35,565 bases of DNA, taken from assembly GCA_014695255.1 (NCBI GenBank), contig JACJNX010000120.1, forward strand, positions 1 to 35,565. The letters run 5' to 3'. Positions 1 to 35,565 of this stretch are shown here, in pieces. The notes under the pieces are model-generated. The model saw only the letters and a program-made list of their open reading frames with translations, had not been told where the DNA came from and did not search any database. Each line of letters opens with the position of its first letter. Within the stretch, counting starts at the first letter, position 1. The DNA is from Cyanobacteria bacterium FACHB-63. GTDB taxonomy: Bacteria; Cyanobacteriota; Cyanobacteriia; Leptolyngbyales; Leptolyngbyaceae. Made by a program: the position numbers and the translations under genes.

Positions 1-117
1 GTTGAGGCAACCGTCAGCATCAACTGACCCGTTGCAGCGTCAAAATGCCAATGTTTTAGTTCAAGGTGTTGTTGGTCCGGTAGCAGTTGTTGAAAGAAAT
101 TCAGATCTCCTAACTCC
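1..117 (-). pseudogene. N-terminal part of an ISL3-type transposase, cut by window edge
   Basis: Read on the minus strand, this stretch gives an open frame containing FFQQLLPDQQHLELKHW, then a Trp/Phe/Asp-rich strand and LMLTVAS, and it runs off the left edge. The pattern resembles the N-terminus of ISL3-family DDE transposases, which precedes their zinc-binding cysteine pairs. No ATG opens the frame; a GAT-CTG-AAT lead-in follows an AGGAG-like stretch, so a non-ATG start or a lost start is possible. An ISL3-like terminal repeat lies just upstream at 149-170, which supports the call. Whether the gene is intact cannot be seen because most of it is outside the window. Confidence 0.5.
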
Positions 118-148
118 TAAAGGGGGATATCTCGATTTTGCCACCTGT

Positions 149-170
149 TCACCAAAACTTGGGAAGAGCC
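149..170. repeat. Terminal inverted repeat of the ISL3-type element at the window start
   Basis: The sequence starts tcaccaaaa and ends gggaagagcc. It matches the ISL3-type ends seen elsewhere in this window (25208-25229 and 19599-19620), which share TCACCAAA inside and GCC at the outer edge. The element therefore ends at about base 170 and extends left, out of the window. The other end and its target duplication cannot be checked here. Confidence 0.6.
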
Positions 171-230
171 CATCTAATTTGGCACTGTACACCTTATTTT
201 TTAGCCTATTGTTGCGATTCCGCATCGCTT

Positions 231-500
231 CTACCTTTCAAGCCCGTTGTCACCCCCTGAAGACACATCCTCCTTCTGTGGCTCAATGAAAATTAGCTTT
301 CTTACCGTTCGAGTGTCCGTTGCAGGAGCAGTTGCCTCTAAAGAGAGGTTTCCTCGATCCTGGGTAGTTGGATCTCTAGGACCATCCGACTCATTCTGAC
401 CCTCTAGATCCTCCGGTCTAACCAAATCTCGGATAATCTCATTGGGGTCTGCTGGGGGTTTCTTCGGCGGTTGTTCAGGGGCTGAGGTTTCTTCTGTCAT
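231..500 (-). CDS. Small hypothetical proline- and acid-rich protein
   Basis: This is an open frame of about 89 residues starting MTEETSAPEQPPKKPP. The ATG at 500 is preferred to an in-frame ATG five codons upstream because the protein reads better from it, although no strong ribosome binding site is visible. The sequence is rich in Pro, Glu, Asp and Thr and has no membrane segment, signal peptide or recognisable domain. It follows the WD40 gene on the same strand after about 95 bases, so it could be co-transcribed as the last gene of the STAND island. I do not recognise the family; it may be a disordered protein or a spurious frame. Confidence 0.4.
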   Translation of the reverse strand: MTEETSAPEQPPKKPPADPNEIIRDLVRPEDLEGQNESDGPRDPTTQDRGNLSLEATAPATDTRTVRKLIFIEPQKEDVSSGGDNGLER

Positions 501-594
501 AATGCAGTACCACAACTAGGAGTTAGAATCTTAACGGATTGTTCTATCTTGATAACTATTCCATCAACTAAACAATACGCCGAGAGGGTGAACT

Positions 595-3500
595 TCATGC
601 ACCGGTCGGCTCCACTTCCACCGCTCCCAGAGCCTTTAAAGTTGCCCGTTGAGCCATCGTTATCCCTGTCACTCCCCAAATATTCATTTCTTCATAAGGT
701 TTCTCAATTCTCAGTGTTTTCAAACACCTACCCGTTTCAATCTCCCACAATTTAATCGTCTCATCTTTTCCCCCACTTGCAAGCTGTTGGCCATGGGGAT
801 GGAATGTTACGGACCACACGGTGCCCTGATGGCCTTTTAATGTTTTCACGAGCGTTCCAGTTTGTGTATCCCACAGCCGCACAGTTTGATCATCACTGCT
901 ACTTGCAAGTAGCAGTGAAACAGTCGGACTAAAGGCAATCGATCTAACTCGATGTGTGTGGCCCTCCAAGGTTCGGATGCAATTGCCAGTCTCAATATTC
1001 CAAAGCTTGATCGTGCGATCACCACTCCCGCTAGCAACCCATTTCCCGCAAGGACTGAAGGTAACGGTAACGACCCAATCGCAATGGCCTTGCAGTGTCT
1101 GCAAACAGAGCCCAGTGGATATATCCCAGAGCTTGACGGTTTGATCGTCACTAGCACTAGCAATCATTGACCCCTGCGGATGTAGCGCGATTGCCTTGAC
1201 CCGGTGGGTATGTCCCTCCAAAGTCCGCAAACACTCCCCAGTTCGATAGTCCCATAGCTTAATGGTCTGGTCACGACTGCCACTCACTAGGAGTTGTCCA
1301 TCTGGACTAAAGCTGACCGAGTGCACCCAACTCTGGTGCCCCCAAATCGTTCGTATACATTCTCCTGTTCTAATGTTCCAAAGCTTTAACGTCTGGTCAT
1401 CGCTCGCACTTGCTAGGAGAGGTTCGTCATCAGTTGTTTGAGACGCAATATCCTCTTTAGCCACATCACTTCTTGTAGAGTGATTCATATCTTGAGATGT
1501 AAAGGCAACCGAGGCGACTAAATTCGTATGTCCGGCTAGACTTCGGACGCAAGTTCCGGTTGTGACGTCCCACACTCGTGTTAAACGGTCATAACTGCCA
1601 CTCGCTAACCAACGACCGTCTGGACTAAACGCAATCGACGCAATCCAATTGTTGTGTGTTATTAATGCGCTTAAACAATAACCCGTTTGCACCTCCCAGA
1701 GCCGAACAGCTTGATCTTCACTAGCAGTAGCTAAGGTTTGACCATCTGGACTAAAGGCAACTAGCCACACGCGGTCCTTGTACTCTGGCAAGCTTTTAAG
1801 GCAACTCCCTGTAACCACATCCCAAATCTTGACCATTCTATCCTCGCTAGCGGTGGCTACCTTTAGCCCGTCTGGGCTAAAGGCAACTGCCCAAGCACGA
1901 CTGCTATAGTTAGGGAGTGTACCGGTACACACTCCAGTTTGGAGATTCCAAAATGTCACCGCGTTTCCACCGCTTCCTGTTGCTAAGGTTTGCCCATCTG
2001 GGCTTAACGCTAAGGACAATCTCCAATTAACCTGGATGTTCAAAACCCGCAAACATTCTCCCGTCTGAAGATTCCAGAGTTTCACGGTGGCATCTTCACT
2101 ACTGCTAATCAAGGTTTGACCATCTGGAGAGAAGATCACGGAGAGTAAGCGATCATGATGTCCACTCAAGATTGTAAGACACTGCCCAGTCTGAACATTC
2201 CAAAGGCGAATAGTTTGGTCATTACTACCACTGGCTAGAACTTGACCATCTGGGCTAAACGCGATTGTCTGAATCCAACTGCTATGCCCGCTCAAGGTTC
2301 TAAGACACTGCCCAGTCTGAACATTCCAAAGACGAATAGTTTGGTCATTACTGCCACTCGCTAGAACCTGACCATCTGGGCTAAACGCGATCGCTTGTAC
2401 CCAACTGCTGTGCCCGCTCAGAATCATTAACTGTTGAGAATTCGCAACGTGCCAAAGGCTAATTTCGCTGTCAAGTCCAGTCGCTAGTAGTGTGCTATCG
2501 GAGCTGAAGGCAGCCGAAAAAACAGTGCCAACCATCTGTGTTAATGCCGATCTAGATAAATCGGCACCAACAAAGTTTGTGCGGTGCAGGATCATTCTTT
2601 GGAGGTCAGCTTGCCAAATTGTGAGGTCAGAAAAGTCATAGCCGCTTAAATCAATTCCCACTTGGCAGAAGAGATTGAGCAAATTCCCTCCGGCATATCC
2701 AGGTTGTCGGGGTGCTTGCTGTAAGTTCAACAGAATCTGTTCTAAGCGGAATTGTATTGCCTCTAGGCTACCCAGCGCTGCTAGCAGCCGGTCACTCAGG
2801 GGTTTGAGAATCAGACGCACCTGAGCATTGCGTAAATAGTCTTTCGTCTGAGCTTTCAGTAGTGCATGAGAATTGAATAAATTAATATTGCCACTTATGA
2901 TTTCTGAAGTAATTTGCTCAATCAGTCGATCGGTGACATATTCCATCACCACAGGTTGTTGCGTAAACGTCACTGATTTCCTCTCAATCAGAGATCGCAA
3001 TTGCAATGACTCCAGCGCTTCTAACAACGATCGCGGCAGAATACTGGGAATCATGTCCTGCTGTAGCTCAGGACTGGAAACCCACTCTCGTCCGATCGCT
3101 AACCAGTACATGATGTGCTGCTCGAGGAGAGGCAAGCGTTCAAATTGTTGGTCAAGCAGGTCAGAAATATCACCAAAGACCGCTGTACCTTGAGCGAGGA
3201 ACTGCACGATATCGCCATCAAACACGTCTTGAATGGTCGTGGCGGCAATCTTTAACGCCAGCGGATTTCCAGCATAGTGATCGATTAACGCTTGGCTCGC
3301 TGATTCTGAAACCGAAACTACTTTTTCTCTGAGAATTTCTTGCCCCTCAGCTTGCGCTAGTCCTGAGAGCCGTAGCGAGCGTAGAGGAGAACCTGCTCCT
3401 TCTTTTGCCCCTAACCCACGGGGTTTTTCTCGGCTCGTCAAGACCAAACAGCTCTGGTGTTGAGCTTCCCAAAGGCATCGGAAGAGCTGCCCATAGCCCT

Positions 3501-4200
3501 CGTAGCCAACTCGATAAGCTCCAGCCCGCTGATCGCTGCGTAAAACCGACTCCACATTGTCCAAAATGAGCAGACAGCGATCGTGACGGAGATACTCAAG
3601 CAAGCACAAAACTTGTCCATCAATTGTCTCTGGTAGACGAGTTTGTTGTTGACGAGACAGAATTTGGATCAACTCTGCCAGCAAATCTTGAATAGGAGGA
3701 GCATTCCGCAACGATCGCCAAATCACAACGACAAACTCATCTTGAACTTGCTTGGCGAACTGAACCGATAGCGTCGTCTTCCCCATCCCGCCCATGCCGA
3801 TCAGCGTAATCAGGCGACAGCGTTCTTCAACCACCCATTGCTGTAGTTGGTCAAGCTCTTGCTCTCGTCCATAAAAGGTGGCAATATCAACCGCTTCACC
3901 CCAATTCCGCTGTTTTCGGGCAGATTCGGTTGGAGTAACGATGCTTTGAGCAGTAATAGATGGAGAGGATGCAGGGTCAGGCGGGAGTTCTCCAACCTCC
4001 TCGCATTCTAAATTTAGCCGAGAGCAGATTTCGACAAAGGTAGCGCGATCTACGGGTTTCCCCGATAAGAAGTTGCTGACAGTTGCGAGTGATAGTTCAG
4101 TCGCTTCAGCGAGGGCACGCTGGTTGGGCAAACCATTGCGTCGAATTGACAGCTTGACCTGTTCAAGGCACTCGGCACGAACTCGAAGCGATCGGGGCAT
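595..4200 (-). CDS. HTH / NB-ARC NTPase / WD40-repeat STAND protein
   Basis: This is a very large cytoplasmic signalling NTPase of about 1201 residues. Residues 1-65 form a helix-turn-helix-like domain (MPRSLRVR..., [15 protein letters not shown]). An NB-ARC domain follows, with P-loop [10 protein letters not shown] near residues 135-144 and Walker B-like [10 protein letters not shown]. After a helical linker comes a short pentapeptide-like stretch ([15 protein letters not shown]), then about 14 WD40 blades to the C-terminus. STAND proteins of this build are common in cyanobacteria. In the known family the repeats sense a ligand and the NTPase oligomerises; the trigger here is unknown. The ATG at 4200 is chosen over one 14 codons upstream because MPRSL is the usual family N-terminus. 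Blade 9 carries an insert of about 20 polar residues. It lies 113 bases downstream of the nSTAND1 gene on the same strand and may share its transcript. Confidence 0.93.
2175..2426. repeat. Tandem duplication of one WD40 blade (126 bp x 2)
   Basis: Two adjacent 126-base units, 2175-2300 and 2301-2426, both start taagacactgcccagtctga and differ at only a few positions. Each encodes one 42-residue WD40 blade of the STAND protein. Neighbouring blades are much more divergent, so this pair reflects a recent internal duplication or gene conversion. Confidence 0.85.
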
Positions 4201-4313
4201 GGTAAAGAGGGATAAAGGGATTGCGTTCTGTGTGAAGCCCATTTGGGCTTTTCTCTTGGGAGTACAGTCAACCGGAAAGCTGTCAGAAACTCATCTGTGA
4301 GAAGGCAGATCCT

Positions 4314-6542
4314 CTATCGTTGCCTGACTGCTGCTCTGAACTGCTCCACATAATGCTTTGCGTCTTCCAGGTTCTTGAATGAGTCTGGATACCTTTTTAG
4401 AAGCACTTGGGGCAGTCGATCGCAATCACGATCGGCTAAATGTTTTAATTCAGCAGGAAGTTTTGCGTTGCAAAGAATCGGCGAATTTTCTGAGTTAGTC
4501 AGTTGAGGCTGTTCTAATCCTGTGTTGTTGAGATCGGTTGCTAGTAGAATCGCTCTGCTGAGGTTGGCTCTACTGAGGTTGGCTCCGCGGAGAATGGTGT
4601 CGCTGAGGTCGGCTCTGCTGAGGACGGTGTCGCTGAGGTTGGCTCTACTGAGGTTGGCTCTGCGGAGGTCGGTGTCGCTGAGGTCGGCAGTGCGGAGGTT
4701 GGCGGTGCGGAAGTTGACGGTGCGGAGGTTGGCGGCGCTGAGGTTGGTCTTTGCCAAATTCCTGCCCTCCAGTGTTCTGCAGGTTCCAAATACTCTCTCA
4801 CCCACAGGGTCAAACCAGCCCGGAAGTGATTGCAAGTCGCTACATCCTTTAGTTAATGCCTTCGCTGCCCCCGGTTTACCTGATATGTCTTTGCTATTTA
4901 GAGTTACATAGTTTCGTTGAACGGCCTCTTCTCGTAAAAAGCTATCGACGACAAGCAGTGGCAGTATTAGGAAACTGGCAATCGCTGCTCGGTTGAGCCA
5001 GCGCTGCTGCACACTCTTCCGCACAAATGCTGCTGCACACTTGGTCAGAGGTAAGGTCTCGGCATATCGTTTCTGAAAACTGCGAGCATCATCTAGCTGT
5101 CGTCCCTGCAAAAGATAGCCTCGCTTCTTGCCTTGCTTTTCCCATTCCTCAGCTAGAGCATTAATGCGTCGCTGCTGGCGAATGCGGTCTCGTTGTCCGT
5201 CCAGCCATTCCCCGATCTGTTGCCAGTGATCTAACAATGCCTCATGCGTCACTTCTGCCACCTCTTTGCCTTCAACGCTCGAAAGCGTTAGCAACCGCGC
5301 TCCAGGCACTGAGAAACGTCCCATCACCTCTCGCACCAATGTTGCATTGTCTTGGGCTGATACCAAGCTTTCAACAGTGGCTCTGCGCCGCGTGTCCCTT
5401 GGTCCTTCTCCAAGCTCTACCAGTCCGATAAACATACGTCTGGCAATGTCCTTCTCCTTGTCATTCAGGCTGCTGTAGATGCGTTGGGCTTCCCCCGCCA
5501 GTGCCCCGCCAACCCCCCCAATTGCTTTTAGTGTTTTAGTTGGAGAGTTGCCCTGTTCCAGCCCTTCCCAGATGCGGGTCAGGGCAAACTGGAGCAGCGG
5601 CAGTGCGCCTTCACGTCCTTCAGTTTGCTCAATCAAGCGATCGACAAGTCCCTCATCCAAAGGATGTCCTGCTTGCTTGGCGGGTTCTGAGATCGCTCGA
5701 TGTAATTCTTCTGGCGTCATTACCGGCAGGATCACACTTTGAGCAGCAATGATTTGATTGAGCAACGGATGCCGTTGGGTTTCTCCAACAAAGTCCAGCC
5801 GCATCGTGATGACGACTGAGACGCGAGCTTCAGCAGAGGATGCCGCCTCAATCAGATTGTCAATGAAAATCGCTCGCTCATTCGCATCCTTACAAAGCGA
5901 ATAAATCTCCTCCAATTGATCAACTAGGATAACTAGAGGAGAGGACTCAAGACAGGGAATGTCATTCACAATCTTCCTCAACTGATCGTGGGTTCCCTGT
6001 TCACCCGATTGCCTCAAGATTGCCTCAAACTCCGCCCGTTTTGTCGAAGGGCTAGGGTCATTCGTCGCGATGCAAGCTAAAACCCTAGCCAGTCCTTCTA
6101 ATGGGTTTTTCCCTGGCTTCATAATGGCGACATAGGTTTGCTGATATCCAGGCAGCGGGCGTCGAGCGAGCTCCGGCATTAACCCAGCGCGAGCCAGTGA
6201 AGATTTTCCAGACCCGGATGCTCCCAGAATCAGTAGCAAGCGCACAGGCGGCTTGTCCTGAACCGCCCGTTCCTGCAATTCACGCAATCGATTCCACAAT
6301 CGATCGATCTGAGCTTCTCGCCCAAAATAGACATTTGCATCTTCCACTTGAAAAGCCGCCAGCCCGCGATACGGGTTTGCAGCTAGGTGAGACTTGGAGG
6401 GTTTTGTCTCAATTTCGACCTGGCGATCGAGATGGTAGTTGTAAATCACAACTTTGTTCCCATCCCCAGACACGATCACACTGCTAATCGCATCTCGTTG
6501 AATTGCAACATGCCGATCGTCTCCGTGATTGGTTTCACTCAT
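4314..6542 (-). CDS. nSTAND1 NTPase with membrane segment and pentapeptide repeats
   Basis: This 742-residue protein begins with a short beta-rich leader (residues 18-36, SSVIVSGDGNKVVIYNY). Next comes PYRGLAAF...YFGRE, the standard entry to novel-STAND type 1 NTPases, with P-loop GASGSGKSS at 107-115 and Walker B-like LVILVDQLEEIY. The NTPase and winged-helix region runs to about residue 500. One hydrophobic helix (about 507-525, AAIASFLILPLLVV) follows, then pentapeptide repeats of the A(N/D)L type at about 585-665 and a short tail. The likely role is a membrane-anchored sensor or switch in a conflict or programmed-death pathway. The upstream CHAT gene ends 9 bases before this start, and the GGAGAT ribosome site overlaps that gene's end, so the two are translationally close. 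The leader motif recurs in the CHAT and NACHT proteins next door. Confidence 0.9.
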   Translation of the reverse strand: MSETNHGDDRHVAIQRDAISSVIVSGDGNKVVIYNYHLDRQVEIETKPSKSHLAANPYRGLAAFQVEDANVYFGREAQIDRLWNRLRELQERAVQDKPPVRLLLILGASGSGKSSLARAGLMPELARRPLPGYQQTYVAIMKPGKNPLEGLARVLACIATNDPSPSTKRAEFEAILRQSGEQGTHDQLRKIVNDIPCLESSPLVILVDQLEEIYSLCKDANERAIFIDNLIEAASSAEARVSVVITMRLDFVGETQRHPLLNQIIAAQSVILPVMTPEELHRAISEPAKQAGHPLDEGLVDRLIEQTEGREGALPLLQFALTRIWEGLEQGNSPTKTLKAIGGVGGALAGEAQRIYSSLNDKEKDIARRMFIGLVELGEGPRDTRRRATVESLVSAQDNATLVREVMGRFSVPGARLLTLSSVEGKEVAEVTHEALLDHWQQIGEWLDGQRDRIRQQRRINALAEEWEKQGKKRGYLLQGRQLDDARSFQKRYAETLPLTKCAAAFVRKSVQQRWLNRAAIASFLILPLLVVDSFLREEAVQRNYVTLNSKDISGKPGAAKALTKGCSDLQSLPGWFDPVGERVFGTCRTLEGRNLAKTNLSAANLRTVNFRTANLRTADLSDTDLRRANLSRANLSDTVLSRADLSDTILRGANLSRANLSRAILLATDLNNTGLEQPQLTNSENSPILCNAKLPAELKHLADRDCDRLPQVLLKRYPDSFKNLEDAKHYVEQFRAAVRQR
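4556..4756. repeat. 15-nt periodic repeat encoding the pentapeptide repeats
   Basis: The DNA repeats with a period of 15 bases around a core like ctgaggttggct. On the minus strand it encodes the run of A(N/D)LS/R pentapeptides of the nSTAND1 protein. The strict DNA periodicity opens long frames on both strands, which are not genes. The low divergence between units suggests recent expansion by slippage or recombination. Confidence 0.75.
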
Positions 6543-6551
6543 GGCACAAAC

Positions 6552-8153
6552 TCAAATCTCCAGATGAACTAAGGTTAGCAATTTGTACCAATTCCCACCC
6601 AGCCATGCTGCTGCTTTTTCAACATGAGGACGCAGCTTATCGATCGCTTCTGCAAACCCATTGGCCTTCTGTGCGTAGGTCATCGCGCGATCGAGCGCTT
6701 TCCCCACTTCATCTTTATCAGGCTGTGACTTCTTCAATTCTTCTTTGGCATCATCAACAGCATTTACAATCTTGCGCGAGTCAGGGGTATCAAGCTGCAT
6801 CAGGATTGATTGCAGCGCTTCCAGCACTGAAACCATATCCACCGTTTGCGGCTGAGGCAGACCATCGGGTTGGAAGTGCACTGAGACAGTATTACCATCG
6901 CCAGCTATAATGGAACTGCCTATCACCGAGTCAGCAATAGAAATTGAGCGATTTTGATTAGGGGGAGTTATAGGCGTCACAGTCAGTTCTTCTTTTTCAC
7001 AGGATCCTTCAGTTTTCGTGGATTCTTTTCTCATAAGATGGCTTTCAGGAAATTTGACCAAATTTAGAGTTAATTTTGTTACCGACCAAATAACTTTTAG
7101 CAATTCATCCTGCTTTCGGAGAATCTCACTCATAAGTGTTAATGACCCTATTAATGTTCTCCGTTCCTCCTCTTTAAACCATTCAATGATTATGCGTGAA
7201 TACTTTCGAGGTTCAAGAGGTGTTAAGAAGAAGGTTGTAATACCAGAATCGTATTTAGGTGAAATATGAATGCTTTTAGTAGATTCTTCAATTGCAAAAT
7301 CAGGTGCTGTGATAGAAATGAAGATCTTAGTCGGTTTCGGTTTGTGAGTATTAGGATCTACTGAAAATTCCAGAGAAACATCATTTTTTATAACATCATC
7401 TTTTTTAATTAATTCGCCTGATTCTGTATAGTCTGGCAAATAGGCACGGAGTCCCTGTGAATTATAGAGGGCAACCATAGCTCGAACCTCTGTTGGCCGC
7501 CCAATTTGCGACTGTTGAGGCATAGCTGCCTCCAAACGTCGCCTTGTCTCAATTTCCGAAGGCGTTTTAATTGGTTCTGGGACCTGCTCTTTAGCTCGGC
7601 GCTTGATCACAGGTACAGAGACATCGGGATAATGCTGGAGATCGATGGCATTACAACCAAACTCATAAGCTTCCTCAAACGAACGGTTTGCGCCGATAGC
7701 CTGATAAAAACCTTGAGCAAATTTGATTGCGGCTTTGTCACCAATGGGTTGATTCATGCCAATGACGCAATCAATCGATTGGTGAATCGCTTCTGCCTGA
7801 ATTTCTGAATAACAAGCGTTTAAACAAACACATTGAATTGTATTTTGAAACAGCGAAAATAGTGTTGCCAGTGCTTCTGTGCTAACCATCTGGAGTTTTC
7901 CAGACTCATTCTCCAGTACTAACCCTTGGTCTCCGCTACCATGACCTGAGAAATGAACAATTTGCGGTGAGGAATTGAGGAGAGCTTTTTGCAAATCATC
8001 GACTCGCACAGCCCATCGCACAATGATTTCAAACTCGTTAGCCGTTCTAGAAGATTCCAATGCCGTTTGAATTTCTCGTACTTCTTCATCCAATCTGAGG
8101 CGATCAGTGTTGTGGGGATTGGCTGCAAGAATCAAAACTTTTTTTAGGTTCAT
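6552..8153 (-). CDS. CHAT-domain caspase-like protein with shared beta motif and helical C-terminus
   Basis: This 533-residue protein is a predicted cysteine peptidase of the CHAT (caspase HetF-associated with TPRs) clan. Residues 1-190 form the CHAT domain: VLILAANPHNTDRLRLDEEV at the N-terminus, HFSGHG with catalytic His71, and CLNACYSE with catalytic Cys114. Residues about 220-345 look like a beta-sandwich (KIFISITAPDF, FFLTPLEPRKYSRI). A beta motif follows at about 409-427 (GSSIIAGDGNTVSVHF). The last 100 residues are helical (EALQSILMQLD, AMTYAQKANGFAEAID). It is the first gene of the minus-strand run, followed after 9 bases by the nSTAND1 gene, and is divergent from the NACHT gene. Such proteases act as effectors cleaved on or activated by neighbouring STAND NTPases in known systems; the substrate here is unknown. 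Confidence 0.9.
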   Translation of the reverse strand: MNLKKVLILAANPHNTDRLRLDEEVREIQTALESSRTANEFEIIVRWAVRVDDLQKALLNSSPQIVHFSGHGSGDQGLVLENESGKLQMVSTEALATLFSLFQNTIQCVCLNACYSEIQAEAIHQSIDCVIGMNQPIGDKAAIKFAQGFYQAIGANRSFEEAYEFGCNAIDLQHYPDVSVPVIKRRAKEQVPEPIKTPSEIETRRRLEAAMPQQSQIGRPTEVRAMVALYNSQGLRAYLPDYTESGELIKKDDVIKNDVSLEFSVDPNTHKPKPTKIFISITAPDFAIEESTKSIHISPKYDSGITTFFLTPLEPRKYSRIIIEWFKEEERRTLIGSLTLMSEILRKQDELLKVIWSVTKLTLNLVKFPESHLMRKESTKTEGSCEKEELTVTPITPPNQNRSISIADSVIGSSIIAGDGNTVSVHFQPDGLPQPQTVDMVSVLEALQSILMQLDTPDSRKIVNAVDDAKEELKKSQPDKDEVGKALDRAMTYAQKANGFAEAIDKLRPHVEKAAAWLGGNWYKLLTLVHLEI

Positions 8154-8300
8154 TTTCTAGGTTCATCTATGATGTCACAATCAACTTCAAGCAGTTCACA
8201 GCAGATACATACTCGATCAACGGCATTCCGTAAACATCCGGTAATCTCATGTAGTGGCTTCTAATATCATAACTGTAGAGAACCTCGCGATTGCCCCTGG
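8154..8300. promoter_or_regulatory. Divergent intergenic region between the CHAT and NACHT genes
   Basis: These 147 bases separate two divergent starts and must hold promoters for both the minus-strand CHAT run and the plus-strand NACHT gene. I see no clear operator palindrome. A shared divergent control region is consistent with the two arms acting together, but that is inference. Confidence 0.45.
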
Positions 8301-10568
8301 ATGAGTCAGCCCCAACTCCCGATCGATCCGAACCAACCGCCATCCTCTGAACTTGATGCTCAGAGTGAGAAAGATCTGCGTCAGAATGAGCCTAGTAGTA
8401 GCGATCGACACATTACAGTTAATGGAAATGTAGAAGGCAGCGCGGTTATCGAAGGGGATAGCAATACTGTTGTTGTACACAATCACGCTCAAACCCTATC
8501 AATCCCACGATCGTCTACCGAGCAAAAGTTGCTCAACCAGGTCAAAGCAGAGGTGGCTTCTCGGCTGCAACAGTCGTTGCACAATGCCATCTTCATTAAT
8601 CTTATCAAAGATGACCAGCCTACTCAAGTTGCCCGACTTTGGGATGCTGATGTCAAGATTGGGTCTACTCCACCCCAAGCTTTGCCAGAAAACACTACGA
8701 TTTTGCAGGTGTTTGATCGCTCTGACATTGCGGGTAAGCTACTCATTCTAGGGAAACCCGGAGCGGGTAAGACGACAACTCAACTAGAACTGGCAAAAGC
8801 TCTATGCGAACGCTGTGAGCAGCAGTCGAATTACCCGATTCCAGTGCTGTTTAATCTTTCAACCTGGAAGACAACGACCCGATCGATACCGAGTTGGCTA
8901 GTTGCAGAATTGAACTCGAAGTACGGTCTTAGGCGAGATATTGGGGTTCAATGGCTCAAGGAGTTTAAGCTGTTGCCTTTGCTTGATGGACTAGACGAAC
9001 TCGACTCGCAACGACAACTGCCCTGCATTCATGCCATTAATGAATTCATCAGTGGAGAAAGCGCACCCTCTTATCTAGTTATAGGAAGCCGCTTTGAGGA
9101 GTATGAACGACTGAACGCACCGCTTCAGCTTAATGGGGCGATTTGCTTGCGGGAACTGACCGATCGTCAGATTCAGAGCTACCTTGCAAGTGCTAATCGA
9201 TCTGTGCTCTGGAATACCATTGCTGGAGATGAGTCCTTGCTAGAGTTCGTGCGTCCACCGTTGCTTTTGAGCATGACGGTTCTGGCTTATCAGGGAGAGG
9301 CAGGATTAGAATGGCAGCGCTTACAGTCATCTAAAGCGCGACTGAACCACCTGCTGGATGCCTACATCAGGCGAATGATGGAGCAGAGTGTCCCAGCTCA
9401 GAGGGGCAAGAAAAAACGCAAGCCGCAGAAAAGCTACAGCCCCAGGCAAACTCGGCTATGGCTCACCTGGCTAGCTCAACAGATGAAGCGCGAGTCTCAA
9501 ACCGAGTTTCTGATTGAACGAATGCAGCCTTTCCGGTTGCTGAATCAACTGCTTTACAACGACTATTATAAATTCACAGCGATATTGATCTGTACGATGC
9601 TTGTTGGGTTGATCTTTGTGCTGGTTTTTGAGCTATCTTCCGTTATGAGTGGTATGCCGGTTTCATTGAATGTTGGGCGATATGTTGGACTATTAAATCT
9701 TGGGCTAGCTTTTGCATCGATGCTGCTAGGTAGGCTGGATGATTCCTTCACCACAGAAACGGTCAAATTATCGATTTTAGAATTTCTGGAGTGGTCTTTA
9801 GACGCTAAAAAAGGGCTAATTTGGCTGCGTTGGGGGCTAAGAAGTCCGTTCATCTGGCGAGAATGGGGTCCGAAGGATAACACGATATTGTCCATATCGA
9901 TTTCTGAATCTCTAGGCTGGTCTAGGACAAGATTTAAAGCAGGGCTGATGGATGGGGTGAAGAATTGGCTACTGGTTGGACAGGTGTTAGGCATAATGGT
10001 TGGGCTGATTGCTGGACTACTTGCTGGGATGCAATCCGGATTAGGTTTTTGGCTATTTTTTTGGGTGATTTATATGCTGAATGTTGGGTTAATTATTGGG
10101 CTAATTTTTGGATTGATTGGCGGGCTAATCAGTGGACTAATATTTGGGCTGATTTATGGGCTATTTGCTGGACTGGTTGGTTCAGAAGTAGACCAGAAGG
10201 CTTTTCCAAATCAGGGAATCTGGAAAACGTTATGGAATGGTTTGGGACGAATGCTAGCGGGTGGGCTGTTTATTGGGCTGTTTATTGGGCTATTGACTGG
10301 GTTGGCTTTGGGTGACCCGTCTTATGGATGGTTTGCTGGGTTATTCGGTGGATTGTTTGCTGGATTTAGGGGTGGGTTAGGCGATTGCATTAAGCATCTC
10401 TCTCTCCGCATTGTTTTATGTCGCCAGGGCTGTATTCCCTGGAATTACGCTCATTTTCTTAACTACAGCACAGATCGCCTACTCCTTCAACGAGTTGGGG
10501 GGCGATATCGTTTCATGCACAAGTTGCTACAAGAACATTTTGCAGCGATGTCCTTTGAGAAACCTTAG
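8301..10568 (+). CDS. NACHT NTPase with polytopic Gly-rich membrane domain
   Basis: This 755-residue protein opens with a disordered leader, then a beta motif at about 37-62 (GSAVIEGDSNTVVVHNH). The NACHT domain follows: P-loop GKPGAGKTT at 151-159, Walker B LLPLLDGLDEL near 228-238, then the usual NACHT C-terminal helices. From about residue 420 there are many hydrophobic segments, including a long run of GLI-x-GLI type membrane helices (about 550-690). The C-terminus ends RYRFMHKLLQEHFAAM, the standard end of this cyanobacterial NACHT subfamily. It is a predicted membrane NTPase of the STAND class and may be a sensor, or a pore-forming or membrane-acting executor. It is divergent from the CHAT gene and shares its beta motif with the CHAT and nSTAND1 proteins. 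The start fits the motif-bearing leader, although the ribosome site is weak. Confidence 0.9.
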   Translation: MSQPQLPIDPNQPPSSELDAQSEKDLRQNEPSSSDRHITVNGNVEGSAVIEGDSNTVVVHNHAQTLSIPRSSTEQKLLNQVKAEVASRLQQSLHNAIFINLIKDDQPTQVARLWDADVKIGSTPPQALPENTTILQVFDRSDIAGKLLILGKPGAGKTTTQLELAKALCERCEQQSNYPIPVLFNLSTWKTTTRSIPSWLVAELNSKYGLRRDIGVQWLKEFKLLPLLDGLDELDSQRQLPCIHAINEFISGESAPSYLVIGSRFEEYERLNAPLQLNGAICLRELTDRQIQSYLASANRSVLWNTIAGDESLLEFVRPPLLLSMTVLAYQGEAGLEWQRLQSSKARLNHLLDAYIRRMMEQSVPAQRGKKKRKPQKSYSPRQTRLWLTWLAQQMKRESQTEFLIERMQPFRLLNQLLYNDYYKFTAILICTMLVGLIFVLVFELSSVMSGMPVSLNVGRYVGLLNLGLAFASMLLGRLDDSFTTETVKLSILEFLEWSLDAKKGLIWLRWGLRSPFIWREWGPKDNTILSISISESLGWSRTRFKAGLMDGVKNWLLVGQVLGIMVGLIAGLLAGMQSGLGFWLFFWVIYMLNVGLIIGLIFGLIGGLISGLIFGLIYGLFAGLVGSEVDQKAFPNQGIWKTLWNGLGRMLAGGLFIGLFIGLLTGLALGDPSYGWFAGLFGGLFAGFRGGLGDCIKHLSLRIVLCRQGCIPWNYAHFLNYSTDRLLLQRVGGRYRFMHKLLQEHFAAMSFEKP

Positions 10569-10985
10569 TCGCAATGCACCAACATTGCCTGCCTTGTGAA
10601 CTGAGGGAGCAGCACCAAGGTACATTCAGCAGGATAATCTTCGGCAGCAAATGCTGCCATTTAAATAACAATAAAGTGGATAGGGAAAAGTTAGGTGTAA
10701 GGGTTTAGTCTTTCCACCTTAACTATTCACCTGTTTTTGTGGCATGGCTACAGAGAATATGTTGGCAAAACAATCATATGTCAAACGTCTTGGGTCTAAG
10801 CAAGCAAAATTAGGCATAAGTTGTCTCTAAGTTAGTAATTCTCAGTCTCAAACTTAGGTATTCCTGCATTGTACTGGGGTTAGAGCAATACAGGAGCCGC
10901 AATCAAAGTAAGAAGCGAATTGTTGAGCGAAAGTACTGCCTCTAGACAAATCAGTTTACATACTCTATTGAGTAGGAAGAAAACC
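10569..10985. other. Intergenic stretch with a small hairpin
   Basis: These 417 bases contain no convincing gene. A short perfect hairpin (ggcagc-aaat-gctgcc, about 10650-10665) lies about 80 bases after the NACHT stop and may be a weak terminator, though no T-run follows. The downstream part is the leader of the secreted-protein gene and presumably holds its promoter. Confidence 0.4.
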
Positions 10986-11402
10986 ATGAACACAAAATTC
11001 ATCAAGGAAAATTTCGTGAAATTCAGTCGCATAGTCGCTGCTACCTTCGCGGCGATCGGTAGTCTAGCTATTACCCTTGTGACGATCGGTAGTCTGACAT
11101 TCACAGCACCAGCATATGCACAGGCGGTTGCGCCAACTAACCCCGACGGTACCCCTCTCCAGTCATTAGAACAACGGGCAGTCCCGCCAGAACAACAGGC
11201 AATCCCGCCTAGCTGCGTACTCGGGAAGGAGTCAAACGGAGATACCGTGACGGTGTCCAACAAATGCGATACTGCGCAGCGAGTCAAGGTACTCGTCGCA
11301 TTCGGTCCCGACAGTGCGTGCACAAACGTCGCTGCCAAGAAGGGTAAGTTCACGCACAGCTACCCGTCCTTCGGTCGCTTTGACGGTCTCCAGCGTTGCT
11401 GA
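10986..11402 (+). CDS. Small secreted protein with four cysteines, tendamistat-like layout
   Basis: This is a 138-residue precursor. The ATG at 10986 is chosen because an AGGAAG ribosome site lies just upstream and because it gives a proper signal peptide: basic start MNTKFIKENFVKF, hydrophobic core AAIGSLAITLVTIGSLTF, and cleavage after APAYA. The mature part has a Pro/Gln linker and then a domain of about 65 residues with four Cys spaced 17, 18 and 26. Streptomyces alpha-amylase inhibitor tendamistat has spacings of 16, 18 and 28, and the two share a pattern of C...C-x(5)-VKV...C...C at the C-terminus. The inhibitory Trp-Arg-Tyr triplet of tendamistat is absent, so inhibition of amylase is not shown. 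The fold call is inference; the protein is surely exported. Confidence 0.75.
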   Translation: MNTKFIKENFVKFSRIVAATFAAIGSLAITLVTIGSLTFTAPAYAQAVAPTNPDGTPLQSLEQRAVPPEQQAIPPSCVLGKESNGDTVTVSNKCDTAQRVKVLVAFGPDSACTNVAAKKGKFTHSYPSFGRFDGLQRC

Positions 11403-12030
11403 ACAAGCTCAACCGAGACTATCAAATCTCGCCACCTAAGTAACGTGAGTTTTGGTTAAGAAAGGGCAGAGGCAAGTACGCTGAAAATTGCGAAGTCAGT
11501 CGGCCGCCTCTGTCTATGTTCAGCTTGGAGGAACTCTTTTGCACCGTCAATGACTTTTGCCAGACGTTCGAACCGTTGTGGCGCAATCAACTCCTTTCTC
11601 ATGGATTACAGCAACAGGAATGTACGCGAGGGCTTTGCCTCAGCGAAATCATGACGATCGTGATTGGTTTTCACCAGCAACGCTACCGCACCTTCAAGGA
11701 TTACTACGTCAACCACGTTAGGGTCTACTGGCGCTCCGCGTTTCCAGGATTGGTCAGCTATCGCGCTTTGTCAGTTGGTCACCCAGTGTGTTGTTGCCAT
11801 TGTGCGCCTACCTCAGACATTGTTTTGGGGATTGTACAGGGGTCAGTTTCCTCGATTCAACCAGTCTAGCGGTATGCCACAATCGACGGATTTCGCAGCA
11901 CTAAGTGTTTGAGAACATTGCCGCTTGTGGCAAGACATCAGTGGATTGGTTCTTTGGCTTCAAACTGCATCTGGTGGTCAATGAGGTTGGCGAACTACTC
12001 AATGTCACGCTCACACCAGACAATACCGAT

Positions 12031-12062
12031 GGTTGCTCTGCAGTTTCCCGAAGGGATAATCG
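12031..12062. repeat. Small inserted repeat, copy 1, inside the IS982 gene
   Basis: This 32-base segment starts ggttgctctgcag and ends cgaagggataatcg. It is about 78 percent identical (25 of 32) to the segment at 12112-12143. It adds residues not expected in the IS982 transposase at this site, so it looks inserted. It resembles the very small mobile repeats described in cyanobacteria. Confidence 0.6.
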
Positions 12063-12111
12063 CAAGCTCGTGGTGAAATTGCTCAAACCGCTCTTTGGCA
12101 AGGTTTTTGCC

Positions 12112-12143
12112 AGTTGCTTCGCCGTTCACCGAAGGGGTAATCG
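12112..12143. repeat. Small inserted repeat, copy 2, inside the IS982 gene
   Basis: This 32-base segment starts agttgcttcgccg and ends cgaaggggtaatcg, and is the partner of 12031-12062. It sits exactly at the codon for the second catalytic Asp of the transposase, splitting an expected ADRGY motif. It keeps the reading frame. Confidence 0.6.
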
Positions 12144-12712
12144 AGGTTACGTTTCCCAATCCTTAGCCCAGCAATTACCCAAACTGGGTGGCATTGAGTT
12201 CTTGGCCAAACCAAAACGCAACATGAAAAACCGATTGATACGCCTCAACGACAAGTTGCTGGCTCACAAGCGCTCGATTATCGAAATCATCATTGACCAA
12301 CTCAAGAGCATTTCTCAAATTGAGCATTCCCGCCATCGCTCTCCGGTCAATTTCTTGATTAATTTGGTCGCTGGATTGATTGCGTATTGCCATCAACCAA
12401 AGAAACCATCACTTCATCTAGAATTCGCCCTTCGATTAGTGTAGTGCACAACTTCAAAGGACTTGCTCTAGAGCACATCCAATTGTTGGGGAAGATGCGG
12501 TCGCGGAGATTTTAAAGGTGCCCTTTAGGGTACTGCAGGGGTTTAACTAGTCTTCTAGGCTAAAGCAACAGTCATCGCAACGTCGTTGTTATCTGCTGCC
12601 GCTAATCCAGGTCGTCGGGCACTGATGCCAAAGCAACTCTTACCGCATAACAAAGGGCTGTTACTGCCCTCGTCCTGCTTAACCTGATCAACCTTAGTAA
12701 AAGAAGTTACTC

Positions 12713-14281
12713 ATGTCAGACTCAATTCTCGCTTGGAATGAAGTAGCACTCGAAGCTAACCGCATCAGCCACACTGAGGCTGATAAGAGAGAGCAAAATG
12801 GACCTACGCTCAGCTCACGCGCCTTAGCGATCGTCCATCTGGCGATGTATGACGCCTATGCTCACATCAAAGGGAATCCATCTAATTTACCGCCCTACCT
12901 ACCTGGACTACCGCCTGCTCCCGCCAATGCGTCACCACAAGCGGCAGTGGCAGGGGCAGCCTACGAAACGTTAAGAAGTCTATTTTCCCAGCAAACCGCT
13001 TTTTTTGATACCAAACTGGCAGAGCTCGGCAACCCCTCCGACCCTGGGCACGGATTTGGAGTGCAAGTCGCTCAGGCGATTCTAGCAGATCGAGCCAGCG
13101 ATCCGAGTGATAATTCTGATGGCTACATGCCCTCCCCTGAGCGATACCGACATCGCCCTGACCCCGACAACCCCAGTCAAGGGTTTAACGCACCGTTTTA
13201 TGGAGCGAAGTCTAAGGGATTCGCAATTACGAAGCGACACGTACTAGAGGATCCTTCACCCGGAGATGCTGACTATGTGAAGGCATTGAGGCAGGTGCGC
13301 CGCAAAGGCGTGATGCCTGAGTTGGTCGGAGCACTGCCTGAATCATTAGAGGTTAGACAACGAACCCCAGATGAAACTTTGGTTGGCATTTTTTGGGCTT
13401 ACGATGGTGCGATCGGGCTAGGCACACCACCACGCTTATACAATCAAATTGTTCGCCGAGTAGCGATTGCTAAAGGGAATACAGAAGATCAAAATGCTCG
13501 TCTGTTTGCCTTAGTAAACGTAGCAATGGGCGATGCTGGAATTTTAGCTTGGGATCAGAAGTACTTTCACGATCTCTGGCGTCCTGTTGTCGGGATTCGT
13601 GAACACGATCTCTCTTTCGGTCCAGCCGCAACCGAAGCGAACAGTGATATCTCAAACGATGGTGATCCGTTCTGGTTGCCGTTAGGTGCACCAAAGTCAA
13701 ACATTGTGAATCGAAGATTCTTCCCAAACGCCCCCATGGATCCTCCAACGAATCGCTCGTCCTCCCCATCCCGGGAGGAATTAGAAAGGGCCGGGGATGA
13801 AGACCCAAGGCGCAAATGTGCTGAATGCCTCACCTTAAACAAGAACTTCACGCCAAATTTCCCAGCCTATCCATCAGGACATGCAACCTTTGGGGCCGCT
13901 GCTCTGCACATCACACGGCTTTTCTATGATGTGAAAGCCGGCAACCACGAGCCTGATGATTTATTTGATGGACTCGATTTTGTCTCTGATGAGCTTAACA
14001 GCGGAACTGCGAAGCTTGAGGGCGGCACTGAAGACAGTAGAGGCACTGTACGCCCCACTCATCGTCGCGAGTTTCCTGGTGGCCTGTGGCAGATGATTAT
14101 TGAGAACGGACTCAGTCGCGTTTATCTCGGCGTTCACTGGGTTTTTGACGCCTTTAAGGTTAAACAGAATGGCGAACCTGACCTGTCGAAAAGAGTTGGA
14201 GGTGTTCCGCTTGGTCTGGACATCGCGGAGGACATCTTCAGTAGTGGCATGAAAAAGTCACCAGTCAGTTCACGTATCTAA
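12713..14281 (+). CDS. Vanadium-dependent haloperoxidase-like protein
   Basis: This 522-residue protein belongs to the vanadium haloperoxidase / PAP2 acid phosphatase superfamily. All vanadate-binding residues of the haloperoxidases are present: Lys283 and Arg290 in QKYFHDLWRP, Ser388-Gly389-His390 in YPSGHATFG, and Arg469 with His475 in SRVYLGVHW. Their spacing (K to R 7, R to H 6) matches fungal and bacterial enzymes. In the family these oxidise halide with hydrogen peroxide to hypohalous acid; some members are phosphatases instead, and halide choice cannot be read here. No signal peptide is seen, though other routes of export are possible. The gene stands alone, with a 14-bp hairpin after its stop. 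A weak AAGAAG precedes the start. Confidence 0.88.
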   Translation: MSDSILAWNEVALEANRISHTEADKREQNGPTLSSRALAIVHLAMYDAYAHIKGNPSNLPPYLPGLPPAPANASPQAAVAGAAYETLRSLFSQQTAFFDTKLAELGNPSDPGHGFGVQVAQAILADRASDPSDNSDGYMPSPERYRHRPDPDNPSQGFNAPFYGAKSKGFAITKRHVLEDPSPGDADYVKALRQVRRKGVMPELVGALPESLEVRQRTPDETLVGIFWAYDGAIGLGTPPRLYNQIVRRVAIAKGNTEDQNARLFALVNVAMGDAGILAWDQKYFHDLWRPVVGIREHDLSFGPAATEANSDISNDGDPFWLPLGAPKSNIVNRRFFPNAPMDPPTNRSSSPSREELERAGDEDPRRKCAECLTLNKNFTPNFPAYPSGHATFGAAALHITRLFYDVKAGNHEPDDLFDGLDFVSDELNSGTAKLEGGTEDSRGTVRPTHRREFPGGLWQMIIENGLSRVYLGVHWVFDAFKVKQNGEPDLSKRVGGVPLGLDIAEDIFSSGMKKSPVSSRI

Positions 14282-14304
14282 CACATAGGTGTGGGTGATT
14301 TTGA

Positions 14305-14345
14305 GCATACTTTTAGACGCAAAACTTTTATGTCTAAAAGTATGC
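14305..14345. terminator. 14-bp perfect inverted repeat after the haloperoxidase gene
   Basis: The arms gcatacttttagac (14305-14318) and its exact complement (14332-14345) are separated by 13 bases. It lies 24 bases after the haloperoxidase stop, where a terminator is expected. There is no strong T-run after the stem, so it could instead be a relic of a mobile element end. Confidence 0.5.
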
Positions 14346-14377
14346 CTTCATAGGGCACATCGGCATTGATGCTCCTA

Positions 14378-14429
14378 TAGATGTCAAGTTCTTTTTGTAC
14401 TTCTAGATGTCAAGTTCTTTTTGTACTTC
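14378..14429. repeat. Perfect 26-bp tandem duplication
   Basis: Two identical 26-base units (14378-14403 and 14404-14429) each start tagatgtcaagttc and end tgtacttc. They sit at the 3-prime edge of the IS110 remnant and look like a recent slippage or insertion-site duplication. Confidence 0.85.
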
Positions 14430-14775
14430 AAGCATGACTTACATCAGGCACTTCAGGAGCCGAGCGCGTTTTGCGAATGAGATAATAAATCTCTCTTGCC
14501 ACGTAGCGTTTGAGGCACCGGATAATCTCTCGTTTCGACAACCCTTGTGCTGTGCGACGGGCAACGTAGTCCTGGGTCGGCTGATGCCATCGCATTCGCA
14601 CAATGACCACACGAAATAGAGCAGCATTCGCCTGACGGTTCCCTCCTCGGTTGAGGCGATGCCGCTGGGTTTTGCCGGAAGACGCTGGAATCGGACAGAC
14701 CCCGCACATCTTGGCAAAGGCAGTTTCGGAATGCACACGCTCCGCATTGTCGCCAAAGGTCGTCAGCATCTCAAG
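14428..14775 (-). pseudogene. IS110-family transposase, C-terminal remnant
   Basis: The minus-strand frame shows the conserved C-terminal transposase_20 region of IS110/IS116 enzymes: TTFGDNAERVHSETAFAKM, CGVCPIPASSGKTQRHRLN and RGGNRQANAALFR, ending with VAREIYYLIRK. The N-terminal RuvC-like DEDD part is missing. Upstream the frame runs, out of family, into an IS6 fragment at about 14779, so two decayed elements are joined here. This is not expected to be functional. Confidence 0.8.
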
Positions 14776-14778
14776 CTC

Positions 14779-14942
14779 AACACCCAGCGGTGAATCGTGG
14801 AATGATCCACTTCCACCCCTCGCTCCTGCATCATCTCCTCTAAATCCCGGTAGCTCAACGGGTAGCGACAATACCAGCGCACATTTAGCAGGATGATGTC
14901 GGGCAAGAAGTGTCTTCATTGAAACAGGGATTGAGATGTCAT
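14779..14942 (-). pseudogene. IS6-family transposase, N-terminal remnant
   Basis: The minus strand reads MTSQSLFQ, an in-frame TGA, then RHFLPDIILLNVRWYCRYPL, SYRDLEEMMQERGVEVDHST and IHRWVLS. This is the HTH N-terminus of IS6/IS26-type transposases. The sequence stops at the junction with the IS110 remnant, so the whole DDE catalytic core is gone. Confidence 0.8.
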
Positions 14943-14980
14943 TTAGATTGAGGTCAGAGGAAATTAAGCCTCCTCACCCT

Positions 14981-15000
14981 ACCATCTTTGCGACACAACC
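14981..15000. repeat. Terminal repeat of the IS6-type remnant
   Basis: Read on the minus strand, the end is GGTTGTGTCGCAAAGATGG, close to the usual IS6-family terminal repeat (GGxTxTGTxGCAAAG). It lies 39 bases upstream of the IS6 transposase start, as expected. The opposite end has been lost. Confidence 0.65.
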
Positions 15001-15116
15001 CCAAAAGGCGTGTCACTCGGCACTTAGTTCTGGTACAGATTCAGCTACAGTTTTCTAGTTAACGCAAACGCTTCAGCAGATTCTCCTTACCAAGTCCTTA
15101 TTTCAGCGCTAAAACC

Positions 15117-16997
15117 ATGAGTGAAACACGTTTATCCGACATCAAGATTGAGGCATTGCTTAACCAAGATTTCTTTCCTTCTCCGATCGCATGGGAGGAT
15201 CAAGTCTTTTATTTTATGATGCTTGATCGCTTTTCCGATAATAACGAGCGTGGATACAAAGATAGTCAAGGCACGCCTGTAACGACAGGTACAACGCAGT
15301 TATTTACAGCAGCAGATCGTGGAAATGCAGTCCAGAATACAGGAAATGCAGCAAAGTGGAGGGATGCAGGTGGAAAATACGTTGGGGGTACGTTGAAAGG
15401 ATTGACCAGCAAAATTGGCTATCTGAAAAGACTGGGCGTGACAACCATATGGATTAGCCCTGTATTTGAGCAGGTTCGCTTTCAAGAAACCTACCATGGT
15501 TATGGCATTCAGAACTTCCTAGAAATCAACCACCGCTTTGGGAGTCGTGAAGATCTCAAGGATCTGGTGCAGACTGCCCACGCAAATGGTATCTATGTCA
15601 TTCTTGACATTATTCTCAATCATGCTGGCAATATCTTCAGCTATGATCCGAATCGTCAACCGCACTATACCGACGAGAAGGGAACGTTTGATCCGCGCTG
15701 GGATGGCAATTCCTATCCGGTCTTGGGATTTAATGATCAGATCGGAACCCCTACGATCTCCTTTCAGAAGACAGACGCTCAAAATCAATTGACTTGGCCA
15801 GCAATAGAGGGGGCAGTTTGGCCGGTTGAGCTTCAAGATCCGTCCTACTACACTCAAAAGGGGCGAATTAATGACTGGGATCACGCTCCAGAATTTCTAG
15901 AAGGTGATTTCTCTGACCTTAAAGACATTTATCATGGGCAAGGCAATTTGGATGATTACAGTCCCTCCAGTGCGCTTCAAAACCTATGTGAGGTCTATCA
16001 ATATTGGCTCGCCTACGCTGATTTAGATGGATTCCGCATCGATACTGTCAAGCATATGGATGTTGGAGCAACTCGATTTTTTGCGTCGAGCATTCATGAG
16101 TTTGCTCAAAGCATTGGTAAAGACCACTTTTTTCTAGTTGGCGAAATCACAGGAGGACGCCAACGAGCCTTCGAAACCCTGGAATTGACAGGTTTAGATG
16201 CGGCTTTAGGAATTGATGACATTCCACAAAAATTAGAATACATGGTGAAGGGACTGAGTAACCCGATCGACTATTTCAGCCTATTTAGAAACTCCGAGCT
16301 TGTGAATAAAGAGTCTCATATCTGGTTCAGAGATAAAGTTGTGACAATGTTCGATGACCACGACCAAGTTCGTAAAGGCAAAAACAAAGCTCGGTTTTGT
16401 GCTCAAGACGGTGGTAGCAGAGTTGTTTTGAATGTGCTAGCACTCAATGCGCTTACCCTCGGCATTCCGTGTATTTACTATGGAACTGAACAGAGATTTG
16501 ATGGAGAAGGCAGTGGTGAGGGAGCAGATCGCTATCTTCGAGAAGCGATGTTTGGTGGAGAGTTTGGCGCTTTCAGAAGCCGTGGCGTTCATTTCTTTGA
16601 CGAGGACAATCCTGTTTATCAAGAGCTGGCAAAGATTTTGGAAATTAGAAGAACAAGGAAAGTACTGCGTCGTGGTCGGCAGTATCTTCGTTCTATTTCT
16701 GGGAATGGTGTCAACTTTGGTCTTCCGGAGATGATAAGTGGTCAAATTCGCTCAATCGTTCCTTGGTCTAGAATTCTCAGCAACAAAGAGATATTGCTAG
16801 CCATCAATACGGATTATGAGCAACCCAAAACAGCTTGGGTAACTGTTGAGAATGTTCTAAACAAGGTAGGAGATTCTTTAGAGTGCATCTACTCAACTGA
16901 TAGCACCCAGATCGGTATCAAGACCAAGGTTGAGGCAAGAAATGGTAAGTCTGTTTTGTTAACCCTTCCGGCCTCGGGGTTTGTTATCTATGAATAG
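15117..16997 (+). CDS. GH13 alpha-amylase family glycosyl hydrolase
   Basis: This 626-residue enzyme shows all conserved GH13 regions. Region I is DIILNH (164-169), region II GFRIDTVKH with nucleophile Asp309, region III FFLVGE with acid/base Glu343, and region IV MFDDHDQ with His415 and Asp416. The N-terminal FYFMMLDRFSD begins the (beta/alpha)8 barrel, and a beta-rich C-terminal domain ends the protein. No signal peptide is seen, so it likely acts in the cytoplasm on glycogen or maltodextrins, by hydrolysis or glucan transfer; exact specificity cannot be read. It stands alone, with IS remnants upstream and an IS21 end downstream. Confidence 0.92.
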   Translation: MSETRLSDIKIEALLNQDFFPSPIAWEDQVFYFMMLDRFSDNNERGYKDSQGTPVTTGTTQLFTAADRGNAVQNTGNAAKWRDAGGKYVGGTLKGLTSKIGYLKRLGVTTIWISPVFEQVRFQETYHGYGIQNFLEINHRFGSREDLKDLVQTAHANGIYVILDIILNHAGNIFSYDPNRQPHYTDEKGTFDPRWDGNSYPVLGFNDQIGTPTISFQKTDAQNQLTWPAIEGAVWPVELQDPSYYTQKGRINDWDHAPEFLEGDFSDLKDIYHGQGNLDDYSPSSALQNLCEVYQYWLAYADLDGFRIDTVKHMDVGATRFFASSIHEFAQSIGKDHFFLVGEITGGRQRAFETLELTGLDAALGIDDIPQKLEYMVKGLSNPIDYFSLFRNSELVNKESHIWFRDKVVTMFDDHDQVRKGKNKARFCAQDGGSRVVLNVLALNALTLGIPCIYYGTEQRFDGEGSGEGADRYLREAMFGGEFGAFRSRGVHFFDEDNPVYQELAKILEIRRTRKVLRRGRQYLRSISGNGVNFGLPEMISGQIRSIVPWSRILSNKEILLAINTDYEQPKTAWVTVENVLNKVGDSLECIYSTDSTQIGIKTKVEARNGKSVLLTLPASGFVIYE

Positions 16998-17163
16998 CTC
17001 AAGGGCATGGTCAACTTGACTGGAGAAATTCAAAATGAAGCACGATCATCCCTGAATCATCAGGATCATCCAATTTACGCAGCAGCGATTGTGTGCCCAC
17101 GAGATACGCAACCAGTGCAGACATAAATGCTGGAAACAAGACAGAGTGCAAAATGACCGAAAG

Positions 17164-17268
17164 TTCGGCACCTAATTCACAGTTAGCTTCGGCACCCTAA
17201 TCACAGGCAAGTTCGGCACCGGATTCACAGTTAGCTTCGGCACCCAATTCACACTCAACTTCGGCACC
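17164..17268. repeat. Five 24-nt direct repeats at the IS21 end
   Basis: The core ttcggcacc occurs at 17164, 17188, 17212, 17236 and 17260, exactly 24 bases apart, with similar spacers such as (a)ttcacagttagc. IS21-family ends typically carry multiple repeats that bind the transposase. The array lies just upstream of an IstA-type gene and marks the left end of that element. Confidence 0.8.
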
Positions 17269-17315
17269 TTTGCGTACACTGCGAACCAACGTCGCGCAGA
17301 GGTCTGAATTGGAGC

Positions 17316-17818
17316 ATGAAACGAAAACAAGGAGCGGTATTGCCGATGGAACACCTTCGAGAAATCGTGCGGTTGCACGAATTAGGGTACAGTCAGTGTC
17401 GCATTGCTCAAAGCTGTGGCATCGCCCGTTCAACGGTGCAAGACTACATCCGACGCGCCAGTGCCAAAGGACTCCGCTATGAGCAGTTATCGCAACTGAG
17501 CGATAGTGAAGCGAAAACAGCATTAGGAAAGGGGCAACGAACGCCACCCGAACGCAAGGAAAACATTGATTTTGCAGCAGTAGACATCGAACTACGACTG
17601 AAAGGAGTGACACGGGCATTGATCTGGCAGGAGGGCATCGACCAACAAAAGTGGAATTGTAGCTACGGCGGGTTTTGTCGGCAATATCAGGAGTGGCAAT
17701 TACGGCACCAAGTGTCGATGCGGCAAGTGTACAAGGGAGGTGAAAAACTGTTTGTAGACTACTGTGGTCTGACGGTTGCCGTAGTCCATCCAGAAAGTGG
17801 TGTCTCCCGTCAACTACA
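17316..17818 (+). pseudogene. IS21-family transposase IstA, truncated
   Basis: The frame starts MKRKQGAVLPMEHLREIVRL, then shows the helix-turn-helix GYSQCRIAQSCGIARSTVQD and the region leading into the catalytic core (KGGEKLFVDYCG, with the first catalytic Asp). Family members run to about 500 residues; here the true coding part stops at the left end of an ISL3 element at 17819. The reading frame ends a few codons into that element's inverted repeat. The rest of IstA and IstB are not found on the far side of the ISL3 element. Confidence 0.85.
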
Positions 17819-19620
17819 GGCACTTGTCCAAATTTGGTGATCTAGCATTGACAGGGAGCTAACTTGTGAGTAAGAAGCGCTGCTCTAGTAACTTGATTCC
17901 TGCTCGACCGTACATCTGCCTTTTAAGTAGCTTCAATCGATTGATTTGCCCTTCTACGGGTCCGTTACTAATCGACAGAGTCATTGCTGCTTTGACTGCC
18001 TCATAATCCTGCTGTAGTCCTTGAGCAAACTTCTGAAAGGGAACGAGATCGCTGACCTCCACTTCCTTTAACCAAGTCTCGAACTGCTCTGATTGCCGAC
18101 GGCGAATGAGTTTGCAAAATGCCTCACTCAGTTCAATTGCCGTTTTCAAAACAGGCGAGTGTATCTTCAACCTCTTAATCAGTTGTTTTTGCTCACGGGT
18201 GCGCTTCTTTGGTACACGCATCACCAACCAAGTTGCTCGATTCGCACTGAGCGGCGTAGCAGGAACTGTTAATTCAGTCTTGCGTTTTGGAGCAGGTGAA
18301 CGAGGGCGATGAGATTGAGAAGTCAGATCCCCAGCTTCGCGTAATCGATGAACATATCGACTTAATGTCCGTCTACTCCCCTTATAGCCTTGGCGTTTGA
18401 GTGCGCTAAACAATCCGTAGGGTTGCTTGTGCTTCTGTAAGGACTCAATGATGAAGGCTCGATAGGGCACAGCTAGACTATCGCCATAGTCACTGCGTCG
18501 TTGAGGGTCAGCAAACTGAGGTTTGCGAAGGTCTCGTTGAACGGTCCGAATCCCCAAGCCAACTTCCTCAGCAATCGCAGCAGTAGACCATCCTTGCTCA
18601 AACAAGCTCCAGATTGTTTGATGTTGTGTACTACGCTTCTGCCAGTGAGCAGAACCAATGGTCTGCTCTGCTTGTGATTCAGCGTCTGTTTCTGGTGCTA
18701 GGTCTGATTTTGGAACTAAATCGCTCAAATGCTGAGCAATGACCGCAATCGTTTCTGAACTCACCTGCTTCGATTCGGTTTTCCCGACCGTTTTCAACAC
18801 CTGAGTTTGAGTTCTCAAAACTTGCTCTAAAACCTCCGCCAGATTCTGCATCAGATGGAATCGGTCTGCAACTTGAGTGGCGCTCGGCGCACCTGCTGTA
18901 ATGCCACTCCGATACGTGGAGGAGCGGTCTCGTGACACGAGTTCGATGCCGCGATACTGGCTCAACCATTCGGCAACAGGTTCCGCCGCTCGTCCGGGGA
19001 GTAATGCAATCGGTTTATGCGTCTCTAAATCCACAATAATCGTGCCATAGCTCACACATTTCCGAAAAGCAAAATCATCAATTCCGACAATTCGAGGCGA
19101 GGCAACTTGTGGAGGAGGTAGGCGCATCACCAATCGCAGGATAGTATTGCGGCTTACAGGACAATGCAGCTTCTGGCTCAGCCTAATTCCAGCTGCACCT
19201 CCTAATACCAAGCCGATTTCACTCAATTGATCGTTCAGTCGTCGCGTCCGGCGTGCCCAAGGTGCTGCGATTTCGTGCAGTCGTTCGCTGAAGATGCGGC
19301 GTTGACACGCGGAGTTATCACAGAAGAATTTTCGCACTGCAAATTGCATCACCACCCGATAGTCCGCCCACGGCAAATCTCCGAGTGTTCGTTCATAGCG
19401 GCTATGCACTCGAACTGCTTCGTGCTGACAAACTGGGCAAGGTGCAAATGCTTGAGTTGAACAAAGATAAATCTGCACTTGCTTTTGAACGCGATCTAGC
19501 TCATAGTTTTGGATTTCTATATGTTCTGAGTTGGGTAATAGCTCTAAAAATTCCACAAGCAATCTGAAGTATTCCTTGCTCTATTCTAGCGAATTGCTTC
19601 ACCAAATTTGGACAAGTGCC
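17819..19620. mobile_element. Complete ISL3-family insertion sequence
   Basis: Perfect 22-bp inverted repeats flank the element: 17819-17840 (ggcacttgtcc...ttggtga) and 19599-19620. Three further outer bases also match, extending the symmetry to 25 bp. It contains one full transposase gene on the minus strand. The 8 bases on either side (17811-17818 and 19621-19628) are not alike, so no target duplication remains. This suggests a deletion or recombination at this site after insertion. Confidence 0.9.
17859..19562 (-). CDS. ISL3-family transposase
   Basis: This 567-residue protein is full length for the family. Near residues 39-83 lie the zinc-binding cysteine pairs (CPVCQ, then CDNSACQRR). 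The catalytic core begins at GIDDFAFRKCVSYGTIIVDL with its Asp pair, followed by LVSRDRSSTYRSG (second Asp) and VADRFHLMQN. Near the C-terminus NGPVEGQINRLKLLKRQMYG carries the catalytic Glu. An HTH-type insert with RTVQRDLRKP and a long linker lies in between. It sits inside perfect terminal repeats, so it may be active. Confidence 0.93.
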   Translation of the reverse strand: MLVEFLELLPNSEHIEIQNYELDRVQKQVQIYLCSTQAFAPCPVCQHEAVRVHSRYERTLGDLPWADYRVVMQFAVRKFFCDNSACQRRIFSERLHEIAAPWARRTRRLNDQLSEIGLVLGGAAGIRLSQKLHCPVSRNTILRLVMRLPPPQVASPRIVGIDDFAFRKCVSYGTIIVDLETHKPIALLPGRAAEPVAEWLSQYRGIELVSRDRSSTYRSGITAGAPSATQVADRFHLMQNLAEVLEQVLRTQTQVLKTVGKTESKQVSSETIAVIAQHLSDLVPKSDLAPETDAESQAEQTIGSAHWQKRSTQHQTIWSLFEQGWSTAAIAEEVGLGIRTVQRDLRKPQFADPQRRSDYGDSLAVPYRAFIIESLQKHKQPYGLFSALKRQGYKGSRRTLSRYVHRLREAGDLTSQSHRPRSPAPKRKTELTVPATPLSANRATWLVMRVPKKRTREQKQLIKRLKIHSPVLKTAIELSEAFCKLIRRRQSEQFETWLKEVEVSDLVPFQKFAQGLQQDYEAVKAAMTLSISNGPVEGQINRLKLLKRQMYGRAGIKLLEQRFLLTS

Positions 19621-19623
19621 TGT

Positions 19624-20144
19624 CGCTGTCACTTGATAAACTCCTTAATGCGAAAGTTCGTAACTTACAGGCTTACAGGGTGAGCAATAGCTAATCTGCT
19701 AGAAATTCTAATGTCAAGTACCTTGTAGAAACCTAGCAAATTACCATTTTGTGAACCTTGTCTTCCACCTCTTCTGTTGCGTAACACGGTATTTAGACTT
19801 GTATGCTCTCTTCTGCAAAATCCTTTAATCGGGAGATGGTTCTCACTTTAGACAGATTTGCAAAAGAGCCAGTTCTGACGAGAGTAGTATCCCTCATTTG
19901 GCACTCTCGCTAAAGCAAAGTCTGAAACTCAGCTGTAGCAGGCATCTCCTATTTTGGCGGCTTGAAAATGACAAAAGAGCAAAACGCAAATATGACAGGA
20001 TTTTCAGCTTTTACTCCTGCCAAAGTGATAAATGAGGGGTATAGCCATAGCGAGTTAGGTTAAGACTCAGCTTGATTGAGTACAAGCTCGATCGGATCAC
20101 GTAGTGACTCAGCGTGGTTTAACTGTTTGCGAATTCGGCTTCGG
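19624..20144. other. Intergenic stretch between ISL3 element and hybrid kinase, holding a MITE-like copy
   Basis: These 521 bases hold no convincing gene. The one structured item is the MITE-like element at 19888-20042. The rest shows no IS21 continuation and no other clear signal. Confidence 0.6.
19888..20042. mobile_element. MITE-like element, copy A
   Basis: This is an element of about 155 bases with terminal inverted repeats: left tatccctcatttggcact, right agtgataaatgaggggtat. The interior includes tctcgctaaagc, ggcttgaaaa and aaaagagcaaaacgcaa. A second copy of nearly the same length lies at 27800-27952. It has no coding capacity. The ends lie at TA, as with IS630/Tc1-type target sites, but no parent transposase is in the window. 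Confidence 0.75.
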
Positions 20145-21800
20145 TTAAGAAGTCCCTTCGATTCGTCCAGCCAAATTGGCAACTACGGCAACTAATTCAG
20201 CCGGTTCAACGGGTTTAGCAAGATGAGACTGAAAGCCAGCTAACAGCGCGGCAGTCCGATCTTGAGTTCTGGCATATGCGGTCAGGGCAACCGCAGGAAT
20301 TCGTCCGCCTTGCTCTGTGGGTAAGGCTCTGATGCGGCGCAATAACTTATATCCGTCTTCATCAGGCATGCCAATATCACTAATTAATAGGTGAATCGAG
20401 ACCGCAGATGCAGTCAGAATTGCCATTGCCTGGGCGGCTGACGCTGCCGCAAGCACTTCTGCGCCACAGGCTTCGAGTGTGTAGGCGAGTAACTCCCGTA
20501 TATCCGCGTCGTCATCTACAATCAGGAGCCGCAAACCATCGAGCCGTGGGGAGCCGCCAAACTCAACTGTACCGCCCACTGCTGGATGCACCCGCTCGGA
20601 GTCACTTCCACTGCTGGTTGCTCCAACCGCCATTACGGGAAGCTTGACCGTAAACGTTGCGCCTTGTCCTTCGCCAGAGCTTTCCGCATGTACAGTGCCA
20701 CCATGCAGTTCGACCAGTTGGCGGACGATCGCTAAGCCCAATCCAAGTCCACCAAAGGAACGGGTAATGGAACCATCTGCTTGGCGAAAGCGATCAAAGA
20801 CATAAGGGAGAAAATCGGGACTGATGCCTCGACCGGTATCGGACACAATAATCTCAATGTGAGAGTTAATGCGTTGCAGGCAAACCTGCACTCGTCCCTG
20901 TTTTGGTGTGAACTTAATCGCATTACTCAGCAAGTTCCAAGCAATCTGCTGTAACCGTTCCGAGTCCCCTAAAACAGGACCAGCGGCTGGATCGAGCACC
21001 GTTTGCAAGCGGATGTGCTTGGCTTCGGCAGCAGGTTGTACCGTCTCTATCGCTGCCTCAATCATCGACACGGGCATAATTGTTTGCGCATTGAGACGGA
21101 TTTTTCCGGTAATAATCCGGGAAATATCGAGCAAATCATCCACTAACTGAGCTTGAGACCGAGCATTCCGCTCGATCGTCTCGAGAACTCGATGCATCCT
21201 AACTTCGTCAACCTTGCTCGTCCGCAGGATCTGAGCCCAACCAAGAATGGCATTAAGCGGAGTCCGCAATTCATGGGAAATTGTCAAGAGAAATTCGTCC
21301 TTCAAACGATTGAGCCGTTCAGCTTCTGCGCGGGCTTGCTGCTCCTGGACCAGAAGTTGCGCTCGCTCTTCTTCCGCACGTTTCCGCTGCCGGACCTCTT
21401 TAGCCAATTCATCGATCTTTTTGTTCAGCAAGGTGAAGCGGCGACTGGCAGATTCCCTAGTTTTTAAACGCAAAACAATGAGTGCCGATGATTCAGGCGA
21501 CCAGGGTCGAATCACAGCTCCTTCACACCGAGATGAGTAAGGTTCTCCACTGCTAGTGCTCAAAGTTAATGTCCCTAGCATCATGCCTCGGCTGCTCGAG
21601 CAGGCGCGCAAATACTGTTTAACTTTCTCAGCAGAGTCAATGACAAGCTCAAAGATGGTCTTGTCTTGTAGGTGCTGCTGATGCATTCCCAACATCTGAG
21701 TAAAGGCTGCGTTGGCAGCGAGAATCTGACCCTGTCCGGTCAGTAGGAGCATGGGTTCGGGTAGCGGTCTTGCAAATTCTAGAAACTGTTCGGGTGTCAC
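20145..21800 (-). CDS. Hybrid histidine kinase (PAS - HisKA - HATPase - receiver)
   Basis: This 551-residue protein has no membrane segment. A PAS-like domain (about 5-110, [16 protein letters not shown]) is followed by a coiled coil (about 120-168). HisKA comes next, with phospho-acceptor His176 in [16 protein letters not shown], then the HATPase domain ([42 protein letters not shown]). A C-terminal receiver carries [13 protein letters not shown], its Asp in [14 protein letters not shown], and the Lys in HLAKPVE. Phosphate presumably passes from His to the attached receiver and then to another partner. The ATG at 21800 overlaps the stop of the upstream MetOD1-type gene by four bases, so the two are translated together. 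The lone receiver encoded at 22853 may be a partner, but that is a guess. Confidence 0.93.
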
Positions 21801-22345
21801 CCCTCGCTCTCTCCCTTAAAGTATTCTCGTCCGTGACTTGCTTCTGCCTCTGGTGTGGGCTTTAGGTAGACGACCACTCGACATGCGGGAGCACCCAGCG
21901 CGATCGTCTCTTGCAGTTCGACTTTGGCATACCCGAGGTTATCAGCCGCAATGGATCCAAATACATTCGAGGTCATCATACACATTGCGGGACGACCCAG
22001 AACTTTTTCGGCAAACGGGCAAGCTCGATTCCCGAGAACAATATTCTCCTCTGTTTGTTCGAGAATGTAAAAGTCTCCCTGAATGCGTCGTTTCAAATCC
22101 ACGAACACAGCAGCCACTTGCTCTTGAGTGAGATGGGAGACCTGGAGCGCTGCTTTATAGTCCTGGTCGATTTGCCGACCCATATTTTGACCAACGACAC
22201 TAATAAATCCTGAGGCTTCCTCTAAACCCACCACATCTTGCAATGTACCCGCTAGCTCTCGAATTAAAGTACGCAGAAATACATCCCGCTCTAAAGGAAT
22301 GTTGAGATCCTGGATAGGTGGTTGGGGTTTAAGCGAACTACTCAT
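21797..22345 (-). CDS. MetOD1-type (methanogen output domain 1) sensor-like protein
   Basis: This 182-residue protein has no membrane segment. The C-terminal half shows [20 protein letters not shown] and ends [20 protein letters not shown], matching the layout of methanogen output domain 1 with its conserved Cys residues, a V4R-like fold. The two Cys in CPF...MC and the late Cys in PACRV could bind a metal or sense redox; this is inference. It is the first gene of a two-gene unit with the hybrid kinase, overlapping it by four bases (ATGA). It is therefore likely its sensory partner. Confidence 0.75.
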
Positions 22346-22852
22346 GACAATATTTTTTCAATAGATTGAGTGATCAATAAAGTTGAGCCGCCCTTGCTCA
22401 ATCTCCAGAGCGCGGCTAGGTATAGAGACACATTCAGGTATAGGGACACATTATAGCTAAGGCTGAGCATTGACGTTAACCAGATCATGTGTTCCTTTCG
22501 AGCCAGCAAAGTGGTTTAAGGAGCACTGAAAGACCAAAACCAAGGCAGTTATAAAGGCTGCCCTACATCCTACGAAGGTTAGTTCATAGAGCTCATGATC
22601 GCATCCCTACGGAAAAGCCTCAGTAATGGGTGGGATTGTGATGGCTGCTTTGGATGATGAAGAAATATTTGCTCAGTGTGAGCAGTCGCAGCACTCAATG
22701 AAAAGTTATACATGAAATTTCAAGAAATTCTTGCGCTTTCTTAGATAATGTCAGTAAAACTTCATCTGCTGAAAGGTATACTTTTCACCGCAAAGTTGGC
22801 TTGCGCCTTTGCAAGGTGACAACTTCTGGGCCTTTACAACCACGGGGAAGCT
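22346..22852. other. Divergent intergenic region with an 18-bp tandem repeat
   Basis: These 507 bases separate the minus-strand sensor/kinase unit from the plus-strand receiver gene and hold no clear gene. An 18-base unit (aggtatagagacacattc) is repeated in tandem at 22418-22435 and 22436-22453 with two differences. It lies 70-110 bases upstream of the MetOD1-type start, where a regulator could bind. Confidence 0.5.
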
Positions 22853-23302
22853 ATGAATCGATTATCGAAGTGCTGTCTCTTAATCGTCGATGCTCACGAA
22901 GATACACGGCTACTATTGGAAACTTTGTTTGAGAGCGAGGGAGCAAGGGTGCAGTGTGCTGCAACTGGACCCGACGCGATCCAACAATTTGCTCTGCACT
23001 CCCCGGCTATTGTGATCTGTGACATTGCTCTCCCTGAAATTAACGGCTATACACTCTTGCAGCACATTCGCACGCATGACATACTCTCTCAGCGACGAAC
23101 ACGAGTCATCGCTGTAACGGCGTGGATCGGTGACAGTGACTCAAACTCTACGCTGATAGGAGGATTTGATGCTTGGTTGATGAAACCGATCGATCTTGAC
23201 GATCTGATGACACAAGTTGTCCGTTTCACCACATATATCGTGTCTAGTTTATGCATCGCTTCTCCCAGCTGCGGCATTCATACCACAAGCTTCAGCGCTT
23301 GA
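22853..23302 (+). CDS. Stand-alone response regulator receiver protein
   Basis: This 149-residue protein is a single CheY-like receiver domain. It has LLIVDAHEDTR (the acidic pair is partly altered, Asp-Ala-His-Glu-Asp), phospho-acceptor Asp57 in IVICDIALPEINGY, Thr in VIAVTAW, and Lys in WLMKPID. The C-terminal 25 residues are Ser/Cys-rich and fit no domain. There is no output domain, so it likely acts by protein contact or as a phosphate relay. GGGAAG lies just before the ATG. It is divergent from the hybrid kinase unit and could receive phosphate from it. Confidence 0.88.
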   Translation: MNRLSKCCLLIVDAHEDTRLLLETLFESEGARVQCAATGPDAIQQFALHSPAIVICDIALPEINGYTLLQHIRTHDILSQRRTRVIAVTAWIGDSDSNSTLIGGFDAWLMKPIDLDDLMTQVVRFTTYIVSSLCIASPSCGIHTTSFSA

Positions 23303-23572
23303 TCCAAACTCGATGTTGGGTAACCTTCTCATCGATAACCCGACTATTCTGCAATGCTTAAGAGCTGCGTTCAACTGCCGCTGATGTTGAGGACTGGAAG
23401 TACATCATTAGATTTCCAGATGGGCGAGTTGCGATCAAGTTTTTTACCTGCTGCACAGTCGCTTCGGTTGCCATTTTCTAGCACGTTGATCAGTATCCGG
23501 TAGACAATATCCTCCCAAATTTGTAGGTCGAGCGATCTCCTTTCTTCAACTGAGCAACGGCGGACTCAAGCA

Positions 23573-24472
23573 CTAAGGCGTAGGCGGAAAGGTCGCAGTT
23601 TGGACTTCTCCAGCACTCCCCATCGGCTTAAAGGTGGCGTTGTTATAGGAAAGAGAAACCCCACCTGCGTTTCCCGCCGTGACCGCAACTTGGTTTTTTC
23701 CGCTCCAGGATCGCTGAGTTCCCCGTGGCAGCGTTCCTTCAAATTCTGTTTTGCCATCCACCACCACTTCAACCCAGCTTTCCTCGCTCACCTTCATTTT
23801 CACCCCGGCTGCACGGGTGGGAGTTGGGCTTGCTGGAGTAGAAGCAACCGGAGCCGGACTTGGGGAAACAATCGGGGGTTGAGACGGTTGCGCTACCCCA
23901 GCGGTTGCAGTCGTCGAAGCCCGACGTTCAGCCGGACGATTGAAGAGCGTTGCAGCCAGTACCCCAATCACACCGATCGAGAGCGCGCCTCCGAGTGCGA
24001 TGAGCGGCAATCGGTTCGTCTCTTTTGACCTAGGCACATCGACTTTTACTTTCGGCTGCTCCCGAAGCAGCTCAGATTCTGGCGGCTTCGGAGCGGGAGG
24101 GGGAGTAATGGGTGCAGCAGATTTTGAGAATACAGGCGCTTGGACGACAGGTTTTAAGGGTAGTTTTGGGGTAGCAGCAGTGATTAAAGTTGCCGCAGTA
24201 GGAGCCGGGAGCGGAGACAAGTCTACGGTGAATTCTTTCGATAAAGCTGAACCATCTAGCCCGATCGCGTCTGCATAGCGCCGAATAAAGCCTTGCACAA
24301 AGACAGGTTCTGGAAGACGGTCCAGGTTGGCTTCTTCGATCGCGACCAGGAGACGCTGTGGAATGTAGGTTTTGACAGCGATTTCTTCAAGCGACCTAGA
24401 TTGCTTTTGGCGCTCTTCAGTGAGGCGAGTTGCGATCGCTTTGAGTTGTTCTCTTTGTGCCGAATTGTCCAT
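23573..24472 (-). CDS. rodZ: RodZ-like helix-turn-helix membrane protein
   Basis: This 299-residue protein has the RodZ layout. An N-terminal HTH_25 domain (residues 1-75) contains LEEIAVKTYIPQRLLVAIEE and the signature PVFVQGFIRRYADAIGLD. A Pro/Ala-rich linker and one membrane helix follow (about 155-176, PLIALGGALSIGVIGVLAA). A second Pro/Ser/Thr-rich linker leads to a periplasmic DUF4115-like beta domain (VSEESWVEVVVDGKTEFEG, TLPRGTQRSW). RodZ links MreB to the cell-wall elongation complex in rods; in cyanobacteria a role in cell shape is likely. An AGGA ribosome site abuts the ATG. It appears to be a single-gene unit. Confidence 0.88.
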   Translation of the reverse strand: MDNSAQREQLKAIATRLTEERQKQSRSLEEIAVKTYIPQRLLVAIEEANLDRLPEPVFVQGFIRRYADAIGLDGSALSKEFTVDLSPLPAPTAATLITAATPKLPLKPVVQAPVFSKSAAPITPPPAPKPPESELLREQPKVKVDVPRSKETNRLPLIALGGALSIGVIGVLAATLFNRPAERRASTTATAGVAQPSQPPIVSPSPAPVASTPASPTPTRAAGVKMKVSEESWVEVVVDGKTEFEGTLPRGTQRSWSGKNQVAVTAGNAGGVSLSYNNATFKPMGSAGEVQTATFPPTP

Positions 24473-24933
24473 TCCTGTGACTTCCCCTTAGTCTGACATT
24501 GCAACAAAAGCACTTTAGATCGAGCAGGTCCTACTGAGTCAAGCGTACAGCGTTTTATCCTGGTGTAAAAAATTGCAATTGTGACGCGATGTGCAACTGA
24601 TTCTTTGCCAAGAGAGTCCCGCAGAATGAAGCTATAAGTACAAAGTTTAAGCATCTATGGGGCAGTACGCATACTATCGACGAGATATCATTACCGTTTT
24701 TGCAGTGTGAACGCTTGGCTCAAAGCTGTGGCAATAGAACATCCAATCCGCAGCAAAGGTTTTGCACCTCCGCTGAGCAATAGTGCAGTGATGACGATGG
24801 AAATCGTAGCAGAGTCCCAAGGGATTGATATGGAATGGCGCTCGAAACTCGAATGAACGGAAAATAGCAGGAGTATGAGATCCGGTTTCGAGATTTGAAG
24901 TGCGTTTATCTTGATGCAGCTGAGACAATCTGC
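24473..24933. other. Intergenic stretch upstream of rodZ
   Basis: These 461 bases hold no convincing gene in any frame. The part next to 24472 must hold the rodZ promoter. The rest looks like decayed sequence continuous with the kinase remnant that follows. Confidence 0.45.
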
Positions 24934-25187
24934 TCAAGCTTGCAGCCGCATCGGCAGATGGAGAATAAATTCTGCTCCCTATCCCGGTGCTGAGACACAG
25001 TGCAGCACTCCTCCATGCTTCTCGATCACAATTCTGATAACTAATGGCTAAGCCCATCCCCGTTCCCTTACCCACCGGCTTTGGCATGAAGAATGGGTCA
25101 AAGATCTGCTGACAGACGGCTTCACTCAGTCCAGGTTCATTATCGATAAACCGAAGAGCAACCCACTTTTATAACTGACATTGATCG
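24934..25187 (-). pseudogene. Histidine kinase HATPase-domain remnant
   Basis: The minus strand reads WVALRFIDNEPGLSEAVCQQ, then IFDPFFMPKPVGKGTGMGLA and ISYQ, the G1/F/G2 boxes of a kinase ATPase domain. After a one-base shift it continues IVIEKHGGVLHCVSAPG, a TAG stop, then GAEFILHLPMRLQA and the end. The rest of the kinase is missing. The fragment ends just before the target site of the ISL3 element at 25208. I could not recognise kinase sequence on the far side of that element. Confidence 0.75.
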
Positions 25188-25199
25188 CGGGATCAACGA

Positions 25200-25207
25200 C
25201 AAAAAGC
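25200..25207. repeat. Target-site duplication (left) of the second ISL3 element
   Basis: caaaaagc here is repeated exactly at 27718-27725, immediately outside the two ends of the ISL3 element. Eight bases is the usual duplication length for this family. Confidence 0.85.
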
Positions 25208-25351
25208 GGCTCTTACGCAGATTTGGTGAAGCTTTGGCAAAATAGAAATAGCCTTCAAAACCCAAAACCTGACAAGGAGAGTTCAACTTCGTTCATCAAC
25301 TTCTACCAAATTTTAAGCATCTAAGACTAGAGCACAAGACTGTAGACAGGG

Positions 25352-25858
25352 AGCTATCAAACCGTAGCCCGGTATGTTCAGCGCTTACGTCAGGCTCAAG
25401 GTCTGAAGCTTCGCCAACTGCCTCGTCGTCGATTGCGACGAACGTTAGTCGATGCCAATCGGAAAGTGCTAACGGCTCGGCGTGCTGCTTGGCTCGTGCT
25501 CCGTCGCCCGAAACACCGGAATCAGGAAGAACAAGCCTTATTCTCTCGCCTCCAACACCATCCAAGCTTCAGGAGGGCAATCGAGCTAGCAGAAGCGTTT
25601 ATTGAACTGGTAAGGCAACGCCAAGGTGAGCAGTTGGATCAATGGTTAGCACGAGCCTTCCAGTGTTCTATTGCACCTCTTCGACGATTTGCCGAAAGTT
25701 TGAACGAGGACTATGCAGCCGTCCGAGCAGGATTAACCTTAGCAGTGAGCAATGGACAAACCGAGGGGCAGATCAATCGCTTAAAGATGATCAAGCGCCA
25801 GATGTATGGTCGAGCAGGATTAGCCTTGTTAAGACAGCGATTTCTATTAGCAGGTTGA
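25352..25858 (+). pseudogene. ISL3-family transposase, C-terminal remnant
   Basis: The open frame reads SYQTVARYVQRLRQ, then the linker, and ends NGQTEGQINRLKMIKRQMYG, RAGLALLRQRFLLAG. It is related to but clearly different from the transposase encoded at 17859-19562. About two thirds of the gene is missing, including the zinc-binding region and the first catalytic Asp residues. An in-frame stop lies just upstream at about 25343. Confidence 0.85.
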
Positions 25859-25922
25859 AGTCGCCTGTCTAACGGATAATCATGGCAATTGCCCAGAGTG
25901 ATTCAGCAACTTTATACTTCAC

Positions 25923-25930
25923 CAAAAGAG
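25923..25930. repeat. Target-site duplication (left) of the IS1182-type element
   Basis: caaaagag here is repeated exactly at 27700-27707, next to the outer ends of the IS1182-type element. It lies within the right inverted repeat of the older ISL3 element. Confidence 0.85.
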
Positions 25931-27699
25931 ATACTGGTGGCGAAACATTGCTTAACTTTCGGATTAAGCCATCAATCTAGCGAACTGCGAAATTCGTGTG
26001 GTTATTTGTGGCACTCCAGATATCCAGTAGAAGATGCGCTTGAAGTTGATAGCCGTTGCCGTCATCAAGTGCTGTAGATGAGTTTTCGCTAAGCCAATAT
26101 ATCGAGCGCGACGGAGACCATGAGCACGAATGCCTTCCGATAGCGTTGCTTCAATTCCGGCTCGTCGAGCATAGTTGACCTTGTAGTCATCCGTCAGTGC
26201 TTGTTGTCGTGCGGCTTGTAATGCTTTGTGCTGCTCTTCTGGGCGCAGGGTGATAGTCCGGCGCTTTTCTTTGGTACGAGTACACAGCTGTAAGCTTGGA
26301 CAACTTGCACAATCAGGTCGGGCAAACTTGATTTTAATCACCTGATTGTTGCGACCATCAATGGCAGGAGTCCAAGAAGTACTGGCTTTGCCTTCAGGGC
26401 AGGTGACCACTTGCTGCTGCCAATCCACTTTGAAATCGCTGGCTGCGAATCCATTTCCTGCTCTTGCTTGCCAGCGGATATCTGAGCGAGGTGGTCCAAG
26501 TAATTCTACTTCGTGCTGTGCTTGGGATGTGACTAGTAAATCTGCGTCAAGATATCCAGTATCGACAATGTGCTTGTTTGGAAGCAGATTTTTCTGGGCG
26601 AGTGAAGCATGAATCGTTTCAGTCACGTCTCCATCCGCAATCGGTGCTGCTGTTGTTTCAACATTGGTAATCAGATGTGGCGAGTCGGGTTCGCAAGTTT
26701 CACTCAAGTGGACTTTGTACCCCACCCATGAGGTTGTGTGCTTTTTTGCATAGTGAGCATCCAAATCGTAAGGTGAGCTAATCATGATGGTAGCAGGTGG
26801 AATCCCCTGCTCGGTTCGCCAATGAAGCTGACTATCACAAACATAGTATTGCTGCACCCACACTCGTCGCAGTGTTTCGACGGCTGGCACTTGTCGTAAC
26901 CAGTCAGGACTGTTACCCTCGAAAATCGCATCCAGCAGTTGTCTACCATCTTTGCCATAGATGAGTGCTTGCTGCTCTCGCCCTGCCTTTGAGGTGGGTA
27001 GGTGATAGTCTTCCATCCGCTCACTATACCGTTCAACCCATTCAGGTTGGCTTTGAGCTTTTAACCAAGCAGGTGCAAGGACTGCCACTGCATTCAGCGC
27101 AGCCCGCAACGTTTCTCCAGCGCATTCGAGTCGCGTCACTGCTCGGATAGCTGATAAAACATGAGTTGAGTCTGTGCGTTGGCGACCTCTCGCTTGCAGC
27201 CATCCTTGTTGTTGACACCAGATGAGCAGTTGATCAAATACTAAGCTCTCAGCATTTTGAGTGATCAAGCGAGTCCGAAATTCACTCAAAACAGTGTGGT
27301 CAAATCCTTTGTCGGTTAGCTCTAAACACAGTAGGTACTTCCAATCGATTCTGCTACGGACAGCATCTGCGGCTTGGCGATCTGTCAGTCCCTCAACGTA
27401 CTGTAAAATTGTGACTAAGGCTAAACGCAGTGGTGATGCTCCAGGTTGTCCTTGGCTGGAAAATAATGCACTAAAATCTTGGTCGCAGAGGAAGGAACTC
27501 AAACGGTCTGCCATCGTGATGCAAAGGTTGCCTTTGGGAAAGATAGCTCTCGCAACGTTAGCTGTTTCTGCTGGAACGCTATAGTTCTGTTCTGGATGCA
27601 GTGACATCGAGTCATACCTCGAATGCGATCATCTTTCAGATTCTAATCAAGCTTGATAGAACAGTCTTATTTTGTTAAGCAATGTTTCGCCACCAGTAT
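25931..27699. mobile_element. Complete IS1182-type insertion sequence (1769 bp)
   Basis: Perfect 26-bp inverted repeats (25931-25956, starting atactggtggcgaaac, and 27674-27699) enclose one transposase gene on the minus strand. The element is bounded by the 8-bp duplication caaaagag, so both ends are exact. It is inserted in the right end of an older ISL3 element. Intact ends and gene suggest recent arrival. Confidence 0.93.
25964..27607 (-). CDS. IS1182-family transposase
   Basis: This 547-residue DDE transposase has an N-terminal DUF772-like region (ADRLSSFLCDQDFSALFSSQ, LRLALVTILQYVEGLTDRQA). The catalytic core follows, with RTDSTHVLSAIRAV (first Asp) and KHIVDTGYLDADLLV (second Asp). The C-terminal DDE_Tnp_1_6-type region contains the Cys motif CASCPSLQLC and RAGIEATLSEGIRAHGLRRA (Glu). 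It fills the element between its terminal repeats and looks complete. Confidence 0.93.
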   Translation of the reverse strand: MSLHPEQNYSVPAETANVARAIFPKGNLCITMADRLSSFLCDQDFSALFSSQGQPGASPLRLALVTILQYVEGLTDRQAADAVRSRIDWKYLLCLELTDKGFDHTVLSEFRTRLITQNAESLVFDQLLIWCQQQGWLQARGRQRTDSTHVLSAIRAVTRLECAGETLRAALNAVAVLAPAWLKAQSQPEWVERYSERMEDYHLPTSKAGREQQALIYGKDGRQLLDAIFEGNSPDWLRQVPAVETLRRVWVQQYYVCDSQLHWRTEQGIPPATIMISSPYDLDAHYAKKHTTSWVGYKVHLSETCEPDSPHLITNVETTAAPIADGDVTETIHASLAQKNLLPNKHIVDTGYLDADLLVTSQAQHEVELLGPPRSDIRWQARAGNGFAASDFKVDWQQQVVTCPEGKASTSWTPAIDGRNNQVIKIKFARPDCASCPSLQLCTRTKEKRRTITLRPEEQHKALQAARQQALTDDYKVNYARRAGIEATLSEGIRAHGLRRARYIGLAKTHLQHLMTATAINFKRIFYWISGVPQITTRISQFARLMA

Positions 27700-27725
27700 C
27701 AAAAGAGCGTAAGAGCCCAAAAAGC

Positions 27726-28052
27726 GCCGGACGCGACAGATTTCTACGCTGCTTCAATCTTTACCGATCCCAAAATCCTCAAGTCCATAAGACTGGAAGT
27801 ATCCCTCATTTGTCACTCTCGCTAAAGCGAACTCTAAAACCTAGCGATGGCGCGGGTTTCCTATTTTGAGGGCTTGAAAACGATAAAAGAGCAAAACGCA
27901 AGTATAGCAATGCTTTCAGCTTTTACTTCTTCCAAAGTGACAAATGAGGGATAATTGAGGTAGTTCAATGAAAGCGCGGCAATCAAATGAACAAGGTGAG
28001 GTTCAAAGGAGTTTGAATGCTCACTTTACCCTTAGCGCCCCTACTGAAGAGA
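27726..28052. other. Intergenic stretch after the nested transposon, holding a MITE-like copy
   Basis: These 327 bases lie between the ISL3 duplication and the 3-prime end of the redox operon. They hold the MITE-like element at 27800-27952 and no gene I can support. No clear terminator is visible for the operon. Confidence 0.55.
27800..27952. mobile_element. MITE-like element, copy B
   Basis: An element of about 153 bases starts tatccctcatttgtcact and ends agtgacaaatgagggata. The ends are near-perfect inverted repeats of about 17 bases. The interior matches copy A at 19888-20042 along its length, in the same orientation. It is non-coding and bounded by TA. Confidence 0.78.
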
Positions 28053-28730
28053 TCATCCTTCTCGTAGTGTATATCCGACTCCACGTACTGTATGAACTAG
28101 GCGAGGTTCGTGATTTTCCTCTAGCTTTAATCGCAAGTAGCGAACATAGACTTCAATAATATTGGAATCGCCCACAAAGTCGTAACCCCAAACGTTTTCG
28201 AGAATTTGCTCTCTCGTAAAAACTTGCCTAGGGTGACTCAAAAGATACTCTAATAAATCAAATTCTTTGGCGGTTAACTCGATCGCTCGAGTGCCACGAT
28301 ACACCTCACGCGTTTTGCGGTTCAGTGTCAAGCCTTCAAACTGCAACACATCCTCATCGCCGTCTTGATTACGCCGCAGATGGGCACGCACTCTTGCCAG
28401 TAATTCCTCAATACTAAAGGGTTTGACTACGTAGTCATCAGCTCCCGCATCTAATCCGGTGACGCGATCGCTTACCTCATCTCTTGCTGTCAACAAAATC
28501 ACGGGCACTTTGCTCCCCGTTGATCTTAAGCGGCGACACAGTTCGATTCCTGACAAGCCCGGAAGCATCCAATCGAGAATTGCTAAATCAAGTGTTGCTT
28601 CACGAGCAAGGGTCAACCCCGCCATGCCATCGTGTGCGATACTGACTTGATACCCTTCGCTCACTAACTCTAGCTCAATGAATCGAGCGAGTTTTGCTTC
28701 GTCTTCGACTAGGAGAATGTGGGCACTCAT
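28053..28730 (-). CDS. OmpR-family response regulator of the redox cluster
   Basis: This 225-residue DNA-binding regulator has a receiver domain at residues 1-115 (ILLVEDEAKLA, phospho-acceptor Asp53 in LAILDWMLPG, Lys in DDYVVKPFS). A winged helix occupies about 128-225 (ELTAKEFDLLEYLLSHPRQV, VYVRYLRLKLE, TVRGVGYTLRE). It is the last gene of the seven-gene minus-strand run and starts 2 bases after the kinase stop, so it is surely co-transcribed with its kinase. The likely targets are its own operon promoter upstream of the lipoprotein gene, and perhaps others. Confidence 0.93.
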   Translation of the reverse strand: MSAHILLVEDEAKLARFIELELVSEGYQVSIAHDGMAGLTLAREATLDLAILDWMLPGLSGIELCRRLRSTGSKVPVILLTARDEVSDRVTGLDAGADDYVVKPFSIEELLARVRAHLRRNQDGDEDVLQFEGLTLNRKTREVYRGTRAIELTAKEFDLLEYLLSHPRQVFTREQILENVWGYDFVGDSNIIEVYVRYLRLKLEENHEPRLVHTVRGVGYTLREG

Positions 28731-28732
28731 GG

Positions 28733-29878
28733 TTAAGATCCTAACGTGGGTAGCGTCAATGTAAAAATGGTGCCTTTGCCTGGATTAGAGTCAAGAGAAA
28801 TGGTGCCTCCCATTTTTTCGATTAAGGTTTTCACGATCGCCAGTCCTAATCCTGTGCCTCCAGTAGCACGAGTGCGAGACGGATCAAGGCGGTGGAAGGG
28901 TTGAAACACTAGAGCGTGTTGTGATTGCGGAATGCCATCTCCGCGATCTCTAATTTGAATGATTGCCGAATCACTAACTTGATTAAGTTCAATCAGAATT
29001 GGAGTGTCATGCTCAGAATAGCGAATCGCATTTTGAATTAGATGATCGATCACTTGCATCAGGTAATCCCGATTTGTTTGAACGCGAACCGGGAAGGGGG
29101 TGATCTGAGTTTCGATCGTGCGATGGTCAAATTTCTCGCTCATATTGGCGATGTCGCGCACAAACTCATTGAGAATGAGCAGTTCTTGAGACACCAAAAT
29201 GTCAAGGCTTTCTGCCCGTGCTAAATCAATGAGATCTTGCAAAATGAGTGTCATCCGTTCCGCTTCTGCGGCTGCCATCGCTAAACGTTCCTGCTGGGCT
29301 TCGGGCAGGGCTTGACTACGTTTTGAAGTGCGTTGCAGATAGCCATGGACCAAACTAAGGGGCGATCGCAACTCGTGTGCCACATTGTTGATGAATTGAT
29401 ACTGCTGATGGTTGACTGCTGCCTGTTGGGTCAATATTTCGTTCCAATGATGCGCTAAAGCTCGAATCTCGCTAGGAGCATGACGTGCGTTGAATCGCTC
29501 GGGGGAATTACCTGTCGTTGAGCCTGTAACCCACTGACTAAACCGACGCAAAGGCTGTAGATATCGCCAAACAACTCCCAAAACGGCAATCATCATTGTG
29601 CTCATTGAAAGTAGACCGATCGCAGTTAAGTGATCGGCAATTGCAATCAACTGAGCAGCGGTAAGACGCTCTGGTTGCATCATCAATAGCGTTTGCACTG
29701 CCCAATGGCTGAAAACTTTGTAGCTCATGAGCGCGATCGCACAAATCCCCATGACACTCGCCATTAATCGGAACTGCAACGAAGCAGGATCAAAGAATGC
29801 CTGCCTCTTGTCAATCCACGGATTTGAACTCTTATTCAGCCGACTCATGAACTCACCCGTAGAGAATGTGCTGCTCAT
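28733..29878 (-). CDS. Membrane sensor histidine kinase of the redox cluster
   Basis: This 381-residue kinase has two membrane helices: the first near 35-55 (LMASVMGICAIALMSYKVF), the second near 88-110 (LLSMSTMMIAVLGVVWRYL). The extracytoplasmic loop between them is only about 30 residues. A HAMP-like linker follows, then HisKA with His in NNVAHELRSPLSLVHGYLQ and the HATPase domain (LIQNAIRYSEHD, IRDRGDGIPQSQHALVFQPF, GGTGLGLAIV). A second possible ATG 10 codons downstream (29848) has a GGTGAG-like site. It pairs with the OmpR-type regulator 2 bases downstream. The short loop suggests it senses something in or at the membrane, or via a partner such as the lipoprotein or cytochrome b. Confidence 0.92.
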   Translation of the reverse strand: MSSTFSTGEFMSRLNKSSNPWIDKRQAFFDPASLQFRLMASVMGICAIALMSYKVFSHWAVQTLLMMQPERLTAAQLIAIADHLTAIGLLSMSTMMIAVLGVVWRYLQPLRRFSQWVTGSTTGNSPERFNARHAPSEIRALAHHWNEILTQQAAVNHQQYQFINNVAHELRSPLSLVHGYLQRTSKRSQALPEAQQERLAMAAAEAERMTLILQDLIDLARAESLDILVSQELLILNEFVRDIANMSEKFDHRTIETQITPFPVRVQTNRDYLMQVIDHLIQNAIRYSEHDTPILIELNQVSDSAIIQIRDRGDGIPQSQHALVFQPFHRLDPSRTRATGGTGLGLAIVKTLIEKMGGTISLDSNPGKGTIFTLTLPTLGS

Positions 29879-29936
29879 TCCAGACTAATCTGAAATTCTG
29901 AAGATCGCTTGCTGATTTTGGATGGAAACGGTGAAG

Positions 29937-30638
29937 TCACAATCCTCCAAACCACTCGTACCCTTGATCTTCCCAGTATCCTTTGGTCGGCATCAACTGA
30001 TTCGTCAGCATGATTTGAGTGACCCATTTACTTTGTTTGTAGCCCAGCTTAATCGGGGAAGCTAGACGCAAAGGCGCACCATTATCAACGGATAAAGGTT
30101 GCCCATTTTTCTGGTATGCCATTAGCGTCTGCGGGTGTATTGCAGAGGCTAAATCCCAACTCTCGTAGTAGCCATCAGCAGATTTAAAGTAAACATAGCG
30201 AGCACTGGGTTTGGGTTGGGCTAATCGCAGGAGTTCGCGCAGTCGAACGCCGCCCCACTGCACGATCGCAGCCCATCCTTCGACACACACATGCTGAATT
30301 ACCATTGATGTAAGCGGCAATGCCTGAAGATCCGCCAGACTGAGTTGCATCGGATGATTGACTTCACCTTCAATGTGTAAGCGATAGCGTGTCGGATCAA
30401 TCTGCGGCGTTTGATCAAATGTGTTGATCAGAAGTTTGTCTGGCTCGATCGCACTGACTGGAAATTCAGGCACAGGTTTCTGGCTGAGTAACAAGGTTTG
30501 CGTTGCTTGATTGAGTGGCTCAAAGGCTTTTCCAATTTCGCTTGATCCCAAACTTGAATCACAACTACTAAGCAGTAAACTGGCACTAGAAAAACCAGAC
30601 CACTGCAACCATTGACGACGAGAAATTGGCTTAAACAT
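29937..30638 (-). CDS. Tat-exported molybdopterin-dependent oxidoreductase (sulfite oxidase / MsrP-like)
   Basis: This protein of about 233 residues has the sulfite-oxidase-type molybdopterin fold. The N-terminus SRRQWLQWSGF is a twin-arginine signal, and LLSSC (Cys26) is a possible lipobox, so it may be a Tat-exported lipoprotein. The molybdenum-ligating Cys is Cys118 in IQHVCVEGWAAIVQWGGV. Further signatures are YFKSADGYYESWDL, MAYQKNGQPL, and GAPLRLASPIKLGYKQSKW. The ATG at 30638 (AAGG upstream) is preferred to an upstream TTG. The gene starts 13 bases after the cytochrome b stop; this pairing resembles MsrPQ (YedYZ), which reduces methionine sulfoxide in the periplasm. The substrate here is inference. 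Confidence 0.88.
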   Translation of the reverse strand: MFKPISRRQWLQWSGFSSASLLLSSCDSSLGSSEIGKAFEPLNQATQTLLLSQKPVPEFPVSAIEPDKLLINTFDQTPQIDPTRYRLHIEGEVNHPMQLSLADLQALPLTSMVIQHVCVEGWAAIVQWGGVRLRELLRLAQPKPSARYVYFKSADGYYESWDLASAIHPQTLMAYQKNGQPLSVDNGAPLRLASPIKLGYKQSKWVTQIMLTNQLMPTKGYWEDQGYEWFGGL

Positions 30639-30651
30639 CCTTAAATCACCC

Positions 30652-31260
30652 TTAAACAAACATCGATTTTATGAGGCGGATACTGCCTACTCTTAATGCC
30701 AATAATGAGTGAATGAACGTAAATAAGATAACGGTAGGAACAGCAATGAAATGAATTGTGCGAAGCGTCTGCCAATTCAAAAACAAGCTAGATAACCAAT
30801 AGAATTGAGCAGGTTTGTACATTGCTAAGCCAGATGCGATCGACAGCACTAAAATTGGAATAATTGCTGTGTAAACAAATCGATGAAGCGCGTAATTTTT
30901 GCGCTTAGCATTTTGGCTCACTCGCAGTGCCTTAATATCGCTTCCATTCGCAAATCGTTTTTGCCAACGACGTGAGATTAGTACGTATAACCCATACCAC
31001 AACAGATTTAACGCATAAAACCACATGGCAGCAAAATGCCAACTGCGCCCGCCTCCTAACCATCCGCCCAGTGTTAAAAAGCTGGGAAAGTGCCAGCCTT
31101 CGCGCCCGCCAAATACTGGATTCGCGTTGTAGATCTGTAATCCACTCAACAGCATCACAAACAGACTAATGAGATTTATCCAGTGGAAGATTTTTGCTAG
31201 AAGTGCTTGCGTTGGAATGGGCGGCAATTTTGAACGTTTCACGGGCATTGCAGAAGTCAT
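30652..31260 (-). CDS. Cytochrome b561-type membrane protein
   Basis: This protein of about 202 residues has four or five membrane helices and His residues placed as heme ligands: AKIFHWINLISLF near the N-terminus, WHFAAMWFYALNLLWYGLYV, NYALHRFVYTAIIPILVL, and TIHFIAVPTVILFTFIHSLL. The ATG at 31260 has an AGGA site; a longer frame would overlap the CcdA-like gene. This class of b-type cytochrome passes quinone electrons to exported molybdenum enzymes. Here its likely partner is the molybdopterin enzyme encoded 13 bases downstream, a role like MsrQ though from a different family. Confidence 0.88.
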   Translation of the reverse strand: MTSAMPVKRSKLPPIPTQALLAKIFHWINLISLFVMLLSGLQIYNANPVFGGREGWHFPSFLTLGGWLGGGRSWHFAAMWFYALNLLWYGLYVLISRRWQKRFANGSDIKALRVSQNAKRKNYALHRFVYTAIIPILVLSIASGLAMYKPAQFYWLSSLFLNWQTLRTIHFIAVPTVILFTFIHSLLALRVGSIRLIKSMFV

Positions 31261-31277
31261 GATGAGAGTTCCTGATT

Positions 31278-31973
31278 CTAAATCGAAAACGTTGGAAAGA
31301 ATGGAGCAAGCCAAAGCTGAATTTGGACATCCCAGCCCAGCAGAATTGAGAGTGCTGTCATAATCACGATCGCACCTCCAACTTTCTGAAAAGTTGCACC
31401 ACGACGACGCAACCCAAGCAATTGTTGACCGAATTTTCGCCCACCATACGAGATCGCAAGGAGTGGTAACGCCGCCCCAAGACCATAAGCTAGCAGTAAG
31501 CTAAACGCACTCATGACTTGGTGATGGACGGCTGCTAGCCCTAAAATTCCTCCTAAAACAGGTCCCGCGCAGGGTGTCCACAGCAGTCCCAATTGAGTTC
31601 CTAACCAAAACTCTCCCCATAGTCCAATTCGGTGACGTTCCTTTACCCAGTGCTGAAGCGGCAGGTAGCTCAATAGCCGATAGCTCCAGTTTGGAAACAG
31701 CGTGAGAATGCCGAGAAGTAGAAGGAGTACGATCGCGCCATATCGTAAAAAATTAGCGAATCCAGTGAACCAGCTTGCACTGATGCCGAGTAAACTCCCT
31801 GCCACCGCAAAGCTGCTCACCAAACCGGCGATGAGGGCTACCGGACCATAGCGATGAGACTGTAATGATCGACCCACCAACACTGGTAGAATCGGTAATA
31901 CACAAGGTGATAAAACTGTTAGAATGCCAGCTAGAATAGAAATTTGAAAAGAAAGTGTCGATAAATTCATCAC
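31278..31973 (-). CDS. ccdA: CcdA/DsbD-like transmembrane thiol-disulfide carrier
   Basis: This 231-residue membrane protein has about six helices. The two redox Cys of the family are present: Cys24 in LSPCVLPILPVL and Cys135 in WTPCAGPVLGG. Family members carry reducing power from cytoplasmic thioredoxin across the membrane. A GRK loop and further helices follow. It lies 40 bases after the thioredoxin-like gene and 17 bases before the cytochrome b gene. The likely role is to reduce the exported thioredoxin-like protein next door. In cyanobacteria CcdA also serves cytochrome c maturation, so other targets are possible. Confidence 0.9.
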   Translation of the reverse strand: MMNLSTLSFQISILAGILTVLSPCVLPILPVLVGRSLQSHRYGPVALIAGLVSSFAVAGSLLGISASWFTGFANFLRYGAIVLLLLLGILTLFPNWSYRLLSYLPLQHWVKERHRIGLWGEFWLGTQLGLLWTPCAGPVLGGILGLAAVHHQVMSAFSLLLAYGLGAALPLLAISYGGRKFGQQLLGLRRRGATFQKVGGAIVIMTALSILLGWDVQIQLWLAPFFPTFSI

Positions 31974-32013
31974 AAAAGAGGAGTATGAATGAATGCTAGT
32001 GTGAATCGAAGCG

Positions 32014-32625
32014 TTAGCTTTCTTTCAATAGCTGTAGAATAGCTTGCTCAGTCGTATCGTAAGCGCCTTCTCCAATGTGGTCGTAGCGCATTAACCCACG
32101 TCGATCTGCCAAAAACAGGTGAGGCCAATACTCGTTGCTGTAAGCCTTCCATGTTTTATAATCGTTATCGATCGGCACAGGATAAGTAATATGATGCTGC
32201 TGAATGGCCCGTTTGATGTTGTTCGGATCGCGTTCAAATGCAAATTCTGGTGTGTGAATACCAATCACTTTTAACCCCTGTGCTGCATATTGGTGGTGCC
32301 ATTGAGTAATGTAAGGCAGCGTGCGCTGACAATTAATGCAGGCAAACGTCCAAAACTGGATTAAGACAACATTTCCTTTGAGGTCTGCGATCAACAGAGG
32401 ATTTGAGTTTAACCACTGCTGAATCCCCTGAAAATCAGGTAGAGTCTTTCCAGTAGCAGCTAGAATAGCAGTCTCCGGTTTGGTCGCAGCAGGAGTTGGC
32501 AAAATTGTTGATGTCGGATTCTTCTGCTTAGCGCCCAAACCAGAAGCAGTTGCTGCACCTGCACCAAGTACGCCTAGCCCTAGATAAAATAAGAGTTGAC
32601 GACGCTGACGAGAAACCTTGTCCAT
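32014..32625 (-). CDS. Membrane-anchored or exported thioredoxin-like protein (TlpA/DipZ type)
   Basis: This protein of about 203 residues is preferred from the ATG at 32625, which has a GGGAG site. A basic start (DKVSRQRRQ) and one hydrophobic segment (LLFYLGLGVLGAGAATASGL) form an uncleaved anchor or signal. The C-terminal 140 residues are a thioredoxin-like domain with active-site Cys96-Ile-Asn-Cys99 in FWTFACINCQRTLPY and the cis-Pro region NEYWPHLFLADRRG. WTFxCxNC motifs are typical of the DipZ/TlpA class. It likely acts in the periplasm or thylakoid lumen. Its electron donor is presumably the CcdA-like protein; its target may be an oxidised thiol or sulfoxide protein. Confidence 0.9.
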   Translation of the reverse strand: MDKVSRQRRQLLFYLGLGVLGAGAATASGLGAKQKNPTSTILPTPAATKPETAILAATGKTLPDFQGIQQWLNSNPLLIADLKGNVVLIQFWTFACINCQRTLPYITQWHHQYAAQGLKVIGIHTPEFAFERDPNNIKRAIQQHHITYPVPIDNDYKTWKAYSNEYWPHLFLADRRGLMRYDHIGEGAYDTTEQAILQLLKES

Positions 32626-32737
32626 CAAATTCTCCCAGAATGAAGGATGGATCGACCACTTGCACAATTGTCAACTCAGTCGGCTTAACTTGTGGGCAGT
32701 CGATCAACGAATATTATTTAGATGAAGTTTGGTGCAA

Positions 32738-33019
32738 CTAGGGTTGTGTAGGTGTTTCTTTTTTCATGGCATCACCATCTTTTTTCATCGCATCGGGTTG
32801 TTTCATGGCATCACCATCTTTTTTCATCGCATCAGGCTGTTTCATGGCATCACCTTGCTTCATCGCATCAGGCTGTTTCATGGCACCAGGCTGAATTGTA
32901 CTAGCAGCACTCGGAGCAGGTGCAGGTTGCTGACTATCTACTTTCGGAGTACTAGAGCAAGCAGCGAGGCTACCTACCAAAGCTAAGCCAGCGATTAAAC
33001 TAATAATTCTTCCGTTCAT
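32738..33019 (-). CDS. Methionine-rich lipoprotein with D-A-M-K repeats
   Basis: This small protein of about 93 residues is taken from the ATG at 33019, with a GGA upstream; an alternative ATG lies at 33031. The signal sequence (MNGRIISLIAGLALVGSLAA) ends in a lipobox LAAC at Cys21, so it is a predicted lipoprotein. After a Pro/Ala/Ser linker come seven repeats containing A-M-K (GAMKQP, DAMKQG, DAMKQP, DAMKKDG and so on) to the C-terminus. It resembles pentapeptide MXKDX-repeat proteins. Methionine-rich exported proteins of this kind scavenge hypochlorite in Azospira, repaired by a YedY/MsrP enzyme. It is the first gene of the seven-gene run, so a similar role is plausible. Confidence 0.85.
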   Translation of the reverse strand: MNGRIISLIAGLALVGSLAACSSTPKVDSQQPAPAPSAASTIQPGAMKQPDAMKQGDAMKQPDAMKKDGDAMKQPDAMKKDGDAMKKETPTQP

Positions 33020-33292
33020 GATTGTTGTCATCCAGAGTATAAATTGAACTTGTGCGATCGATCAGTGAAAATTGCTCAACCAACCGAACTTCTAACAACT
33101 GAAGTGTGCTGTTTGAGACTGAAGCTCGCCTGAACTTAACCCGCAAGTTTCCTAAATTTATGGGTTAAAGGTTCTCACGTTAGACTCAGCGTTTTCTCAG
33201 GTTGCTGTGCTGTTTATCACGAAAATCTCTAGAGTAATGGCTTAAGGCAATACGATTGAATGCTTTTGGTACAGCGTCGACTTTAGGCTATG
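33020..33292. promoter_or_regulatory. Leader and presumed promoter of the redox operon
   Basis: These 273 bases precede the lipoprotein gene. They hold a short palindrome (cttaaccc ... gggttaaag, about 33137-33170) that could bind a regulator, and one arm of a 36-bp inverted repeat at 33224-33259. No certain -10/-35 pair can be fixed by eye. Confidence 0.4.
33224..33259. repeat. 36-bp inverted repeat, left arm, flanking the GAF kinase gene
   Basis: It starts aatctctagagtaatgg and ends aatacgattga. Its reverse complement lies at 34586-34621 with one mismatch. Together the arms enclose the GAF histidine kinase gene: this arm begins about 34 bases after its stop. Confidence 0.85.
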
Positions 33293-34528
33293 CTAAGTGC
33301 GAATTCTCGGTAATTGAACGGTAACACGAGTCCCAGAATCGTCGGATTGAATCAGTAATCGCCCCGCGTGAGCCTTCACAATTTGGTTGACGATCGCCAG
33401 TCCCAGTCCTGTTCCTTGCGGTTTGGTTGAAAAGAAGGGGCGACCTAGTTTTGACAGCACATCTGGCAAAATCACCTCACCCTGGTTCCGAACTCGAATA
33501 CCAACGAAGGTCGATTCTAAAGCTTCAATTTCGCAATCAACCGCTTCTCCCAGCGGGCTAGCTTCACAGGCATTGCGAAGAATGTTAATCATCACCTGCT
33601 TAAGTTTGTCGCGGTCTCCCAAGACTTTAATTGGCTCAAAAGTGCGAGTGAAATTGATTTGCCGCCCCTGTGCTTCTGGCAGTCCATCTATTGAAATTAA
33701 TACAATCTGCAGCCAGGTACTTAGCTCCAACTCCTCAAGCTTTGCAACTTGGGGTTTCGCATAAGTAAGCAGTTCACTCAACAGGCGATTGAGACGGTTG
33801 GCTTCGCTAATTGATAGCGCCAACCGCTCCTGTGCGAGGTCGATCTGCAACTGCTTTTGAGCATAGTTCAATCCCATTGTTATTGTTGTTAAGGGATTAC
33901 GAATTTCATGAACAAGCATGGCAGCAAACTCTCCGATCGCGGCTAACCGTTCCTGCTCCATTAATTTTGTTTGTGCTGCTTCTAACTCAGCGGTGCGAAG
34001 CGCCACTTCTGCCTCAAGCCGCTCGTTAAATTGGAGCTGTAGTTGATAGAGATGGTAATTATCGATCGCGGTTGCTGCCCGTTCTGCAAAAAGTTCTGCG
34101 GTGTGAATGTCTGAATCAGTAAATTGCTGTGGCTGACGATTAAATGAGCAAATCGTTCCGATCGTTTCGCCTTGAGCAGTTCGCAGTGGCACACCAAGAT
34201 AACACAAATATCCACCAGGGACTTCGCCTGCCTCTGGATTTTGCCGCACGTCTTCAACGGTGAGTGTTTGTCCCGTGGTAACCACCGTATTGGTGACAGA
34301 CCCATGCAGTGAAAAAAGCTGATCCATGCCCTCAAAATCAAGGCTGCTTGCCAACACTTGCTCAAATCCGTTTTGACACAACGTAACGGTTGACCAATTG
34401 ATCTGCAATAACTGACTGACACTGAGCGTTATTTCTTTGAGATAACTTTTGAGATCACCAGTACGATAGCTTAGCGTCGATAAAGATTCTAGAATGCGTT
34501 GCTCGTACAGTGTGAAGTCCCTTTTCAT
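33293..34528 (-). CDS. GAF-domain sensor histidine kinase
   Basis: This 411-residue soluble kinase has a GAF domain at residues about 20-160 (GDLKSYLKEITLSVSQLLQI, GYLCYLGVPLRTAQGETIG). A coiled coil follows (about 165-200, NERLEAEVALRTAELEAAQT). HisKA has its His in MLVHEIRNPLTTITMGLNYA, and the HATPase domain shows INILRNACEASP, GRPFFSTKPQGTGLGLAIV and VTVQLP. GAF domains bind small ligands or bilins, but no bilin-binding Cys can be assigned here. The gene is upstream of the redox operon on the same strand but is separated by about 260 bases. It is flanked by 36-bp inverted repeats, an unusual arrangement. Confidence 0.92.
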   Translation of the reverse strand: MKRDFTLYEQRILESLSTLSYRTGDLKSYLKEITLSVSQLLQINWSTVTLCQNGFEQVLASSLDFEGMDQLFSLHGSVTNTVVTTGQTLTVEDVRQNPEAGEVPGGYLCYLGVPLRTAQGETIGTICSFNRQPQQFTDSDIHTAELFAERAATAIDNYHLYQLQLQFNERLEAEVALRTAELEAAQTKLMEQERLAAIGEFAAMLVHEIRNPLTTITMGLNYAQKQLQIDLAQERLALSISEANRLNRLLSELLTYAKPQVAKLEELELSTWLQIVLISIDGLPEAQGRQINFTRTFEPIKVLGDRDKLKQVMINILRNACEASPLGEAVDCEIEALESTFVGIRVRNQGEVILPDVLSKLGRPFFSTKPQGTGLGLAIVNQIVKAHAGRLLIQSDDSGTRVTVQLPRIRT

Positions 34529-34585
34529 GACTGGACGCTCCAGAGCGGATTATGTTGCAAAGATTTTTAGAACAAGCAATGCCTC

Positions 34586-34621
34586 TCAATCGTATTGCCT
34601 TGAGCCATTACTCTAGAGATT
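34586..34621. repeat. 36-bp inverted repeat, right arm, flanking the GAF kinase gene
   Basis: It starts tcaatcgtattgcc and ends actctagagatt. It matches the reverse complement of 33224-33259 at 35 of 36 positions and begins 58 bases upstream of the kinase start. Confidence 0.85.
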
Positions 34622-34715
34622 CTAATAGTAAAACGCAGCTGATGAACCTTTATGGGAGCACTGTTGATACCATCCTCTGCTCTCTGAGCGATAATTGAGC
34701 CATTGGCAGGCACTA

Positions 34716-34728
34716 TCAACTTAACCGG
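34716..34728. repeat. Left inverted repeat of the IS6-type remnant
   Basis: tcaacttaaccgg is an exact reverse complement of 35352-35364. The pair encloses the decayed transposase and may mark the ends of the element, though the sequence differs from the usual IS6 end. Confidence 0.5.
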
Positions 34729-34779
34729 GAGTAGTTAAAGTTAAGCATTGTAATTCCCTTAATCGTCGGTCTCGCTCAA

Positions 34780-35309
34780 GTTTATGCAGCATCTTTCACA
34801 CTCGAGTCGGTTGGTGAGAGTTTTCAGCTCGATTGTTCAATCCCTTGTGCTGTCGATGCTCTACGCTCGGCATCACTCGTTTCTTTGCTGCTTCGTAACT
34901 CTTCAGCTTGTCGGTCACAATCACCCTGGCACAAAGCCCTGTTGCTTCAGCAGCTTACGGAAAAATCGCTTTGCTGCCTTGGTGTCTCGATGGCGTTGCT
35001 AAGACATCCAGCACGTTTTCCTCACTGTCCACGGCTCGCCACAGATAATATTGTTGCTTCTTAATCGTCTACCACCATTTCATCGAGATGCCATTTGTCC
35101 GTGATGTAGGGACGCTTGCGTCGCACTTGATTCGCGTATTGCTGCCCAAATTTCTGGCACCATTCCCGAATCGATTCGTAGGTCACCTCAATCCCGCGAT
35201 ACAGCATCATCTTCTCGATATCCCGGTAACTCAGCGGAAAAGTGTAGTAAAGCCACACACAATAACTAATAATTTCGCCGGGAAATCGATGACGGGAGTA
35301 CATGGGCAA
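34780..35309 (-). pseudogene. IS6-family transposase, frameshifted
   Basis: The minus strand opens MPMYSRHRFPGEIISYCVWL, with FPLSYRDIEKMMLYRGIEVT, typical of IS6/IS240 transposases, and reaches KWHLDEMVV, which carries the first catalytic Asp. A small indel near 35065 ends this frame. The family sequence continues in other frames as IKKQQYYLWRAVDSEENVLD, RHRDTKAAKRFFRKLLKQQG, VIVTDKLKSYEAAKKRVMPS (second Asp) and LNNRAENSHQPTR (Glu). At least three shifts or stops are present, so it is inactive. Confidence 0.85.
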
Positions 35310-35351
35310 GCGGATGCGATCAACGTTGAATCAGTACGATTATTCTACAGT

Positions 35352-35364
35352 CCGGTTAAGTTGA
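35352..35364. repeat. Right inverted repeat of the IS6-type remnant
   Basis: ccggttaagttga is the exact complement partner of 34716-34728 and lies about 40 bases upstream of the IS6-type start. Confidence 0.5.
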
Positions 35365-35382
35365 CTGCGAGGATAGAAGAGA

Positions 35383-35458
35383 CTTTCTGCTGCTCATCTG
35401 ACCCATAACTTGACCGGCTTTGTGCCTTTGCATTGATTTGTCGATGAGGAGCAGAAAG
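35383..35458. repeat. 16-bp imperfect inverted repeat near the right edge
   Basis: ctttctgctgctcatc (35383-35398) and gatgaggagcagaaag (35443-35458) are complementary with one mismatch, with a 44-base loop. They could form a cruciform or mark ends of a very short or deleted element. It overlaps the end of the partial frame described at 35394-35564. Confidence 0.5.
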
Positions 35459-35564
35459 ACCTTTGTTGCTTGTGCGGCTTGGGCATCGTGACCTCATAGG
35501 AGCCCGTCTTGAAAAAGTCCCATCGCAGTCTTGTCCGCTCACCCAGTCCTGCAAGCAGTTCTGC
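35394..35564 (-). CDS. Possible C-terminal end of a gene cut by the right window edge
   Basis: A frame with no stop enters from the right edge and reads ELLAGLGERTRLRWDFFKTG, then SYEVTMPKPHKQQ and on to a TGA. It has no start in the window and matches no family I know. It may be a real C-terminus of about 56 residues or decayed sequence next to the IS6-type remnant. Confidence 0.25.
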   Translation of the reverse strand, partial: AELLAGLGERTRLRWDFFKTGSYEVTMPKPHKQQRSFCSSSTNQCKGTKPVKLWVR

Positions 35565-35565
35565 T

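What the first reader, a model, noticed from the sequence alone, without database searches (positions are those of the whole stretch)
28053..33019. Seven-gene redox operon: Met-rich lipoprotein, thiol relay, cytochrome b, Tat molybdenum enzyme and own two-component system
Seven genes run head to tail on one strand with gaps of 2 to about 110 bases. The lipoprotein has seven A-M-K repeats, the molybdopterin enzyme has a twin-arginine signal and its Mo-ligand Cys, the b-type cytochrome can feed it electrons, and CcdA-like and thioredoxin-like proteins offer a thiol path. In Azospira a methionine-rich periplasmic protein scavenges hypochlorite and is repaired by a YedY/MsrP enzyme under dedicated control. 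This cluster looks like an independent build of the same idea: it uses a b561-type cytochrome rather than MsrQ, a lipoprotein scavenger, an added thiol relay and a kinase/regulator pair.
Basis: partly seen in the sequence, partly recalled or inferred. Interest (0 to 1): 0.78.

Follow-up and report, generated by a model that had tools for sequence, protein, structure and literature searches.

The report
Cyanobacterial methionine-sink and repair operon
A cyanobacterial gene cluster seems to make a methionine-rich membrane-anchored protein that soaks up oxidants, plus a molybdenum enzyme and cytochrome that could restore it, under its own stress sensor; the core set has known relatives in proteobacteria, and this version adds a thiol relay and a switch that other strains have exchanged.

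Summary
The seven-gene array is real: lipoprotein (LIP), thioredoxin-like (TRX), CcdA-like (CCD), b561-type cytochrome (CYB), Tat-exported molybdopterin enzyme (MO), histidine kinase, response regulator; gaps 2-115 bases. LIP-TRX-CCD-CYB-MO recurs in cyanobacteria. MO does not qualify as MsrP: it shares with other b561-linked enzymes a Tat signal plus lipobox (119 of 120 rows), so enzyme and scavenger are probably both membrane-tethered. Cytochrome b, MO and a Met-rich protein also sit together in proteobacteria, and a uropathogenic E. coli version with its own two-component system protects against peroxide (PMC8550376). So it is not an independent build of MsrPQ/MrpX but a new variant of a known kind. 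Added here: a split-DipZ thiol relay; a conserved operator, CTGAG-N6-CTGAG, upstream of the cassette (20 of 25 LIP loci, 1 of 55 others), also found beside a paralogous regulator; an ECF-sigma/RskA pair in five relatives, none with the exact operator; and 24 loci, mostly Nostoc, that lost the cassette but keep MO under strong selection. The thiol relay cannot feed MO or LIP by thiol exchange (no free cysteines); its target is unknown. Methionine-sulfoxide reductase activity is inferred. A vanadium chloroperoxidase homologue lies on the same contig.

The parts
33174..33200 (-). Operator-like direct repeats with 11-base period, CTGAGAAAACG-CTGAGTCTAACG-TGAG
   Evidence: exact CTGAG-N6-CTGAG at 33185-33200, one-mismatch copy at 33174-33189; conserved in six aligned upstream regions; 20 of 25 LIP loci, 1 of 55 others
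33119..33134 (-). Second operator-like repeat TTCAGGCGAGCTTCAG
   Evidence: the same composite lies upstream of the paralogous response regulator on contig C59
32738..33019 (-). LIP: methionine-rich lipoprotein, 93 aa (alternative upstream ATG at 33031)
   Evidence: the MXKDX model TIGR02953 matches 8 of 17 family members at E<=1 but not this one
32762..32884 (-). Stretch of seven AMK repeats of LIP
   Evidence: sequence printed
32014..32622 (-). TRX: TlpA/ResA-like thioredoxin-fold protein with CINC (Cys95, Cys98); plasmid relatives, where annotated, are mostly DipZ
31278..31973 (-). CCD: CcdA/DsbD-TM protein, Cys24 and Cys135 its only cysteines, six TM-like stretches
30652..31260 (-). CYB: b561-type cytochrome with four invariant His (26, 75, 170, 184)
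29937..30638 (-). MO: Tat-exported molybdopterin oxidoreductase with lipobox Cys26 and Mo-ligand Cys118 (alternative TTG start at 30659)
28733..29878 (-). HK: sensor kinase whose extracytoplasmic loop is cut to about 20 residues but keeps MMQPE
28053..28730 (-). RR: OmpR/PhoB-type response regulator; 88% identical paralogue on contig C59 of the same genome
33293..34528 (-). HK2: GAF-domain histidine kinase next to the cassette; membership uncertain
   Evidence: 81% identical gene in L002 and 78% identical paralogue on contig C59

Best explanation
A membrane-tethered methionine redox-cycling operon. Oxidants reaching the envelope (hypohalous acids, peroxides) oxidise the exposed methionines of the lipoprotein, which acts as a sacrificial sink. 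MO, a Tat-exported, probably lipid-anchored molybdoenzyme of the YedY/MsrP fold, reduces the methionine sulfoxides back with electrons that CYB takes from the quinol pool. In parallel CcdA and the TlpA-like protein (a split DipZ) carry cytoplasmic reducing power outward to a separate thiol target that is not in the operon. HK and RR sense the stress and RR switches the operon on from CTGAG-N6-CTGAG repeats upstream of the lipoprotein gene. Shown by sequence: gene content, recurrence, lipoboxes, cofactor ligands, conserved repeats. Inferred: sulfoxide reductase activity, electron direction, the lipoprotein as substrate, RR binding the repeats, the inducer.
For: Recurrence: of the 80 loci kept, 10 that I hard-coded as core type and one truncated locus were dropped; of the remaining 69, 25 have LIP and 22 of those 25 also have TRX and CCD. 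In 244 genomes CYB and MO share the same 35; CCD is in 7, all within the 35, beside CYB-MO in 6 of 7. Cross-phylum: Met-rich protein beside cytochrome b and MO in 4 of the 9 proteobacterial b561-linked plasmid loci that I opened (Rahnella, Caballeronia, Cupriavidus, Halomonas). Experimental precedent: C3566-C3568 with OrhKR; Brucella bcrXQP. Fold: best structural matches YedY/MsrP 1xdy/1xdq, E 1e-14 to 1e-13 (model mean pLDDT 70.7). Operator: 27 exact copies in 864,422 bases against 0-1 for each of nine controls; 20 of 25 LIP loci (in L047 on the reverse strand) versus 1 of 55 others; also before a same-strand run of four genes ending in HK-RR in G068 and before the RR paralogue on C59.
Against: No biochemistry. 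NCBIfam's MsrP cut-off is far from met (98 of 207 bits). 24 of 69 loci keep MO with no LIP, TRX or CCD and no intact CYB, and their MO stays under purifying selection (dN/dS median 0.083 versus 0.077), so MO is not tied to this scavenger. The second CYB-MO pair of the own genome has no LIP nearby. 12 loci have TRX-CCD but no LIP by my search (5 of these with under 3 kb upstream), though two of the 12 (L008, L040) have another Met-rich secreted protein. Five of the 9 opened proteobacterial loci showed no Met-rich gene. In Limnospira a COG2041 gene pair called msrPa/b was repressed, not induced, by gamma rays (PMC8400943, passages); whether it is this family was not checked. The operator pattern also occurs elsewhere (21 in the own genome, control 13; some copies in all 22 genomes), and RR orthologues exist in genomes in which no LIP was found (G060, G005, G068), so the regulator is not dedicated everywhere.
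Confidence: 0.6

Rival explanations
1. MO-CYB is a general periplasmic methionine-sulfoxide (or other S/N-oxide) repair system; the Met-rich lipoprotein is a bystander or metal/peroxide buffer that travels with it.
For: 28 of the 35 genomes with CYB and MO have no close CCD; MO without its cassette is under the same purifying selection; G068, G125 and G167 keep a core-type CYB elsewhere that could serve an orphan MO.
Against: LIP stays with TRX-CCD-CYB-MO even where gene directions are rearranged (L054, L069, G129, G197) and Met-rich proteins sit beside the same pair in another phylum.
Confidence: 0.25
2. MO is a sulfite- or sulfur-oxyanion-oxidising dehydrogenase feeding electrons into quinone through CYB.
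For: Same PF00174 superfamily; weaker matches to SorA/SoxC models and structures.
Against: Best matches are MsrP/YedY; the Mo-ligand motif is CVEGW as in MsrP, not ECSGN as in the SoxC row; SorA and SoxC cut-offs far from met (63 of 600, 64 of 420 bits); only PF00174 found in a short chain and no cytochrome c gene in the operon.
Confidence: 0.06
3. The cassette is a metal (copper) or cytochrome-assembly system: a Met-rich lipoprotein as copper-binding protein, CcdA/TlpA for metal-site or heme assembly.
For: Met-rich stretches can bind Cu(I) (recalled); two proteobacterial relatives without a Met-rich gene lie near cueR and a heavy-metal ATPase.
Against: LIP has no His and no Cys beyond the lipid site; no copper transporter or cytochrome c gene among the seven genes; the closest characterised relative responds to peroxide.
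Confidence: 0.07

Closest known systems
OrhK/OrhR-C3566-C3567-C3568 of uropathogenic E. coli (PMC8550376)
   Same: Two-component system, cytochrome B, molybdoenzyme 27.6% identical to MsrP and a Met-rich MrpX homologue; c3566-c3568 co-transcribed; protects against tert-butyl hydroperoxide (abstract and passages seen). An MO on E. coli plasmids is 40.8% identical to the window's MO (listing only; not fetched).
   Different: No CcdA/TlpA pair in the passages seen; the window has a lipoprotein sink and a different operator (theirs TCACA-N15-TGTGA). Identity to C3566-C3568 themselves was not computed.
Azospira MrpX/YedY1 under SigF/NrsF (Melnyk 2015, recalled, paper not held) and Brucella bcrXQP (PMC8315932, passages)
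   Same: Met-rich scavenger with a YedY-fold enzyme under an extracytoplasmic stress regulator; five cyanobacterial relatives have an ECF sigma/anti-sigma pair.
   Different: The Brucella system is described as MsrQP-like; the cyanobacterial anti-sigma is RskA-like.
E. coli MsrPQ with HprSR
   Same: YedY fold, Mo-ligand CVExW, two-component control; HprS is said to act through its methionine oxidation (review PMC13367049, passage).
   Different: MO is shorter, carries a lipobox and lacks the MsrP C-terminal part; CYB is PF01292, not MsrQ.
DipZ and CcdA-Etrx-MsrAB relays (PMC3914529, abstract and outline)
   Same: CcdA plus an extracytoplasmic thioredoxin-fold protein; a fused CcdA-thioredoxin protein lies beside CYB-MO in G175 and DipZ beside msrB in a Rhizobium.
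   Different: No thiol-dependent Msr among the seven genes; the two halves are separate genes.

Membership tests
MsrP/MsrQ | NCBIfam MsrP equivalog score above cut-off | tested here: not met
   98 bits against cut-off 207
MsrP/MsrQ | Mo-ligand Cys in CVE(A/G)W and YedY fold | tested here: met
   alignment; Foldseek best hits 1xdy/1xdq
MsrP/MsrQ | soluble Tat substrate without lipobox, with the MsrP C-terminal extension | tested here: not met
   lipobox-like Cys in 119 of 120 family rows, absent from L151 (annotated MsrP) and L152 (MsrP-like by alignment); the window's chain ends at GYEWFGGL
MsrP/MsrQ | MsrQ partner | tested here: not met
   CYB matches only PF01292 in Pfam
b561-linked Met-rich/molybdoenzyme module (OrhKR-C3566-8 kind) | adjacent cytochrome b, YedY-fold enzyme, Met-rich exported protein and envelope regulator | tested here: met
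b561-linked Met-rich/molybdoenzyme module (OrhKR-C3566-8 kind) | methionine-sulfoxide reduction and oxidant protection | not testable with these tools
   needs enzyme assay and mutants; the reductase is called putative for C3566/C3567 too
MXKDX repeat protein (TIGR02953) | match to the curated model | tested here: inconclusive
   8 of 17 LIP homologues match at E<=1, best 1.5e-25; the window's own LIP does not
DipZ/CcdA thiol relay | CcdA Cys pair plus extracytoplasmic CxxC protein | tested here: met
   CCD Cys24/135, TRX Cys95/98; DipZ relatives
DipZ/CcdA thiol relay | thiol-dependent Msr recipient in the same operon | tested here: not met
   none among the seven genes; MsrA/MsrB genes lie on other contigs and the MsrA sequences printed show no evident signal peptide (by eye)
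Sulfite oxidase/dehydrogenase (SorA, SoxC, SorT) | curated NCBIfam cut-offs | tested here: not met
   63 of 600, 64 of 420 and 29 of 570 bits

The most novel reading that the evidence does not exclude
A modular, self-regenerating, membrane-anchored methionine sink in which substrate and repair enzyme are both lipoproteins, the sensor kinase has been pared down to a short loop whose conserved Met-Met pair is itself the oxidant sensor, the regulator can be exchanged (two-component with CTGAG operator, or ECF/RskA) while the effector cassette stays, and the oxidant may be partly self-made: a vanadium chloroperoxidase homologue is encoded 14 kb away on the same contig.
Probability: 0.15. Interest if true: 0.78.

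Novelty: new variant of a known kind. Interest (0 to 1): 0.55.

Why it matters
The periplasmic methionine-repair systems in the papers seen here are proteobacterial, and the three paper searches made on this point (full text, open-licence papers only) listed no study of this cyanobacterial cassette; one listed paper discusses a Limnospira MsrP-like gene pair. The comparison points to a b561-linked, lipid-anchored molybdoenzyme kind distinct from MsrPQ and present in two phyla; gives a concrete candidate operator for a light-exposed organism's envelope-oxidant response; and offers natural experiments (regulator swaps, deletions that keep only the enzyme) for asking what the enzyme does without its sink.

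Tried and rejected
Rejected: membership in MsrP, SorA, SoxC or SorT (cut-offs); CcdA-TRX as electron donor to MO or LIP by thiol exchange (no cysteines); a regulator strictly dedicated to the cassette (RR orthologues at 75% or more also in G060, G101, G005, G008 and G011, none of which has a close CCD; LIP was searched in G060 and G005 only of these); sigma-70 and terminator scans of 27650-33400, not above shuffles. The MO tree (81 of 122 rows after thinning, no bootstrap) holds most cassette-type rows in a 40-row group of moderate support (SH-aLRT 90); outgroup branches are very long, SoxC and actinobacterial rows fell among the proteobacterial ones, and the program warned of long-branch joins, so it does not settle how the cyanobacterial and proteobacterial enzymes are related. 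L074 was hard-coded as core but falls in the cassette group. The LIP tally rests on an HMM plus hand criteria and misses Met-rich proteins of other build (L008, L040). The Fisher p of 2.9e-13 ignores relatedness. The 120 MO rows hold a few places twice (126 rows, 124 distinct). The haloperoxidase idea was tested by co-occurrence: at E<=1e-60, 2 of 244 genomes, the own one and G062; G062 is not among the 35 MO genomes, so linkage is not general. Only the best 80 of 427 related loci were returned. Of 10 allowed paper searches 9 were used.
Full report
What is there. Seven minus-strand genes at 28053-33019: LIP, TRX, CCD, CYB, MO, HK, RR, gaps 115, 40, 17, 13, 58 and 2 bases. Pfam: PF00174 (MO), PF01292 (CYB), PF02683 (CCD), AhpC-TSA/Redoxin (TRX), HisKA/HATPase (HK), Response_reg/Trans_reg_C (RR); LIP matches nothing above a cut-off. 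LIP has seven AMK in 73 mature residues; none of 20,000 shuffles reached seven.

MO does not qualify as MsrP. It scores 98 bits against the MsrP cut-off of 207 and far below the SorA, SoxC and SorT cut-offs. Nearest solved sequence and structure are E. coli YedY/MsrP (model mean pLDDT 70.7). It shares CVEGW at the Mo ligand but lacks the MsrP C-terminal part. A twin arginine followed by a lipobox-like Cys (a loose pattern) is found in 119 of 120 family rows. Dropped from that count were the truncated L080 and five outgroup rows; of the five, the SoxC row matched the loose pattern and the other four did not. The one family miss is L158. The only other cysteine of the window's MO is Cys118. CYB has four invariant histidines in 18 sequences from cyanobacteria and proteobacteria.

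Recurrence in cyanobacteria. The genome-contig scan kept the best 80 of 427 related loci. After dropping 10 loci that I hard-coded as core type and one truncated locus, 69 remain: LIP in 25, TRX with CCD in 34, both in 22. Among 244 cyanobacterial genomes MO is in 35 and CYB in the same 35; CCD in 7, all with MO, beside CYB-MO in 6 of 7, on another contig in G215. The own genome has a second, 66% identical MO with its own CYB and no LIP, TRX or CCD nearby. LIP homologues vary from 3 to 21 methionines in the mature part, and 8 of 17 aligned ones match the MXKDX model TIGR02953 at E<=1, best 1.5e-25.

The same module in proteobacteria. Rahnella: HK and RR, cytochrome b, MO, MXKDX protein. Caballeronia: sigma-70-family sigma factor, DUF1109 protein, cytochrome b, MO, MXKDX protein. 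Cupriavidus and Halomonas: Met-rich exported protein, cytochrome b, MO. Five other proteobacterial plasmid loci that I opened have cytochrome b-MO without a Met-rich gene found (L090, L091, L093, L149, L157), so 4 of 9, chosen by hand from the hit lists. In uropathogenic E. coli, OrhKR-C3566-C3568 has this content and protects against tert-butyl hydroperoxide (PMC8550376, abstract and passages). I did not fetch those genes; an MO on E. coli plasmids is 40.8% identical to the window's.

Thiol relay. The plasmid relatives of TRX, where annotated, are mostly DipZ. In G175 a CcdA-thioredoxin fusion lies next to CYB-MO. DipZ sits beside msrB in a Rhizobium plasmid; in three other regions opened it sits near hydrolase, two-component or peroxide-resistance genes without msr. 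Because LIP, MO and CYB have no free cysteines, the relay must serve something else; MsrA and MsrB genes exist on other contigs, and the MsrA sequences printed show no evident export signal (by eye). Precedent for CcdA-thioredoxin relays outside the cytoplasm: pneumococcal CcdA-Etrx-MsrAB2 (PMC3914529, abstract and outline).

Operator. Aligning the DNA upstream of LIP in six loci showed conserved CTGAG repeats with 11-base period and a TTCAG pair downstream. In L001-L080 (864,422 bases) CTGAG-N6-CTGAG occurs 27 times in 21 loci. Nine controls: reversed pattern 1; spacers of 4, 5, 7 and 8 bases 1, 0, 0, 1; four other pentamers 0, 1, 0, 0. TTCAG-N6-TTCAG, the second repeat type, occurs 15 times. 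The motif is in 20 of 25 LIP loci, 123-1516 bases upstream in 19 of them and on the reverse strand in L047, and in 1 of 55 others, L040 (reverse strand), which carries a different Met-rich secreted protein. In the window alone the pattern with one mismatch is not above chance (4 matches, shuffles mean 2.9); the case rests on conservation. In the own genome it occurs 21 times (control 13), 8 of them within 15 kb of contig C59, which carries paralogues of RR (88%), HK (64%) and HK2 (78%), with the composite CTGAG/TTCAG site upstream of the RR paralogue. In G068 an exact copy precedes a same-strand run of four genes ending in HK-RR; around the RR of G060, G125 and G167 no exact copy was found. 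In G167, where no close TRX or CCD was found, a copy remains about 550 bases upstream of CYB-MO. The pattern is not exclusive: all 22 genomes searched have some copies. That RR binds it is an inference.

Regulator swap. Five loci carry ECF-sigma and RskA-type anti-sigma genes near LIP: L054, L069, L164, and G129 and G197, which I picked for checking because they lacked a close RR. None of the five stretches (7-13 kb) has an exact motif. L069 and G129 are close relatives, so the five are not all independent. The Pfam names were tested for L164 (both genes), the L054 sigma and the L069 anti-sigma; the rest are by phmmer similarity to L164. G175 has the anti-sigma only and no LIP match. G193, the genome of L164, also has RR relatives at 65-67%.

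Sensor. Seven longer kinases have about 110 more extracytoplasmic residues than the window's and three near relatives; the short form keeps MMQPE or a close variant, and the first Met is invariant in all 11. The C59 paralogue reads MMYPE. HprS is reported to be activated by methionine oxidation (PMC13367049, passage), which makes this pair a candidate sensor, untested.

Against a strict unit. 24 of 69 loci keep MO but have no LIP, TRX or CCD and no intact CYB; 7 of the 24 hold a CYB remnant, and the breakpoints vary among the 15 of them that were compared (17 loci). In 23 such loci (22 of the 24, plus L038) MO has median dN/dS 0.083 over 228 of 253 pairs (pairs of unequal length or with dS 0.1 or less were skipped), against 0.077 over 45 of 45 pairs among 10 intact loci. 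The Mo-ligand motif is kept in all 33 (HICVEGW in three of them). G068, G125 and G167 keep a core-type CYB gene with no MO beside it, so an orphan MO could use it.

Verdict. A real, recurrent, apparently regulated cassette; most likely a membrane-tethered methionine sink with its repair enzyme and a parallel thiol line. Known kind (Met-rich/b561/YedY-fold with own regulator), new variant. Activity, direction of electron flow and inducer remain inferred.

Noticed in passing
window 12713-14281 (+): A vanadium chloroperoxidase homologue (PF17897 VCPO_N 74 bits; PDB vanadium chloroperoxidase E 2.5e-64; PAP2 just under its cut-off) on the same contig as the proposed hypohalite defence; at E<=1e-60 found in only 2 of 244 cyanobacterial genomes.
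   Followed up: partly
L194 (own genome contig C59:1-20000): Cluster with paralogues of RR, HK and HK2, eight exact CTGAG-N6-CTGAG sites, and NAD(P)/FAD oxidoreductase-, DoxX-, AhpC-, DM13- and Crp/Fnr-like genes (names by eye): a possible regulon hub.
   Followed up: partly
L009-L067 (24 loci, mostly Nostoc): LIP-TRX-CCD-CYB lost with varied breakpoints while MO stays intact and under purifying selection; core-type CYB genes without MO elsewhere in three genomes.
   Followed up: partly
L203:5567-5947, L203:4532-5287 and L206: A small secreted protein with no Pfam match and a DUF4079 membrane protein lie in motif-headed gene runs of some relatives.
   Followed up: no
L164:6177-6719: A DM13-domain lipoprotein-like gene sits between LIP and TRX in an ECF-type cassette; a similar protein lies near CYB-MO in G175.
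   Followed up: no
L008:250-816 and L040:3203-3859: Two other exported proteins with Met-rich repeats (MSKPGDS, MMKPGDS) precede cassettes that lack the usual lipoprotein: independent gains of Met repeats?.
   Followed up: no
L028:9340-9672: A second, partial MO copy in two frames lies after the response regulator.
   Followed up: no
window 25964-27607 and 35061-35309 (-): Transposase-like ORFs flank the cassette (by eye); a Kovacikia relative lies on a 1.2 Mb plasmid, so the cassette may be mobile.
   Followed up: no
L001: A contig labelled Tatlockia (MAG) carries an 83-88% identical TRX-CCD-CYB-MO and is probably cyanobacterial contamination.
   Followed up: no
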